64,000 nucleotides of DNA from a virus. Positions 1-64,000 of this stretch are shown piece after piece. The number at the start of each line of letters is the position of its first letter. Position 1 is the first letter of the stretch. The notes under the pieces are model-generated. The model saw only the letters and a list, made by a program, of their open reading frames with translations, had not been told where the DNA came from and ran no database searches. Both the position numbers and the translations under genes were made by a program. The stretch spans positions 1 to 64,000 of the IMG/VR virus record IMGVR_UViG_3300042890_003865, one strand, 5' to 3'.

Positions 1-958
1 TAATAACTTTTAATTTTTGTTGTTCAGAAAGATTGTACTTACGTAAAATCTTATTTAAGTAAAGAAGTTTAGCGTTGATCAAGTTAGTTTCGTTAACTTT
101 TTGAGCTAACTCAGCAGCTTGACGCTTAATTTCCTGTAGTTCTTCACTATCATTCTTTTTATCCATCATACCTTTTTCTTCCTTCTTTTCTTCAAGCCCC
201 TTTGCTTTAGCTGCGCTTTGTGCAATTGATTGAAGCTTTTTGAAAATATCAGGATGTTTTTGTTCAAGGTAATCTGATAATTTAGCGATGCCAGCGCCTG
301 CAGCTCCTAATGCTGCGCCGCCTGCTAATCCCTGTAAAATATCCATCATTGTAGAAGCGTCTTCTTTTACTACTTCCTCATCATCAGCTTCTTCTTCCAT
401 ATTGTAGCCTTCATCGTCACCACCATCTTCCATTTCAGCAAGAAGTGCAGCGATGTCGATTTCTTCGTCTACTGATTTTTCATTATCATCGTCTCCATTT
501 TCTTCCTCAGAATCATCATCGTCAGAATGGCTTTTCTTACCTTCTTTTTGTGGCTCCATGTCATCATCACCCTCGTCTTCAACTTCCATTACTTCCTTCT
601 TTTCATCATCGTCATCACTGTCATCACCTTTTTCACCTTTTTCAAGTTCAGCTATGATTTCATCAAGATCGAAAGCTTCGTCAGCGTCACCTTCTATGTC
701 TCCTTCAGCTTCTTCTTCCATACCGTAGCCTTCGTCATCACCTTCTTTTTCATGCTTTTCCTCTTCCATTTTATTATCATCATCAGAATCTTCGTACTCT
801 TCTTCAAGATCGTCAGCTTCTTCTGATAAACGAGCGGCAAGCATTGCCTTAACTTTAGAATCAAAAGCTTCGTTTAAACTAGCTTTTGCATTCTCAATAG
901 CCATTTTTTTGATAGCATCCGCTTCTGCGATTGCTTCTTTGAGCAAATTTGTGTTCAT
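1..958 (-). CDS. Prohead core scaffold protein, gp22-like (3' end cut by window)
   Basis: The frame is open from the ATG at 958 to the window edge (319 codons), so the C-terminus is missing. After a short helical N-terminus (MNTNLLKEAIAEADAIKKMA) comes a very acidic Asp/Glu-rich middle (about residues 45-200), a small Ala/Gly-rich stretch, and a helical region with a NAKLLYLNKILRKYNLSEQQ segment near the window edge. Acidic, helical composition and a place directly downstream of the gp21-like protease fit the T4 gp22 scaffold, which fills the prohead and is digested by gp21 before packaging. The major capsid gene would be expected next, outside the window. Role assigned from position and composition, not a catalytic motif. 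Confidence 0.78.
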   Translation of the reverse strand, partial: MNTNLLKEAIAEADAIKKMAIENAKASLNEAFDSKVKAMLAARLSEEADDLEEEYEDSDDDNKMEEEKHEKEGDDEGYGMEEEAEGDIEGDADEAFDLDEIIAELEKGEKGDDSDDDDEKKEVMEVEDEGDDDMEPQKEGKKSHSDDDDSEEENGDDDNEKSVDEEIDIAALLAEMEDGGDDEGYNMEEEADDEEVVKEDASTMMDILQGLAGGAALGAAGAGIAKLSDYLEQKHPDIFKKLQSIAQSAAKAKGLEEKKEEKGMMDKKNDSEELQEIKRQAAELAQKVNETNLINAKLLYLNKILRKYNLSEQQKLKVI

Positions 959-1063
959 TTTTCCTTAAATTTTTTTTTGGATTTACGCCTATTAAAGAGG
1001 TGTAATAGATTTCTTTTTATTCAACTCTTTATAAGAAAAAGAGTATTAGGCGAATATGTCTAC

Positions 1064-1072
1064 AATAAATAT
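1064..1072 (-). promoter_or_regulatory. Late-promoter-like motif upstream of scaffold gene
   Basis: In gene sense the sequence is ATATTTATT, one base from the recurrent ATATTTATA motif. It lies about 105 bases before the scaffold start, inside the 158-base gap between scaffold and protease, the longest gap in the head module. It could give the abundant scaffold its own promoter. Confidence 0.4.
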
Positions 1073-1116
1073 ATAAAAAAAGTAAAAAAAATATATTTTA
1101 TATAAATTTTTTACTC

Positions 1117-1725
1117 TTAGCAATGACAAACCCCTGTATTATTACAGATAAGGTCTTTTATAATAGTATCTATATTCTGAAAAGATTGTGTCATTTCGTA
1201 TCCTTCTTTCAAGGTTAAATTAGCCCCTTGTGTAGATTCAAAAGATACTAAATCAAATGTCAACAATTTAAAATCGTCATTAACTACTACAGTTCCATCG
1301 TGAGATTCTTGAACACTTCCCATACCTCTAGAGCTAATCCCTACTGGAATTCCTCTACGAAGTAGCCCTGCAGCGATTCTACCTGCTGGGAACTCATCTC
1401 CATCTAAAATCTCAATATCTCCCATAACATCATCTCCTTTCCAGTAAATGTTTACTATATTATGAGATACGTTTTTAAGGTTAACCACATTAGAATCGCT
1501 ATGATCTAGCTCCCCTAAAGCACGGTTTTGCTTAACCATGTTGCTGTTATACTCTTCTATTTCTTTGCGCAGTACTCCTTCAGGATACACCCTACCATTC
1601 CTATTTTTAGCATTAGCCCTTTGTATGACTACATTCTTAATAATCATCTTCTCACCAGGCTTGTAAGCCTCAGTAAGCTTTATAGGACTTATATCTAACT
1701 TATAATATTCTGTAAGTACTTGCAT
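1117..1725 (-). CDS. Prohead core protease, gp21-like (peptidase S77 type)
   Basis: 202 residues, close to T4 gp21 (about 212). Visible motifs are GELDHSD (about residues 71-77, catalytic His) and ISSRGMGS (about 130-137, catalytic Ser), the pair expected in the herpes-assemblin-like S77 fold. In T4 this enzyme activates inside the prohead, digests the scaffold and trims capsid and internal proteins after an (I/L)xE-type site. It lies between the 1047-residue gene and the scaffold, as in T4-like head modules. The extreme C-terminus is Cys-rich (CNNTGVCHC), which is unusual. It is a good candidate for the protease that trims the many CTS-like N-termini in this window. Confidence 0.92.
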   Translation of the reverse strand: MQVLTEYYKLDISPIKLTEAYKPGEKMIIKNVVIQRANAKNRNGRVYPEGVLRKEIEEYNSNMVKQNRALGELDHSDSNVVNLKNVSHNIVNIYWKGDDVMGDIEILDGDEFPAGRIAAGLLRRGIPVGISSRGMGSVQESHDGTVVVNDDFKLLTFDLVSFESTQGANLTLKEGYEMTQSFQNIDTIIKDLICNNTGVCHC

Positions 1726-1736
1726 GTTATATATAA

Positions 1737-4700
1737 TTATCTATATTTGTTCATTTGTCTATCGGATATTACCTGTAGTGCTTGTAGTATTTTACTTTTA
1801 GGATCTATATCTTTTCTAGCTCCTTTTTCTGAGGCTTTTTGTATAAACTTTACTATTGTTTTTTCTACGTGACCTAAATTAGGATTTTTTTGTATTCCTT
1901 TAGACAATGTTCTATCTCTCATGTAATCACTAGCTAACTCTTCAGCATTTTTAAGCTGCTGGTCCATTGGGACATTGTCATCAAACATAGAGTCTATTTC
2001 TTTTTCGTCAGCCTCAGCCACTCTACCGCCTCTCATAGTCAATGTATTTGGTTCAAAAGGACGTGCCATTTGAGATCCTAATGGACTATCAGCCATATCA
2101 TTTAAATCGTCAGGACGAGCTATTTCGTAGCCTTTAGGAGCATAAGAGTTAAATATGGCAACTCCTTCATCTCCTAACTCATGAACAAGCTTATTTACAA
2201 TAGAATGTTTTTCTGTTCCGTTATACCTTACATAAGGATCTTTGTTATCTTGAAATCCCCATTCGTATTTTTTCATGTATTCTTCAAGACGCTTTTTTTT
2301 TACTTCAGGACCTTGTGCGCCCATATATTGGTCTATACCTGCTTCTTGAAGAGCTTTTCTAATACGTGTACGGATATACGCCTCTAGTTTAGACTCTGTT
2401 GCTGGGCTTGGGAATACTCTATCTAAAACTCCTTTAAGAGGTTCTTTAATATCATTTATTTTTCTAGGAGATCCAAATTGATCACTATTATCTGGGTTAT
2501 ATACCCCTGTTACATTTCCACTCTTTGTACCAGTAAATGTAGCTTGAGAATTGTCATCTAGAGTAATAACTAATTCATTTTTTTCTTTATTAAAAGTAGC
2601 CTTTACAGCATTTCCTGTAACCTGCGCCACTTTGTCCAAATCATTTGGGTCTGATTCTATGACAAAAGATATTTGTGTTTTTAACTTAGCTTCGTCTTCT
2701 TTGGAAAGTTCTTCTTTTACATTTTTTTCTGATACGTCACTTTTTCTAGTTAGATTTATTCCGTATTTAGGTAGATTTATTTTACTAACAGTAATATAAT
2801 TAGTAGAACCCAAACTATTCTTAAGATCATCTGCTTCTTTTTCTGTAGGAAATCCTTTAATAACACGTTTATCAGCTTTATTTACTACAAAGTACAAAGC
2901 TGGTCCTCCTTTTTCTGATTTTACAGGTTCATTTAATGGAACGGGGCTGTTTACTTTTAAAACTCCTTTTACAGTATCGTATATTGTGTTTCCAGTGTCT
3001 TTAGATATGCCTCTTTTTTTCTCCATTTCAAAATCAAATGAAGGTTGTTTTTGAGCCCCGGCGTCTATTTTAAAATCAGGAACAAGTTTTTTAATCCTAC
3101 TTAAAGGCATGATTAAATCTTCGCTTTTTTTGTCTCCTATTTTAAAATTAACGCTATACACTTTATCCCCAGGTTGCACCTTTCCTACTAATGCCGCTAC
3201 GTCTTTTGGATTTGTAGGATCAAAATAAGAATCATCGGCTGTTCTAACTTTCTTTTCTCCTGAAAGGCTTCTATACCCTCTTAGTTTCTTTTCTGCATCT
3301 TGTGTTTTAGGTTCTTCCCCTTTAGTAGGTTTATTTTTTTTATACTCTTCTTCCGGTACTATAGACTCCACTCCACTTAATTTTGGAGTTCTTGAAAGTC
3401 TTTCAATATTCTCAGCTTGTCTTTTATCTAAAAACACTTTGTATATTCCAGGTGCATATTTAGACACTTTACCTGAATCATACCTTTTTGCTAGATCAAG
3501 TGCAGGTGCAGTAAAATTTCCTTCATCATCAGTAGCAAGAGTTACTGCGTAGTATTGTTTTTCCCTTTTTTGTATATCTTCAGATATTCTTTGGCTGCTT
3601 TTCATTTGTTTCATTTTATCGTACGCGTATTTAATTCTATTATATAAATCTGGATTTTCTGTAAAACCCTTTATATAATTTTTTATATCTTCTATTATCC
3701 TGTCTGTATCTTTTTCACTAACGCTGAGATCTAAAATAGATTTTAAAAAATCTATCATTTTATTATAATACTTTTTATGAGATAATTTTTTATCTTCTTC
3801 ATCTCTGGTATCGTCTACAGAATCAGAGTAGTTTTGTATTATATTCCTTAGTGTAGATACATTATTTCGATCAGTTATAAAACTATCAACTTTGCCTTTT
3901 GTCTTACTGTCAGTTTTTTTTGTAGGAACAGCAGGTTTTTCTTTTTTCACATCAGCACTTGCCGATTTTTTTGGATCTTCAGTCGCACTACCATCCTCAC
4001 TTCCAGAATAATAATATTTCTCAAAAGAGCTATAAAGTTTTGGCCTTTCTAATGTAGTTTCTAGACTGTTAAGTACTGAATCTTCAAAATCCTCATTACC
4101 CTCTGCTTCTATTTTTACAAACTTTTTTATTTCGTCAGAAAGATTTTTTCTAACTTCTTCTTCTTTTTTAGAAGCTTTTACTCTTTCTTCTTGTGAGGCA
4201 TTTAAATTATATTTAGTTGCAAAATTTACTATAAGACTCTTTATATACTTTTGTATTTCTGGTCTTAGGAAAAATTCAGCAATTTTTAATTTTTCTGGTT
4301 TTGCGGCCGTAGGGTCTTTTCTTTTAAGTTTTTTATTCCTTTCTATATCTTCTAAATAAGTTAGATAATCCATTAAAGATGTGTTTCTAACTCCTATCCC
4401 TTTTTCATATATATCTTTAAGAGGTACCAACTCCAGTTTATGTTCGTCTGATAAATTTTTATTGGTTTTCTCTAGTTGATCTTTTGATAAGTAAATAAAA
4501 TTTTTAGTTGCAAACTTTTTAACAACATCAGAACCTTTTGCACCTCTATTATATTCTTTAGTTGACGTATAGTATATATCTTTGCTATGCTCTGGTTGAT
4601 CACTTGGTACTATAGAAGCTGCTATTTTATAATTATTTTTTAAACTGTCATATTCTGACTTTGTTAGTTTTCTATATATTACGTAGTAATGTCTTTTTTG

Positions 4701-4880
4701 ACTATCAACTATATTTTTAAAAGCTATTTCGTGTACGCTTCCTTCTGAAAAAGAAGACTTCGTAGATGGGTAAGTATCTCTAGTTCGTAGAGGAGTACTC
4801 CCAGCATCTGCTACTTTTAAAGATTTTATTTTATCTAAATCTTCTTTTAAGCTATAAAATATTATATCACTAAAAGTCAT
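1737..4880 (-). CDS. Large uncharacterised head-module protein (1047 aa)
   Basis: Not recognised. A long Lys/Glu/Ser-rich, largely hydrophilic protein encoded between the protease and a DUF5661-like gene, in the same leftward run and 11 bases upstream of the protease gene. The N-terminus (MTFSDIIFYSLKEDLDKIKS) is helical, the middle (about 290-345) is low-complexity Lys/Ser/Thr, and a more conserved-looking block near residues 855-985 holds MARPFEPNTLTMRGGRVAE. No membrane segment or enzyme motif is visible. Its position among portal, protease and scaffold suggests a virion or internal head protein. It is far larger than T4 gp67 or gp68, which occupy this neighbourhood in T4. Confidence 0.55.
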   Translation of the reverse strand: MTFSDIIFYSLKEDLDKIKSLKVADAGSTPLRTRDTYPSTKSSFSEGSVHEIAFKNIVDSQKRHYYVIYRKLTKSEYDSLKNNYKIAASIVPSDQPEHSKDIYYTSTKEYNRGAKGSDVVKKFATKNFIYLSKDQLEKTNKNLSDEHKLELVPLKDIYEKGIGVRNTSLMDYLTYLEDIERNKKLKRKDPTAAKPEKLKIAEFFLRPEIQKYIKSLIVNFATKYNLNASQEERVKASKKEEEVRKNLSDEIKKFVKIEAEGNEDFEDSVLNSLETTLERPKLYSSFEKYYYSGSEDGSATEDPKKSASADVKKEKPAVPTKKTDSKTKGKVDSFITDRNNVSTLRNIIQNYSDSVDDTRDEEDKKLSHKKYYNKMIDFLKSILDLSVSEKDTDRIIEDIKNYIKGFTENPDLYNRIKYAYDKMKQMKSSQRISEDIQKREKQYYAVTLATDDEGNFTAPALDLAKRYDSGKVSKYAPGIYKVFLDKRQAENIERLSRTPKLSGVESIVPEEEYKKNKPTKGEEPKTQDAEKKLRGYRSLSGEKKVRTADDSYFDPTNPKDVAALVGKVQPGDKVYSVNFKIGDKKSEDLIMPLSRIKKLVPDFKIDAGAQKQPSFDFEMEKKRGISKDTGNTIYDTVKGVLKVNSPVPLNEPVKSEKGGPALYFVVNKADKRVIKGFPTEKEADDLKNSLGSTNYITVSKINLPKYGINLTRKSDVSEKNVKEELSKEDEAKLKTQISFVIESDPNDLDKVAQVTGNAVKATFNKEKNELVITLDDNSQATFTGTKSGNVTGVYNPDNSDQFGSPRKINDIKEPLKGVLDRVFPSPATESKLEAYIRTRIRKALQEAGIDQYMGAQGPEVKKKRLEEYMKKYEWGFQDNKDPYVRYNGTEKHSIVNKLVHELGDEGVAIFNSYAPKGYEIARPDDLNDMADSPLGSQMARPFEPNTLTMRGGRVAEADEKEIDSMFDDNVPMDQQLKNAEELASDYMRDRTLSKGIQKNPNLGHVEKTIVKFIQKASEKGARKDIDPKSKILQALQVISDRQMNKYR

Positions 4881-4885
4881 TGTTA

Positions 4886-5434
4886 TTATTTTTTAATAAC
4901 TTTCTTTTTAGGTGCATTTTTCATCTGATTTTCCTTGTCCTTAAAGTTTTTCTTTTTGACTTCAATAGGAAGATCAGCACGATTTTTCTTTTTAGCTTTG
5001 TACTCAATCATATCTAATCGAGTATAATAGTTTGGATCCTCAGCTAGATGATCTAAAGCAATTTCTTTAGCTTTATCTATATCATCAGTATGCTCAAGTT
5101 CGTGTTTCCATCCTTTACTAAACTCGTAATAGTTAACTTGATCAGGAGTAAGTTTATCTCCTTTTCCACCTTTAAGCTTTTGTTTCTTACCTTCAGTAAG
5201 AGACTCTTGCAATGATTTAAAAGCACTGAAAAAGTTATATCCTTGCTTTACTTCTGACTTTGATTCTGCATCCCACAAGTGTCCTTTTCCTTTTAATTTA
5301 GACACTGTGTCATCATAAGACATTGTGTTGGTAATAGAATCCTGATATAGAGGATTTCTTCTTACATGCCATAAGAATTCAGACTTAGACATTTCCTCTT
5401 TTATCACTTTTTGATATAGTTGCTGTGTTGTCAT
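4886..5434 (-). CDS. DUF5661-like protein, possible capsid cargo
   Basis: 182 residues. The central block GWKHELEHTDDIDKAKEIAL continuing into DHLAEDPNYYTRL (about 108-140) is the signature I know from DUF5661-type phage and environmental proteins: a conserved E-H-T-D segment and a repeated Asp/Glu-His pattern, function unknown. The N-terminus (MTTQQLYQKVIKEEMS) is a short amphipathic helix ending in Glu-Glu, like T4 capsid-targeting sequences, and the C-terminus is Lys-rich. It lies 5 bases upstream of the 1047-aa gene in the head operon. Family identification is from memory of the motif; the packaging idea is inference. Confidence 0.6.
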   Translation of the reverse strand: MTTQQLYQKVIKEEMSKSEFLWHVRRNPLYQDSITNTMSYDDTVSKLKGKGHLWDAESKSEVKQGYNFFSAFKSLQESLTEGKKQKLKGGKGDKLTPDQVNYYEFSKGWKHELEHTDDIDKAKEIALDHLAEDPNYYTRLDMIEYKAKKKNRADLPIEVKKKNFKDKENQMKNAPKKKVIKK

Positions 5435-5435
5435 T

Positions 5436-5651
5436 TTATAATCCTTTTTTAAAAAGTCTTTTATATTCAGAAGCCAAGTCTATAGACTCAGCCCATTTTC
5501 CTATTTTTTTAGTTACAAGTATTCCTTTTTTTCTTTTAGCTTTTGTACCTCCAGCTCCACCAAAAGCATACTTCGTTGCTACTCCCTCACCGTCTCCAGG
5601 AGTAACATGTCCTTGATCTGCTGCAGGAGCTCCTCCCCCAGTAGTAGACAT
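5436..5651 (-). CDS. Small Gly/Lys-rich head-module protein
   Basis: I start it at the ATG at 5651 (71 aa), which follows the previous stop (5662-5664) without overlap. A longer reading would need a TTG at 5693 inside the upstream gene. The N-terminal half is Gly/Ala/Thr-rich (MSTTGGGAPAADQGHVTPGD) and the rest is basic with a helical end (SEYKRLFKKGL). No known domain is visible. Tight packing between two head-module genes suggests a small structural or internal head protein. Confidence 0.55.
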   Translation of the reverse strand: MSTTGGGAPAADQGHVTPGDGEGVATKYAFGGAGGTKAKRKKGILVTKKIGKWAESIDLASEYKRLFKKGL

Positions 5652-5661
5652 TTCTTTTACT

Positions 5662-6510
5662 TTATTTTTTGGTATTTTCGAGTTCTTTTTCAAGTTGATA
5701 AAAATATAATAAATTTTCTAACTCTAAATCAGATACTAATCTTCCAGAAGGTACAGTCCTTATTATGTTTATTACTTCGTCTAATTTAATCTTTCTTACA
5801 GGATCCGATATATTTTTAGACAAACTAGATAACTTTGTTTTTAGCCTGTCGTATTCTTCATTTACGTACTCCTTAAAAGATTCAGGAGTTGATATATCGC
5901 TTATGTACCTTTTTAAAAGTTTCTTTTGGCTTTCATTTAAATCAGCGTACTTCTCATTAAACTTCTGAATCATTAATTTGTACACAAGAGCCTTGGTACC
6001 TTTATCATAACTAGCAAATTCTGCTAGTACAGGATCCACATCCTTAGTCTTATGGCTAACACAAATGTCTTCCATTATGGAAAACTTGTATTTAATCTCA
6101 GATTCTGGGTCTATTTTATCGCTTTGGTTTACTTCGAAAAGCATGTACACAGAAGCAAGAGTTTTATAATTTTCTATTTTAGTTTTAAAAAAATCTTCTA
6201 AATTATAATTTTCTTTTATCTGAGATATTAGCTCGTATTTTTGTCTTGCCAATACGTTTTTATTGATCTTTTTATGTGCTTGTAAAGCAGTATCAATTAC
6301 TGTATTTGCCTTGGCTTCAGATAAGTTCTTGTTTGAAAGCAAAGCTTTGTATATACGGTACTCTTTGGCAATAAGAGTATCGTTGAAATTCTTTTTAAGA
6401 ATATCCACAGCTTTAGACTCCTTATTATTGAGGGTATCAGTAGTTATCTGCCTGATTAACAGCTCAAAAAGCAGTCCCGTGTTTCGAAGTTTATTATGTT
6501 TAAGCTTCAT
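5662..6510 (-). CDS. Conserved T4-like head-module protein downstream of portal
   Basis: 282 residues, mostly helical and Lys-rich, no membrane segment. The opening MKLKHNKLRNTGLLFELLIR is a pattern I associate with a conserved protein encoded just after the portal in many marine T4-like phages (K..KRNT...E.L.R). Function is not known; the slot corresponds to the T4 gp67/gp68 prohead core genes. A late-type motif stands 16 bases upstream at 6526-6534. Family recognition moderate, role inferred from position. Confidence 0.6.
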   Translation of the reverse strand: MKLKHNKLRNTGLLFELLIRQITTDTLNNKESKAVDILKKNFNDTLIAKEYRIYKALLSNKNLSEAKANTVIDTALQAHKKINKNVLARQKYELISQIKENYNLEDFFKTKIENYKTLASVYMLFEVNQSDKIDPESEIKYKFSIMEDICVSHKTKDVDPVLAEFASYDKGTKALVYKLMIQKFNEKYADLNESQKKLLKRYISDISTPESFKEYVNEEYDRLKTKLSSLSKNISDPVRKIKLDEVINIIRTVPSGRLVSDLELENLLYFYQLEKELENTKK

Positions 6511-6525
6511 TGTATATTGATCTTC

Positions 6526-6534
6526 TATAAATAT
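6526..6534 (-). promoter_or_regulatory. Late-promoter-like motif ATATTTATA
   Basis: Exact ATATTTATA in gene sense, 16 bases before the ATG at 6510, in the 26-base gap after the portal gene. One of about a dozen exact copies placed before leftward genes. Confidence 0.5.
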
Positions 6535-6536
6535 TA

Positions 6537-8390
6537 CTAAATATCTTCATTAAGTATGTTACTCTCGTCTAAAAGCTGAGATTCATCTCTTTTTTCTTCA
6601 AAAAGGACTATTTTCTTCTTTCTTTTAGTTTCCAACCCCTTTAAAGAGGTTTCTAACTGGAATGTGCTTATTTTATCCTTCCTAGTCTTGTCAAACGGAG
6701 TTTCAGGTTTCATACCCTTCGATCCTAAAGGATCTCTTCCAAAAGCAGACTTGTCTGTTTTGAATATGGAAGCTTTCTCTTTAGGTCTTCCAACAGGGTT
6801 TTTTTCCATTTCATCATATCCATCAGGCACATCAGAACTAGGCTTCTCATCATTACTAGAATAAACAGAAGCAAGGTCATGAGGAGTTCCGTAAGATTCT
6901 CCAGAAAGTGCTGGATCATTACCTTCGTTTTCTATTTGATTGTAGCGGAATGTTCTCTTGACATCTTCTACTATTAGATCTCTTTCTTGGTTGAGTTGGT
7001 CTTCAGACATTTGGAATATCTTATCCCCAATCCAATCACTAGAGAATATCTTTTTATCCATTATATCACCAGCAAGGGATACTTTTTCTTTCAGTAAAGC
7101 TATCTTCTCTTGTTCGTATATTATAGAAGGATTGTTTAATTCTAATGCAAAATTTAGTAAATCAGCATCTTCAAATCCTTGTACATATAAATGAATTATA
7201 GCTATTTTTTCTAGTTCACTGATTATAATTCTTTGTAATCTTTCTATCGTTCTACTAAACCTAACATCTAAAGCACTTATGGTAGACTTTCCATTGAGTT
7301 CATCAGAGTAGTTTAAGAATGATTTAGGAACCTTTAGGGAACCTAGCATGAGATCTCTAAGGAATTCCACGTCTTCTATACCAGCGTACTCTAATCCTTT
7401 AGTAGTATCTATTTTAGTAGTGTTGTCTCCAGGACGTACAGGAATATAAAAATCTTCCAACATGTTCTGTACGTTGAACTTCAGGTTATAATCCCCTGTC
7501 TGATTATCTACAAATGGAGTTTTTTTCATTCCATTAATAGTCTGTTGCACAAACGCATTAACTTCATTAGGAGGTATATTACCTACGTTGATGTAGAATA
7601 CACGCTTCTCAGGAGCCCTCATAATCCTATGCAAAAGCATAGCATCCATCATGAGAGTATATTGCTTAAAATACTTCCTTGCAGGCTCTATGTAAGATCT
7701 ACCAAATGGCAAATAATTAGTGTCTGTTAGTAATCTAAAATGCGCTATTTCAAAATTCTCAAAAGATTCTTTATTCCTTGTAGCTGTAGTTCCTCCAGCA
7801 ACGGCTACAGGATCGTACACAAATTTAATGTATGATGGATTGTTTGGATCCTGTCCTTCTTCTCTTATCATATCATAAACAGACAGAGGACTAACATTAT
7901 ATACCCCGTATTTTTCAGCGATATCCAACTTAAGAAAGAAATCTCCGTATTTACACATAGATCTAATCCACATAGGCAGATTAAATTCAATGTTTAACAC
8001 TTGATAAAAAAGGTTGTATAAAATTTTTTGTATATTTTCATTACTACTTCTAATCTTAAGAACCTCATTAGTTTCTCCTTTTAGAGTAGCTTCTTCACAT
8101 AGGATGTCTAAAACAGAAGATATAATACCATCTGTGTCCATAGCCTCATAATCTGCATACAACTGAAGTCTAAGTGTTTGATAGTTTAAGGTAGGGTTAA
8201 ATTGCATCCTTTGGCCTGCCTTATGAAGCCTGGTAAATCTATCTACAAGAGAGTTGGTTTGTAATTGACCAAAAGACTGTATTCTTTCTACATCTGCCAC
8301 CTTCAATTGCTTACCTCCAACATTGCGGATAACCACATCTGTTGAGAATAAACGTTTGAGCCTCGGAAATAAACTTTTGTCTACTGGCAT
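6537..8390 (-). CDS. Portal vertex protein, gp20-like
   Basis: 617 residues; T4 gp20 is 524. The region with MLLHRIMRAPEKRVFYINVG (about 255-275) followed by NIPPNEVNAFVQQ is the hallmark of gp20-family portals, and LMLGSLKVPKSFLNYSDELN and the RFSRTIERLQRIIISELEK helix also fit. Portals form the dodecameric ring at one capsid vertex through which DNA is packaged, and dock the terminase encoded just upstream. The C-terminal 120 residues are hydrophilic and end in an acidic LDESNILNEDI tail, an extension over T4. The start ATG at 8390 is preceded by a late-type motif. Confidence 0.95.
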   Translation of the reverse strand: MPVDKSLFPRLKRLFSTDVVIRNVGGKQLKVADVERIQSFGQLQTNSLVDRFTRLHKAGQRMQFNPTLNYQTLRLQLYADYEAMDTDGIISSVLDILCEEATLKGETNEVLKIRSSNENIQKILYNLFYQVLNIEFNLPMWIRSMCKYGDFFLKLDIAEKYGVYNVSPLSVYDMIREEGQDPNNPSYIKFVYDPVAVAGGTTATRNKESFENFEIAHFRLLTDTNYLPFGRSYIEPARKYFKQYTLMMDAMLLHRIMRAPEKRVFYINVGNIPPNEVNAFVQQTINGMKKTPFVDNQTGDYNLKFNVQNMLEDFYIPVRPGDNTTKIDTTKGLEYAGIEDVEFLRDLMLGSLKVPKSFLNYSDELNGKSTISALDVRFSRTIERLQRIIISELEKIAIIHLYVQGFEDADLLNFALELNNPSIIYEQEKIALLKEKVSLAGDIMDKKIFSSDWIGDKIFQMSEDQLNQERDLIVEDVKRTFRYNQIENEGNDPALSGESYGTPHDLASVYSSNDEKPSSDVPDGYDEMEKNPVGRPKEKASIFKTDKSAFGRDPLGSKGMKPETPFDKTRKDKISTFQLETSLKGLETKRKKKIVLFEEKRDESQLLDESNILNEDI

Positions 8391-8417
8391 TTATTTTTGA
8401 ATTTACAGTTTAATATA

Positions 8418-8426
8418 TATAAATAT
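8418..8426 (-). promoter_or_regulatory. Late-promoter-like motif ATATTTATA
   Basis: Exact ATATTTATA in gene sense, 28 bases before the portal ATG, between terminase and portal genes. Confidence 0.5.
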
Positions 8427-8432
8427 TGATTT

Positions 8433-16127: not shown

Positions 16128-16498
16128 TATTGTAAATTTACTAATTTATACTTAGTAGTTTGAATTAAAGTTTCAATCTCATCGTACTGATTCTGTAAGT
16201 AAGTGTCTTGAGGTAAAGAAGGTTTAATAGCAGTCATAAACCTGCACAAACCATCAAAATACATAGCATGTGCTCCATCTTCTCTCAAAGTACCTGCCAT
16301 TTTATATCCGTATAAGATACCATACTTACCTTGGTATGATTCTACAAGTCCGTCTATTAAAGGTATAATACCTTCGTAATATGCCTGTAGAGCTAAATGA
16401 GCTTGTCCAGAACCTAATCCCTTAGTTTGCCAATGGTAAATTTGAGCTTGATTTCTACTCTGTAACAGAGTTCCAATTAATAGTGATAAATTATTCAT
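16127..16498 (-). CDS. DUF5856 / ferritin-like helical protein
   Basis: 123 residues. The motif SRNQAQIYHWQTKGLGSGQA followed by HLALQAYYEGIIPLIDGLVE (about 14-53) resembles the DUF5856 and Dps/ferritin-like helical pair (H-W-x-T...H-x-x-L...Y-Y-E...D-x-x-x-E). Residues His, Glu and Asp in those positions bind iron in true Dps proteins; whether this small version does is unclear. It overlaps the nucleotidyltransferase-like gene by 8 bases, a coupled pair. Family call moderate, function unknown. Confidence 0.65.
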   Translation of the reverse strand: MNNLSLLIGTLLQSRNQAQIYHWQTKGLGSGQAHLALQAYYEGIIPLIDGLVESYQGKYGILYGYKMAGTLREDGAHAMYFDGLCRFMTAIKPSLPQDTYLQNQYDEIETLIQTTKYKLVNLQ

Positions 16499-17132
16499 GA
16501 GAATCTAATTCATTGGTCATTGGATTAAATACACTCTTCCAAAAACCATCGTTAAACATTTCTTTATATTGTTCCGAATAGCTTTTTAATAATGGAGATT
16601 TATCCACTAAAGGTTCGTCATGCACCTTTTCGTTTATTATAGACAAATACTCGCTAATTTGTTCATTGCTAAAGTCACCTGGTAGTTCTTCCTTTGCCGC
16701 CTCTATATCATTATTCTGTGCGGCTTGTTGTAATGCAGCAGATGATTTGTAAAATTGAGAAGGAAGGAGCTGCATTCCGTAATTCGGAAATTTGCTAAAC
16801 TTTTTTTGCAATTTTTTATTTCTAGAAGACTCCTCGTCTAATGCAATATACGCAGGCTTATCGGGTTTAACCTCAAAAAGAGAATAGACCTCGCTTAAAG
16901 GCCCGTTCTCTTTTGATTTTATTATTGTTGCTTGTGGTGAAAAGCTTGATTTTATAAGCATCTCCCACATCCTAGCTTTCTGATCTTGGCTTATAGGTCC
17001 ATTAGTTTTACCTATAACTACATTAACATGACTGACCTCTGGCCTGTTTAAAAGCCAATATAATGCATTAAGATGCATTTTAGTCGGAGGTGCAAACTCT
17101 CCCGGATAATAACAAGGGTGCTGTTGTTCCAT
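16491..17132 (-). CDS. Cytidylyltransferase-fold protein with altered active-site motif
   Basis: 213 residues. The N-terminus (CYYPGEFAPPTKMHLNALYW) matches the first strand and loop of HxGH nucleotidyltransferases, but the Gly of xxGH is Met here (TKMHLN). GPISQDQKARMWEMLIKSS resembles the ISxxxR region, and SSAALQQAAQNNDIEAAKEE followed by LPG resembles the C-terminal SGTxxR...LP block of phage adenylyltransferase-like proteins, lacking its Arg. Could be an NMN/nicotinate adenylyltransferase relative or a degenerate, non-catalytic version. A late-type motif stands 17 bases upstream, so it leads the unit. Confidence 0.6.
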   Translation of the reverse strand: MEQQHPCYYPGEFAPPTKMHLNALYWLLNRPEVSHVNVVIGKTNGPISQDQKARMWEMLIKSSFSPQATIIKSKENGPLSEVYSLFEVKPDKPAYIALDEESSRNKKLQKKFSKFPNYGMQLLPSQFYKSSAALQQAAQNNDIEAAKEELPGDFSNEQISEYLSIINEKVHDEPLVDKSPLLKSYSEQYKEMFNDGFWKSVFNPMTNELDSHE

Positions 17133-17148
17133 AAATATTCGATACTCA

Positions 17149-17157
17149 TATAAATAT
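17149..17157 (-). promoter_or_regulatory. Late-promoter-like motif ATATTTATA
   Basis: Exact copy in gene sense, 17 bases before the ATG at 17132. A second near copy (ATATTTATG in gene sense) includes the start codon itself. Confidence 0.5.
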
Positions 17158-17162
17158 CAAAT

Positions 17163-17714
17163 TTAACCATTAATCATTGTCTGTTTAAAAGTAGATGTAG
17201 AACTCTTTACTGGAGGGTATAATTCTACATTTTCATGGAACTCTGACGTGTCTGGGTCCATTATGTTCATTACCACTGATTCCTTAAGGCCTTTTAAAAA
17301 AGATTCCCTTTCTTTCATTTTTGCTTTAAGCAACTCAATGTCCTTATTCATTCTATTCCAAACAGGATCTCCACAAGACTCATAGTCAAATTTTGTAGCC
17401 GCTTCAAATAGTTCAAACTTTACGCCGTGCTTAGAAACGTAAGTTTTTCCGTCATCTGCATTTCTTCCTATCTCTTCTCTTACTAGATCTACAAAAGTAT
17501 TTTTACCATTGTCATCAGTTAGTTCTTTTAGCTGCTTTCCTGTCTCCTCTACAAACTTAAGCATTATAGCAACGTCAGTCGCTGACATGTGCCCTTCCAT
17601 TAGAGCCACGTAAATACTCATAGCGGCTTTTGCCACCCCTTTTTTAGTTAAATCGGGAGTTTGGTACTGAGTTTCATCTAGTTTAATTAGAAAGTTTGAT
17701 GTTGTTTCTGTCAT
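17163..17714 (-). CDS. Uncharacterised helical protein encoded next to primase
   Basis: 183 residues, no recognised family. N-terminal helices (about 20-75), then ATKFDYESCGDPVWNRM (about 108-124) and a coiled coil (NKDIELLKAKMKERESFLKG), then MNIMDPDTSEFHENVELYPP near the C-terminus. The (K)xDY..CGD..W motif leading into a coiled coil also occurs in other Bacteroidetes phage proteins as far as I recall. A 4-base ATGA overlap with the primase suggests co-translation and maybe a replication role. Confidence 0.55.
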   Translation of the reverse strand: MTETTSNFLIKLDETQYQTPDLTKKGVAKAAMSIYVALMEGHMSATDVAIMLKFVEETGKQLKELTDDNGKNTFVDLVREEIGRNADDGKTYVSKHGVKFELFEAATKFDYESCGDPVWNRMNKDIELLKAKMKERESFLKGLKESVVMNIMDPDTSEFHENVELYPPVKSSTSTFKQTMING

Positions 17715-18652
17715 AACGATAGTTTATATTTTAACAATTTATCTTGTGTAAGAGGCTCTACTTTTTGAACTAAGGATAAAAAAGCTTGAAATCCCATCTC
17801 AGAAGGATCTTTGTCCTCCATTTCTACTAAAAAAACTTTCTTTCCCAAAGACGTCAAAGTCTCACAATGTTTTAATGCCATTTTTATAGCATCTCTATCC
17901 AAAGCTATGTAAACCTTTTTAATTCTCGATTCGACTAGTTTTTTCATTAGTTTGGGAGTTATTGATTTCCCTAATAGAGGTATGGCATTTCTTTTTATAG
18001 CTAACATATCAAACCCGCCTTCACACAGTACTACTGGTATATCCCAGTTTATATACATCTCAAAAGGTATTATATCTCTAGATGCTTGTGGATATTTGTA
18101 CTTAAGTCTTGTTTCAGGATCGAAGGATCTGCCTACAAAGTAATTTATTTTACCAGATGCATCAAAAGAAGGTATTATAATCCTTTCTGCGTATTTACCC
18201 TCTTCGCAGTATCCCATTTGGTATTTTATAATGTCTTCCTCTGTTATTCCTCTTTTTTTGAGGTATAACATAGCATGTTTTGCAAGTATATCGTAGGGTT
18301 TTGCATCTAATAAGAACTTGTACTCTACAGGTAGGACTCCATCAAACTCTTCTGTATCTTCATCATCTCTATCACTTTTTACGACTATAGAAGAAAGTTT
18401 CTTCAGAATATCAGAAGTAACTCCTGTCTTTCTAAATAAAGATCTAATAGTTCTTCCTTTATTACCGCATACCCAACAGGCCCATCTGTTATTACCTTCG
18501 GAGTCTGTTACGATATCTACTTCTAATTTTTTCTTGTGAGTTCCATGAGATGGACAATCCGGAAATGGACAGTGATACTTCCTATTTGTTTTGGAAGCTT
18601 TTTCACCATACCCTAAAACTTGGTCTATTAGACCAGAAAGAATTGTCTCCAT
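17711..18652 (-). CDS. DNA primase (CHC2 zinc finger plus TOPRIM)
   Basis: 313 residues; T4 gp61 is about 340. The N-terminal zinc finger has Cys28, Cys33, His36 and Cys59, Cys62 (YHCPFPDCPSHG ... WACWVCGNKG). The catalytic part has RIIIPSFDASGKINYFVGR (about 155-175) and TOPRIM motifs VVLCEGGFDMLAIKR (acidic Glu) and VYIALDRDAIKMA (DxD-like). It synthesises RNA primers for lagging-strand replication, usually with a helicase not present here. A replication gene inside an otherwise late leftward arm is notable. Confidence 0.9.
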   Translation of the reverse strand: METILSGLIDQVLGYGEKASKTNRKYHCPFPDCPSHGTHKKKLEVDIVTDSEGNNRWACWVCGNKGRTIRSLFRKTGVTSDILKKLSSIVVKSDRDDEDTEEFDGVLPVEYKFLLDAKPYDILAKHAMLYLKKRGITEEDIIKYQMGYCEEGKYAERIIIPSFDASGKINYFVGRSFDPETRLKYKYPQASRDIIPFEMYINWDIPVVLCEGGFDMLAIKRNAIPLLGKSITPKLMKKLVESRIKKVYIALDRDAIKMALKHCETLTSLGKKVFLVEMEDKDPSEMGFQAFLSLVQKVEPLTQDKLLKYKLSL

Positions 18653-18668
18653 GAATCAAAGTTAGGGA

Positions 18669-19103
18669 CTAAATATCTTTTCTCCAAAACTTACCTAACA
18701 CGTTATCCACATAGCAGTTATCAGATTCTAAACATCCTTCTAAAATCTGATATCTAATTTCTTGGTAAGTCATTTGCTTTTTGTGTGTACACAAATGCAA
18801 TATCTCTCTTTTAAACACATCTTTACCCTGTCCCTTCATATCGGCTTTAAGATTTGTATTAGACCCGTAATAAGTCTTCCAATCGCTCTCAGACACTACC
18901 TTCTTTTTGGTAGGCTTCTTACCCTTTCCAGTATGTTCGGATAACTCTTTTTTAGTGAGGGCTTTTGTTCTTTCTGAGTATAGATTCTTGCGCCCTACGT
19001 AAAATTTACCGTCTGAAGTTCTTGTTATCTTGTAAATAAAACCGTAAGTATTTTCTGGAAATTCTGATATATCATTTATAACTTGATCTTTGTATAACCA
19101 CAT
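18669..19103 (-). CDS. GIY-YIG-like endonuclease domain protein
   Basis: 144 residues. The pattern YGFIYKITRTSDGKFYVGRK (about 20-39), then a Lys-rich loop, SDWKTYYGSNTNLKADM and KDVFKREILHLC, matches phage GIY-YIG-like nuclease domains (Y-x-I-Y ... Y-V-G-R/K ... W-x-x-Y-x-G). The Tyr pair, the Gly-Arg-Lys and a late Glu (EILH) fit the catalytic set. It could be a free-standing homing-type or repair nuclease. It lies between primase and fibre genes, 1 base from the next gene. Confidence 0.72.
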   Translation of the reverse strand: MWLYKDQVINDISEFPENTYGFIYKITRTSDGKFYVGRKNLYSERTKALTKKELSEHTGKGKKPTKKKVVSESDWKTYYGSNTNLKADMKGQGKDVFKREILHLCTHKKQMTYQEIRYQILEGCLESDNCYVDNVLGKFWRKDI

Positions 19104-19104
19104 A

Positions 19105-19404
19105 TTATATGTCCATTCTAATTAAAAAATTAGTATCTGTATCTGGGGATATGGGGATTGGCTGTGCAAACTTGGCTACCATCAAAAGATCGTTAGTATC
19201 ATTGTAAAACCCTACCATTGTTGCGTAAGGGGTGAAATCAGACCCGCTAGCAAACCCGAGCATCGTTTCTTTACTTCCAGAAACCATTATGCTAGGATTG
19301 TAACTATATCCCATTTCATGATCCTTAATAGTGCATTTTATGGACCTTTCCATTATTAAATGGCTATTCTTAAAAGTCAATGTAAAATCTTGATAAGCTG
19401 GCAT
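19105..19404 (-). CDS. Small tail-associated protein related to C-terminus of 30214-31245 protein
   Basis: 99 residues. The end (MVGFYNDTNDLLMVAKFAQP then IPISPDTDTNFLIRMDI) is clearly similar to the C-terminus of the 343-aa protein at 30214-31245 (IGLYNDANELLAVAKLSKPL). I know this F/L-Y-N-D-x-N-x-L-x-V-A-K pattern from virion proteins of marine phages. It is therefore probably a small tail or fibre component, encoded next to the Thr-Pro fibre genes. Function not established. Confidence 0.6.
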   Translation of the reverse strand: MPAYQDFTLTFKNSHLIMERSIKCTIKDHEMGYSYNPSIMVSGSKETMLGFASGSDFTPYATMVGFYNDTNDLLMVAKFAQPIPISPDTDTNFLIRMDI

Positions 19405-19415
19405 ATTCTACTTTT

Positions 19416-20174
19416 TTAACAAACTCCGGTATCAGAACATATATACCAAGTGTATATTAAACCTCCTCCAATTACAGGATTACCATCTACTGCTGTTATG
19501 GTAGCACTAAATCTACCATTTGAGAAGTTAGATCCTACATTTTTAGTGGTATATACTAAAAGTACATCTTTATAACCTGCTGCAGGTATTGTTATATTGG
19601 CAGTATCTGAATTAGTTAGATAATAAGGGAGACTTCCTACGCCTATTGTAGCGCTTACATCTGCTATTAATGTTCCAGTAGCTGGGGCTACTGCTGGTAA
19701 TGTTGTTTCATATAGGCCTCCGTATAAGCATACAGAAGTTCCACTAGTTGTGCTATTAACAAACTGGAGTCCGGTTAAGCTTAATTCAATAACAGATCCG
19801 ACAGGACCAGTTAACCTTGCCCAAGCCTTTCCTCCTTGTCCACAAATATTACTATATCCTGTATAACTAGGATCAAATTCTACAGATATCGGAGTGGCCG
19901 TTGGCGTAGGCGTAGGCGTAAATGTAGGTCCAGGAGTTGGTGTAGGAGTAGGAGTAGAAACAGCTAATGCTATATTTAAACTATTGGTGCAGAGTCCTGT
20001 AGACTGTACACTTATAACTGTAGAAGTTACATCAGTATTTACGTCATATCCAGCTAAAAGTTGAGCCCTACTAACCCCACTAGCAATAACTCCTAAGACA
20101 TCGTCAGATATCAAAAAAGGCCCGGCGTCTGTTCCTATACTAGATAAAGTAACTGTTGCTAGTCTTGTTGGCAT
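19416..20174 (-). CDS. Thr-Pro-rich fibre-like protein, paralogue 1
   Basis: 252 residues. N-terminal domain (about 1-72) with DAGPFLISDD ... ASGVSRAQLLAGYDV, a Thr-Pro linker of about 25 residues ([20 protein letters not shown]), then a beta-rich C-terminal domain with four Cys and a YICSDTGVC end. The N-terminal domain is paralogous to that of the next gene. Mucin-like linkers plus a distinct distal domain suggest a virion surface or receptor-binding protein. It sits next to the glycosyltransferase cluster, which may modify it. Confidence 0.6.
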   Translation of the reverse strand: MPTRLATVTLSSIGTDAGPFLISDDVLGVIASGVSRAQLLAGYDVNTDVTSTVISVQSTGLCTNSLNIALAVSTPTPTPTPGPTFTPTPTPTATPISVEFDPSYTGYSNICGQGGKAWARLTGPVGSVIELSLTGLQFVNSTTSGTSVCLYGGLYETTLPAVAPATGTLIADVSATIGVGSLPYYLTNSDTANITIPAAGYKDVLLVYTTKNVGSNFSNGRFSATITAVDGNPVIGGGLIYTWYICSDTGVC

Positions 20175-20175
20175 A

Positions 20176-20940
20176 TTATCCCTCCCATATTTGAATACTT
20201 ACTAAATCAGTAGTAGTTATATCTACTGTAATATAGAAGTCTACTACGTCTCCTAAATTAAAATTATAAGACTGGTATGAACTTCCATTTAAATACAAGA
20301 CAACACTTCCTGCATCTAAAGCAGTGTTGCTTGTGGCTGTTTTTCTGATTCTGTATATTACAGTGTTTGAAGCGCCTCCTGCTAAAATATAAGAATCATT
20401 TTTACCATAAGCAGTTGTTCCTGGTGAAGTTATGCTTATATTGTCTATAGTGCCTCCAGGGGTGCTATTTGAAACCTCAAACACACTAGAAGGCGATATT
20501 CCATCCATCACAAGCTGCGCTCTGTGTCTAACTAAAGCTCCTGTTGGTGTAGGAGTAGGAGTCGCAGTCAATGTAGGCGTTGGAGTAGGTGTCAAAGTTA
20601 TAGTCGGTGTAGGAGTAGGTGTAGAAGTTGCAAAAGTTACAGACCCTCCAAATAAAGTACAATTCAATACGAAAGTAGGAGTTGGTGTAGGAGTAACAGT
20701 TGGCACAGGAGTTGGTGTAGGAGTTGGAGTTGCTAAATAGTATACTTCAGAGTTCTGGCAATCAGAGTCTGTATTAACTACTATTATAGTAGTTGGACTG
20801 CCTGCTATAGTTACAGGATACCCTCCCAGCAAAGAAGATCTACTCACATTACTGTCAACTAAGGTTCCTACGGATACAGTATCGTAATAAATGTTAAAAG
20901 GACCTGCTGCGTCTCCTGATATAGTAACTATAAAATCCAT
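20176..20940 (-). CDS. Thr-Pro-rich fibre-like protein, paralogue 2
   Basis: 254 residues. The N-terminal domain DAAGPFNIYYD ... DSNVSRSSLLGGYPV aligns with paralogue 1, followed by two Thr-Pro linkers (about 72-90 and 105-135) separated by a short Cys-containing strand, and a beta-rich C-terminal domain (VRHRAQLVMDGISPSSVFEV onward) different from that of paralogue 1. The pattern of conserved N-terminus with variable C-terminus is typical of fibre tips under receptor selection. A late-type motif stands 5 bases upstream. It is the last gene before the sugar cluster. Confidence 0.6.
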   Translation of the reverse strand: MDFIVTISGDAAGPFNIYYDTVSVGTLVDSNVSRSSLLGGYPVTIAGSPTTIIVVNTDSDCQNSEVYYLATPTPTPTPVPTVTPTPTPTFVLNCTLFGGSVTFATSTPTPTPTITLTPTPTPTLTATPTPTPTGALVRHRAQLVMDGISPSSVFEVSNSTPGGTIDNISITSPGTTAYGKNDSYILAGGASNTVIYRIRKTATSNTALDAGSVVLYLNGSSYQSYNFNLGDVVDFYITVDITTTDLVSIQIWEG

Positions 20941-20941
20941 A

Positions 20942-22027
20942 TTATATAAATATGATTTTGTTCACTTTTGACAAAGCCGATGCTATTACTTGGTGCATAT
21001 CATAGTACTTATAGTCTGCTAACCTTCCTCCAAAGATATACTTTTCTTCTTTTTCCATTAATTCTTTGTATTTGGAGTACTTTTTATTATTATCTGTGTC
21101 ATTTATGGGATAGTAAGGTTCTCCAAAATTTTCTGGATATTCCATGGAGATGATGGTATTTTTTTGTTTTCCAAACTCAAAATGCTTGTGTTCAGTTATT
21201 CTGGTAAAATAAACCTCTTCATCTGTATAGTTCATTCCTGCTACCCCTTGATAATCAGGCATATTTAAATTGTAAGTTTCAAATCTTAAACTCCTATAAT
21301 CTAATTTTCCAAACTTATATCCATAAAAAGCATCTACAGGTCCTGTATAAATAGTTTTACGGGCTATTGAATCAAAGTATTCTTTTTGTTCAAAATAATC
21401 ACAATTTAGCTTTACTTCTACGCCATATAAGAGTTTTTCAAATATGCCAGTATACCCTCCAATTGGTATCCCTGAGTAAGTATCTTCATAATAATTATCC
21501 TCAAAAGACAGCCTTATAGGAAGCCTTTTTATTATACTTGTAGGGAGATCTTTAGGATCTTTGTTCCATTGTTTCTTTGTATACCCCTTTATAAAAATAT
21601 TATAGATCTCAGGACCTACCTGAGATAGGATCCACTCTTCTAGGTTTTTGGGGCTGTTGTTAGGTATTTTAACATCCTCTAATTTTCTAAAGGCTTCGTC
21701 TGGCGTTGTTACTCCATACAATTGGTACAGCGTCATTAAATTAATTGGAAAAGAGTATATCTTTCCTTTGTAGTTAACTTTAGGTCTGTATTTAAAATCA
21801 TTAAACTCAGCGTAGTTATTTACGTAGTCCCATACTTTTTTATCCGATGTATGAAATATGTGTGGGCCATATTTGTGCACATTTATATCGTCTACGTTCT
21901 CAGTGTAGCAGTTTCCACCAATATGAGACCTTTTTTCTACCACTAAACACTTATACCCGTTATCGGACAATTCTCTGGCGCATACAGCTCCAAAAAGTCC
22001 TGAGCCTACAATTAAGTAATCGTACAT
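20942..22027 (-). CDS. glf: UDP-galactopyranose mutase
   Basis: 361 residues, the usual length. Motifs: Rossmann FAD site YDYLIVGSGLFGAVCARELS (about 3-22), EKRSHIGGN, the conserved GPHIFHT (about 55-61), a KGYTKKQW segment (about 147-154), and the C-terminal GRLADYKYYDMHQVIASAL that binds FAD and substrate. It converts UDP-galactopyranose to UDP-galactofuranose, the donor of Galf residues. As the last gene of the sugar operon it implies Galf is added either to virion fibres or to host glycans. Strong call on motifs. Confidence 0.93.
   Translation of the reverse strand: MYDYLIVGSGLFGAVCARELSDNGYKCLVVEKRSHIGGNCYTENVDDINVHKYGPHIFHTSDKKVWDYVNNYAEFNDFKYRPKVNYKGKIYSFPINLMTLYQLYGVTTPDEAFRKLEDVKIPNNSPKNLEEWILSQVGPEIYNIFIKGYTKKQWNKDPKDLPTSIIKRLPIRLSFEDNYYEDTYSGIPIGGYTGIFEKLLYGVEVKLNCDYFEQKEYFDSIARKTIYTGPVDAFYGYKFGKLDYRSLRFETYNLNMPDYQGVAGMNYTDEEVYFTRITEHKHFEFGKQKNTIISMEYPENFGEPYYPINDTDNNKKYSKYKELMEKEEKYIFGGRLADYKYYDMHQVIASALSKVNKIIFI
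20945..20953 (-). promoter_or_regulatory. Late-promoter-like motif ATATTTATA
   Basis: Exact copy in gene sense, ending 5 bases before the ATG at 20940 and overlapping the last codons of the upstream UDP-galactopyranose mutase gene. Confidence 0.45.
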
Positions 22028-22028
22028 A

Positions 22029-22580
22029 TTATTTTTTAAAAACCATTATTGTATTTTTGAACCACCACCATTGTGGGACTTGTCTTAAAACAGATTCTAC
22101 TTCTTTTTCTCTATGAAACCCGTAATTTAAAAATAAAGATTCTATATACTCGTTTGGACGCTCATTGTAATGTCCATACCCTCCTTGTCCAATTGTAGCC
22201 CAAGAAAGTATTACAAGATTTTTAGAATGCTTTACTATGTTTTCTATAAAAATAGATTCATACTCTTCGGGAATATGTTCTCCTACTTCCAAAGATAGTA
22301 CACAATCGTAAGTTTTGCCTAGATCTACAGGAACTGATAAGTCCAAAATTCCACAAAGGTTATTGGATATTTCTGGTGTATTAGGGTTTCCATCATAACA
22401 ATCACAAGTAAATCCGTCTTGTATAAACCTCTCTGCGTACTGTCCTGGTCCACATCCTAGATCTAATATAGAATCTACCCCATAAGATTTCAGATATTTA
22501 GATATCTCTTCATTTAAAGGCTGATCATACTTATGGTTATGAGTTCCGTTGTCTTCCCAAAATCCTCTTTCATTTATCAT
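22029..22580 (-). CDS. Class I SAM-dependent methyltransferase
   Basis: 183 residues. SAM site VDSILDLGCGPGQYAERFIQ (about 35-54), then CDCYDGNPNTPEI with an acidic residue for the ribose, CVLSLEVGEHIPEEYE as post-II motif, and a late PQWWWFKNTIMVF strand. Small stand-alone methyltransferases of this type within glycan clusters usually O-methylate sugars or act on a sugar nucleotide. It starts 4 bases inside the upstream fucosyltransferase-like gene, so it is translationally coupled to the cluster. Substrate unknown. Confidence 0.85.
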   Translation of the reverse strand: MINERGFWEDNGTHNHKYDQPLNEEISKYLKSYGVDSILDLGCGPGQYAERFIQDGFTCDCYDGNPNTPEISNNLCGILDLSVPVDLGKTYDCVLSLEVGEHIPEEYESIFIENIVKHSKNLVILSWATIGQGGYGHYNERPNEYIESLFLNYGFHREKEVESVLRQVPQWWWFKNTIMVFKK

Positions 22581-23389
22581 ATTGGAAATATTTGTCCTTC
22601 TTTATATTTTGTTGGCAACGCCATCCAACTTTCACATATAACATCCTCTGTATCTTGAGGCCCCCCAGGTCCACACCAAGTTCTTGGAGCCACTACCACT
22701 TTAGAGTCTTCATTGCAAAGATAAGCTCCCCACCAAGAAAAAGAAGAATTAGATAAAATAAAATTATGGCACATTGAAATAGTCCAAAGAGCTTTCCAAG
22801 TAGAAACGTCTATAAATTTCATTTTTGGAAGTTTTATATTTTCTCTGCACCAATCCAAATCATCACTTATTATAAAGTAAACATCAGTGTTTTTTATCTG
22901 ATTGGCTGCTTCATTTATAAAGTCTGTAGTAATTACAGGATGGGTATGTAAATTTAAAAGATAATCCCCTCTCCTAACATTTATACAAGTAACTACCTCA
23001 TTTAATAATTCTGGGTGGTCCTTTTGGGTTTGTTCTATGAACTCTTCTGTTGGGGAAAATAAAAATTTTATAAAGCTGGAAATATTAATAAAATTTTTTT
23101 CGCTCTGATAATACCCTTCGTATATTGTTACCCCTTCGTCATAAGGTTTAACTGGTTCATATTGGTATGGGGCGGATATTGTCCTTCCTTGGGGCAGCAC
23201 ATTTAGCTTAAAATCAAGTTTTCTATAGACATTATCCTTATAATGATTAAGATCGAATACTTGATCTTTAGAAAATAAAAAAGGTTTGTTGTATTGTATT
23301 GACTGGGCTATGCAGTTGGATATCATAAACATTTGATTTCCTAATCTGCCTACCATTTTAGAAGTAAGAAAATTTCTATTCGAAATCAT
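22577..23389 (-). CDS. Glycosyltransferase family 11-like (alpha-1,2-fucosyltransferase type)
   Basis: 270 residues, typical GT11 length. Motifs: KMVGRLGNQMFMISNCIAQS (about 11-30, the G-R-L-G-N-Q-x-F opening), CINVRRGDYLLN (the H/x-x-R-R-G-D-Y donor-binding motif), VYFIISDDLDWCRENI and FILSNSSFSWWGAYLC, the S-x-F-S-W-W-G signature. GT11 enzymes transfer fucose or other residues in alpha-1,2 linkage from GDP-sugars. It overlaps GT25 (14 bases) and the methyltransferase (4 bases). Confidence 0.9.
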   Translation of the reverse strand: MISNRNFLTSKMVGRLGNQMFMISNCIAQSIQYNKPFLFSKDQVFDLNHYKDNVYRKLDFKLNVLPQGRTISAPYQYEPVKPYDEGVTIYEGYYQSEKNFINISSFIKFLFSPTEEFIEQTQKDHPELLNEVVTCINVRRGDYLLNLHTHPVITTDFINEAANQIKNTDVYFIISDDLDWCRENIKLPKMKFIDVSTWKALWTISMCHNFILSNSSFSWWGAYLCNEDSKVVVAPRTWCGPGGPQDTEDVICESWMALPTKYKEGQIFPI

Positions 23390-24047
23390 TTTCGTTGTGC
23401 TTTATTACTCTTTTATAACTCTCTAAAAATAAATCTACTCCTACACTTTTTCCCCAAGCATCCAAATCACTAACACCTTCTCTCTGTGCCACAGCTATAG
23501 GACTAACTAAGTATTTGTTTATATAATGCCTCTGTCCTAACCAACCATCTATTGCAGAATCTCTAAAAGGCGTGTAATCATCTATTATTGTTTTTATAAC
23601 GCTTCTTTTGTATCCTATAGCGTGTGTTGTAAGTATAGTTGGAGCTTTATACAAGGTAGTTGACACTCTAAACATTTCATGTATAGGATGTCCTCCAAAA
23701 TAAATCATATCCCAGTCTGAGAAGTTAGATATTTCATCTAAGGCTTTTTCTGATAAGTCTACTCCTTTTGTTTTTCCTCCATCATAAAAATAAGCATCAT
23801 CTTCAAATATAACAACATTTTCATATCCTTCTTCATATATTTTAGTAAAAAGTTTGTGATATGTTAAAGAGCAATAACAATGTTTTTTTATAGGATCTGG
23901 CTCTTTTATTGAATCCTCGGCGGATACCCTCTCGAAAAAACCTCCTAATCCTACTCTACTCATCTCATTTTCAAAAAAGACTTTTCTATCTTCTCTTCTG
24001 TCTAAGTTTATGTAGTATCCTTTTTGAAAAAAATCTTTTATTTTCAT
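23376..24047 (-). CDS. Glycosyltransferase family 25-like
   Basis: 223 residues. The N-terminus YYINLDRREDRKVFFENEMS (about 11-30) is the GT25 signature (Y-x-I-N-L-x-R-x-x-x-R). CYCSLTYHKLFTKIYEEGYE with NVVIFEDDAYFYD follows, giving the E-D-D metal/donor motif at about 83. In bacteria GT25 enzymes transfer galactose or similar residues to LPS cores. It overlaps both neighbours by a few bases within the sugar operon. Acceptor could be a phage fibre or host surface glycan. Confidence 0.88.
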   Translation of the reverse strand: MKIKDFFQKGYYINLDRREDRKVFFENEMSRVGLGGFFERVSAEDSIKEPDPIKKHCYCSLTYHKLFTKIYEEGYENVVIFEDDAYFYDGGKTKGVDLSEKALDEISNFSDWDMIYFGGHPIHEMFRVSTTLYKAPTILTTHAIGYKRSVIKTIIDDYTPFRDSAIDGWLGQRHYINKYLVSPIAVAQREGVSDLDAWGKSVGVDLFLESYKRVIKHNENDFE

Positions 24048-24760
24048 CTCAATATATGGATATAATCTTCTATATTAAATGTTTCCCCTAATAATTCTTT
24101 ACACTTTTTTATAAAATATACTCTTTTATCTGGTATTCTTATTTGATAATTATGGAAAGTCCCGCTTTCAAACTCTGTTCCATTTCCAAGAGAGAATTTT
24201 GGATACCCAAAACTCCCATCATATTTCCAGGTTAGATCAGAGTAGCATTTGGTAGGGTATGCTAGTATTATTTTTTTACCTTGTTTTTCATTTTCCCTAG
24301 TAAACATTTCGGCTACGTCAACTTCTGTTAGGTATCCTTCAGGATTTGGATAGTGTGTAAATTTAAAATTTTTACACGTAGACTCTTCCCAAAATTTTTT
24401 AGTAAAATTTAAAAAGTTAGGAGCCGCAAATGGTGGAGTTTTGTGGGGATTTATATCAAAAACATTAGAAGCCTGTACGTTACCATACAAAGTGCCATTA
24501 TCCTTAATAATATCAATAGCTTTGATAATACAATCATTAGAAATTGGTATACAGTCTATATCAAATAAAGTTATAGAATCCCAATCGTTATTTGAGCTAA
24601 GATATTCTTCTATTGCACATGCATGTCTATCGGCATTTAAATCATCCTTAAAAGGGATTTGACATACGTCTATTTTGAAAAAATCAAAAACTCTTTTTTG
24701 AAGAGTTATAATTTCTTTTGGCAGATCATTACCATAGAAACTAACTACTTTATGATTCAT
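24044..24760 (-). CDS. DxD glycosyltransferase-like protein
   Basis: 238 residues. SITLFDIDCIPISNDCIIKA (about 63-82) is a GT-A style strand ending in the D-x-D divalent-metal motif, preceded by NADRHACAIEEYLSSN and followed by PPFAAPNFLNFTKKFW. The fold resembles small GT-A enzymes that I cannot place in a CAZy family from sequence alone. It overlaps both neighbours (4 and 11 bases) in the sugar cluster, which supports a glycan-building role. Confidence 0.7.
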   Translation of the reverse strand: MNHKVVSFYGNDLPKEIITLQKRVFDFFKIDVCQIPFKDDLNADRHACAIEEYLSSNNDWDSITLFDIDCIPISNDCIIKAIDIIKDNGTLYGNVQASNVFDINPHKTPPFAAPNFLNFTKKFWEESTCKNFKFTHYPNPEGYLTEVDVAEMFTRENEKQGKKIILAYPTKCYSDLTWKYDGSFGYPKFSLGNGTEFESGTFHNYQIRIPDKRVYFIKKCKELLGETFNIEDYIHILR

Positions 24761-25943
24761 TTTTTACAAGGTTATTTATAAAACCAATCCACATATTTCC
24801 AACTTTGCTAACGTTAAAATTAGAAACAATATAATCTTTACCTTTATTTCTTATTTCTTCCTTTATAGAAGGGTTTTCTTCTAGAAATTTTATTTTACTT
24901 ACTATGTTATCCGTTATGGTAAACTTTCCATCTAGATCTTTAGATAAGGCCTCTTTCTGCATATCATGAGGGATTACGCCTTCTGGGAAGTCTAGCCACA
25001 CGCAATACCCGTCAAATAGCTCTGGTAAGGCCCCTAGAGGATACGTTACTACTATTGCTCCTAATGCTATCGCTTCTGCTACTACACAAGAGAAAGTATC
25101 TTTGTGAACATCTTGATAAGGTGTATATAAGGGGTATATAAAATACTCGCTTTCTGCCACATTAGTGAAAAGTGTTTTTTTATCCACTCCGTTGTGCCTA
25201 TTAAAAAAAGAATCATCGTGATTGTGAGTAGCCATAAGATAATCAAAAGCATGAAATTCTGAATCTTCAAAATTTAATTTTCTTACTGCTTCTACTGCTA
25301 CGTTTCCTCCTCTTGCCCAAGCTGCATGAAAAATAAACTTATGGGGTTTCCTTATAGGATTAGAATCTGTGACTTCTTTTATCATCTCATCCATTACTGG
25401 ATTAGGTATTAGCGTCTGTTCTATTTTGATTTCGGGAGCTATATTCTTTATGTGAGTTAGAATATTCCCAGTCATACTTTTTTCCCATTCTGATATATTA
25501 ATAAACCCTATGGAAAGATTGTTATTTTTAGCAAAATTAACAATTTCATCTACTCCGTACACCCATTGCATGTGGGACCAGTATATTATACTTTTTGTAA
25601 CCTTTATGGGAAGGGAATCATATTGATTAAACCACAACATGCTTATCAATATGTCAAACTCTTTATTTTCAATTCCTTTAAAATCTATGTGCGTATATTT
25701 AACCCCATAAAACTCTTCTCCGTCCTTATATATAATTCCATTATTTTTATAGGAGTTGTGCAACTCAGGCTCAAGCTTATCCGTTGCAAAAACAACTTCA
25801 TGTCCAGCCTTAGCCAGATGTTCAGCTATTAAAACAGAACTAGTGTCTGTTCCAGACCCTCCCCCATTTCCATATCTTAGGTTATAACCATTAAGGTAGT
25901 TACTTCTTCTGCTATTACCTATAACAATAAAGGCTATTCTCAT
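24750..25943 (-). CDS. GT4-like glycosyltransferase (GT-B fold)
   Basis: 397 residues. N-terminal Rossmann-like part with RYGNGGGSGTDTSSVLIAEH, LAKAGHEVVFATD (about 27-58), and a C-terminal donor domain with FIFHAAWARGGNVAVEAVRK, YPLYTPYQDVHKDTFSCVVA and EAIALGAIVVTYPLGALPEL (the E-x7-E-like region of retaining GT-B enzymes). This looks like a GT4-type enzyme; sugar unknown. It overlaps the next gene by 11 bases and its start shares one base with the end of the upstream gene. Confidence 0.82.
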   Translation of the reverse strand: MRIAFIVIGNSRRSNYLNGYNLRYGNGGGSGTDTSSVLIAEHLAKAGHEVVFATDKLEPELHNSYKNNGIIYKDGEEFYGVKYTHIDFKGIENKEFDILISMLWFNQYDSLPIKVTKSIIYWSHMQWVYGVDEIVNFAKNNNLSIGFINISEWEKSMTGNILTHIKNIAPEIKIEQTLIPNPVMDEMIKEVTDSNPIRKPHKFIFHAAWARGGNVAVEAVRKLNFEDSEFHAFDYLMATHNHDDSFFNRHNGVDKKTLFTNVAESEYFIYPLYTPYQDVHKDTFSCVVAEAIALGAIVVTYPLGALPELFDGYCVWLDFPEGVIPHDMQKEALSKDLDGKFTITDNIVSKIKFLEENPSIKEEIRNKGKDYIVSNFNVSKVGNMWIGFINNLVKNES

Positions 25944-27196
25944 TATATATTTTTTTCGTATCTATCACTCCACTTTTTATCTTCATCAAACAAATACATT
26001 ACTATTTTATGAGGTTTATCTATCGACTCTAAAGAAAGAGATACTGAATTCTTTTTTAGTTTTACATAATCTGAATCATTTTCTATAGTAAAATCTCTTC
26101 TTATTATCTCTGATCCTGATTTATTTTGGACTCCTAAAGTTAAAAATTTAGGTTTTTTTGATTTGAATTTTTTAAAGAAAGCAACATCCCATTCTATATC
26201 AAGAGAAAATTTATTTACTATGAATTGTTCTTCCCAATTTATAGGATTTGGCGGTTCATTTACTTTAAGAGTGTACTGTTGTATTCTACAGTTTTTAAAA
26301 TCAAACCCTCCATAGACTTCATAATCATGTAAAGTTCTACTATCTCCTAAACCATAAATACCCATATCTATTCCATGATCTTCTTGCCCAAACAATTGCC
26401 TTGTTTTGTTTCTAGCATATATGTCTCTTTCTCCAGATGTTTTTTTAGTCTCGCTTTCTATTCCATGATCATCCCAGTGTTTTACACGATAGTTTCTTGT
26501 GTATTCGTGCCACATAACCATTCTGTGTGGACTAAAGAAGTCATACCCTTTAGTAAAAGCTCTTACACTTAATGTAGTTTCTTCTGTGTACCCTCCAAAG
26601 TATATGTCTGGGTCATAAGGAACTTCTTCTATGAATTTACCTGTTGTAAAATAGAAATGTCCACTAATAGTCCTAGCTCTTATTACTTTTGTTCTTTCTT
26701 TATAATCTTGAATGTACCAAGGCATGCTCATGAGTAACTTATCAGCGGAAAACTCATACTGAGACATTAGGCATGGAGTAGGATCGTATTTACAAGAACA
26801 GTCTTTTGGGTTGAATGGGGTACAGTATGTAGTTATAATAGGCTTTTCAGAAACCTCTAAAGCCTGTGCATAATCTTCCAAAACAATGGAGTCCCAGTCT
26901 TGTACAAATCTATGATGACTGTCTATCTGTAAAGTAAATTCCTCTCCATCATAAAGTCTATTAGTTATATTCCTTGCCCAACCTAATCCCTGACTTTCTG
27001 AATAGTGATGTTTGCTTATACTAAAATTGTGCATGCCATCAAACACTGTTATGTCTTCCGTTTCATCGTACTGCCAGCAAATTCCAAAAGTTAAATTTTC
27101 TGGGTTCTTTGCCTTGGTTATCATGTCGTCTATAGTGGGAATGAGCTCAGGATCTCTATAACTAGCTACCTGAACAAATATTTTGTTCTTTTTCAT
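25943..27196 (-). CDS. GlcNAc-transferase-like protein (Skp1-type GnT family) with extra C-terminal domain
   Basis: The ATG at 27196 gives 417 aa; a TTG at 27214 is less likely. MKKNKIFVQVASYRDPELIP (1-20), then CWQYDE, YSESQGLGWARNITNRLYDG and FTLQIDSHHRFVQDWDSIVL (D-S-H as metal motif) fit the family of Skp1-like protein N-acetylglucosaminyltransferases, which modify hydroxyproline or Thr/Ser on proteins. The last 110 residues are a separate beta-rich region. As a protein-directed enzyme type next to Thr-Pro fibre genes, it is the best candidate to start fibre O-glycans (inference). Confidence 0.78.
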   Translation of the reverse strand: MKKNKIFVQVASYRDPELIPTIDDMITKAKNPENLTFGICWQYDETEDITVFDGMHNFSISKHHYSESQGLGWARNITNRLYDGEEFTLQIDSHHRFVQDWDSIVLEDYAQALEVSEKPIITTYCTPFNPKDCSCKYDPTPCLMSQYEFSADKLLMSMPWYIQDYKERTKVIRARTISGHFYFTTGKFIEEVPYDPDIYFGGYTEETTLSVRAFTKGYDFFSPHRMVMWHEYTRNYRVKHWDDHGIESETKKTSGERDIYARNKTRQLFGQEDHGIDMGIYGLGDSRTLHDYEVYGGFDFKNCRIQQYTLKVNEPPNPINWEEQFIVNKFSLDIEWDVAFFKKFKSKKPKFLTLGVQNKSGSEIIRRDFTIENDSDYVKLKKNSVSLSLESIDKPHKIVMYLFDEDKKWSDRYEKNI

Positions 27197-27258
27197 AAAC
27201 TGAATTTGTACCAAAAATAAGAAAATTTTTTAAAAGAGAAAAAACAATAATTTAAACA

Positions 27259-30195
27259 TTAAAGGCAAACTGCTTCGGCACAAAATCCTCCAGAACAATT
27301 ACTCTCACACTCTGCTAATGAAGTGTAAATGATAAAATCTTGAGAACACTGGTAGCAGGTTATAGTAGGCTCAGGAGTAGGAGTGGGTGTCGGAGTATCA
27401 GGTACAGCTGTAGGGGTAGGTGTCGGAGTATCAGGTACAGCTGTAGGGGTAGGTGTCGGAGTTGGTGTTATAGTCGGTGTAGGAGTTGGAGTGTTAGGTA
27501 CAGCTGTAGGAGTTGGAGTAGGTGTTACCGTAGGAGCTGGGGTTGGGGTAGGTGTTGTGCTACAAACGGCCCCTTGTACGATAGCTATACAATCTGAGCT
27601 TCCTCCGCTACACTCTACTCCGTCAAAACTAAAACTTCCTTCTATTGCGCATATATTATAACTCTGTATGCCATTTCCAGTAGCAGTGAACGATTGTGGA
27701 TTTCCTGAACAGTCATTATAGAAAATAGTCTTAGAAACCGTATAATAGTTAGTTACCTCATAAGTATAACATCCAGCTACCGTTGCAGTTGGTGTCGGAG
27801 TTATAGTCGGAGTAGGAGTTGGGGTATTAGGTACAGATGTAGCTGTTGGTGTAGGTGTAGATGTTATGGTAGGGGTTGGTGTTGGAGTATTAGGTACAGG
27901 AGTTGGAGTAGGTGTTGTATTACAAGTAGCTCCTTGAACAACTGATATACAATCACTACTACTGTTATCACAGAAGATACCGTCAAAAGTTATAGTACCT
28001 TCTATAGCGCATATATTATATGTTTGCAAACCATTAGCCGCTGTTGTTACTGATTGTGGATTTCCAGAACAGTCATTGTAGTATACAATCTTTTGAGTAG
28101 TATAATAGTTGGTTATTTCATAGGTATAACAGCCTGCTATAGTTGCAGTAGGTGTTGGAGTAATTGTTGGGGTAGTAGTAGGCGTAGGAGTTGGGGTATT
28201 AGGTACAGATGTAGCTGTTGGTGTAGGTGTAGATGTTATGGTAGGGGTTGGTGTTGGAGTTGGAGTCGGAGTTCCTGTACAAGAAGATCCTTTTACTATA
28301 GCTAAGCAATCTGTAGAACCTCCATTACAGTCTGTTTCAAAATGGGTAACAGTGCCTTCTATAGCGCAAATATAAGACTGCAGTCCGTTTCCGGGAGCCG
28401 ATACGGTTTGTGGATCGTTATTGCAATCGTTGTAGTATACAGTTTTATTTGTTGTATAATAGTTAGTTATTTCAAAAGTAAAGCATCCAGCAGGGGTTGG
28501 TGTAGGAGTTACAGTTGGAGTTCCAGTTGGTGTAGGAGTTACAGTTGGAGTGTTAGTTATAGTAGGAGTAGGAGTTGGTGTTAAAGTTATAGTAGGAGTA
28601 GGAGTTGGTGTTAAAGTTATAGTAGGAGTAGGAGTAGGGGTATCGGTTATAGTTGGAGTAGGAGTAGGGGTATCGGTTATAGTTGGAGTAGGAGTTGGTG
28701 TATTAGTTATAGTTGGAGTAGGCGTTGGTGTATTAGTTATAGTTGGTGTTGGTGTTATAGTCGGAGTAGCTGTTGGTGTTGGTGTTATAGTCGGAGTAGC
28801 TGTTGGAGTGTTAGTTATAGTAGGAGTAGGAGTTATAGTAGGAGTAGGAGTTGGTGTAAAGGTTGGCGCTCCAGTATTAGTAGGAGTAGGGGTAGGCGTA
28901 GCCGTACCTGTAGGGGTAGGCGTTGGTGTTATAGTAGGAGTAGGGGTTATAGTAGGAGTAGGGGTTATAGTAGGCGTAGCTGTAGGCGTAGCTGTAGGAG
29001 TAGGAGTAGGGGTATCGGTTATAGTTGGAGTAGGAGTTGGTGTATTAGTTACAGTAGGTGTTGGTGTCGGTGTAACAGTAGGAGTGGACGTTGGAGTACC
29101 AGTAGGTGTAGGGGTAGGTGTAGCGGTTACTGTCGGTGTAGGAGTAGCCGTTGGCATTAAGAATGTTGGAGTAGGTGTAGGAGTAGGAGTTGCTGTAGGA
29201 GCAGGAGTAGGTGTAAATGTAGGTGTTGGAGTCGCTGTAGGGCCAGGAGTAGGTGTAGGAGTTGGTGTAGGAGTTGGTCCTGGTACGGTTACATCTTTAA
29301 CATACAGAATAAACCCACATAAAGCTTTTTCAACATTTACGGTTATTTTTGCAAAATTTGAGTTTAAAACACAAGAACTTCCTGTAGGAGTAGCAGACAC
29401 TCTGTAATCGGTTGTATAAACTCCAGGAACCGCTCCTGTAAAAGTTACTGTTCCGTTTCCTACTACAGTAAACTTAGATGCATCAGACCCAGATAACAAT
29501 ATAGATCCTGTTCCAAAAGTACCTCCCCTAGCATTGTCGTTAGCTAAAGGATTAAAATTATATGGAGATTGAGAAGGTCTTATTGTGTATGTATCATCCT
29601 TTGCATAAGGAGGGAGTGGAAATATGCTTTGATAGCCTTGATTAGTCACCACTATCATTCCTTGCTCATAAAATATATTACCTACATGAGTATAGGGAGA
29701 TGTAGCCAAATCGTACACATTTCCTTTTCCATCGTCCTGTAGATTCATAAAGGACGTAGAAATATTAAAAGAAAGATCTTTTACAGCAAATCCGTAAACA
29801 TCTTTTGAAATAGATAGAACTTTTATTTGAGCTCCTGAACCTGATGGGAAATCTTTTATCATATACCCAACAGGAGTATAATCAAAATAGGAACCTGAGA
29901 GTCTGTATATAGATGCGCTCTCGTAGTAATTAGACTCTAAAAGCAATGAGCTGTCTAAGAGAGATCCTGAAAAGGATTGATAATACAGATGGTTTACTGA
30001 ATCATAAACCAATCTATCGTATTCGTTATTTGTTTTTACATCATTATTGTAATCAAATATACTAGAAGTTTTCACTCCATTATACACTCTTATACCATAA
30101 GACTCTAGATCGCAAACACTTATACTCCACTCCTTATTAGCGACATAAGGAGTACTTACTACATCTGACTTATATAAACGTTTGTATGCCGACAT
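27259..30195 (-). CDS. Large Thr-Pro-repeat fibre protein with three Cys modules
   Basis: 978 residues. A structured N-terminus (about 1-300), then a Thr-Pro-x repeat linker of about 260 residues, then three tandem modules of about 70 residues starting G-C-(F/Y)-T-(F/Y)-E near residues 569, 688 and 808 (each with TNYYT, YNDC, ICAIEG and a final Cys), separated by more Thr-Pro linkers. The end is a different Cys-rich tail ([17 protein letters not shown]). It looks like a long, extended receptor-binding or decoration fibre, with linkers suited to O-glycosylation. First gene after the tail/baseplate block in transcription order. Confidence 0.7.
27283..29283 (-). repeat. Thr-Pro-coding minisatellite region
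   Basis: DNA-level imperfect repeats of short units rich in GGAGTAGGAGT and GGTGTAGGAGTTGGTGT on the plus strand encode Thr-Pro-x tracts on the minus strand; densest at 28490-29283. Longer repeated segments (for example the run encoding [13 protein letters not shown]) suggest recent duplication. Slippage could change linker length between relatives. Confidence 0.8.
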
Positions 30196-30213
30196 ATTTA
30201 GTCATAACGAATT

Positions 30214-31245
30214 TTAAAATTCTAATTTGACTCTACATGTTATTTGCTTAGTGAAATCTTTTGGCAATGGTTTGCTGAGTTTTGCAACCGCTAAAAGCTC
30301 ATTAGCATCATTGTACAGTCCTATAGTAGTTGGAAACACCTGAGGGCTGTCTATCAATGTCGGATACAATATGTTACCGTTATTGTCAATAATTGATGGA
30401 TTAGTTGTATAATTTAACTGGGAGCTCTTTGCATTTACAAAGAAGTATCTAGATGCTAAGGTTTCTTCACTATTTGCTTTAAAAGACTGGCCATCAAGTA
30501 TAGTCTTAAACAATCTAAAATTATTTATACTGTACCCAGCGGTGTATGCAGTGGCTGCTGTTTGATCTATGGTTAAACCTAATCCTTTGTTTGCGCCGTA
30601 AGTAAGAGCCAAAGCTCTTGGATTCAAAATAAATACTCCCATATCAGGGAAGAAAAATCCATAGGAACCACTTACTGTTTGTACAGATGAATCATCGTAG
30701 CTACTTCCATTAGATCCACTAACTATGTTATAATATCTGTTCCCAGCTATATAGTTAACAGTAGAAGAGTCTTTACTATCGTCAGTTAACGTGATTGCGT
30801 TACCTCCATTTGACAATACTAAATTCCAGGTTCCTGTGTTTATTTCTTCTTTGTACCTTGATCTGTTTATGGATATAGCAAAGATATCAATAGACACGCC
30901 ATTGTTTCCTCCAAAATTAAAAGACGATCCCTCGTCACCGTAAACTATATTTCTAAACTGTCCGTAAATGTCTCTAGTAGGGGATTTTTCATTTACTAAG
31001 TTGTTAAACAAGGCAGATCCACTACCGTATATATTACCGTATGCTATTGCAAACTGTACTTCCGATCCTACAGATCCTACTGAAGAATTGTAGACATTCA
31101 AATAGAATTTTCCACTATCACTAGCTTCTTGTACGCTAGACGTAAAGAAGGTGGTCAAGTTGTATAAATTATTTGTCCACAAGCCTGCTGTAATAGCTTC
31201 CGTGCTTATTACGCTATCGTCTTCTTGAAAAGGTATAAATGACAT
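30214..31245 (-). CDS. Tail/baseplate-associated structural protein
   Basis: 343 residues, Ser/Gly/Asn-rich and beta-like, without signal peptide. The C-terminus (IGLYNDANELLAVAKLSKPL, then KDFTKQITCRVKLEF) matches the short protein at 19105-19404 and a pattern I know from marine phage virion proteins. The middle contains DIFAISINRSRYKEEINTGT and SGSYGFFFPDMGVFILNPRA. It lies between the large fibre and a conserved tail protein. Probably a fibre-attachment or baseplate component; exact role unknown. Confidence 0.65.
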   Translation of the reverse strand: MSFIPFQEDDSVISTEAITAGLWTNNLYNLTTFFTSSVQEASDSGKFYLNVYNSSVGSVGSEVQFAIAYGNIYGSGSALFNNLVNEKSPTRDIYGQFRNIVYGDEGSSFNFGGNNGVSIDIFAISINRSRYKEEINTGTWNLVLSNGGNAITLTDDSKDSSTVNYIAGNRYYNIVSGSNGSSYDDSSVQTVSGSYGFFFPDMGVFILNPRALALTYGANKGLGLTIDQTAATAYTAGYSINNFRLFKTILDGQSFKANSEETLASRYFFVNAKSSQLNYTTNPSIIDNNGNILYPTLIDSPQVFPTTIGLYNDANELLAVAKLSKPLPKDFTKQITCRVKLEF

Positions 31246-31253
31246 CTTATATG

Positions 31254-31922
31254 TTATTTGTTTTTAGTCACTGTTAATGGAACTGATATTCTTGCTCCGG
31301 AATCTCTACCTACTATTGTAATAGTAGTACTTAGTTGAGTAGCTGTTGATCCAAAAAGCGTGTCTATTCCTGTTCCTACTAGAGTGAATGAAGTTCCTAT
31401 GGCTGTTTTACTAATAGCTGTGCCAGTAGTGGTGCTAAGATCTGATATTCCTAAATTGTTTACGTCTATTCCTATACCGGTAAATGTAGATAGGAGTCTA
31501 GCATCTCCTACTGTAACTACATATCCGCTAGGTTCAAACGTTGAAACGGCGCCTAAATAGTTAAGAGTTTGAGGATTTATAACATAAGACTCATTTTGTT
31601 TAATAGATATGGCGTTAGACGAGCCCTTTCCAACAACAACTACCGGTAATTTGCTTGTACCTCTAGGGAGAGTCACAAGCTTGTATTTCATTATCTGAGT
31701 TTCGTCTGGGAAGGCTTCTAATAGCGGCATATTTTCTATAGCCTGTCCATAGAATGCAGAACCAGACGGATGGTCTGGGTTATACAAGGTGTAATCCACC
31801 TCGTCATCTGCCATGGCAAATTGTGTAATCTGGAAAGAGCCGTCATTTCTTGCCAAAAGCTCTCTTCCTTTTTTTGTTAAAATAGCGTCTACTGTGACTA
31901 CTACATTATTTAAATATCCCAT
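31254..31922 (-). CDS. Conserved tail structural protein
   Basis: 222 residues. The N-terminal half has VDAILTKKGRELLARNDGSF then QITQFAMADDEVDYTLYNPD HPSGSAFYG, a block I recognise from uncharacterised virion proteins of marine and Bacteroidetes phages (T-x-x-G-R-E-x-L-A...F-A-x-A-D-D-E-x-D-Y). The C-terminal half is a Thr/Ser-rich beta region resembling an Ig-like fold (TFTGIGIDVNNLGISDLSTT onward). A late-type motif is 17 bases upstream, so it opens the fibre transcription unit. Confidence 0.68.
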   Translation of the reverse strand: MGYLNNVVVTVDAILTKKGRELLARNDGSFQITQFAMADDEVDYTLYNPDHPSGSAFYGQAIENMPLLEAFPDETQIMKYKLVTLPRGTSKLPVVVVGKGSSNAISIKQNESYVINPQTLNYLGAVSTFEPSGYVVTVGDARLLSTFTGIGIDVNNLGISDLSTTTGTAISKTAIGTSFTLVGTGIDTLFGSTATQLSTTITIVGRDSGARISVPLTVTKNK

Positions 31923-31938
31923 TTCTCAAATTTGTATA

Positions 31939-31947
31939 TATAAATAT
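31939..31947 (-). promoter_or_regulatory. Late-promoter-like motif ATATTTATA
   Basis: Exact copy in gene sense, 17 bases before the ATG at 31922, in a 45-base gap between two tail genes. Confidence 0.5.
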
Positions 31948-31967
31948 GGTGCTTTAATGTTTTAAGG

Positions 31968-34148
31968 TTATGCTATAACTAATACTTTAGATAGAACTGT
32001 ATCTTTCAAAGGTCCTATAATTTGTCCTATGTTCTTATTTATAGTTCCCTCCAAGTTATGAGGCAAAATTAAGGCATTTGAAGATAAACCAGCTCTTTTT
32101 TTGAAATCTAACATTATAACGGTTTCGTCAGGCAGTTTCCTGAAGAAGGCAAAGGTTGCAGGGTCTATTAGGTTTGAATTGTAAGTTCTATCCAATCTTA
32201 TAGACAAAGGCCTTGTAGCAGTCCTCTGCGTTCCTATGTTTTCAATAAGGGGGTCTACCACTTCTGTTATATAAAAGTACTCTGGTTTAACAGAGTAAAA
32301 CCTAGTAAACCTTACTATGTCATTTTTTTGAAACGTAAATGGAACGTCTACGGGGGAGTATAGGTTTGCTACAGAATTTGGATTACTTATATCTTGTGGC
32401 TCAAATATAGAACTTGAGTACAAAAGGGAAGCTTCCGAACTAAAAACCAAAGTTTGATTGTCGGGATCAGTTGTAAATAAGGCCGGGGACTGTGATATTG
32501 TTTTAGTGGACAGTATGGTTACATCAGCTATCTTTTTGTCATATACCTCAAAATAGTTTTTAGAAGAGTCTCCGGTAGCCACTTCAAAGTATATATCTGA
32601 ACTCCTTCTAAAAAAGCTTGTTACTTCTGCAAAGTAAAATCTTACTCTTATTTTATCATTTTGATTCAATTTTACATCTTTATCGAAAAGTTGACATCTT
32701 CCTTCATAAAAAGGAGTTATAGTCTTGCCGTTATAAGTTCCTCCCGTAGTGTCTCCGGAAAAGTATATAAAACTATTACTTTCATCTATTAATGCACGAG
32801 TAGTTCCTGTTCTCTCTCTACCTCCTAAAGGTATTGGAATATTAGTGGCAGAGAACCTCGTAAATCCGTAAGGAACTACATTAGCCGGATTTGAAGTGTC
32901 TAAATACTCCCACGTAGATGCGCCACTCTTTTGAACTTCAAGTATAGCTATAATTTTTACAACAGAAGGACCTTTTTCATTAGACCTTTCTCCCGCTGTT
33001 TCTGGATTTCTGGCTCTTACTTTTACAGGGATGTCTATATTTACTGTATAGGTAGAACTTCTGGGGGCTAGATAGTAAGAATAGTTTTCAGAGCCTGCTT
33101 TAACTTCGTTTATAGTACCAGCTTGATTCAAAGATATATAACCTCCACTATTAGTCGTTGTGTCTACGGGTAAGAACCAGTCTATAGCATAATAACTTGC
33201 AGGATCAGTATTTGTTTTAAAATCTATAAATGCTAATTCTCCAAAAGTAAACGCTATTTTTCTTATGTTATTTTGGTAATCTTTATAATTACCACTTAAC
33301 CAAGATCTTAAAGGCATATGATTATAAGGCCAAGCATCACTGCTTATCTTACTTAAAGACATAGCCCTATTATTAGGATCGGATAGCCCTTTTAACGTAA
33401 ATGTATAACCTGTACCGCTATTGCTAGAAAACTCAGCATTTGTGTTTCCTACTGTCTGCCATACGGATGCGGTAGTGTTTACAGCTTTTAGACCAAATCT
33501 ATTTTCTACTGATTCGTTAGGGATTATATATGAGAAAACTAAATTTTCATCAGTTTCTCTAAACATAATTGGGGCGTATCTAAACCCACCTTCAAATATA
33601 GTCTTAGGACCGTCTAATGTAGCTTGGTTAGTTGGATTGTATCTATCAAACAAGGACACATATGCAATATCTCCTTTTTTGTATGTATTTTGTACTTCAA
33701 ATAAGTTATTATTATTAGCAGATAATTCAACTACAGATCCTGTATTGTCTATTAAATACTTTATGTTTACAGTGGTCTTGTCGTAGAAGTTCAGATTCGT
33801 ACTGTTTATACTATTTGCAAAAGCAAATTTACTAACTGTATAGTCTATAGCTGCTGTTTTTCCATAGGAGGTGTCTCCTTTCCAATCTATTTCTTCCAAT
33901 CCTACATTAAAAAAAGATGCGCTAGTATAGACATTATACTTTGCACTAGTTACTTTGGACCCATCAAATCTTACCCTTGTGAATTTAGGATCTGTCTGCA
34001 AATCATCATGCATCTCAACAGGCTCTAAAACTCCGGTTTGATTCATGTTAATCTTTCTATATACATTAGAAACAAGTCCCCCAGACACATTATTAATTAA
34101 TGTATTATAGTCACTACGTTCAAAAGCTGCTCTGTCTATGGTACTCAT
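31968..34148 (-). CDS. Large tail/baseplate structural protein (726 aa)
   Basis: 726 residues, beta-rich, no membrane segment. N-terminus MSTIDRAAFERSDYNTLINN; repeated beta-like blocks such as YTVNIDIPVKVRARNPETAG and KNYFEVYDKKIADVTILSTK; near the end ALILPHNLEGTINKNIGQII. No catalytic motif. A 4-base ATGA overlap with the 796-aa gene upstream suggests coupled translation of two large baseplate proteins. It could occupy the role of a wedge or peripheral baseplate protein (gp7/gp8/gp10 class), but I cannot assign which. Confidence 0.6.
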   Translation of the reverse strand: MSTIDRAAFERSDYNTLINNVSGGLVSNVYRKINMNQTGVLEPVEMHDDLQTDPKFTRVRFDGSKVTSAKYNVYTSASFFNVGLEEIDWKGDTSYGKTAAIDYTVSKFAFANSINSTNLNFYDKTTVNIKYLIDNTGSVVELSANNNNLFEVQNTYKKGDIAYVSLFDRYNPTNQATLDGPKTIFEGGFRYAPIMFRETDENLVFSYIIPNESVENRFGLKAVNTTASVWQTVGNTNAEFSSNSGTGYTFTLKGLSDPNNRAMSLSKISSDAWPYNHMPLRSWLSGNYKDYQNNIRKIAFTFGELAFIDFKTNTDPASYYAIDWFLPVDTTTNSGGYISLNQAGTINEVKAGSENYSYYLAPRSSTYTVNIDIPVKVRARNPETAGERSNEKGPSVVKIIAILEVQKSGASTWEYLDTSNPANVVPYGFTRFSATNIPIPLGGRERTGTTRALIDESNSFIYFSGDTTGGTYNGKTITPFYEGRCQLFDKDVKLNQNDKIRVRFYFAEVTSFFRRSSDIYFEVATGDSSKNYFEVYDKKIADVTILSTKTISQSPALFTTDPDNQTLVFSSEASLLYSSSIFEPQDISNPNSVANLYSPVDVPFTFQKNDIVRFTRFYSVKPEYFYITEVVDPLIENIGTQRTATRPLSIRLDRTYNSNLIDPATFAFFRKLPDETVIMLDFKKRAGLSSNALILPHNLEGTINKNIGQIIGPLKDTVLSKVLVIA

Positions 34149-36535
34149 AAATAAGGGTTCCTATTTTTTATTTCGAAATCAGCATACACATTTATTACAG
34201 ACCCAGAAAGTTCTCCTAAATAAAAATCTCTACCATCTTCATATCCACTTACATAAATACTGTTTGCCTCAATTTCTCCGCTCTGTATTTCTCCTTCAAC
34301 ATAACTATAGTTTTCAGAAACATCGGAGTCCGCTCTTTTTGCCTTAGGTCTTTCTAGTATTGGGGACTTTATTATTAAACCTGTCTGTACATTAGATCTT
34401 GCTGGGATAAAATCCTTTATCATTTTAAAAAGAGAGTTGTCAAAGAACTGTATAAGTCTTACAAAATCTTTAATATTATATTCCCTGAAATATCCGGAAG
34501 CTGAGTAGTAGTTGCGATTAAACTCTACTAAACTTGGATAACTTGCCTTTTGATCATCCCTAGGATCTCCTATATATTTATCTATATTAAAAGAACTGCT
34601 ATATAAAGAAATTATCTGATCGTTTATTTCATTTTGAGGAGAAAATCCAGCCTCTATAAAATGAACGTCTCTAGTGAACTCATCAGTAGGATTCTCTTCT
34701 AATCTTAGAAAAGGAGATAAAACACTACCGGTTATTGTATTGTTTACTATCCTAACTTTATTGATTACGGGAGCGGAGTATACTGCATTTAATTCTGTTA
34801 ACTTGTCTGATCCTCCAAATTCATTTACTGTTAATATTGACCCGGTAATTCCAAAAGTTGTTATTAAAGCTTTAAGACCTCTACTAGTTCCTCTTGACTT
34901 TAGAAGGTATGGTAGATTATGGTAAACCCTTTTTAAAATTTCTTTCTGTATATCCTGTCCTGCTACAGTGTATTGAGAAGCGCTTACCATAGTATTTAAA
35001 GAAGAACCTGTAGGCATAAAACTGCCTGATACGGAGCTTCCTATTAAATACTCAAATATATTCTCATTACTCTTTGAGTTATATAGCTTTATGCCTAAAG
35101 AAGATAGTGCATAATAGACTAGATCTTTTGATATTCCTCTGTGTAAATTATTATAACTTTTCCACTGATCAGTTATAGCTTTCTCAAACAGCCATATGTT
35201 ATCAAAATGCTGACCTACCATATTTAAAAACAAAGAATACCCATCATTAACAGGGTCTATTGTTATGTATTCTGGTATGGTATATATTAAATTATTTTGA
35301 TTTTCTAAATCATATGCGGATGATGTATATAATTGTCCTCCATACAGATTAGAAGATGCATCGTCACTTCCTAACCAGTTTACAACTTGAGAAGATATTG
35401 AGTTATATAAAGGATATGGCTTTACTGATCCTGACTTAGGCCAAGCAGTTGATTCTGATGCATAATATAGATAGTTCTCATAGCCGTCAAAATTTCTTAC
35501 AATACTGTCTACTTTTAATTGTAAAGATTGTATGCTTGCGCTAGAGTTAAAAGATGTATTAAAGTTAGTTGTGGATCTTATTGAAGCTATATCGGTTTGG
35601 TAAGACTCTATTAACTGTATTTTATATCTAAAATTTAACAGTCTTTCTTTGGCCGATGAAAAATGTATAAAATTATTGTAGTCACTATAGTCTACATTTA
35701 TATCAATTCCTTTCTTATTTAAAGCATTTAATAATTCTCTGTAAGCTGTTGTAGACTGGTTTGATAGTAACTCTTCGGTGTTTACATACTCAGAAGGTTT
35801 TACAGAGCTTTGATCTACATCTATATCAAAATTAGCCGATTTTAAAAAAGGAATCACTTCCTGTATTGGTGTGGGAGCTACCTCAACTTCGTAGGAAATA
35901 GCTTCTGATAGCTCTTCTACAAACCAAAAAGAAGATTTTAGATCAAACTCTATAGGAAGAGGTTGATACAATTTTATCAATATAGAATATGGATCAGTGT
36001 TTTTGTCTAGAGCTATATTTACTCCATTGACAAACTTATTATCTCCAAAATTTAATAAGAAATCTTTAAAGTACTGTGAGTTCTGTATTTCATAAAGAAA
36101 GTTTACAACTCCATCTTCTATAGTTAAATCTGAAAAATCATTCGTAGAAATTCTAAGTTCTTTTCTATCGTTAGATATTTCTTTTATGAAAAAAGACTTC
36201 TGATTTATGTTTACTATCTTCTTTCTGAATACGTTAAATTGTACTATGTAAGTACCAAAAGTAAATCCTAAATCTTCAATTACGGTCTCAGGGAAAAACT
36301 GTAGTTCTTGTGTATATGTTTCCGTACCTGCTTGTAAGTCAGTTGCAGGAATTCTATACCCAGTGTAATTATATTCAGAAAATAATAAAGAATTCCCCTT
36401 TGTATAAACATGATATTCTACGTAATCTTCAGGAAGACCAAATTGTCTTATATAATCCCTAGATGATATTAGAGAACTATCTATAGTATCATATTTAGCT
36501 AAACTTTCATTTATCTTTTGTACGGAAACTATCAT
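34145..36535 (-). CDS. Large baseplate/tail protein (796 aa)
   Basis: 796 residues. N-terminal beta region; central helical part; the segment RVYHNLPYLLKSRGTSRGLK ALITTFGITGS (about 538-570) resembles the L-P-x-L-L-x-x-(K/R)-G-T-x-x-x-L motif of phage tail-tip and baseplate proteins. The C-terminal half contains repeated Ile-Tyr-Ser segments and ends in SVINVYADFEIKNRNPYL. It lies between gp6-like wedge genes and the 726-aa protein. A baseplate wedge or tail-assembly function is inferred from position and size. Confidence 0.62.
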   Translation of the reverse strand: MIVSVQKINESLAKYDTIDSSLISSRDYIRQFGLPEDYVEYHVYTKGNSLLFSEYNYTGYRIPATDLQAGTETYTQELQFFPETVIEDLGFTFGTYIVQFNVFRKKIVNINQKSFFIKEISNDRKELRISTNDFSDLTIEDGVVNFLYEIQNSQYFKDFLLNFGDNKFVNGVNIALDKNTDPYSILIKLYQPLPIEFDLKSSFWFVEELSEAISYEVEVAPTPIQEVIPFLKSANFDIDVDQSSVKPSEYVNTEELLSNQSTTAYRELLNALNKKGIDINVDYSDYNNFIHFSSAKERLLNFRYKIQLIESYQTDIASIRSTTNFNTSFNSSASIQSLQLKVDSIVRNFDGYENYLYYASESTAWPKSGSVKPYPLYNSISSQVVNWLGSDDASSNLYGGQLYTSSAYDLENQNNLIYTIPEYITIDPVNDGYSLFLNMVGQHFDNIWLFEKAITDQWKSYNNLHRGISKDLVYYALSSLGIKLYNSKSNENIFEYLIGSSVSGSFMPTGSSLNTMVSASQYTVAGQDIQKEILKRVYHNLPYLLKSRGTSRGLKALITTFGITGSILTVNEFGGSDKLTELNAVYSAPVINKVRIVNNTITGSVLSPFLRLEENPTDEFTRDVHFIEAGFSPQNEINDQIISLYSSSFNIDKYIGDPRDDQKASYPSLVEFNRNYYSASGYFREYNIKDFVRLIQFFDNSLFKMIKDFIPARSNVQTGLIIKSPILERPKAKRADSDVSENYSYVEGEIQSGEIEANSIYVSGYEDGRDFYLGELSGSVINVYADFEIKNRNPYL

Positions 36536-36876
36536 TATCTATTAGGGGTTGTTAAAGTCACTATTTGATTTTTTAGAGACACGTTCTCTTCTCTTAGGTT
36601 TCTTATCTCCTCTTCTAAATTTTCAAAATCTATACCTATATAATCACCGCTTCTTTTTACAATCTCTAAATGAGAATTTACCGATCCGCTAGGAGGTATA
36701 TCATAAAAAAGAGTGTCGTAGTCATTAAACAACTGAGCAACGGTACTAGCCCCTGTTATGTCATCCTCTGCTGGGTTTCCATCCTGCGGTACTAGTTGTT
36801 TAAAAGAAACATCTACTACATTTGTAAATGTATTCTTACCGTATATTTTTCTTTTTATATCGACTGCTTCAGCCAT
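36535..36876 (-). CDS. Small structural protein with C-terminal coiled coil
   Basis: 113 residues. N-terminal basic strand (VDIKRKIYGKNTFTNVVDVS), a Gly/Ser middle, and a C-terminal leucine-type coiled coil (NLEEEIRNLREENVSLKNQI). Single-base TAATG junctions with both neighbours indicate a tightly coupled baseplate operon. Possibly a small trimeric connector; not recognised by family. Confidence 0.58.
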   Translation of the reverse strand: MAEAVDIKRKIYGKNTFTNVVDVSFKQLVPQDGNPAEDDITGASTVAQLFNDYDTLFYDIPPSGSVNSHLEIVKRSGDYIGIDFENLEEEIRNLREENVSLKNQIVTLTTPNR

Positions 36877-37976
36877 TATTCAGTTACTTTAAAAAAGTAT
36901 TGATCATCAAAAATTAATGTAGAACCGCTTATTATTGTTTTAATAAGAATTTTATAATACCTCTCAGGCTCTAATCCATACATGTATACATCAAAATAAT
37001 TACCTTGTAAATCTGCACTTATTTTAGTAAAATTATTATCAAAATCAACTACTGTAACGTCACCTTTTACATCTTTTATTGAATAATAAGAACTTGAAGG
37101 TATATATTTTTGTGTATTATATATTGAAGAGGTAGCATAAGTTCTAACTGGAAACTGATCTCTTACGTTCAATCGGAACCTATGTACTTCGTATTGATTA
37201 AACTCTCCCTTATTATTAGCTAAAGAAACTCTAATATCTTGAGAAGAAACTCCTGTTATATTAGATCCTGATATTAAGTATCTAGAATCATCCCATTTAA
37301 ATTCTAATACAGGGGGGTATATAGTGTTTGTATCTCTTCCAAAATAACAAAGCTTAAATACGTAATTAGGATCAAACTCTAAAGATCCTGATAATTTTAA
37401 AATGAATCCTTGATTACTTATAGAAGATGATAGCATAGCTCTAACAGCAGGAGATACGTCTACGTTTATATCTTTATTTACATACACTCCAAAAGACTGT
37501 AAAAACTCGTACCCCGTGTACCAAGTACCTCCCCCCTTATTTGGTGGAGTGAATGAAGCAGTGACTCCTGGGGAAAAGCTTGAGGTTCGCCATGCAGAGG
37601 ACCCGCTTGGTCCCATAAATTTCCAACTGGCCCCATCTGTTGGAATAGGAGAATCTCCAAACTTGCCAGTTCCCATATCCCAAGATCCGGAAATTGCAAA
37701 AACTTGAACTGTAAAATCAGAGGGAAGTCCAGTAGCATCTGCTAAATATATTTTTAAACTACTACTAAAGGACGCTGTTCTAATATAGTTAGTAATTACA
37801 TCAGACATATCTGTGTCTGAAAACTTTATCAAAGACCTTGCTGCACTGGATTGTGTTTCGTAGAGGAGGCTATTATTCTTAGTCATCTCTAATATTGGAT
37901 CTAAACCAGTATTGAGTGTCTGATAGTCAGAGTATAATGTTGTGTCTTTCTCAGCGAATATTTTATATACTGCCAT
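36876..37976 (-). CDS. DNRLRE-like jelly-roll structural protein
   Basis: 366 residues. The start MAVYKIFAEKDTTLYSDYQT, then LNTGLDPILEMTK and SSAARSLIKFSDTDMSDVI resembles DNRLRE-type jelly-roll domains (D-x-T-L-Y...N-x-G...x-R-S-L-(I/L)-K-F). The following region has GDSPIPTDGASWKFMGPSG and WYTGYEFLQSFGVYVNKDIN. The C-terminal 130 residues look like a second beta domain. Virion role inferred from its place beside the gp6-like wedge. Confidence 0.6.
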   Translation of the reverse strand: MAVYKIFAEKDTTLYSDYQTLNTGLDPILEMTKNNSLLYETQSSAARSLIKFSDTDMSDVITNYIRTASFSSSLKIYLADATGLPSDFTVQVFAISGSWDMGTGKFGDSPIPTDGASWKFMGPSGSSAWRTSSFSPGVTASFTPPNKGGGTWYTGYEFLQSFGVYVNKDINVDVSPAVRAMLSSSISNQGFILKLSGSLEFDPNYVFKLCYFGRDTNTIYPPVLEFKWDDSRYLISGSNITGVSSQDIRVSLANNKGEFNQYEVHRFRLNVRDQFPVRTYATSSIYNTQKYIPSSSYYSIKDVKGDVTVVDFDNNFTKISADLQGNYFDVYMYGLEPERYYKILIKTIISGSTLIFDDQYFFKVTE

Positions 37977-37986
37977 TTTTTATTTC

Positions 37987-39882
37987 TTAATAAGTTAATA
38001 CTCTTCCGTATATGTCTGAATTAGGGTATCTAACTTCGAATATAGATGGGTCTAAACTTGGGTATATTATATTATTTTTAGTTGCTCCTTTAATATCGTA
38101 CCCGTATTGAGAATATCCATTAGCTACTCCATACTTATTTACCACTTCTATTTTTACAACACTCTGAACGCCTTTTATATTTCCACAACTTAGTACGTTA
38201 TACAAGTCTGATAAAAGTATAGGCTGATTTATTTGCCACTTATCTATGTTAAAATAGTCCCTTAAAGAACTTAAACAATCATTTAAAACTTCTCTGCTAT
38301 TATAGGCAGGTAATACTATAATATCAAAATTTATACCTATGTTAATATAGTAAGCATTTTTAATATTTATAGCATCTGTTAATATCTTATATTGAGATAT
38401 GTAAGTCTTTAGGTTTTCTTTTACTGCTGGAGATGCTTCTGTTAATCTTTTATTAGCATCGTAAGAAAGTACATACATACTCAACTCTAAAGGATTGTCT
38501 TCTATAAAATCGGTTGCACTGTCTATTTCTTTTAAGGATAAGTCCTGTGTTACATAAGCTTTTGATATGCTACCATATTTAGGAGGCAGACTTAGAGCTC
38601 TTATTATATGATCCTCTTTTGTTACGTTTCTTAACTGTGTAGGGAATGATGCTATAGTTCTCTGTCTTATATCTTCTACACTATCTCCTTCACCTCCTCC
38701 AGAAGAAGGCAACTCATTGTTAAAAGACAAAGTCCTTCGTATATAGGAAAGCAATCCTTGATTTAAACTTGTAGGATTTAAAGACACAGGAGTAGAGGTA
38801 ACCTCATATATCTGGGAAATATCATTAGACGGGACGTTTGTTTGTGCCCCTCCTCCTATCATATATCTTACTGTTAATGTTGTGTTACTCGGTGCTAATC
38901 CATATTCTTTAGTGTAGATAAAGTTAGATGGATCATAAGCTGTAAACATCCTATCTACAGAAGTTGGATTTCCTATACCCACATTATTAGGGTTTGGTAT
39001 AATAGTAGAATCATTAGAGCTTACTATTCCTGATCCAAATTCTAATACTAATTCATTTTTTTCATTATATCTAGATACAAATCTTCTATTTACTGTTATA
39101 AGTTTTAGTAAATAAGGTGCTGAATTATTATATTGAGATAGTGTTGGATCATTAGCTGCATTATTTAAAACATCTTGAAATATAGTATTTTGAGCTAAGT
39201 AGGGAACTTCATACCATTTATTACCATCACTATCTATTACGTCAAGTATCTGAATTATATTTGTATCTGGTAAAGTTACTGTGTCAAATTTTACAGCTTG
39301 TCCAAAAGTAAAATCTTGAGATTTTATAGTACCTGCTATAGCTTTTACTTTCTTCTTTAATAGGTAATATTCAGGCTGATTAGTGGTATTGTTTATTTGA
39401 AAAACGCTTACTTCTGTAGGATCTGCTGATGATGAGAAGCTAAAATCTACCGAATCTTGTGTTACAAAAACAGTATCAGAATTAGTAGAAGATTTTATTT
39501 TTGCTTCTTTATCAACAACTAAACAATATGAGTAGTCTGGGTTAGCTATATTAGACGCTATTATAGCAGGCACTTGTTGAAATACACTGAGTTCGGCTAT
39601 AGCGGTGCTTACTACTTTAGGCCTGTAACCTAAAGAGTATGCCATGGATATTAAATTTTGTTTATCTTGGGCGTACAGGAGTAAATTTTCTTGGGTCTGT
39701 TTATCCACATAAAAAGACAGAACATCTCCAACATAGGATGCCATTTCAATAAACATATTTCCAGGAGTAGCCTCTGTAAAGTCGTTATAAACCTCAGGAA
39801 AATAGTTTTTGGCATACTCTATGAGAGATTCTTTAAAACTGCTAAAGTCTTTGTTAATATATTTTATGTCTCTCTGTGCCAT
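37987..39882 (-). CDS. Baseplate wedge protein, gp6-like (baseplate J family)
   Basis: 631 residues; T4 gp6 is 660. N-terminus DIKYINKDFSSFKESLIEYA, TEATPGNMFIEMASYVGDVL, SFYVDKQTQENLLLYAQDKQ (about 4-72) is the gp6 and baseplate-J opening pattern, with L-G-Y-R-P at about 84-88. The central part has PSSGGGEGDSVEDIRQRTIA (about 393-412), the J-like motif before the dimerisation region. gp6 dimers form the wedge ring around the hub. It overlaps the gp25-like gene by one base. Confidence 0.9.
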   Translation of the reverse strand: MAQRDIKYINKDFSSFKESLIEYAKNYFPEVYNDFTEATPGNMFIEMASYVGDVLSFYVDKQTQENLLLYAQDKQNLISMAYSLGYRPKVVSTAIAELSVFQQVPAIIASNIANPDYSYCLVVDKEAKIKSSTNSDTVFVTQDSVDFSFSSSADPTEVSVFQINNTTNQPEYYLLKKKVKAIAGTIKSQDFTFGQAVKFDTVTLPDTNIIQILDVIDSDGNKWYEVPYLAQNTIFQDVLNNAANDPTLSQYNNSAPYLLKLITVNRRFVSRYNEKNELVLEFGSGIVSSNDSTIIPNPNNVGIGNPTSVDRMFTAYDPSNFIYTKEYGLAPSNTTLTVRYMIGGGAQTNVPSNDISQIYEVTSTPVSLNPTSLNQGLLSYIRRTLSFNNELPSSGGGEGDSVEDIRQRTIASFPTQLRNVTKEDHIIRALSLPPKYGSISKAYVTQDLSLKEIDSATDFIEDNPLELSMYVLSYDANKRLTEASPAVKENLKTYISQYKILTDAINIKNAYYINIGINFDIIVLPAYNSREVLNDCLSSLRDYFNIDKWQINQPILLSDLYNVLSCGNIKGVQSVVKIEVVNKYGVANGYSQYGYDIKGATKNNIIYPSLDPSIFEVRYPNSDIYGRVLTY

Positions 39883-40280
39883 TAGGTTATTTGTATTAAT
39901 ATAGAGTCAGCATTATTATTTATCGAATAATTAAGCTTTATGTTTAAAAGATTTCTATCATAATCAGGAGAAAAGTCTAAAGCATTAACTGTTATCATAG
40001 GAAAATAAATTCCAAGATTGCTTAGTAAAATGTCTCTTGCATCCGTAAAATCAGAAAGTTGATCGAAAAGAAGCTTTCTTAAATCAGCTCCAAACTCAGG
40101 ATTAAACACCCTCTCTCCTTTATTGGTAAGCAGGTAGTTTGTCAAGTTACTTTTTATCTGATCTTTTGTTGTGTAGTTAGTAGTGAATACGTTAAAATCG
40201 TTGAATGGTAATCTTATACCTATCCCCCTATTAGGGTTCCTATCGGAAGCAGTCGTTGTATATGTTACCCTTCTCCTCAT
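39882..40280 (-). CDS. Baseplate wedge protein, gp25-like
   Basis: 132 residues, the same length as T4 gp25. GIGIRLPFNDFNVFTTNYTT, KDQIKSNLTNYLLTNKGERV and FNPEFGADLRKLLFDQLSD (about 20-80) match the GPW/gp25 family, including the E-R-x-F-x-P-x-F-G core. gp25 starts sheath assembly and joins the wedge to the sheath; relatives are the T6SS TssE proteins. Gene order gp25-gp6 matches contractile tail modules. Sheath and tube genes are not in the window. Confidence 0.92.
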   Translation of the reverse strand: MRRRVTYTTTASDRNPNRGIGIRLPFNDFNVFTTNYTTKDQIKSNLTNYLLTNKGERVFNPEFGADLRKLLFDQLSDFTDARDILLSNLGIYFPMITVNALDFSPDYDRNLLNIKLNYSINNNADSILIQIT

Positions 40281-40281
40281 G

Positions 40282-40662
40282 TTATCCTACTCTATTTTTA
40301 AGTTCTTTCCAAGCTATTGAGTCTTTTTTCATGAAAGGTATAGGTGCGTCTATGTTTGGCAAAGCCCCATTTGTAGACATTTGCATTGCCGCCTCTTCAG
40401 ACATTCTAGGTATCTGCGCTGGTCTTTGGAAATCCGAACCTACTGCTTCTCTAAGCTTTGCCTTAAATTCATCAGGAGATTGTATTACTTGCTGGGTTGA
40501 TACGCCCCTTCCTTCTTTTATAGACTTGGCTAAAAGCATTTTAACTTCTTTTAAGTCTTTTTTGAAAGAAGTCTCCATTTCTTCCTTAATTGCTTCTTTT
40601 ACAGCAGATTTTACAGCCTCTTTCATAAGCTCCTTAAAGAGGATTAATTCATCTTGTGTCAT
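40282..40662 (-). CDS. Small Lys/Glu coiled-coil protein of the baseplate operon
   Basis: 126 residues. N-terminal charged helix (MTQDELILFKELMKEAVKSA then VKEAIKEEMETSFKKDLKEV), then a linker and ALPNIDAPIPFMKKDSIAWK at the end. No recognised family. It lies 1 base from the gp25-like gene. A late-type motif variant stands 4 bases upstream. Structural or chaperone role inferred only from location. Confidence 0.52.
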   Translation of the reverse strand: MTQDELILFKELMKEAVKSAVKEAIKEEMETSFKKDLKEVKMLLAKSIKEGRGVSTQQVIQSPDEFKAKLREAVGSDFQRPAQIPRMSEEAAMQMSTNGALPNIDAPIPFMKKDSIAWKELKNRVG

Positions 40663-40665
40663 ATT

Positions 40666-40674
40666 AATAAATAT
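40666..40674 (-). promoter_or_regulatory. Late-promoter-like motif variant ATATTTATT
   Basis: One mismatch to ATATTTATA in gene sense, 4 bases before the ATG at 40662 and after the stop of the upstream gene. Confidence 0.35.
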
Positions 40675-40687
40675 TTAAGTGGGGAAT

Positions 40688-41662
40688 TTATGTTTGGTTT
40701 AAAATAGCCTTTATCTCATCTAATAATTGTTCTGAGGTAGAAAAGTAACTGGGAGCCGTTTGTGCCTTTATCATTCCGGAACTTTTATCGTAAGCACGTC
40801 CTATTATTTGCTTACTATCGTATTTTTCTACCTTAAGTATATACTGGTTTAGGTTTTGGTCGGTAAAATCCTCGGAATCCGTTTTTTCTCCTGGGACTCC
40901 AAATAGTTCGTCAGCAAGCATTTCCTCTGCTGTATTTTCATCTATGAAGCTGCCTTTGTTGGCTTCGTCATCTATTTTTATGGAAACTTGTAAATTTCTG
41001 AATCTTTCTATTAGCCTAGTTACAACTTCTTTATTTTGGGCTAATTCCCTACCTATTACCTTTAGATACTCTTTTACTATTTCTTTTAAAAATATAAGTT
41101 TTATCCCTTTTTTTAAAACCACAAAAATAGGTCCGCTAACAGGGTTGGCAGATAATATTAATTCTTGAACGTCTAATATTGTCTTAAAAGTTTCTATTGC
41201 GTCTCTTATTGTTGATAAAGAGCTTATAGTGGTTCTAAGAATGGTCAGAGTGTTTTGTATTGATGCTATTTTTGTTTCTACAGACGCCTTTATCTCTGTT
41301 GCTTTTTGAAGATCAGCTCTAGTTACAGTTATCACTAAGGTATTGCCTTGAAGGGTAACTCGGCCTTTAGAGTCTACTTTTTTAACAGAATCTTTTACTA
41401 GCTGATCTACCTTCTTTTCTACATTTAGAATTAATGAATTTATTTTATTTAATGTCTTTGTTATGACAAAGCCAAAAGGATCTTGAACAGCTCCGCTTAC
41501 ATCATCTACTATTCCCGTTACTCTATCTTGAGCTTCCTGTGCTTTTTGTCTAGCCGCATTGGCTTTTTCTCTAGCAACGTTTATAGTATCGTCTACTTTC
41601 TTAGTGGCCCCTTCTGTTATGGAGCTTACTTTAGAGTCTATATTTGAAGTGCTTAGAGCCAT
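40688..41662 (-). CDS. Helical baseplate-operon protein (324 aa)
   Basis: 324 residues. Long N-terminal coiled coil (VDDTINVAREKANAARQKAQ onward), KINSLILNVEKKVDQLVKDS, a helical bundle to about 220 with a moderately hydrophobic segment (SANPVSGPIFVVLKKGIKLI), then an acidic C-terminal domain. No catalytic motif. It shares one base with the upstream 155-aa gene. Possibly a hub-associated or tape-related helical protein; unassigned. Confidence 0.55.
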   Translation of the reverse strand: MALSTSNIDSKVSSITEGATKKVDDTINVAREKANAARQKAQEAQDRVTGIVDDVSGAVQDPFGFVITKTLNKINSLILNVEKKVDQLVKDSVKKVDSKGRVTLQGNTLVITVTRADLQKATEIKASVETKIASIQNTLTILRTTISSLSTIRDAIETFKTILDVQELILSANPVSGPIFVVLKKGIKLIFLKEIVKEYLKVIGRELAQNKEVVTRLIERFRNLQVSIKIDDEANKGSFIDENTAEEMLADELFGVPGEKTDSEDFTDQNLNQYILKVEKYDSKQIIGRAYDKSSGMIKAQTAPSYFSTSEQLLDEIKAILNQT

Positions 41663-42129
41663 TATATTGTTTTAGATATTTTAGACCTTATTGGAGAGTC
41701 CTGCTGAGTATATTTTGTTTTATAAAATCCTAGTTTACCTTTTAAAGTAGCAGCAGCAACATTTATATTTGGAATACCGGAAACCCCTACTCCTAGAGCA
41801 TTAGATTTAGATAAACTAGCAGAAAAAGCATCTAAAGCGCCTATGATATCTGTTATAAAAGCTATAACAGATTCTGCTTTTGCTATAGGCTCATTAAATC
41901 CATTTTCCGGCAGTCCTAGTTGTATGCTTGGGGCATTTATTACAAACTTATTATCTTGATTTGTAGAACCTCGTAATCCTATATCAAAGTGAACAGATTC
42001 CACAGCTGATATTCCAACTGTCTTTTTGGACAATACAAAAACAGAATCATCCTTACTGTTAAGAATTACTCTATCAGAATTAAGGATTACTGTGTCCTTC
42101 TCAAAGTTATTAAAGTCTATGAATCCCAT
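41662..42129 (-). CDS. Small hub-associated protein with beta-prism-like repeats
   Basis: 155 residues. The N-terminus has short repeating strands (DTVILNSDRVILNSKDDSVF then VLSKKTVGISAVESVHFDIG) like the stacked strands of gp5/VgrG-type needle prisms, then a helical segment and a basic C-terminus. Encoded 3 bases downstream of the gp5-like hub gene. It could be a needle or spike extension. Inference from strand periodicity and position. Confidence 0.55.
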   Translation of the reverse strand: MGFIDFNNFEKDTVILNSDRVILNSKDDSVFVLSKKTVGISAVESVHFDIGLRGSTNQDNKFVINAPSIQLGLPENGFNEPIAKAESVIAFITDIIGALDAFSASLSKSNALGVGVSGIPNINVAAATLKGKLGFYKTKYTQQDSPIRSKISKTI

Positions 42130-42132
42130 TAT

Positions 42133-43749
42133 TTAAAAAAGAGTGTCTACAAATCTTTTAAAAGATGCCACTGTTATTTTAAGTCCTTTATTTATTAAAG
42201 GATTTGATAACCCTATTTCAACAGCTCTATCGTCACTAATCTCACTACCTAATACAAAACTATCAGGTTTTACTATCTTACCTTTACTAGCCAAAATAGG
42301 ATAAAATATTCCTGCGTAAAGAGAATATCTATCTGCATTCATAAATTGACTCTTGTTACAAGCAAAATATTTTTTCATTAATCCAACTTGATACTCATAA
42401 GAAGTTCCTAATATTTGATCTAAAGAGCTTAATCCAATACATTTTAGGGCAGGCTTAGTAAATTGTATCAACCCCACAGCAGCAAGTGAATATCCGGGAG
42501 TTGGTACGGTTCTGTATTTTTTTCCAGGACCTTTATTATCTTTATTTTTTCTGTATAAAACCGCTTTTTCGTAAAGACCAGTACTTTCCATTCTTATAAA
42601 AGTAAGTAAGTCTTTATAATTAATATTGTATTGAGTAGCTAAATCTTTTATTAGGTTTTTAAACTTTGCATTACCTCCGGTACTGACAGTATTATTTTTT
42701 GAAACTTCTTCGTCTTTTGATATAGCGGAGGCGGTATCAACTTCTCCTGATGTTCCTAGTGCTACTGGTACTTCTTCAAAATTTAATCCTATAACCAAAA
42801 GATCTTCTCTTTCTGGCAACTGTTCTTCATCTGTTTCTACTATTGATTGCATACTAGCGGATACTGGTGTAGAAACTACTTTTTGTTCCACAGGTGTGTC
42901 TTTCTCTATAGGCTTCTGATCTTCTTGTTTTAAGGATTCTTGAGGTTGCGCTTTAGGTTGTTGATCAGTTACTACCATGTTGTTTTTATCTGGTATGGTA
43001 ACAGTTGTATTGTATGAATCAAAGTTAGCAGATGCCGGCTGAAAACTAACATTGTGCCCTGACATCATCATTAGGGTAGATCCGTCATCGTTTATACTTT
43101 CGAATCTTGCTGATGCATCTGCTGTTTTAGCTTGGTTATTGGATATAACAAATATAGGATTATTTTTTTTAGCTACCCAAGGAGTTCTAAATCCTTCCAT
43201 ATTAGAGCCAAATCTAATAGAATTTCCTCTCCTACCTTCTATCGTTATATCTCCGGGAGCTTTTATTAATCTTTTTATTTCACCAGATGGGTTGTACTTA
43301 CCAGTAACGTACTTTTCATTTGGATTTAACTTTAAATATGACTCATCAGGAGCTGCGTTTTCTTCAGGAGCGTTAAATAATGATACAATATCAGTATAAT
43401 ACACTTCTGGCTTATAGTTGTCGAAGCTGTTTTGAGCTTGTTTGCTTACAAATACTTTTAAAACCACTATCTCGTTTACTAGTGGGTATCTAGTTATGTT
43501 ACTGCTTATTGGTCTAGCTATTACGGGATCGGATTCAGGATTATTAAAATTTATAAATGGCCTACACTCAATGGTTCCTATTGCCTTCCATCCTCCTAAA
43601 TTAGTAAACTTCTCTTTATTGCTATCATCAAGAAGGACATAGCTTACCCTAGCCATTACTAAATCGAAAGTAGACTTCTTACTAGCAAAATCTACTGCCG
43701 CATTCATTGATGACCCTAAAGAAAACGATATTACGTTTGGACTTGACAT
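42133..43749 (-). CDS. Baseplate hub with lytic transglycosylase domain, gp5-like
   Basis: 538 residues. The N-terminal OB-like domain (about 30-200) carries RLIKAPGDITIEGRRGNSIR FGSN near 160-183, a gp5/hub pattern. A long Pro/Gln/Glu linker (about 255-350) follows. The C-terminal domain (about 360-538) has DLLTFIRMESTGLYEKAV with Glu388 as the catalytic acid and SLAAVGLIQFTKPAL (about 421-435), the G-L-x-Q motif of SLT-type lytic transglycosylases. It would puncture peptidoglycan during injection. T4 gp5 uses a lysozyme domain instead, so this is a domain swap. Confidence 0.85.
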   Translation of the reverse strand: MSSPNVISFSLGSSMNAAVDFASKKSTFDLVMARVSYVLLDDSNKEKFTNLGGWKAIGTIECRPFINFNNPESDPVIARPISSNITRYPLVNEIVVLKVFVSKQAQNSFDNYKPEVYYTDIVSLFNAPEENAAPDESYLKLNPNEKYVTGKYNPSGEIKRLIKAPGDITIEGRRGNSIRFGSNMEGFRTPWVAKKNNPIFVISNNQAKTADASARFESINDDGSTLMMMSGHNVSFQPASANFDSYNTTVTIPDKNNMVVTDQQPKAQPQESLKQEDQKPIEKDTPVEQKVVSTPVSASMQSIVETDEEQLPEREDLLVIGLNFEEVPVALGTSGEVDTASAISKDEEVSKNNTVSTGGNAKFKNLIKDLATQYNINYKDLLTFIRMESTGLYEKAVLYRKNKDNKGPGKKYRTVPTPGYSLAAVGLIQFTKPALKCIGLSSLDQILGTSYEYQVGLMKKYFACNKSQFMNADRYSLYAGIFYPILASKGKIVKPDSFVLGSEISDDRAVEIGLSNPLINKGLKITVASFKRFVDTLF

Positions 43750-44117
43750 TAAGCTGTTGGCATATTTTGATTTGTTATTGCCTTTTTCTCCGCAACAGTT
43801 TCTTGGGCTAACCTTAACAATTCCTCTTTCTCACTATCAGGTAAAAGGTAATCTCCAGTTTCTTTTCCTCTTACCATAGCCTTTTGGACTATAGCAAGCA
43901 TCTTTATAAGAACATCATCGTTCTTTAGATTCAAATCCATATAGCTGGCTATCAAAGGTACCATCATTACAGCATCCCCCGTATTCTGAATCAACTCCCT
44001 TAGCTGTTCTATCATGTCAGTTATTTGTCGTTCCTTGTTGCTAGAACGATCGTAAACTTCTTTAAGTAGGTCGGAGAATTTTTTCTTACCAAACACTACT
44101 TGATCGAAATCAGACAT
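43749..44117 (-). CDS. Helical late protein next to hub gene
   Basis: 122 residues, all-helical prediction: VVFGKKKFSDLLKEVYDRSS, NKERQITDMIEQLRELIQNT, GDAVMMVPLIASYMDLNLKN, ending in Glu/Lys/Ala. I recall similar proteins in Bacteroidetes phages but no function. It shares one base with the hub start and lies 11 bases after the late sigma gene. Possible assembly chaperone. Confidence 0.55.
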   Translation of the reverse strand: MSDFDQVVFGKKKFSDLLKEVYDRSSNKERQITDMIEQLRELIQNTGDAVMMVPLIASYMDLNLKNDDVLIKMLAIVQKAMVRGKETGDYLLPDSEKEELLRLAQETVAEKKAITNQNMPTA

Positions 44118-44128
44118 ATTTATCCTTT

Positions 44129-44914
44129 TTAATAAATATAATTTTCGTCAGTTTCCAGTTCTCCTTCTAGGTACAAAACTGTAAGCTGCTTTTTATATTC
44201 AGATTTTAAAATTTTTATGACTTTTGTGACATTAGCCGTATTCTGGCCAGTTATCTCCCTTACGTACAGGTAAAAGTGTTGTTTATTAAAGACTTCTAAA
44301 TTTTCCCTTCTTCTAAATATTTGTAATACTGCGTATGCAATTGACTTGTCAATCTCCAAAGAAAAGAGATTATCTATGTTCTCGTCAATGTATTTAACGT
44401 AGGAATCTATAAAGGTAGACAGGTCTACATTATCGTTTTCTCTTATCAACTCCGTGTAAACTTTCTTATCCTCATCTACCTCTTCCATATCCCCCCTTAT
44501 CTTCATTTGCTTATAATTATTTTCATTATAAACAATTAAGTACCTTTTTGCTATAGTACCAAAATAAGAGAATGCCTTGCCTTTGTCTGGATTGTAATGA
44601 TGTAGTTTGTCTAATAAAAAAGTCACAACCTCATGTTTTAGGTCTTCTACATTAGTCATTTCTGTGTAGTAAAACTTAAAGGTGTGAATTATAAACTCTG
44701 CGAGCTTGTGGAAGCTATAATCTATTTTCTGATTGAATAGCCTATTTCTTTCTTCTCGATCTTCTGATTTTAAGTAAGCTACTATAGCATCTTCGGTGTC
44801 TTTAGTAAAATACTCTCTAGATTTCTTTTGTTTCCTTTTTCTTAACTTACCTGATTTCGTATAAATTTCTGGGTCTAAATAGACCGCTTCCTTCTGGACC
44901 TTTTTCCTCGGCAT
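44129..44914 (-). CDS. Late-transcription sigma factor, gp55-like
   Basis: The ATG at 44914 gives 261 aa (a TTG three bases earlier is in frame). NQKIDYSFHKLAEFIIHTFK, FYYTEMTNVEDLKHEVVTFL, LDKLHHYNPDKGKAFSYFGT, IAKRYLI (about 63-130) is the sigma region 2-like core of T4 gp55 and its relatives. gp55 directs host RNA polymerase to late promoters with the sliding clamp. It is longer than T4 gp55 (185 aa), with a basic N-terminus (MPRKKVQKEAVYLDPEIYTK) and extra C-terminal helices. Natural candidate to read the ATATTTATA motif. Confidence 0.87.
   Translation of the reverse strand: MPRKKVQKEAVYLDPEIYTKSGKLRKRKQKKSREYFTKDTEDAIVAYLKSEDREERNRLFNQKIDYSFHKLAEFIIHTFKFYYTEMTNVEDLKHEVVTFLLDKLHHYNPDKGKAFSYFGTIAKRYLIVYNENNYKQMKIRGDMEEVDEDKKVYTELIRENDNVDLSTFIDSYVKYIDENIDNLFSLEIDKSIAYAVLQIFRRRENLEVFNKQHFYLYVREITGQNTANVTKVIKILKSEYKKQLTVLYLEGELETDENYIY
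44131..44139 (-). promoter_or_regulatory. Late-promoter-like motif variant ATATTTATT
   Basis: One mismatch to ATATTTATA in gene sense, 14 bases before the ATG at 44117; it overlaps the last codons of the sigma gene. Confidence 0.35.
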
Positions 44915-44955
44915 CAAAGAATGTTATTTCGTTATTGAATAACATAACCTTTATT

Positions 44956-45234
44956 TTATTTTGTATAGTTTTTGAAATAGGCATCTAAGGTAACGATTAT
45001 ATTTTTTAAATTAGCAAAAAAATGTCCAGTTTCATCATCAGACTCAAAAGCTTCTAAAGAGTCAAGCTCTTTTAACTTTTTGTAAGACTGATCAGATAAG
45101 CTCTTTACGCTTTTTAAAAACTCATCTTTAGTCTGGATATCTTCTTCGTATTGTTCTACTTTCTTAAGTAAGTTATAAATCACATAACCAGATATTAACA
45201 AAAGTAAAACAAGAAAGGATAGTATGTACCACAT
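44956..45234 (-). CDS. Single-span membrane protein with coiled coil
   Basis: 92 residues. N-terminal membrane span (MWYILSFLVLLLLISGYVIY), coiled coil (KKVEQYEEDIQTKDEFLKSV), and FESDDETGHFFANLKNII, a D-E-x-G-H-F-F motif I recall from uncharacterised phage membrane proteins. It lies 3 bases from the HD hydrolase gene. Topology resembles a spanin or inhibitor protein; function unknown. Confidence 0.6.
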   Translation of the reverse strand: MWYILSFLVLLLLISGYVIYNLLKKVEQYEEDIQTKDEFLKSVKSLSDQSYKKLKELDSLEAFESDDETGHFFANLKNIIVTLDAYFKNYTK

Positions 45235-45237
45235 AAG

Positions 45238-45864
45238 TTATTTTTTTTCTTCTGATTTTGCAGCTATCATATCAGCCTGATGTAGCACATGAGGTAGATA
45301 TGTTTTTAAAGCATACTCCTCACTGTACGATATAAAGTAAGCTTTATTAGAATCTTCGTAAAGACCATCGTGAAGCTTAATGGACAAATATTCTTTTTCA
45401 CTTATAACAATACCTCTCCTTTGTAAATTCATTAAAGACCTTTCAGCAACTTTCATATACTGTAGTCTTGGGTTCATCACATACATCTGCCCTTTCTTCA
45501 CCATCCAAGCCTCTCCACAAGGAACATAGTAATCCTCTTCTTCAGTTCCTATTTTTCCTAGATCATGGCAGATCGCAGAAAAATACATTTCTTCTTGAGT
45601 AAAATCTAAATTAACTCCCATCTTCCTCCAAGAATCAGATACAAGCCCTATTGCCTTTACTACATTAAGAACATGTAGAACGTAGCCTCCGGCAAAAGCA
45701 TTGTGATAATTAACTTTCATTGAAGCAGGAGCTACTGCCATTCTAGCTGCCCAGTCTTCATGTAACTGAAGTAATTTATCTTTTCTTTCTCCTGTTATCT
45801 TTGCTTCGATAACTTTAACAAGAACTTCATAATTTTCTTGTAACTGATCTGCTGTTAGTGTCAT
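45238..45864 (-). CDS. HD-domain phosphohydrolase
   Basis: 208 residues. HD motifs in order: NYHNAFAGGYVLHVLNVVKA (His about 66), FSAICHDLGKIGTEEE (H-D at about 99-100), SIKLHDGLYEDSNKAY (third His-Asp) and LPHVLHQADMIAAKSEE (Asp). This is a complete set of metal ligands. Phage HD proteins may hydrolyse nucleotides, nucleotide signals or cyclic nucleotides; the substrate cannot be told. It is expressed with the sigma factor region. Confidence 0.82.
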   Translation of the reverse strand: MTLTADQLQENYEVLVKVIEAKITGERKDKLLQLHEDWAARMAVAPASMKVNYHNAFAGGYVLHVLNVVKAIGLVSDSWRKMGVNLDFTQEEMYFSAICHDLGKIGTEEEDYYVPCGEAWMVKKGQMYVMNPRLQYMKVAERSLMNLQRRGIVISEKEYLSIKLHDGLYEDSNKAYFISYSEEYALKTYLPHVLHQADMIAAKSEEKK

Positions 45865-45881
45865 AACCTTTTATTTTTAAA

Positions 45882-46082
45882 TTAGAGGCCAGAATAAGGC
45901 CTATTTAAGAACTCTTCTGCTTCACTTGATATAACATCCTCAAGTTTTTCTATCATGTCGTAAAGAGTCTCAAATTGATTTTCCATTTGATCGTGATCGC
46001 ATCTATATGCACTAGACTTTACGTTAGACAGATAATTTTTTATCTGATCTATTTTGTTAAGAGCATTTGCTTTATTTACCAT
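45882..46082 (-). CDS. Small helical protein at head of leftward arm
   Basis: 66 residues, helical (MVNKANALNKIDQIKNYLSN, KLEDVISSEAEEFLNRPYSG). Not recognised. It is the first gene of the leftward run, preceded by two exact late-type motifs and the divergent control region. Confidence 0.5.
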   Translation of the reverse strand: MVNKANALNKIDQIKNYLSNVKSSAYRCDHDQMENQFETLYDMIEKLEDVISSEAEEFLNRPYSGL

Positions 46083-46112
46083 AATAATATTAATTTAGTT
46101 ATTAGTATACTA

Positions 46113-46121
46113 TATAAATAT
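46113..46121 (-). promoter_or_regulatory. Late-promoter-like motif ATATTTATA
   Basis: Exact copy in leftward sense, 31 bases before the ATG at 46082. A second exact copy lies 29 bases farther upstream. Confidence 0.45.
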
Positions 46122-46141
46122 ATTATATTAGTATATAAGTA

Positions 46142-46150
46142 TATAAATAT
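46142..46150 (-). promoter_or_regulatory. Second late-promoter-like motif ATATTTATA
   Basis: Exact copy in leftward sense in the same divergent gap, 60 bases before the ATG at 46082. The surrounding sequence is almost pure A/T, so one of the two may be chance. Confidence 0.35.
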
Positions 46151-46182
46151 ATTTAGTTAGTTGTTAGTTAGATATTAGTTAG

Positions 46183-46218
46183 CGCGGGTACCGCGTTAGC
46201 TCTGCCCCGTAAACGGGG
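46183..46218. promoter_or_regulatory. Two adjacent GC-rich hairpins in divergent gap
   Basis: In a 215-base A/T-rich gap between divergent genes stand two short perfect hairpins: CGCGG-GTA-CCGCG (46183-46195) and CCCCG-TAAA-CGGGG (46205-46218, the outer pairs reading both ways). Neither has a T-run on either side, so they are not intrinsic terminators. They may be a 5' mRNA stabiliser, an operator or a protein site. The rest of 46083-46297 holds only A/T-rich promoter-like sequence. Confidence 0.5.
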
Positions 46219-46297
46219 GTATATATATAATGGAAGCCATTACAAATTTAATTTGATTTATAATACAAACCAAATTATTTTTACAAAAAATATCAAC

Positions 46298-46870
46298 ATG
46301 TTAATAGATTTTTCCAAATTAGAAAACACAGGAATTAAAAAACCTTCTTATAAAAAGAAAAAATCAGCCAAAAATATAGCAAAATCTGATAATCAGATAA
46401 CATCTAAGGACATAGTTAGAGCCCTAAGATTGTTATTTCTTAATCATAAGTACTTGATTAACAATGCTTATATCTTTGATTGGGAGAGTGATTTCTTTTC
46501 TGTTACTGAAAGCGGATATGTATATGAGGTAGAAATTAAGATATCTAGAGGAGATTTCAAAGATGATTTTAATAAAACACAAAAACACATGCTTTTAGAG
46601 TCAGTAGAAGATCAAAGTAATGTAAAAAAGCCTAATAAATTCTTCTATGCAGCTCCAAAAGGATTGCTAAATACTATAGAAATTCCTAAGTATGCAGGCC
46701 TAATTGAGTTACCAAATGTAGGCGAAATGCCCGTTATTTCAAAAAATGCACCTTTTTTACATAGAGAAAATTCACTAAATTTGCTAAAAGATACACTTTT
46801 GGATAAATTCTACTACAGATATAGAGATTTTATAGTGAAAGAGGAGACAGAATATTTAAAAAATTCTTAA
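46298..46870 (+). CDS. PD-(D/E)XK nuclease-like protein (MmcB-type)
   Basis: The ATG at 46298 gives 190 aa; an upstream TTG is less likely. After a Lys-rich N-terminus comes NAYIFDWESDFFSVTESGYV (Asp about 61-65), YEVEIKISRGDFKDDFNKTQ (E79-I-K81, the E-x-K motif), PNKFFYAAPKGLLNTIEIPK YAGLIEL. This order (D...ExK...Y-A-x-P-x-G-L...P-x-Y-A-G-L-I) fits MmcB-like phage and bacterial nucleases of the restriction-endonuclease fold. Role in DNA repair or host DNA handling is inferred. First rightward gene after the divergent gap. Confidence 0.72.
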   Translation: MLIDFSKLENTGIKKPSYKKKKSAKNIAKSDNQITSKDIVRALRLLFLNHKYLINNAYIFDWESDFFSVTESGYVYEVEIKISRGDFKDDFNKTQKHMLLESVEDQSNVKKPNKFFYAAPKGLLNTIEIPKYAGLIELPNVGEMPVISKNAPFLHRENSLNLLKDTLLDKFYYRYRDFIVKEETEYLKNS

Positions 46871-46874
46871 AAAT

Positions 46875-47153
46875 ATGGAATATACAGTAGAAAATTTTAA
46901 AGAAAATATCACTAAAATAGTGGATAATTCAGATTTTTTAGAATTAAAATCATTCACATATGACCTATTAGACTGTGTTTATGTGGATATTTGCTGTGAA
47001 AAATCACATAAAATACACAAAATTCTAGTAGAAGGATATCAAAATGAGATAAAAAACTCAATAGAAATCTTCAATCCAGAGCATAAAGTGGACATAGAAA
47101 TGTTAGAAAATCTACTAAAAGAGATAGATTATTTCCTAGAGTTTACTTCCTGA
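46875..47153 (+). CDS. Small acidic protein of unknown function
   Basis: 92 residues, follows the nuclease-like gene by 4 bases and overlaps the convergent gene at 47136 by 18 bases. Helical, with a CVYVDICCEKSHKIHKI segment. No recognised family. Confidence 0.5.
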   Translation: MEYTVENFKENITKIVDNSDFLELKSFTYDLLDCVYVDICCEKSHKIHKILVEGYQNEIKNSIEIFNPEHKVDIEMLENLLKEIDYFLEFTS

Positions 47154-47465
47154 TTTAGAACTTCCAGAGCCGTTTAGTTGAATATTTTTGATTACAGGCT
47201 CTAAAATCTCTACTTTTTCTACTACTACAGAAACAGGCTCTTCCTGTACTAAAACAATCTCTTCTTTTTGAGGTAAATCCTCAACAGGTATAGTTCTATT
47301 TATTTTACTTTTTGAACCGTTATCAAAAATAATAGAATTTCTTTCTATATCAGAAACATTAGAAGGTGCTTTAAAAAGAGTTCCCATTTTAGAAACATCT
47401 TTACCGCTTCTTAAATTGGGATTGTTTGGGTACCTTAAACCGCTTACTTTATTTTCTAAAGACAT
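47136..47465 (-). CDS. Small protein with late-type promoter motif
   Basis: 109 residues. N-terminal SGLRYPNNPNLRSGKDVSKM, a middle FDNGSKSKINRTIPVEDLP, then Val/Glu-rich and Ser/Gly-rich ends. Low-complexity, no known domain. Its own exact ATATTTATA motif lies 13 bases upstream, so it is probably a late gene standing alone. Converges with the preceding rightward gene. Confidence 0.55.
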   Translation of the reverse strand: MSLENKVSGLRYPNNPNLRSGKDVSKMGTLFKAPSNVSDIERNSIIFDNGSKSKINRTIPVEDLPQKEEIVLVQEEPVSVVVEKVEILEPVIKNIQLNGSGSSKSGSKL

Positions 47466-47477
47466 ACGTAAATTTTA

Positions 47478-47486
47478 TATAAATAT
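47478..47486 (-). promoter_or_regulatory. Late-promoter-like motif ATATTTATA (leftward)
   Basis: Exact copy in leftward sense, 13 bases before the ATG at 47465. It is part of an inverted pair with the rightward copy at 47499. Confidence 0.5.
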
Positions 47487-47498
47487 TTGAAAAATATA

Positions 47499-47507
47499 GT
47501 ATTTATA
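47499..47507 (+). promoter_or_regulatory. Late-promoter-like motif GTATTTATA (rightward)
   Basis: One mismatch to the motif but in rightward sense, 10 bases before the ATG at 47517. Its orientation flips with the gene, evidence that the motif is directional. Confidence 0.45.
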
Positions 47508-47516
47508 TAAAAAGTC

Positions 47517-47660
47517 ATGGCAGCAGCTAAAGGAAAATCAAAGGGTTCAGGAAAGGATTCAGTAAAAGTAACTTTCGGAAAAAGAAAGAAAGGGGCTCAC
47601 GCAAAATCTCATAACAAGCATGATAGATCAGAAAAGAACTATCGTGGACAAGGCAGATAA
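47517..47660 (+). CDS. Very basic 47-residue phage protein
   Basis: 47 residues, too short for common ORF filters. Ala/Lys/Gly/Ser start (MAAAKGKSKGSGKD), then VKVTFGKRKKGAHAKSHNKH and an RSEKNYRGQGR end. The F-G-K-R-x-x-G...K-x-Y-x-G-Q-G-R pattern resembles short basic proteins of T4-like phages. Strong positive charge suggests nucleic acid or ribosome binding. A rightward late-type motif is 10 bases upstream. Confidence 0.65.
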   Translation: MAAAKGKSKGSGKDSVKVTFGKRKKGAHAKSHNKHDRSEKNYRGQGR

Positions 47661-47669
47661 CTTTTTTAA

Positions 47670-47756
47670 ATGGATATACCAGGCATCATAATATTTTCTA
47701 TTATGGGAATAATAACCGTTGCCGCTATATTCATTCCTTCTAAAAAAAGGAAGTAG
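47670..47756 (+). CDS. 28-residue single-span membrane peptide
   Basis: ATG at 47670, TAG at 47754-47756. MDIPGIIIFSIMGIITVAAI then FIPSKKRK: one membrane span with a basic end, so N-terminus outside. Starts 9 bases after the preceding stop and ends 17 bases before the heme oxygenase. Size and topology resemble small inhibitors or regulatory peptides. Coding status is probable, function unknown. Confidence 0.45.
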   Translation: MDIPGIIIFSIMGIITVAAIFIPSKKRK

Positions 47757-47773
47757 TATATTAAAATTAAAAT

Positions 47774-48292
47774 ATGATTTCATTAAGAGAGGCGACAGGC
47801 GAAAAGCATAAGATTGCTGAAAGCATGTTGTTTAATCAAAGGCTGGTTAAAGGAGATCTTTCAAAAGATGAATACATAGCGCATCTAACACAGCAATTAG
47901 CAATATTCGATACTATTGAAGTTCGTGAATTACCTCACCCATCTTTGAAACGATCCAATAAAATAGTTGAGGATATTAAAGAATTATTTGGTAATGAAAT
48001 AATCCAAATTACAATATTATCGTCAACTAAAGAGTATACAAAATATCTAGATACTCTTACTCAAGAACAACTTTTACCGCACATATATCTAAATTATTTA
48101 GCAATTATTTATGGTGGACAGTTGATAAAAAAGAATATACACGGTAGCGGTAAGATGTATGAATTTGATGGTGATGTAAAAGAAATTGCCGGAACGATTA
48201 GAGCAATTCAAAAAGACGAGTGGGCTGATGAAGTTAATACTGGCTTTGATTATATTATAAAAATTTACGATGAGTTACAAAAGTATCCTTGA
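47774..48292 (+). CDS. Heme oxygenase-like protein (biliverdin-forming)
   Basis: 172 residues; bacterial and phage enzymes are usually 200-240, so it is short. The start ISLREATGEKHKIAESMLFN (2-21) matches the family opening with the proximal heme-ligand His at residue 12; QRLVKGDLSKDEYIAHLTQQ and LPHIYLNYLAIIYGGQLIKK (about 100-120, the G-G-Q helix over the distal heme face) follow. It would open heme to biliverdin, CO and iron, using reduced ferredoxin. The next gene, a bilin reductase, overlaps it by 23 bases, which strongly supports the call. Confidence 0.87.
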   Translation: MISLREATGEKHKIAESMLFNQRLVKGDLSKDEYIAHLTQQLAIFDTIEVRELPHPSLKRSNKIVEDIKELFGNEIIQITILSSTKEYTKYLDTLTQEQLLPHIYLNYLAIIYGGQLIKKNIHGSGKMYEFDGDVKEIAGTIRAIQKDEWADEVNTGFDYIIKIYDELQKYP

Positions 48293-48899
48293 TAATATAG
48301 CAAACACTGTTCAAGAGGTTATTATAAATAAAGGAGAGGGGTTACAAATAGAGATAGAGAACTTCGGATGGACTAATCTTATATACGAATCTAAACATTT
48401 TAGATTTGCACATATAGAAAGGTACTCAGATAAAAACCTAGAAGTTTTACATGTGACTACGTTTCCTAAAGAAACTAGCCCTAATCCAATATTTGGATTT
48501 GATGTCATTACGACAGATAAAAAACCCCTTGCGGCATTTTTAGATTATTCCCCAGTAGTAGATAAAATTACATACAGATCAAATAAAATATTTGAAAAGC
48601 CATACAACTTACCTGATTGGGCTAAAAAAATATTTTCTAATCATGCAATAGCAATAGTTCCAAATGAAAAAGACATGGAGGATTTGTCTGAAGTAGTCAA
48701 GGACGCTTATAGCAAATACATTGATTTGTGCATAGAAGAACAATCTGTAGTGGATACAGAAGTAATTAAAGAAAGACAAAATTACTACTGTGAACAACAA
48801 CAAAAGAATGAACGTACTTTTAATGTATTAAAAGCTAAACTAGGAGAAGATAGAGCTAGATATTTTATGAATACAATTTTGTTCCCGAAAATAAAATAA
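48270..48899 (+). CDS. Ferredoxin-dependent bilin reductase (PcyA/PebS/PcyX family)
   Basis: 209 residues. KHFRFAHIERYSDKNLEVLH (43-61), TTFPKETSPNPIFGFDVITT (63-82), PLAAFLDYSPVVDK and the C-terminal NYYCEQQQKNERTFNVLKAK, LGEDRARYFMNTILF match the FDBR family. Residues Glu50, His61 and Asp78 align by motif with the Glu76, His88 and Asp105 active site of PcyA; PebS lacks the His. It should reduce biliverdin to a phycobilin, but which one cannot be read. It overlaps the heme oxygenase by 23 bases and ends at a terminator. Confidence 0.88.
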   Translation: MSYKSILDNIANTVQEVIINKGEGLQIEIENFGWTNLIYESKHFRFAHIERYSDKNLEVLHVTTFPKETSPNPIFGFDVITTDKKPLAAFLDYSPVVDKITYRSNKIFEKPYNLPDWAKKIFSNHAIAIVPNEKDMEDLSEVVKDAYSKYIDLCIEEQSVVDTEVIKERQNYYCEQQQKNERTFNVLKAKLGEDRARYFMNTILFPKIK

Positions 48900-48903
48900 A
48901 AAG

Positions 48904-48932
48904 GCCTAGGGGTTTCCTAGGCTTCTTTTTTT
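48904..48932. terminator. Bidirectional intrinsic terminator after bilin operon
   Basis: GCCTAGG - GGTTT - CCTAGGC (7 bp) followed by TTCTTTTTTT rightward; in the leftward sense the same stem is followed by CTTTTTATTTTATTTT. It overlaps the last codons of the convergent gene at 48917, ending both operons. Confidence 0.85.
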
Positions 48933-49192
48933 ACTGCGTCTTTAAAGTCCGACAGTTGGTTTTGCATTTTTAGGACTTTGTTCATCAAGTCCGATATGAT
49001 GTCGTAATCCTCATCGTTGTCTCCATACTTACTTTCTAAGCGTGAGATGGCCTTATAGGATTTTTCTAGATCTTGTTCAAGCTTCTCAACAACCTGTGGC
49101 TGATTTACCAAGTCGTCTATGGTAACAGATAGGTATCTGTTGTTTAATAGCTCCTGAAGCTTCTCAGCCTGTTGTACTTCTTGCGCAGCCAA
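48917..49192 (-). CDS. Small coiled-coil protein, TTG start
   Basis: 91 residues if the TTG at 49192 is used; it follows the upstream stop directly (TAATTG) and no earlier internal ATG gives a sensible protein. Helical and acidic, with KLEQDLEKSYKAISRLESKY and a second coil. No recognised family. Coupled to the 470-aa gene. A rare start codon may keep its level low. Confidence 0.5.
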   Translation of the reverse strand: MAAQEVQQAEKLQELLNNRYLSVTIDDLVNQPQVVEKLEQDLEKSYKAISRLESKYGDNDEDYDIISDLMNKVLKMQNQLSDFKDAVKKEA

Positions 49193-50605
49193 TTACTTTC
49201 TTTTAATTCTTTCGTAAGCCTCTTGTAAAGCAGGAACATCAGGGAGCTTCGATTTTTTCATATCATCAGCTGATACATCAGGGGTAGTGTTATCGCCACC
49301 TTGAGAGTTTTCACCAGATTTAACTTTTAAAGCCTTAAATATACCGGTCCAACCTGCTCTTTTTTCTAAATTAGCAAAAGCCTTTTCGTTAGGGATAATC
49401 TCCATTATCATATCTAAAACAAACTGCGCCATATCCTTTTCATCTGCTATTGCAGAGTTTATTTGAGCTTTTATAGAATTAGGTAGATTTACTTTTCCGG
49501 ATTCGTATTCTTTCAAATCTGCGCTATCCATTTTAGATTTTTTATTTGCCACTTTAGCTTTCTTTTTAATAGTGTCTAATGTTTTTTGTACAGAAGTACC
49601 AGGAACAGCAGATATAGAAAGAAGCTCCTTAGCGACATCCTGAAGGAAGACATTAATCATCTTCTTTGTCTTAGGAGATACTGAAGTGTTTGTCTCCAGG
49701 TCCTGCATAGACCCTTTCTTTAAAAACCTACCAGCATCGTTAGTAACTGCCTGAGATGCAAAACCTGCCTTTACTATAGGCTCGTTACGAAGAACTTCAC
49801 TAAGAAAGCTAAAAAAACTCTCTTTAATATCAATTTTGGCTGCACGGCTCTTACGTGGTTGTTGTAGAATATAGTTAGTTATGTCTTTTATGTTATACCT
49901 TCTTTCTTCTTCCTTGGTACTTCCTTTAGGAGTTTCTATTACAGTAAAAGTATCTCCTGATAATAGTACTGGGCGTACATCTACTAACCACCCTCTATCC
50001 TTATGATTTAGATGTATCTTTACTTTTGGTTCAATTCTTTTTGCATCAATCATTTTCTTGGCTGCCTCCTTATCAAAGGTCTTAGCCCCTGCCATGCCTT
50101 GACTAGGTATATCAAAAGTCATTTTTCCTTTTGCTAACGCAGCTGCTTTTTTACTAAGAGGCGCAGTCTTTTTTTCTGATTCAGGATCTTTTCTTTGGCC
50201 GGTAGCTAAAGGAGGTTCAAAACCAGTAACGCCTTTAGGTTCCGGTAGATCTTCAGGATCAGCCGATACAATGCCTACGAACGTAGGTAAGTTTTCAAAT
50301 TCTATTTTGAAAATAATACTATTTTCATACCTGCCCTTAGAAGGGTAAATAGAAGCAGTCTTCACTTGATCCATAAGATCTTCCTCAAGGGCAGCTACAA
50401 TCTGATCAGCCTTTCTTTTCATTAGACCTGATAAACCAGGAACATCTTTGTATTTAATACCTTGATATTTATCTGAAACAGATACGGCAGCGCCTTTATC
50501 CTTCCTTGCTTGATATGACCTTAATCTCCTAGTATCAGCAGGAGCTTCTGCTATCTTAGCGGCTATTTCAGAAATGTAAGTTTTAAAATCCTTTTCGTTT
50601 TTCAT
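49193..50605 (-). CDS. Large CTS-like virion-associated protein (470 aa)
   Basis: 470 residues. N-terminus MKNEKDFKTYISEIAAKIAE is compatible with a capsid-targeting helix (A-E-A). Lys/Ala-rich stretches (for example KKAAALAKGKMTFDIP), a small beta domain around LNHKDRGWLVDVRPVLLSGD (about 199-218), and helical C-terminal half with IPNEKAFANLEKRAGWTGIF (about 403-422). No catalytic motif. An exact late-type motif is 18 bases upstream, so a late virion role fits although it lies apart from the head operon. Confidence 0.55.
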   Translation of the reverse strand: MKNEKDFKTYISEIAAKIAEAPADTRRLRSYQARKDKGAAVSVSDKYQGIKYKDVPGLSGLMKRKADQIVAALEEDLMDQVKTASIYPSKGRYENSIIFKIEFENLPTFVGIVSADPEDLPEPKGVTGFEPPLATGQRKDPESEKKTAPLSKKAAALAKGKMTFDIPSQGMAGAKTFDKEAAKKMIDAKRIEPKVKIHLNHKDRGWLVDVRPVLLSGDTFTVIETPKGSTKEEERRYNIKDITNYILQQPRKSRAAKIDIKESFFSFLSEVLRNEPIVKAGFASQAVTNDAGRFLKKGSMQDLETNTSVSPKTKKMINVFLQDVAKELLSISAVPGTSVQKTLDTIKKKAKVANKKSKMDSADLKEYESGKVNLPNSIKAQINSAIADEKDMAQFVLDMIMEIIPNEKAFANLEKRAGWTGIFKALKVKSGENSQGGDNTTPDVSADDMKKSKLPDVPALQEAYERIKRK

Positions 50606-50622
50606 TATTAGAAATTATATAC

Positions 50623-50631
50623 TATAAATAT
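50623..50631 (-). promoter_or_regulatory. Late-promoter-like motif ATATTTATA
   Basis: Exact copy in gene sense, 18 bases before the ATG at 50605, touching the stop of the upstream lipoprotein gene. Confidence 0.5.
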
Positions 50632-51146
50632 CAGTATTTGTTATCTGGTTTAACAAAAGTTCTTGTAGGAGCTTGACCTCTCTCCACAGGCCTAGCGGCT
50701 GGTGGAGTAGAGAAACTTCTCGGCTGCGGGGTATAACTACCCCTTGGCCCCGGCGGCAAAGGCCTAGGCGGATTAGCACGAGGAGTAGAAGGTCTCACCG
50801 GAGTAGAAGGCCTAAATCCAGATCCGGGAGAATCCCATCCCCCACGAGGCCTAACAGGCCTATTACGGATTATCACCCTAGGCTGCACAGGAGCCACTAT
50901 AGGCCCTAAATACCTTGGGGAATACCAATATATCGGATCGTAAAAGAAAGGGTCGTAATAGGGATTAAACATCATTGTAGAATAGTCCTGTACATATACA
51001 TCCCTGGTTACATTAGAAGAGTCATAGAACTTCTGGATTACCCTAGTGGTCTTCCCAGTAGCCGAGTCGGTGACTAAGGTCTCCACTACCCTTATCGGGG
51101 TGGCGCAGCCAGCTACGCAAAGAAGTAGTAATAGTAGATATCTCAT
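50631..51146 (-). CDS. Pro/Arg-rich lipoprotein, o-spanin-like candidate
   Basis: 171 residues. Signal peptide with lipobox (MRYLLLLLLCVAGCATP; Cys at residue 14), then TDSATGKTTRVIQKFYDSSN, a Tyr/Phe/Pro-rich middle (YYDPFFYDPIYWYSPRYLGP), and a C-terminal half dominated by Pro, Arg, Ser and Gly. Proline-rich outer-membrane lipoproteins are typical of Rz1-type o-spanins, but this one is long and sits 40 kb from the i-spanin-like gene. It might instead coat the cell surface. The DNA is visibly more GC-rich than its neighbours. Confidence 0.6.
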   Translation of the reverse strand: MRYLLLLLLCVAGCATPIRVVETLVTDSATGKTTRVIQKFYDSSNVTRDVYVQDYSTMMFNPYYDPFFYDPIYWYSPRYLGPIVAPVQPRVIIRNRPVRPRGGWDSPGSGFRPSTPVRPSTPRANPPRPLPPGPRGSYTPQPRSFSTPPAARPVERGQAPTRTFVKPDNKY

Positions 51147-51151
51147 ATAGT

Positions 51152-51919
51152 TTATTTTACGACATTAGCGTATCTTTGTAAGAACCTTTTATATAGGGTG
51201 GGCTTAGAGGACCAAGCTTTTATTCTTTTTATTTCTGTTTTAAAGTCATATAAAACATCAATCCAATTTTCCACCTCCCACTTTTTAGCGGAAAAAAACC
51301 AAGCGTTCTTACGTAAATCATCATCTTCTATGATTTCATCAACACTCTTATCTTTAATTGCCGACAAAAGATTTTTCATTCCGTTGTCAAACTCAACTTT
51401 ATCGGGAGCTCTTTCTCTAGACTTTTTTAATTTGTTTAAAAGATAAGAAGTAAAAGCATCAAATTCCCATGGAGATTTTGAGAATTTATCCATTTGATCA
51501 GGTTCAGCACCCTTCTTTGCATACTCTCTACCCATTAATTCTATATTTCTAAGTTTTGGGTCCATTGCATGAACTAACTCGTGTTCCCCTAACTCTAAAA
51601 AGTCTTCTTTGTCACCAAAGAAAGCTAAGTTTATTAACATTATATCATCTATAGTGTTCATCCTACCGGCTCCTAGATCTTTGGGATCGTTATAATATCC
51701 TGCCGACACTTGTATTTCTTTTCCTGATAAGTCATTGAATTTAAAATATTTGTTATACCTAGAGATAATTAGAGGATTATTATAATCTTCAGGAGCAGTT
51801 TCTTTTAACTTATCAATATTACTTTTTGTATAGTTGTATAGATCCTCAAGTTGGTCGAGTACTTTTTCCGGTACTTTAATAATATTTGACTCTATTAGTA
51901 TGTCCAATAGCTTGATCAT
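51152..51919 (-). CDS. HExxH metallopeptidase-like protein with CTS-like N-terminus
   Basis: 255 residues. N-terminus MIKLLDILIESNIIKVPEKV is CTS-like (I-E-S). LELGEHELVHAMDPKLRNIE (about 107-126) carries the zincin H-E-L-V-H motif and SPWEFDAFTSYLLNKLKKSR (about 149-168) supplies a downstream Glu, as in gluzincin-like enzymes. Similar organisation to the 144-aa HExxH protein at 10683. It could be packaged and act on host proteins after entry (inference). Confidence 0.6.
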   Translation of the reverse strand: MIKLLDILIESNIIKVPEKVLDQLEDLYNYTKSNIDKLKETAPEDYNNPLIISRYNKYFKFNDLSGKEIQVSAGYYNDPKDLGAGRMNTIDDIMLINLAFFGDKEDFLELGEHELVHAMDPKLRNIELMGREYAKKGAEPDQMDKFSKSPWEFDAFTSYLLNKLKKSRERAPDKVEFDNGMKNLLSAIKDKSVDEIIEDDDLRKNAWFFSAKKWEVENWIDVLYDFKTEIKRIKAWSSKPTLYKRFLQRYANVVK

Positions 51920-51928
51920 CGGTATAAG

Positions 51929-52057
51929 CTATTTTAAGCCCAATAGAGCCTTTTCAAGTTTCTTGATAACCTCACAGTTAGCTTGATACAATTTAGCCTT
52001 TTTTAGGCCACTTCTGCGTGATCTCATAGCCTTTGGTTTGGGTGCTGCTTTTGCCAT
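51929..52057 (-). CDS. 42-residue basic peptide
   Basis: ATG at 52057, TAG at 51929-51931. Lys/Ala/Arg-rich start (MAKAAPKPKAMRSRRSGLKK) and a helical end (QANCEVIKKLEKALLGLK). Packed 3 bases from one neighbour and 9 from the other, which supports coding. Likely nucleic-acid-binding or packaged; unknown. Confidence 0.5.
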   Translation of the reverse strand: MAKAAPKPKAMRSRRSGLKKAKLYQANCEVIKKLEKALLGLK

Positions 52058-52060
52058 TAT

Positions 52061-52525
52061 TTATTGTATGTGCATTTTTGAACTATTGTACATTATTGAA
52101 CTGATTATTTGTTCAAGGGCTATATACATACCCTTTTTAAACATATCTGGGGAAAGTTGTTCTGGCCTAATATTTATGGAATTCCCTCTCACAACAGGTT
52201 TATTCTTATCTTCGGAGGAAGGAGACAAATATAATTCAATATTTTTAATTCTATTTCCCATAGTAGGATATTTTGGAAATTCAATACTTACTGTCGCAAT
52301 TAATAATCGTTTATTAGGTTCCTTATTAAGATTATAAACCCCTTTTTCAAAATCAAAAGGCTCATTTGCTTTTTCTTTAAAATCTGGTAATGTGCTAACA
52401 CACTTATCCAATAATTCATTAAAAGCTTTTTTAAAAGAGTCATTGTCTTTAACATCAAAAGATACGATTCCAAGGTTTTTTTCCTCTAATAATAAAGACT
52501 GCTTTAATAGATTGATGAGTTTCAT
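52061..52525 (-). CDS. Unknown protein with CTS-like N-terminus
   Basis: 154 residues. N-terminus MKLINLLKQSLLLEEKNLGI fits the capsid-targeting pattern (L-L-E-E). The body is an alpha/beta fold with LLIATVSIEFPKYPTMGNRI and SINIRPEQLSPDMFKKGMYI. No family recognised. First gene of the leftward group after the origin-like region; a motif variant is 31 bases upstream. Confidence 0.55.
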   Translation of the reverse strand: MKLINLLKQSLLLEEKNLGIVSFDVKDNDSFKKAFNELLDKCVSTLPDFKEKANEPFDFEKGVYNLNKEPNKRLLIATVSIEFPKYPTMGNRIKNIELYLSPSSEDKNKPVVRGNSINIRPEQLSPDMFKKGMYIALEQIISSIMYNSSKMHIQ

Positions 52526-52555
52526 TTTTTTCCGAAAATTTTAATTGAGTATATA

Positions 52556-52564
52556 CATAAATAT
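52556..52564 (-). promoter_or_regulatory. Late-promoter-like motif variant ATATTTATG
   Basis: One mismatch to ATATTTATA in leftward sense, 31 bases before the ATG at 52525, at the edge of the origin-like region. Confidence 0.35.
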
Positions 52565-52601
52565 TGGCAAAAAGGTGTATAGGCAAATTGACTTTTTTTA
52601 A

Positions 52602-52635
52602 GGGGGGGGGGTCCCCGTACCTGAGTTTTCCCCCC
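52602..52635. other. G10 homopolymer with facing C6 tract
   Basis: Ten consecutive G (52602-52611) followed by TCCCC, a 14-base spacer and six C (52630-52635). The tracts can pair as a 6-bp stem, but no T-run follows on either strand, so this is not a standard terminator. In an A/T-rich genome a G10 run is exceptional and could be slippage-prone. Confidence 0.6.
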
Positions 52636-52649
52636 GACACTGGGTTTAC

Positions 52650-52704
52650 TGTGCATATTATAGGGAAATCGTTGTGCATATTTTGGGGATGAGGGTGTGG
52701 ATAA
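52650..52704 (+). other. Candidate replication origin: three iteron-like repeats, one perfect DnaA box
   Basis: TGTGCATAT at 52650, TGTGCATAT at 52673 and TGTGGATAA at 52696 are in the same orientation, exactly 23 bases apart start to start. The third is the exact reverse complement of the DnaA box TTATCCACA. The first two repeats also share TATTnTnGGGA beyond the core. Immediately to the right is an A/T-only stretch (52709-52729) suitable for unwinding. The site is at the change from leftward to rightward transcription. Origin function is inference. Confidence 0.6.
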
Positions 52705-52790
52705 GTTGTGTATATATTTTATATATATTGAAGTTTTTGGGATTTTGGGGGTGTATAGAAGGACAGACCTGCCGGATCCTGCCTTCCTTT

Positions 52791-52862
52791 AACATTTCCT
52801 TAACAACTAATTTTAACCTTTTTTTTAGAATTAATTTGTGCTATCTTTAATTGTGAACGGGA
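52791..52862 (+). repeat. Promoter-like direct repeat, copy 1
   Basis: 72 bases, about 64 of 72 identical to copy 2, beginning 117 bases upstream of it. Shared core TTAATTTGT..(A/T)ATCTTTAATTGTGAA. Flanking bases after the copies are also related (GAAATGAA..TTA.CGTT). Lacks ORFs; position upstream of the 229-aa gene suggests a promoter or operator. Confidence 0.7.
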
Positions 52863-52907
52863 AATGAAATTAGCGTTTCAGTGAGGCGGTTGCAAAAAGC
52901 TCTTTTT

Positions 52908-52979
52908 AACGTTTTCTTAACAATTAATTTTAACCTTGTTTTTACAATTAATTTGTACAATCTTTAATTGTGAAAGGGA
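52908..52979 (+). repeat. Promoter-like direct repeat, copy 2
   Basis: Second copy, ending 117 bases before the ATG at 53097. TTAATTTG is one base from the Bacteroidetes -7 element TAnnTTTG, but no convincing -33 TTG is at the usual distance. Tandem copies could be twin promoters driving the protein-plus-RNA unit. Between 52980 and 53096 I see only leader sequence. Confidence 0.65.
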
Positions 52980-53096
52980 TGAAATGAATTAACGTTCATT
53001 GGGGCTTTAAAGGTTCTTTGAAATACGGGTTCGGGTTACTTGCTGCTTTGTGTATTCGGTCGAATTATTCACCACCACAAATCTAAACACAAAATC

Positions 53097-53786
53097 ATGG
53101 CAAGTAAAAACACAAAGAAGGCTATTGCTCAAACACTTGAAACAATGCCTGTAAATCCACTTACAATGACTTTCGTAAGTGTAGTTAACCCAAAGTTGGT
53201 TGAGTCTAATACTGAAATCGAAGGTGTGAAGGCAGTCGAATTACCTAAAGAGGTAAGAAGCACTATCACTATCACCAAGCTGAAAGGCTTCGAGTACGGC
53301 GAAGAGTTCAAGCAACTAATGTCAGAATTCAAGCACAAAGAATTCTACATCGGTAAAGAAGTCCTAATAGTATCAAGAGGCGGTAATGTTGTAAAAACTA
53401 CCTTGCGTACACTTACCAACAGCATCTCTCTTCATACGTTCATGTTGGGTAACGCTGACAAGCTTTACCTCCAAGCACATGAACAAAAGTACGGCGCTGT
53501 TATCGACAGGAACTATTCTGAAATATGCGGAATGCTTCAACAAGATACAGACAACATTCAGAAGGCATACGTATCCAAAGGTATGACCAAGTCTATCAAG
53601 GCTGACATTAAAGACCTTGCAGTAGCAAGGGCAATCATGGACAATGAGTCCTATTCAAACTCTCCCTTACGTTTATTCAAGAATCAAGTTCTTCAGATTG
53701 TGTCTGCTGAGAAGATTGCAAACTATAAGAAGCAGGTTCAAGATACACGTAAAGCATCTAAACAACTTATCGGATATAAGAAGTAA
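53097..53786 (+). CDS. Unrecognised 229-aa protein leading the structured-RNA unit
   Basis: I use the ATG at 53097, preceded by an A-rich leader (CAAATCTAAACACAAAATC). 229 residues, soluble, no signal peptide or known motif: MASKNTKKAIAQTLETMPVN at the start, KGFEYGEEFKQLMSEFKHKE and FYIGKEVLIVSRGGNVVKTT (about 75-108) in the middle, and a basic C-terminus (SAEKIANYKKQVQDTRKASK). Codons use more C/G third positions (AAG, TTC, ATC, GAC) than nearby genes, suggesting high expression or different origin. It is followed directly by about 950 bases of candidate structured RNA on the same strand and could be its partner (inference). Confidence 0.68.
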   Translation: MASKNTKKAIAQTLETMPVNPLTMTFVSVVNPKLVESNTEIEGVKAVELPKEVRSTITITKLKGFEYGEEFKQLMSEFKHKEFYIGKEVLIVSRGGNVVKTTLRTLTNSISLHTFMLGNADKLYLQAHEQKYGAVIDRNYSEICGMLQQDTDNIQKAYVSKGMTKSIKADIKDLAVARAIMDNESYSNSPLRLFKNQVLQIVSAEKIANYKKQVQDTRKASKQLIGYKK

Positions 53787-54172
53787 GCAAAGTAACCCGA
53801 CCTGTATTTCACTCCATGCGGTTAAGCCGTGGCTCTTCGATGGCAACATGGAACTGAGTATTAACTCTTGAACGAATTGACGTTCGTTCACCCTACACCC
53901 GAATGTGTGGTGTACAACAATATGTCCGCAAAAAGTTGATGGTTAACTTAGATCCATCGGTGTAAGGCATGGACAGGTAATGGCAAGCCTCGGTGATGTG
54001 ATTCCCACTAGGGAAAGGCAAGCCCACTTCGAAAAATAATGCCTGATATGTAAAGCTTGTGCAGTGGTTCCTAGCGCGCCGTGTACACTTACCTTTGCAG
54101 ATTAACGTCTGCTCTGGGACAGACTAATAGAGTGGTCGTGTATGCAAGCGAAGGAGTGTAGACTTCTCACTT

Positions 54173-54216
54173 CTCCTTACAATTAGGTTTGTACGGAGGC
54201 ACAATTAGGTTTGTGC
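54173..54216 (+). other. Twin abutting hairpins with identical TTAGGT loops
   Basis: Hairpin A: CTCC-T-TACAA / TTGTA-C-GGAG (54173-54198). Hairpin B: GCACAA / TTGTGC (54199-54216). Both close the same hexaloop TTAGGT; the stems differ but stay paired, which is compensatory change within the molecule. They abut with no spacer, so they can stack. Confidence 0.75.
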
Positions 54217-54537
54217 TGAGACGTCTCCCGCTCAGGATATGGGAGTATCCGATATCAAGCAATGTATTCCACAGTCTAGGGGGTACTCTAGGTATTATGA
54301 TAAGCTCTATGATTTTCTACACTTTTAAGAGCAAGGTGGTTAAAGTGTAACGAGCGGAGGGTGAAATTCCCTCGTGTCTCCCGCCGTCCCGTCACTCAAG
54401 GGCAATAGGAGCACATGAAAGGAAATATTACTATCGGGATAAATGTCTGTTCCCGATTATACTTGTCTTGATGTAAACGAAAAGGCAGTTGACATTCTTT
54501 CATTAAATTCTGAGAGATCTGAATGGGAATTCAAAAA

Positions 54538-54601
54538 CTGACTGGTATTGGTACTCCCCTGCATTTATGTAGGAGGATCGGGATCGACGCCCGACAGTCA
54601 G
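54538..54601 (+). other. Three-way-junction-like RNA element
   Basis: Outer stem CTGACTG (54538-54544) with CAGTCAG (54595-54601), 7 perfect pairs. Inside: hairpin CCTGCA/TGTAGG (54558-54573, one G-T pair) and hairpin TCGGG-ATCGACG-CCCGA (54578-54594), which abuts the outer strand. Strong evidence of designed structure in the ncRNA. Confidence 0.7.
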
Positions 54602-54612
54602 CAATATATAAA

Positions 54613-54628
54613 TGTTCCACGTGAAACG
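54613..54628. other. parS-like ParB-binding palindrome
   Basis: TGTTCCACGTGAAACG matches the bacterial centromere site parS (TGTTCCACGTGAAACA) at 15 of 16 positions. By rough calculation a match this good is expected about once in 1000 windows of this size. Whether it acts as DNA (binding host ParB) or is part of the RNA fold is unknown. No parA or parB gene is in the window. Confidence 0.55.
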
Positions 54629-54703
54629 TTTTGACATCGAAACGGAAATCGCAGGTTCATTCCTTCACAGGTAATCAGTACCCCTTATGGATTACCACAC
54701 GTT

Positions 54704-54740
54704 ACCCCCCTCCATTAACTTGGTTCGGGGGTTTCGTTTT
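54704..54740 (+). terminator. Intrinsic terminator of the ncRNA unit
   Basis: ACCCCC (54704-54709) pairs with GGGGGT (54727-54732), with CCA/TGG inside, followed by TTTCGTTTT. It ends the protein-plus-RNA transcript before the next promoter. Confidence 0.8.
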
Positions 54741-54761
54741 ATAATGTTAGTTTGTGGGAGT

Positions 54762-54789
54762 TTGTGGTAAAATGTGTAAAATATATTTC
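54762..54789 (+). promoter_or_regulatory. Bacteroidetes-type promoter
   Basis: TTG (54762-54764), 17-base spacer, then TATATTTC (54782-54789), 7 of 8 to the -7 element TAnnTTTG with a TTG at -33. It lies just after the terminator and 24 bases before the ATG at 54813. A TTTGTGG direct repeat surrounds the -33 region. Confidence 0.55.
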
Positions 54790-54812
54790 TAATAAATAAA
54801 AAGAATATACAA

Positions 54813-54944
54813 ATGGCAAAGAATCCATACTCATTCTCTGTTCGCCCTTGCAAATGGGGTAAGCGTCCTTGGAGACAATCTCCTATCAGAAAAGTAGTAA
54901 GTATAGCAATAACAATATCTCTAATCAAAAAATACGGTCTATGA
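54813..54944 (+). CDS. 43-residue basic membrane-active-like peptide
   Basis: MAKNPYSFSVRPCKWGKRPW, then RQSPIRKVVSIAITISLIKK: basic Trp-rich half plus a short hydrophobic half. Ends in a 4-base ATGA overlap with the next gene, which supports coding. First gene of the right-arm operon. Function unknown. Confidence 0.55.
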   Translation: MAKNPYSFSVRPCKWGKRPWRQSPIRKVVSIAITISLIKKYGL

Positions 54945-55210
54945 ATCAGGGTATCACTTATGCAGATTACTCTCAGTTAAAGAGTATGGGTATTAGTAAT
55001 GTTATTAATAAGGGTATTAATCCTCTTGGTCTTACTGAGAGGACTATTATATGTAATGATGGTAGTGTATGGGATTATTGTGCAGAAGATGGTTTATATG
55101 AGAAGCGTGTAGATACATTTGATACTACTTGGAATGATGGGTATTGGTATACCGATAAAAATGGTAACCCGTCTCACACATGGGACTTTGAACAATCAAT
55201 CGGAGAATAA
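54941..55210 (+). CDS. Unknown 89-aa early protein
   Basis: The ATG at 54941 forms an ATGA overlap with the preceding stop, better than a TTG inside the upstream gene. 89 residues, Tyr/Trp/Asn-rich with NDGSVWDYCAEDGLYEKRVD and a TTWNDGYWYTDKNGN end. No known domain. Confidence 0.55.
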   Translation: MNQGITYADYSQLKSMGISNVINKGINPLGLTERTIICNDGSVWDYCAEDGLYEKRVDTFDTTWNDGYWYTDKNGNPSHTWDFEQSIGE

Positions 55211-55236
55211 TTAATCACCAAATAAAAATCAAGGTT

Positions 55237-55473
55237 ATGCTTCAATCCAACATCACACTCGACAGCCTATCTAATGTAGCCGCTTATCAATTATGGAGTG
55301 GCGGTATCTCTCGCCTTGTTACAGGTAAAGAGGAAGTATCTCGATTCATTGAGGACTCTAAAGACTCCTTTGCTAGACTCTATCTCTTTACCGATGAGGA
55401 GTTTGCTATGGAAGAGTATCAGAGGGATTTTGATTCTATATACAATAACGACCTCTACGAAAGAATGTATTAA
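55237..55473 (+). CDS. Unknown 78-aa early protein
   Basis: MLQSNITLDSLSNVAAYQLW then acidic helices (FIEDSKDSFARLYLFTDEEF). Start context AAGGTTATG as in several neighbours. No recognised family. Confidence 0.55.
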   Translation: MLQSNITLDSLSNVAAYQLWSGGISRLVTGKEEVSRFIEDSKDSFARLYLFTDEEFAMEEYQRDFDSIYNNDLYERMY

Positions 55474-55494
55474 TCACCCATTAAAATTAAGGTT

Positions 55495-55908
55495 ATGACT
55501 AGGAAAGAAGTTATCAGTTATCTGACTCCATTGTTTATTGAGAGGCTGGAAGATATTACTAATATGTATAAGCTTATTGGTGTATCGGGAGACTTTGCTA
55601 GGAAGAATGGTATAGGAGGATTATCATATGATGAGAGTCCTATGTGGTTGCAGTATAAGGGAGTGAATGATGGGAATAACGCTATTAGATTTGAATGTTC
55701 CCTTAGTAATGTAGGGTTTGATATCCCCTTGGATAGTGAGAGTATTGATACCTTAGTATTCTCTAGAGGAGGGCATACTGCCTTGTACGATTACTTTAAA
55801 AAGGTTAAGTATGAGTACTTGAGGGATAATCATCCTACGGTTTGGGAAGAACAGAAGTTTCAGCTTCCTCGTATCAATTCCTTCTTAAATGAATATGAAG
55901 GATTATAA
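55495..55908 (+). CDS. Unknown 137-aa early protein
   Basis: Alpha/beta protein, MTRKEVISYLTPLFIERLED, a GIGGLSYDESPMWLQYKGVN segment and a helical end. AAGGTTATG start context. I recognise no family; it follows the 78-aa gene by 21 bases in the same run. Confidence 0.55.
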   Translation: MTRKEVISYLTPLFIERLEDITNMYKLIGVSGDFARKNGIGGLSYDESPMWLQYKGVNDGNNAIRFECSLSNVGFDIPLDSESIDTLVFSRGGHTALYDYFKKVKYEYLRDNHPTVWEEQKFQLPRINSFLNEYEGL

Positions 55909-55936
55909 TATTTTTTCACACATATAAATCAAGGTT

Positions 55937-56128
55937 ATGAAAAGGTTCTTAATCAATCTCCTAGTCACAGTACTAGGCTTCTATGTTGTTGTATCTTTTG
56001 TCAGTTTCACCCCTAGTCCTTTTGATTGGGAGGTAGGAGGTAGGGCTGCCTTTGCTTTATTCACCCTTATTGTAGCAGGAACTTGGACTGCCGTTGAGGA
56101 ATTAGACCCTAAAAATTCTAAGTCATGA
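55937..56128 (+). CDS. Two-span small membrane protein
   Basis: 63 residues with two hydrophobic segments (FLINLLVTVLGFYVVVSFVS and AAFALFTLIVAGTWTAVEEL). AAGGTTATG start context. Its stop overlaps the next ATG (ATGA). Possible membrane-modifying early protein. Confidence 0.6.
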   Translation: MKRFLINLLVTVLGFYVVVSFVSFTPSPFDWEVGGRAAFALFTLIVAGTWTAVEELDPKNSKS

Positions 56129-56250
56129 TTACTATTTGTGTTCTACCCAACTTTAAGGGATCCAAATCAGATTGGATCAAGGTAATCATTACTTGCCTCT
56201 TGTTAGATTCTACGTATATGATTCCAATTTTTAATCACATATTAAAATAA
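56125..56250 (+). CDS. 41-residue hydrophobic peptide
   Basis: MITICVLPNFKGSKSDWIKV then IITCLLLDSTYMIPIFNHIL. The ATGA overlap with the preceding gene and close fit to the next gene support coding, but the composition is not distinctive. Function unknown. Confidence 0.4.
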   Translation: MITICVLPNFKGSKSDWIKVIITCLLLDSTYMIPIFNHILK

Positions 56251-56256
56251 AAGCAT

Positions 56257-56397
56257 ATGAGGAAGTTACTACTCCTTCTATTGGTAGCTACTATGTTTAG
56301 TAGTTGCTATACAGTTACCCGTGTAGGTAATTGTAAGTACTACACCCCTAAGAACTTAAGCAGTAGGGGTAAAGCACATCAGCCTATTTACTTTTAA
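56257..56397 (+). CDS. 46-residue lipoprotein
   Basis: Signal with lipobox MRKLLLLLLVATMFSSC (Cys at residue 17), then a short periplasmic or surface part (YTVTRVGNCKYYTPKNLSSR) with a second Cys. Small lipoproteins in phage early regions can block superinfection or alter the envelope; not shown here. Confidence 0.6.
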   Translation: MRKLLLLLLVATMFSSCYTVTRVGNCKYYTPKNLSSRGKAHQPIYF

Positions 56398-56426
56398 TCA
56401 TTAATAAAAAACCAAAAAGAAAGGTT

Positions 56427-56939
56427 ATGAAAAAGAAAATCCAAGTTAGTATCAGCCAATTCCTTGCTATGGTTCCTGTTGAAGTAGCATCAGATTTCGT
56501 TATGGAGTTTCTAAATAGCCCTAGGCTAGTGGATACTCATGAGAGTGTTACTGAGTTCTTTAAGGGGGATATTCAATGTCCTCATGAGTTTATCCTTAGA
56601 GGCTTTCCATGGGATAGTAGCATTAGAGGGGTAGCTTATTGGAATGACCTATGTCATAAGTTGAAGAATCAGTATGGAGCTGGCGTTACCTTCCCAGAGT
56701 TCATTGAGATGCTTGAACCTATTGAAAGGCATAGGTTTAACAATGTAATTGAGAAGCAGAGAGGTGAGGATTTATTAAATGAGATGTATTCTGATGCTAC
56801 TTTCTCTATGGACCCTAATGAATGGCTTGAAGTTACATTTGATTGGGAGAAGTCTGATGAGGGTGCAGAGTATTGGGCTAATATATGCCAAAGGTTAGAG
56901 ATAGCTAAGCATCTTAACGAACCTTCAATGTTAAATTAG
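56427..56939 (+). CDS. Unknown protein with internal duplication
   Basis: 170 residues. FPWDSSIRGVAYWNDLCHKL (about 60-79) and FDWEKSDEGAEYWANICQRL (about 138-157) repeat the pattern F-x-W-x-x-S-x-x-G-x-x-Y-W-x-x-x-C-x-x-L, so the protein is probably two copies of one helical unit. N-terminus MKKKIQVSISQFLAMVPVEV. AAGGTTATG start context. No known family. Confidence 0.6.
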   Translation: MKKKIQVSISQFLAMVPVEVASDFVMEFLNSPRLVDTHESVTEFFKGDIQCPHEFILRGFPWDSSIRGVAYWNDLCHKLKNQYGAGVTFPEFIEMLEPIERHRFNNVIEKQRGEDLLNEMYSDATFSMDPNEWLEVTFDWEKSDEGAEYWANICQRLEIAKHLNEPSMLN

Positions 56940-56945
56940 TAAGTT

Positions 56946-57029
56946 ATGGGTATAGTAGTAATGATAATAGCAGTTTTGCTTTGGGGTATGAATGAAAACC
57001 TCAAGACCATCCATAAAGATAGAAAATGA
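56946..57029 (+). CDS. 27-residue membrane peptide
   Basis: MGIVVMIIAVLLWGMNENLK TIHKDRK: one span plus a short basic tail. GTTATG start context and ATGA overlap with the next gene. Probable small membrane peptide. Confidence 0.45.
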   Translation: MGIVVMIIAVLLWGMNENLKTIHKDRK

Positions 57030-57439
57030 AGTCACTCATAGCACTTTCCCTAGCGGTAACCCCGCTTATCTCAGGTAGCATTGAAGGGTGTACCACTCCT
57101 TATGATTCTCCTCCGCCTAAGGAGGATAGTATATTTGTAACCATGACTACCTATACCACCTCAAGAAGTCAGACGGATTCTAACCCTTACGAAACTGCTT
57201 CGGGTTTTATTCTAAATAAAACAAATCCCAAGAAGCATAGGGTTATTGCAATCAGTAGGGACTTGAAGGATACCTTTGCCTTTGGGGATAGTGTTTATAT
57301 CCAAGCAGGAAAGTATTCGGGTAAGTATGTAGTTCATGATGTGATGAACAAGAGATTCAAAAAGAAAATAGACTTGCTAATCAATCCTAAGGACAAAGGA
57401 GATAAGATTGACAGCGTAGTCATAAAGAAGCTGCGGTAA
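57026..57439 (+). CDS. 3D-domain / double-psi barrel secreted protein
   Basis: 137 residues. Signal peptide with a doubtful lipobox (SIEGC, Cys about 22), then TTYTTSRSQTDSNPYETASG, HRVIAISRDLKDTFAFGDSV, YIQAGKYSGKYVVHDVMNKR, FKKKIDLLI. The order Y-T...T-A-S-G...A-x-S-R-D...G-D-x-V-x-I...V-x-D-x-M-N-x-R...I-D-L resembles 3D/RlpA-like barrels, whose Asp residues can act on peptidoglycan. Could aid host wall remodelling. Function inferred. Confidence 0.65.
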   Translation: MKSLIALSLAVTPLISGSIEGCTTPYDSPPPKEDSIFVTMTTYTTSRSQTDSNPYETASGFILNKTNPKKHRVIAISRDLKDTFAFGDSVYIQAGKYSGKYVVHDVMNKRFKKKIDLLINPKDKGDKIDSVVIKKLR

Positions 57440-57454
57440 CGCAGTGTCAGTTTC

Positions 57455-57477
57455 CCCCGATGTTTCTACATTCGGGG
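57455..57477 (+). terminator. Probable terminator hairpin 1
   Basis: CCCCGATGT - TTCT - ACATTCGGGG with a one-base bulge, followed by TTGTTATT. Just before it, CTGCG-GTAA-CGCAG (57431-57444), a GNRA-type loop, covers the stop codon of the 3D-domain gene. Confidence 0.6.
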
Positions 57478-57495
57478 TTGTTATTAAGAGTATTC

Positions 57496-57526
57496 CTCCC
57501 TGTATGTCTATACTGGGGAGTTTTTT
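57496..57526 (+). terminator. Intrinsic terminator 2
   Basis: CTCCC pairs with GGGAG around TGTAT-GTCT-ATACTG, then TTTTTT. It closes the first right-arm transcription unit in tandem with the hairpin 40 bases earlier. Confidence 0.8.
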
Positions 57527-57551
57527 ATTAATCACCCTTTAAATTGTGTAT

Positions 57552-57659
57552 ATGAAACCATTAAACGACAAGTTCGTCAGGTTTTCCCTAGCGTTTCTGA
57601 TTTTTTCAGCTTTCCTGCATATTTTGACTTATATATATATTTTATTATCTAACAATTAA
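57552..57659 (+). CDS. 35-residue single-span membrane peptide
   Basis: MKPLNDKFVRFSLAFLIFSA then FLHILTYIYILLSNN: one long hydrophobic segment. Located right after the double terminator and 12 bases before the next ATG. Coding probable, function unknown. Confidence 0.45.
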   Translation: MKPLNDKFVRFSLAFLIFSAFLHILTYIYILLSNN

Positions 57660-57671
57660 TCTTCAAAAGTT

Positions 57672-57875
57672 ATGAGACTTGATCTTACGTTAGAAGAACT
57701 CCACGTTATTAAGAGTTCTATCAGAGAAAAGCATACTTCTTTGCTTAAAGGTTACAATGAGATGACAATTGAGAGCGCACCACGTAGCGTTCACAAGATG
57801 TTGGACTTAGTTGATAGCATTGACACAAAAGTTGGTAAATTAATAATCAAAGCATATGAAGAACTTTATTCCTGA
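57672..57875 (+). CDS. Unknown 67-aa helical protein
   Basis: MRLDLTLEELHVIKSSIREK and helical remainder. GTTATG start context. Overlaps the RadC-like gene by 20 bases in a different frame. Confidence 0.55.
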   Translation: MRLDLTLEELHVIKSSIREKHTSLLKGYNEMTIESAPRSVHKMLDLVDSIDTKVGKLIIKAYEELYS

Positions 57876-58302
57876 GTTTAAGATATCTCTTAAGAAGAAG
57901 GGTAGTTTTGAAGAGATGTTTCCTATGGTTAGCCCAGAAGATGCTGCTGCATTTTGCAGAAAGTGTTTTGACTCTGATGTAATAGATTGGAAAGAAGAGT
58001 TTATAGTTATAGCCTTGAATAGGGCTAACAAGGTTCTAGGGTTCTACAAAGTAAGTAGCGGAGGGGTTGCGGGTACGGTAGCAGACCCTAAGGTTATCTT
58101 TCAGTTTGCCTTGCTATCTAATGCTAGTCGTCTAGTCCTTAGTCATAACCATCCTTCTGGTAATACTTCTAGCTCTAGAGGAGATGATGATATTACTGAG
58201 AAAATACAAAAGGCGGGTAGAGTATTAGACATTGAGGTTATAGACCATATCATAATAACTAGCGAAGGTTACTATTCTTACAGCGAACATGATAGATTGT
58301 AA
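57856..58302 (+). CDS. RadC-like JAB/MPN-domain protein
   Basis: 148 residues, the single catalytic domain without the helix-hairpin-helix of bacterial RadC. FIVIALNRANKVLGFYKVSS (about 51-70), LVLSHNHPSGNTSSSRGDDD (about 94-113) is the H-x-H-P-S-G-x(6-8)-D JAMM metal motif, and DIEVIDHIIITSEGYYSYSE closes it. These metalloproteins are common on phages and mobile elements and some act as anti-restriction factors; the true substrate is unsettled. Confidence 0.87.
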   Translation: MKNFIPEFKISLKKKGSFEEMFPMVSPEDAAAFCRKCFDSDVIDWKEEFIVIALNRANKVLGFYKVSSGGVAGTVADPKVIFQFALLSNASRLVLSHNHPSGNTSSSRGDDDITEKIQKAGRVLDIEVIDHIIITSEGYYSYSEHDRL

Positions 58303-58335
58303 ATAAATTTTCATAATAATTAAAATCAAATCAAA

Positions 58336-58623
58336 ATGAAAAAGGTTATGTTGTTCCTCCCAATCATTGCAATGGTTCTCTATTCTTGTAGCAGCGACAG
58401 ATCAGGAGAAAGAAAACCGTCTAAACTAGCTAGAGTTAGAGAAGTTGATACTAACCAAGTCAACTGGGTTAGGTTAAATTTGACAGAGGCATCTGTTTAT
58501 AAGATAGGAGATACCCTAACTATAAACACTATGTACCACAATGTTTCTTATGAAAGACCTACTGAAGAGGTTTTAGAACTTAAAAAAGTTTACATAGAAA
58601 GTTTTGAAGTTGCAAAAAATTAG
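58336..58623 (+). CDS. 95-residue lipoprotein
   Basis: Signal MKKVMLFLPIIAMVLYSC with lipobox Cys at 18, then Ser/Arg-rich linker and a small beta domain (IGDTLTINTMYHNVSYERPT). Second clear lipoprotein of the right arm. Surface or periplasmic; role unknown. Confidence 0.65.
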   Translation: MKKVMLFLPIIAMVLYSCSSDRSGERKPSKLARVREVDTNQVNWVRLNLTEASVYKIGDTLTINTMYHNVSYERPTEEVLELKKVYIESFEVAKN

Positions 58624-58651
58624 TTATATTGCAATTGTAAAAACACCCCTT

Positions 58652-58768
58652 ATGCCAAGCACCATCCTTGAAACAACCATCTTTTATCTCCAGCAAATAC
58701 TTGCTGGAGTTGTATTCGGTTTAGCTTTTGTAGTCATCTACAAGATAGTTTTTAAGAAGACAGACTAA
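58652..58768 (+). CDS. 38-residue single-span membrane peptide
   Basis: MPSTILETTIFYLQQILAGV then VFGLAFVVIYKIVFKKTD: one span, basic end. Short but well formed and between two membrane/lipoprotein genes. Function unknown. Confidence 0.45.
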   Translation: MPSTILETTIFYLQQILAGVVFGLAFVVIYKIVFKKTD

Positions 58769-58783
58769 TCTTTTAGTATTAAA

Positions 58784-58993
58784 ATGTTATGTATGAAAAA
58801 GTATATAATTATTATACTGGTTTTACTTATTGTAGGATCTTATGCTTTCTTTAACTTGATTCTAGGTAGTACTTATCTAACGATAGCAATCTTTGCACTA
58901 TCTTTTACAGTAGTTATATTTCTATCAGTTTTTTTATTAGGAGATATAGTTCTAAAAATAATATCACATTTATGGAAAAGAGACGATCAATAA
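58784..58993 (+). CDS. Two-span membrane protein
   Basis: 69 residues (or 66 from the in-frame ATG at 58793, MKKYIIIILVLLIVGSYAFF). Two hydrophobic segments and a basic tail SHLWKRDDQ. Overlaps the next gene by 22 bases. Confidence 0.58.
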   Translation: MLCMKKYIIIILVLLIVGSYAFFNLILGSTYLTIAIFALSFTVVIFLSVFLLGDIVLKIISHLWKRDDQ

Positions 58994-59352
58994 ATAGCTT
59001 AGTATTATTTACAACAGCATTCTTTGTAGCACTTTCCGTATTTGTTATGAAGATTGTCAACACTATGATGGGGTACAAATCTAATATCAATAGCTATTAC
59101 CTAAGAGCAGACTACAAAAGTTCAGAAGACTTGTTTAGTACTTTGATATCTTACCCTAATAGATTGTTCTTATGGTGTTGTGATTGTATTCAGTTCTATG
59201 CTGTGAGGATGGGGATAACATATGAACAGTTGAATATAGATCTGTTTGTAATACTACAGCCTATGTTAATAGTAATGTTTGCAGTCTTGTTTGTTATACA
59301 ATCCGTAAGACTTAGTCGGTCTTATAACTTGGGTCAGTCAAATCATAATTAG
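58972..59352 (+). CDS. Two-span membrane protein of 126 aa
   Basis: MEKRRSINSLVLFTTAFFVA opens a first span, a Cys-containing loop (LFLWCCDCIQFYAVRMGITY), and a second span (LFVILQPMLIVMFAVLFVIQ) near the C-terminus. Overlaps the convergent leftward gene by 41 bases. Unknown function. Confidence 0.55.
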   Translation: MEKRRSINSLVLFTTAFFVALSVFVMKIVNTMMGYKSNINSYYLRADYKSSEDLFSTLISYPNRLFLWCCDCIQFYAVRMGITYEQLNIDLFVILQPMLIVMFAVLFVIQSVRLSRSYNLGQSNHN

Positions 59353-60463
59353 TAACGTAGCTGGCAGGTATTACTACGTTTATTTTCTTAGCCTCTACAC
59401 CAGGAACATCATCGGGAGTTTCTAAGTAAGCCATATGTCTGATAGCTCCATACAAGCCTTGATCGTTATCGCTCATTATCTTGACTATTGCTTCCGGATA
59501 TGTTAAATCTTTTATATCTTCTTTAGTTGTTTTTATACTTTTCCATTTAGAAAAATCATAAGTATCAGTTATGGTATAAGAACCATCACTGTTCTTTTGG
59601 TATGCAAACTTACCTAAGGTTAGACCAATCAGTACCTCAGGATCCTGAGTTAGTTGATTAAACATTTGCTTGCCATTCAACATTTCCCCAGCTAATAAAT
59701 CTGAACGTACCTCTTCTCTATACTGATCATAAGTAACAGCTCCTTGGTTTTCATCGCTTATTTTCTTATTACCTTCTCCGTAACGCTGTTTATCTTTTAT
59801 AGCTTGGCTAATTAAAGATCCCATCATTTTAAGATCTTGGGTTCTAAAATCTTTTGCATTTAGATTTTTAGTATTATAAAGCTGTGCTACGTGAGGAGCC
59901 TGCTGTCTGAGGTATTGTTTTATGTTATCTTTAAACGGCATTAATAAAGTCCCTACCACAGCTGCCCCAACAGCTGCCTTCTTTGCAAAATCTTTAACCT
60001 TAACACCTGTTGCTTTGAGTTTATCTAATAAAGACTTCTTATTCTCTTTAGGTATTTTAGGATCAGATAAAAACTTTAGAACTTTTTTCTCATACTCTTT
60101 AGGAAGCTCTGCATCCTTCTTACCTAGAACGTTCCAGTTAACAATCTTAGATTGGTTTAGATATTGTAGTACGGGTTTAGATCCATCTTTAGGTATGATG
60201 TATGTTAGTATGAAGTTCTTACCATTCTTATTGTCTATCCTAATAGGTTCTATAGAGTACCAACCTTTCTTTGACTTCTCGTCTCCCTGATAATATACAC
60301 TTAGTCTTTTCTTATCTGCTATGATTTTATTAGCAGTCTTGTCATCCATAGGAGCTTCAAGTAACATCTCAAGAAAGCTTGTATCTCCCTGATTATAAGA
60401 CTCTTGTAAATTAACAGTATCAATAATAGATAAAAAGATATGTTCTTTGTAAGACAGCATCAT
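59312..60463 (-). CDS. Leftward late-type gene with WYL-like domain inside early region
   Basis: 383 residues. DKKRLSVYYQGDEKSKKGWY, SIEPIRIDNKNGKNFILTYI and QYLNQSKIVNWNVLGKK (about 50-115) read like a WYL-type sensor domain; a Lys-rich linker and short hydrophobic patch (AAVGAAVVGTLLMPF) follow, then a C-terminal domain with DPEVLIGLTLGKFAYQKNSD. N-terminal SFLEMLLEAP could be a gp21-type cleavage site. The only leftward gene here, with an exact late-type motif 16 bases upstream, so probably a late, perhaps packaged, protein. Confidence 0.58.
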   Translation of the reverse strand: MMLSYKEHIFLSIIDTVNLQESYNQGDTSFLEMLLEAPMDDKTANKIIADKKRLSVYYQGDEKSKKGWYSIEPIRIDNKNGKNFILTYIIPKDGSKPVLQYLNQSKIVNWNVLGKKDAELPKEYEKKVLKFLSDPKIPKENKKSLLDKLKATGVKVKDFAKKAAVGAAVVGTLLMPFKDNIKQYLRQQAPHVAQLYNTKNLNAKDFRTQDLKMMGSLISQAIKDKQRYGEGNKKISDENQGAVTYDQYREEVRSDLLAGEMLNGKQMFNQLTQDPEVLIGLTLGKFAYQKNSDGSYTITDTYDFSKWKSIKTTKEDIKDLTYPEAIVKIMSDNDQGLYGAIRHMAYLETPDDVPGVEAKKINVVIPASYVTNYDLTDPSYKTD

Positions 60464-60478
60464 ATATTAATTAGTATA

Positions 60479-60487
60479 TATAAATAT
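60479..60487 (-). promoter_or_regulatory. Late-promoter-like motif ATATTTATA
   Basis: Exact copy in leftward sense, 16 bases before the ATG at 60463, in a 31-base divergent gap with the rightward gene at 60495. Confidence 0.5.
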
Positions 60488-60494
60488 TAATGCC

Positions 60495-60743
60495 ATGGCA
60501 AATAAAATGTTAAACCTTGAATTTAATAACGCCTGTCTAGTTGTCAAAGCAATTAACTGGAAGGGTTGCGTTAAAGACGCTTCTAAAGTTTTAGGAGTGT
60601 GTGACACTACTGTGTACGAGATAATAAGAAGAAATCAAATACACATAGTTAAGAATGCAGAGGGTAGGATGTATGTTGATACCAAAAAAGGTATTATATA
60701 TAGAGATCATGAGGGGAAAATATTTAAAGACATTCCATTATAA
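60495..60743 (+). CDS. Small helix-turn-helix-like protein
   Basis: 82 residues. GCVKDASKVLGVCDTTVYEI IRRNQI (about 24-49) fits a helix-turn-helix unit, followed by a beta hairpin (GRMYVDTKKGIIYRDHEGKI). Divergent to the leftward gene, so it may regulate the shared gap. Role inferred. Confidence 0.58.
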   Translation: MANKMLNLEFNNACLVVKAINWKGCVKDASKVLGVCDTTVYEIIRRNQIHIVKNAEGRMYVDTKKGIIYRDHEGKIFKDIPL

Positions 60744-60762
60744 ACAATAAAAAACAAAGGTT

Positions 60763-61050
60763 ATGTTAGAACAAATGTTAGAAAAAATGAAAAAGGACTT
60801 TGAAATCCTTCACCGCCAAAGGTGTTTTCTAATGGCATCGTTGCAGCATCTTATGGAAAAAGACTTCGAAGACCCAGACGCTACCAGATTCAAAGTAGTT
60901 ATAGCACAAGCTATGATAGATGGTCTATTTGATAAAGGACATTGTTTGTCGGATGAGATAGAGAAGGCTGTATTGATATCAATGAAAGAGATGTTAGAAA
61001 GAGAAAGACTTCTATCTGATATAAAGAATGATTTGAATGGACCATTCTAA
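60763..61050 (+). CDS. Unknown 95-aa helical protein
   Basis: MLEQMLEKMKKDFEILHRQR, LQHLMEKDFEDPDATRFKVV and helical end. AAAGGTTATG start context. No recognised family. Confidence 0.55.
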   Translation: MLEQMLEKMKKDFEILHRQRCFLMASLQHLMEKDFEDPDATRFKVVIAQAMIDGLFDKGHCLSDEIEKAVLISMKEMLERERLLSDIKNDLNGPF

Positions 61051-61094
61051 GATAAAAACGTCAGGTTATAAGACGGTATAAAACCACCACAAAT

Positions 61095-61319
61095 ATGATG
61101 TTAAAAGTCATAAGGTCTGACAGACCAACGTCTCACTATTCTCCGATAGAGAATGTGCAAGAGAGCATCTCGGAGTTGTATAAGGATCCTGCCAACTTCG
61201 GGATTACGGTGACGGTAGTTAACGAAGATGGTGCTTCTTTAGAGTTCGACACGTCTGAGAACCTGTCTAGGGCAGGGATCAGAAAGCGACTAGAGGAGCT
61301 ACAGAATCTTCTGTGGTAG
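61095..61319 (+). CDS. Unknown 74-aa protein
   Basis: MMLKVIRSDRPTSHYSPIEN then NFGITVTVVNEDGASLEFDT, a small alpha/beta protein. More GC-rich than its neighbours and followed at once by a strong terminator. Confidence 0.55.
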   Translation: MMLKVIRSDRPTSHYSPIENVQESISELYKDPANFGITVTVVNEDGASLEFDTSENLSRAGIRKRLEELQNLLW

Positions 61320-61327
61320 TCTTAACG

Positions 61328-61357
61328 CCCCTCGACAATTAAGTCGGGGGGTTTTTT
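61328..61357 (+). terminator. Intrinsic terminator
   Basis: CCCCTCGAC - AATTAA - GTCGGGGGG (9 bp with one T-G pair) followed by TTTTTT. Ends the unit at 61319. Confidence 0.88.
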
Positions 61358-61378
61358 ATTTAATCTAAAAAGTATTTT

Positions 61379-61561
61379 ATGGGTAACAATTTATTTGAAG
61401 AAAGCATTGTACTTGCAGAAGACTTTAGATCTCTTAATGAGATTGAGAGAAAAGTTCTGATTCAAAAGTTTATCGACTCCATCATTTACGACTCAGTAAA
61501 GTTCAAAGCTGCAGTTGATATGATAAAGAGTTGGGATCCACAAAACAATAATAAAATTTAA
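61379..61561 (+). CDS. Unknown 60-aa acidic helical protein
   Basis: MGNNLFEESIVLAEDFRSLN, helical throughout, ending WDPQNNNKI. Starts 22 bases after the terminator T-run, so it needs its own promoter or read-through. No recognised family. Confidence 0.5.
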   Translation: MGNNLFEESIVLAEDFRSLNEIERKVLIQKFIDSIIYDSVKFKAAVDMIKSWDPQNNNKI

Positions 61562-61565
61562 TGTC

Positions 61566-61865
61566 ATGACTAAACTTGCAATTATCGGTATTATAACTTC
61601 TATGGTTATGCTTGGTCTAGTAGTAGTATTAATAAACATTCTTAAGAGAGATGCTAACTCTTTGCTAGTTGCTTTCTACAAAGCGTGTGATGATATCAGA
61701 GAAAGAATTCACAAAGCTAGTTCTAAGGCAGAGACCAGAGAGATATTAGATGACTTACAGCAGATAGAAGATACGTTTGTTATGCAACTTCCTGTAGCTG
61801 TTACACAAAAGGAGATGAATCTCTTGTATAGATTATTAGAAAAGAAAGATAAAAAAATAAAGTAG
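61566..61865 (+). CDS. Single-span membrane protein with cytoplasmic coiled coil
   Basis: 99 residues. One N-terminal span (LAIIGIITSMVMLGLVVVLI), then charged helices (ETREILDDLQQIEDTFVMQL). Topology like small phage membrane regulators; unknown. Confidence 0.58.
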   Translation: MTKLAIIGIITSMVMLGLVVVLINILKRDANSLLVAFYKACDDIRERIHKASSKAETREILDDLQQIEDTFVMQLPVAVTQKEMNLLYRLLEKKDKKIK

Positions 61866-61866
61866 T

Positions 61867-62496
61867 ATGGACAAGTTATTACAAAAAGCAAAAGAAAGAT
61901 ATCGTCCCGGCTGTTGCTACCTAGCATTATCATTTGAAGACTTCAGTTCTATGCATGTGTGCCCTAACTACAAGGAGCCTTTCTACTTTAAAGATGACAG
62001 TATAGCTTTGTTTTCTGGAGGGGGTCTTGTTTACCACAAAGGAGTATGGGCTCCAATAGTGACAGAGAGTTATACGGAGTTCAAAGTAGGGGATGTAGTA
62101 GTAAGATGGAGAGATATAGAACATGATGAATGGAATGAGATAGGAGAAGTAGAGGACATTGATTTGATTCCCATAGGAAAAGAAGTAGTTGTAGAACATG
62201 CAGATGTAGCAAATGGAATATACAAACTTCCATCAATATTCATAAACGATTGGTGGTACCCAACCACAGCGTTTACACTTGCTAAGTATTATAATCCATA
62301 TTACACAATAAACCAGGGGACAGTGGATACTCTGAACACAAACAGTTATGGCAAAGACCACACAATTAAAGTACAAAGACCTTCTGCTTCAATCGTCACA
62401 GGACAAAGAACTTCAAGAGGTGGAGTTCAGGGTAGAAGAAATGCAGCAATCACTAGAGGCGGATATTCTAGCCACAAAGCGATCACTGGCAAGTGA
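61867..62496 (+). CDS. Unknown 209-aa protein with out-of-frame overlapped tail
   Basis: Residues 1-160 look like a folded beta-rich domain (YRPGCCYLALSFEDF, FSGGGLVYHKGVWAPIVTES, VGDVVVRWRDIEHDEWNEIG). The last 50 residues are Ser/Gly/Arg-rich and overlap the next gene by 149 bases in another frame. The tail may be constrained by the other gene rather than structured. Family not recognised. Confidence 0.6.
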   Translation: MDKLLQKAKERYRPGCCYLALSFEDFSSMHVCPNYKEPFYFKDDSIALFSGGGLVYHKGVWAPIVTESYTEFKVGDVVVRWRDIEHDEWNEIGEVEDIDLIPIGKEVVVEHADVANGIYKLPSIFINDWWYPTTAFTLAKYYNPYYTINQGTVDTLNTNSYGKDHTIKVQRPSASIVTGQRTSRGGVQGRRNAAITRGGYSSHKAITGK

Positions 62497-62629
62497 GAGA
62501 GCTACGTTGATTAGATACAAGTCTCAGTTCCCATTAGTTGCACAGAATATAGTTAACCATCAAGTCAAGATAGAAAGTCTTGAAGATGGATTAGCTAGAC
62601 TTAATGCTTTAAAGTCTGAGTTGTTTTAG
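62348..62629 (+). CDS. Coiled-coil protein overlapping the previous gene
   Basis: 93 residues: MAKTTQLKYKDLLLQSSQDK then a long coiled coil (FRVEEMQQSLEADILATKRS). GTTATG start context. 149 bases overlap the previous gene. Coiled-coil periodicity is kept inside the overlap, which suggests this frame is the older constraint there. Confidence 0.6.
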   Translation: MAKTTQLKYKDLLLQSSQDKELQEVEFRVEEMQQSLEADILATKRSLASERATLIRYKSQFPLVAQNIVNHQVKIESLEDGLARLNALKSELF

Positions 62630-62636
62630 TTTACAA

Positions 62637-62665
62637 AAAGGGGGATGCTTAAAGGCTCCCCCTTT
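62637..62665 (+). terminator. Hairpin between small genes, weak terminator
   Basis: AAAGGGGGA and TCCCCCTTT form a 9-bp stem with an 11-base loop. Only TTT follows, so it may stabilise RNA or attenuate rather than terminate. Confidence 0.6.
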
Positions 62666-62677
62666 AACTTTAGAGTT

Positions 62678-62800
62678 ATGGTGAAAGAAAAGTTTATCAA
62701 GTGTGTTAATTGTAAAAAACTATTCACTCAAACAATCTACAAGAAAAAGAAATCAAAACCAATCTGTCCACATTGTGGAACGCTAAATCAAAATGTATGA
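62678..62800 (+). CDS. 40-residue zinc-ribbon-like protein
   Basis: MVKEKFIKCVNCKKLFTQTI and SKPICPHCGTLNQNV: two CxxC pairs (9, 12 and 34, 37), a minimal zinc ribbon. ATGA overlap with the next gene. Likely nucleic-acid or protein adaptor. Confidence 0.6.
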   Translation: MVKEKFIKCVNCKKLFTQTIYKKKKSKPICPHCGTLNQNV

Positions 62801-63081
62801 AGACTTACAATTTCAACGGGAACGAAGTTACCGTAAAGATCACTACTTCAATTTGTCCTAATAGGATTCAACTTAACGATGCTTTAGATGGACAGCCTTA
62901 TGCAGTAGCTACTGTTAACATCCCTGAGCTTGGTATGGTAGAAGGTTATGTGGCTGTTAAAGATTATAGTGAGAATGAAGGTATGTTACAGTTCCTTATT
63001 GACAATGACATAGTAGAACCTCCAATTACTTACGTAAATTCTAGTTATGTAAATTTTCCAATCTGTAAAATCAAAATCTAA
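62797..63081 (+). CDS. Unknown 94-aa protein
   Basis: The ATG at 62797 forms an ATGA overlap with the zinc-ribbon gene. MKTYNFNGNEVTVKITTSIC, a beta-rich middle (DGQPYAVATVNIPELGMVEG) and YVNFPICKIKI. I recall similar small proteins in other phages but no function. Confidence 0.58.
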   Translation: MKTYNFNGNEVTVKITTSICPNRIQLNDALDGQPYAVATVNIPELGMVEGYVAVKDYSENEGMLQFLIDNDIVEPPITYVNSSYVNFPICKIKI

Positions 63082-63094
63082 TAATCTGTAAATT

Positions 63095-63376
63095 ATGGCA
63101 AAGAAAAAGAAAACCTACGTTAGGGTTGATTGCTCTATGGCTCCTGCTGTAGAAACAAAACCTCCAAGAGATCTTAGACCTAAATGTCTTAATTGTGATC
63201 AAACAATAATAATGAGGAAGACTTGGAGTTGGTGGAGGAGTGGAGAAGAAAAATCAAAGATCACGTACTTTTACGATGGAATATCCTACTTCTGTTGTAG
63301 AAGTTGTGCTCTAGCTTTTGCACACAAGATGGCTATTAAAACACTCAAACTAGAACCATTAAATAAAATACAATGA
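63095..63376 (+). CDS. Small Cys-rich zinc-binding-like protein
   Basis: 93 residues. PKCLNCDQTIIMRKTWSWW (about 29-47) and YFYDGISYFCCRSCALAFAH (about 59-78) place two Cys pairs around an aromatic core, like treble-clef or TRASH-type zinc binders. ATGA overlap with the next gene. Confidence 0.6.
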   Translation: MAKKKKTYVRVDCSMAPAVETKPPRDLRPKCLNCDQTIIMRKTWSWWRSGEEKSKITYFYDGISYFCCRSCALAFAHKMAIKTLKLEPLNKIQ

Positions 63377-63708
63377 GAAAAGTAACACTTGATTCAACTG
63401 AGGCCTTCTTACAAAGAAAGAACAAGAAGACTCACAACACAGTAGTATCTGTGGATAAAGACGGTAACGCTTCTATGTACTTGTTTGGTAACAGGATAGC
63501 AGTTCATACTCATGATGGTAGATTGTTCATCACTACTGCTGGATGGAATACCTCTACTACTAGAAACAGGCTATCTGGTATAGGTAGTTTCAGAATAACT
63601 TCTAGAGGTATGCTATCTTTGAATGGCCAACCTTGGAATGGTAGATGGGTAGAGATAGTGCAGGCTGATCCTATATCTATGCACTTTGAAAATGAACCTC
63701 CTGTATGA
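63373..63708 (+). CDS. Unknown 111-aa beta-rich protein
   Basis: MRKVTLDSTEAFLQRKNKKT, SVDKDGNASMYLFGNRIAVH and GRLFITTAGWNTSTTRNRLS suggest a beta fold. Coupled by ATGA to both neighbours. I recall similar small proteins in T4-like and Bacteroidetes phages, function unknown. Confidence 0.58.
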   Translation: MRKVTLDSTEAFLQRKNKKTHNTVVSVDKDGNASMYLFGNRIAVHTHDGRLFITTAGWNTSTTRNRLSGIGSFRITSRGMLSLNGQPWNGRWVEIVQADPISMHFENEPPV

Positions 63709-63857
63709 TGCAGTTAATCTATACTGCTATATTCATAGTAGGGTTTCTGGTAGTCCTTGGTCTTGTACTAAGATTACTAGGAGCCTTACTTAAAATATTT
63801 CTAGGACTGTTTATTATAATTGTAATAGTTTACTTACTTGTAATTTTAATATTTTAA
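63705..63857 (+). CDS. 50-residue very hydrophobic membrane protein
   Basis: Two spans with almost no loop (LIYTAIFIVGFLVVLGLVLR and LLKIFLGLFIIIVIVYLLVI). ATGATG start overlapping the upstream stop. Holin-like size and topology, but no lysis gene is nearby. Confidence 0.5.
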   Translation: MMQLIYTAIFIVGFLVVLGLVLRLLGALLKIFLGLFIIIVIVYLLVILIF

Positions 63858-63860
63858 ATC

Positions 63861-64000
63861 ATGACAAAAGTATCTTACAAAGAAGCCAAGCAAAAAAAGG
63901 CTGTGAGAGATTTCATATTCTCCCACTATAAAAAGTCTAAGATAGTAGGTCTTGCTGGTCCTGACATAAACGAATATGTGGGGTGGTGTAAGTCAAATGG
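63861..64000 (+). CDS. Unknown protein, 3' end cut by window
   Basis: Starts MTKVSYKEAKQKKAVRDFIF and continues to KIVGLAGPDINEYVGWCKSN at the window edge. G-L-A-G-P-D-I-N-E-Y may be the start of a nucleotide-binding fold, but too little is visible to assign. Confidence 0.5.
   Translation, partial: MTKVSYKEAKQKKAVRDFIFSHYKKSKIVGLAGPDINEYVGWCKSN

Follow-up and report, generated by a model that had tools for sequence, protein, structure and literature searches.

The locus described here raises the question of why a phage that is probably not a cyanophage should carry two adjoining genes for the conversion of heme to a bilin, and what such enzymes would do for it. The pair lies in a 64,000-nucleotide stretch of viral DNA (the window; positions 1 to 64,000 of IMG/VR record IMGVR_UViG_3300042890_003865, a virus contig of 65,248 bp), and the same locus is present, letter for letter, in an IMG/VR contig of 136,878 bp. 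The favored answer, to which we assign a probability of roughly two in three (0.66), is that the two genes are a translationally coupled auxiliary metabolic cassette of an immuto-related T4-like phage, in which a heme oxygenase (HO) that lacks the distal Arg/Asp relay would convert heme to biliverdin IXalpha and a bilin reductase (FDBR) would convert biliverdin to a phycobilin. The protein families and folds, the retained ligands and catalytic residues, the conserved pairing, the purifying selection and the kinship of the phage are all read from sequence and are set out first.

The HO gene (47,774–48,292, plus strand; 172 aa) matches Pfam Heme_oxygenase (PF01126; E = 1.9e-15) at 57.7 bits against a curated cut-off of 23, and the PcyA-type FDBR gene (48,270–48,899, plus strand; 209 aa) matches Fe_bilin_red (PF05996; E = 2.2e-26) at 93.4 bits against a curated cut-off of 31, so the pair is not a chance match. 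An earlier note on this DNA had reported two ORFs overlapping by 23 bp, which the coordinates confirm (48,270–48,292, plus strand), and the motifs that it gave, His12 and GGQ (114–116) in the HO and Glu50, His61, Asp78 and Asp92 in the FDBR, are all at those positions. The common terminator that it placed after the pair is an intrinsic one, a hairpin followed by a T-run at 48,902–48,924 (given on the plus strand) that reads in both directions (two found, 0.6 expected). The two genes belong to a plus-strand island (46,253–48,899) flanked on both sides by minus-strand operons; the first gene of the island is PHROG 2776/5429-like (DNA repair protein; 46,253–46,870), followed by an ORF at 46,875–47,153 and two short ORFs at 47,517–47,660 and 47,670–47,756, all on the plus strand. 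With a GC content of 0.31, the pair differs by no more than about one SD from the window genes (0.345, SD 0.037). Elsewhere, the window contains a glycan cluster (19,416–27,214) with a UDP-galactopyranose mutase gene (20,942–22,027) and several glycosyltransferase genes.

The overlapping HO-FDBR order recurs in nearly all members of the group to which the window belongs (the window group), with overlaps of 1–68 bp, some of which depend on the choice of start, and the two genes co-occur across deeply diverged phages; about 50 pairs are conserved. Both are under purifying selection, because dN/dS is 0.17–0.39 for HO and 0.04–0.22 for FDBR, and chance or decayed genes are ruled out by this conservation together with the dN/dS values. 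For both proteins, AlphaFold2 gave confident models from 45-sequence viral alignments, with a pLDDT of 94.9 for FDBR and of 95.7 for HO, which has the all-helical HO fold (TM 0.83 to Synechocystis HO-1, 1we1). Hence the proposal of a two-gene bilin pathway made in the earlier note is borne out by family matches, catalytic residues, confident folds and the conserved pairs.

What had been overlooked is the distal site of the HO. In the alignment, Arg136, Gly139 and Asp140 of human HO-1 are replaced in the window HO by Asn107, Ala110 and Ile111, such that the distal helix (Asn107–Gln116, codons at 48,092–48,121, plus strand) reads NYLAIIYGGQ where a canonical HO has RYLGDLSGGQ. Among 106 distinct viral HOs, which were gathered with N-terminal search patterns that are hence neutral toward the Asp, this residue is absent in all nine from the window group and present in all 97 others. 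A wider search using group alignments gave 53 distinct Asp-less HOs, 51 of which align well, numbers that describe the group and not a natural frequency, as one HO pattern in this second search overlapped the changed helix. The Asp140 site is Ile, Leu, Met or Phe in each of the 51 well-aligned variants, and Pro and Trp are found there in the long-branch Asp-less rows L368 and L372. As judged from these alignments, the distinguishing trait is a purely hydrophobic residue at the Asp140 site of an HO-1-like protein. Loss of the Asp requires at least two changes in the HO tree, which includes the long-branch rows, and the phages that carry Asp-less HOs fall on one side of a branch in the FDBR tree. 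A deeper Asp-less branch (L361, L363, L365, L367, L374 and L375) retains Gly at the Gly139 site; in this branch a terminase was found for the L375 record alone, and it shares just 29% identity with that of the window, and Asp loss may thus reach beyond the immuto-like phages.

The distal Arg/Asp relay is missing in 51 of 51 well-aligned variants, and the Asp140His mutation significantly lowers the activity of human HO-1 (PMC7948506), so an enzyme with Ile, Leu or Met at this site might be weak or different. The Asp-less proteins could even be heme-binding or peroxidase-like and inefficient in forming biliverdin, with the FDBR fed from another source of biliverdin. We consider this unlikely, however, given that the proximal heme ligand His12 (codon at 47,807–47,809, plus strand), which is invariant across the aligned HOs, its partner Glu16, as well as Tyr105, Arg143 and the GG kink (Gly114 and Gly115), are invariant throughout the group, and that the HO is co-inherited with the FDBR in overlapping genes. 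Tyr105 and Arg143 align with propionate ligands, and these ligands have likely been kept. In addition, the Arg/Asp relay is not universal among HOs, since plant HO-1 has neither Arg136 nor Asp140, uses Ala149 and His150 instead, and is still a heme oxygenase (PMC7948506), and several bacterial Pfam-HO homologues in the survey are likewise without the GD..GG motif. If the window protein is a functional heme oxygenase, as is preferred here, proton delivery must take another route because the relay is missing, and this could be provided by water or by the backbone in the GG-kinked helix, in a manner comparable to the plant HO-1 network.

The active site of the FDBR is PcyA-like. By alignment, His48 and Glu50 (within His48-Ile49-Glu50; 48,411–48,419), His61 (48,450–48,452), Asp78 (48,501–48,503; all on the plus strand), Asn180 and Val186 correspond to His74, Glu76, His88, Asp105, Asn219 and Val225 of PcyA, while Glu181 occupies the Asp220 site, and the three PcyA test residues (Glu76, His88 and Asp105, Synechocystis numbering) are therefore all matched. 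In PcyX, Asp stands in place of Glu76. According to Wegner et al. (2024), Asp55 is the PcyX-specific catalytic residue, and the CB_2 enzyme, which lacks it, was shown to form phycocyanobilin (PMC11480375); our own alignment places Asp55 at the PcyA Glu76 site. Because the PcyA-type catalytic residues are kept, with Glu at the Glu76 site, phycocyanobilin is the most likely product predicted for the window FDBR, and Glu is found at this site in every FDBR that accompanies an Asp-less HO. Two other active-site variants were seen among viral FDBRs, namely Lys at the PcyA Glu76 site in L121, L127, L132 and L137, which adjoin canonical HOs and represent a third state alongside Glu and Asp, and Glu at the Asp55 site in L003 and L004, which are within the PcyX grouping and possibly reflect a reversal to PcyA-type chemistry.

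Phycoerythrobilin would be expected instead if the FDBR were PcyX-like, and its top sequence match in the PDB is indeed PcyX (5owg, 88 bits), ahead of Synechocystis PcyA (63) and PebS (21). The NCBIfam PcyA equivalog model gives 104 bits, under its cut-off of 206. In the structure search, however, PcyA came first (TM 0.86 to the Nostoc enzyme, 2g18) and PcyX reached 0.70, the window FDBR has Glu50 in place of the PcyX-specific Asp, and a tree in which eight members of the window group are made to cluster with PcyX fails the AU test (p 5.7e-46). The Glu residue and the AU test rule out membership of the PcyX group, and a PcyX-like enzyme making phycoerythrobilin is quite improbable.

The FDBR belongs to its superfamily by profile and fold, and the phylogeny that the earlier note had called for places it neither with PcyX nor with cyanobacterial PcyA, but in a separate group. 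A tree of 67 rows separates the window group (8 rows, support 96/94) from the other 53 viral FDBRs, PcyX among them, and a 90-row tree, the root of which is uncertain as the only outgroup tried is a very long branch, contains three unmixed sets, with 5 rows of cyanobacterial and cyanophage PcyA, 32 of the window group and 53 of other viral FDBRs. The 32 window-group rows are on one side of a branch with a support of 85, and a core of 30 rows has a support of 97. On this sequence evidence the HO-FDBR pair is a separate lineage, distinct from PcyX and from cyanobacterial PcyA, with CB_2 compared by description only. A bacterial source of the FDBR was also sought, and as one scan of genome contigs and a Pseudomonadota sample gave only one close match, in a Rickettsiales MAG fragment, and a plasmid search gave none, no donor is put forward. 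The Rickettsiales match (L171; PALK01000009.1) is an HO with a partial FDBR on a 29.9-kb contig that is possibly itself a phage contig.

The phage backbone bears on the identity of the host. The terminase large subunit (8,433–10,025, minus strand; PHROG 2, E = 8e-52) matches those of Flavobacterium phage immuto and of phage Mel-JY01 at 48 and 45%, respectively, and the portal protein (6,537–8,390, minus strand; PHROG 213, E = 4e-59) at 57 and 50%, while the 137-kb contig that contains the identical locus has 59 reciprocal best hits with immuto (mean 42%) and 47 with Mel-JY01 (38%). Genes in common with immuto are also present in the other carriers tested (G002, G751, G752, G756/G760 and G759). 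Core-group terminases that are uninterrupted (G751, G760, G766, G772, G783 and G787) score 478–513 bits and that of G752, with one in-frame stop, scores 490, compared to 182–202 bits for contigs outside the group (G762, G803 and G808); G788, with a split terminase of 30–37% identity, is the exception within the group. In several carriers the HO-FDBR pair adjoins thymidylate synthase, queC/queE or groES/groEL homologues that are also found in immuto, and because its location in the window differs from these neighborhoods, the pair has moved between genome sites.

A Shine-Dalgarno sequence precedes 6% of the starts in the window phage and 2% in immuto vs. 64% in Pelagibacter phage Mosig, and the start regions of the window phage are A-rich, as they are in immuto; Bacteroidetes gene starts are known to be A-rich and without Shine-Dalgarno sequences (PMC6847099). 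The immuto-like backbone and these starts support the earlier view of a probable non-cyanophage. The promoters were searched with TTG-N20-TAnnTTTG, in which TAnnTTTG is the flavobacterial sigma-A type -7 box (PMC9723704). A 270-kb carrier (G760) has 28 such intergenic sites at a single spacing, compared with 7 antisense sites when every spacing is counted and with 1.6 after shuffling, but the signal in the window phage is weak (4 sense, 2 antisense, 0.66 shuffled) and immuto itself has no such promoters. The motif search found no convincing Bacteroidota promoter for the HO-FDBR pair, and sigma70 and T4-late motifs gave no useful enrichment. Since the promoter signal is weak in the window and absent in immuto, the case for the host phylum is built on kinship and start context, which point to a Bacteroidota bacterium as the likely host. 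Immuto-related phages make up most of the carriers, and Bacteroidota are likely a new host group for the cassette.

Mel-JY01 is filed under Microcystis elabens, and its 47 common genes might be taken to indicate a cyanobacterial host, for which the phage would supply pigment to phycobilisomes as cyanophages do. This is very improbable: immuto, a Flavobacterium isolate, is no more distant than Mel-JY01 (59 genes in common at 42%), phycobiliprotein families have no match in 12 carriers, the FDBR is outside the cyanophage PcyA group, and the filed host is doubtful because Mel-JY01 carries 20 Bacteroidota-type promoters. These are intergenic TTG-N20-TAnnTTTG sites, all with the same exact spacing (PP395634.1; L188–L191), and the filing under Microcystis elabens may be wrong, although 30% of the Mel-JY01 starts are Shine-Dalgarno-like, which is odd for Bacteroidota. 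Cyanophage origin of the window is ruled out by the backbone, the promoter pattern of Mel-JY01 and the FDBR tree.

We infer the enzyme activities, the product, the host phylum and the use in the cell from these features. The HO would cleave the alpha position of host heme, yielding biliverdin IXalpha, CO and iron, and the FDBR would use four electrons from host ferredoxin to reduce biliverdin to the phycobilin. The electrons must come from the host because no Fer2 [2Fe-2S] ferredoxin gene was found in the 12 carrier records, some of which are fragments, and the same records gave no phytochrome PHY-domain gene, no match to phycobiliprotein or phycobilisome families and no match to an AlaS-type aminotransferase (PF00155). 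Without phycobilisome, PHY or ferredoxin genes in these 12 records, light harvesting is unlikely and a sensor role is unsupported. The latter had been suggested in the earlier note, with the bilin as the chromophore of a host bacteriophytochrome or another bilin sensor through which the phage would steer the light responses of its host, and the product of CB_2 PcyA did assemble a functional phytochrome in the laboratory (PMC11480375). Yet no PHY-domain gene accompanies the window-type cassette in those 12 records and no sensor is among the few annotated neighbors, which makes such a role rather unlikely. The preferred and simplest remaining role is heme turnover with iron release, in which biliverdin would be disposed of as a reduced bilin during infection, and an iron role for such cassettes was also discussed by the authors of PMC11480375. 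In two distant records only, an FTR1-family iron permease gene is near the HO-FDBR pair (L003:8070-8663 and L004:8480-9073), and the L003 region also has a gene for an Fe-S assembly protein.

Viral HO-FDBR cassettes outside the cyanophages are already known (PMC11480375; Pelagibacter phage Mosig) and are common in IMG/VR, and the earlier note therefore overstated how unusual the pair is. What is new is a separate cassette lineage with a consistent change in the HO distal site and a home in mostly immuto-like phages, and a search of the open literature found no paper that brings together bilin reductase, phage and Bacteroidetes. Viral bilin synthesis is thereby extended, probably, to phages of Bacteroidota, in which phycobilisomes are not expected, and this sharpens the question of what purpose the cassette serves outside photosynthesis. 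The bolder reading, of a large undescribed lineage of Bacteroidota-phage bilin cassettes in which a hydrophobic-distal HO with novel proton delivery is matched to its own FDBR lineage, is put forward tentatively. The approximately 50 natural Asp-less HOs offer a ready test of whether the distal Asp is essential, and the Glu/Asp split between the window FDBR group and PcyX a direct test of the choice between phycocyanobilin and phycoerythrobilin.

Among known systems, Flavobacterium phage vB_FspM_immuto (Immutovirus) is similar to the window phage in its backbone (59 genes in common at 42%) but has no match to HO or FDBR. Cyanobacterial and cyanophage PcyA have the catalytic residues and fold in common with the window FDBR, but the cyanophage enzymes are only about 26–34% identical to it and separate in the tree, and the window FDBR (209 aa) has a shorter N-terminal part; no HO is annotated beside pcyA in the four cyanophage loci examined. 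The viral hemO-pcyX/pcyA(-valaS) cassettes, known from marine and freshwater phages for which SAR11, Methylocystis or Methyloparacoccus hosts were proposed (Wegner et al., 2024; PMC11480375), resemble the window pair in that HO and FDBR are adjacent in non-cyanophage phages, and in the window group, too, the genes are adjacent, usually overlapping, and in a T4-like phage. The window differs from them in its immuto-like backbone, in the lack of an AlaS-type aminotransferase in 12 carriers, and in an HO without the distal Asp that all 97 other viral HOs have. The cassette of the freshwater phage CB_2, the HemO of which produces biliverdin IXalpha and which yields phycocyanobilin (PMC11480375), resembles the window, according to its published description, in an FDBR that lacks the PcyX Asp. 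Pelagibacter phage Mosig (MT647606), also T4-like, has HO and PcyX in the same order in overlapping genes, but the identities are 37% for FDBR and 28% for HO, and Mosig has Asp at the key FDBR site and a canonical GDLSGGQ in its HO. For the HO itself, a close parallel is plant-type HO-1 (GmHO-1, PDB 7CKA), in which the equivalents of Arg136 and Asp140 are both absent and Ala precedes the Asp site, as in the window protein, but where the plant enzyme has His at the Asp site the window group has Ile, Leu, Met or Phe.
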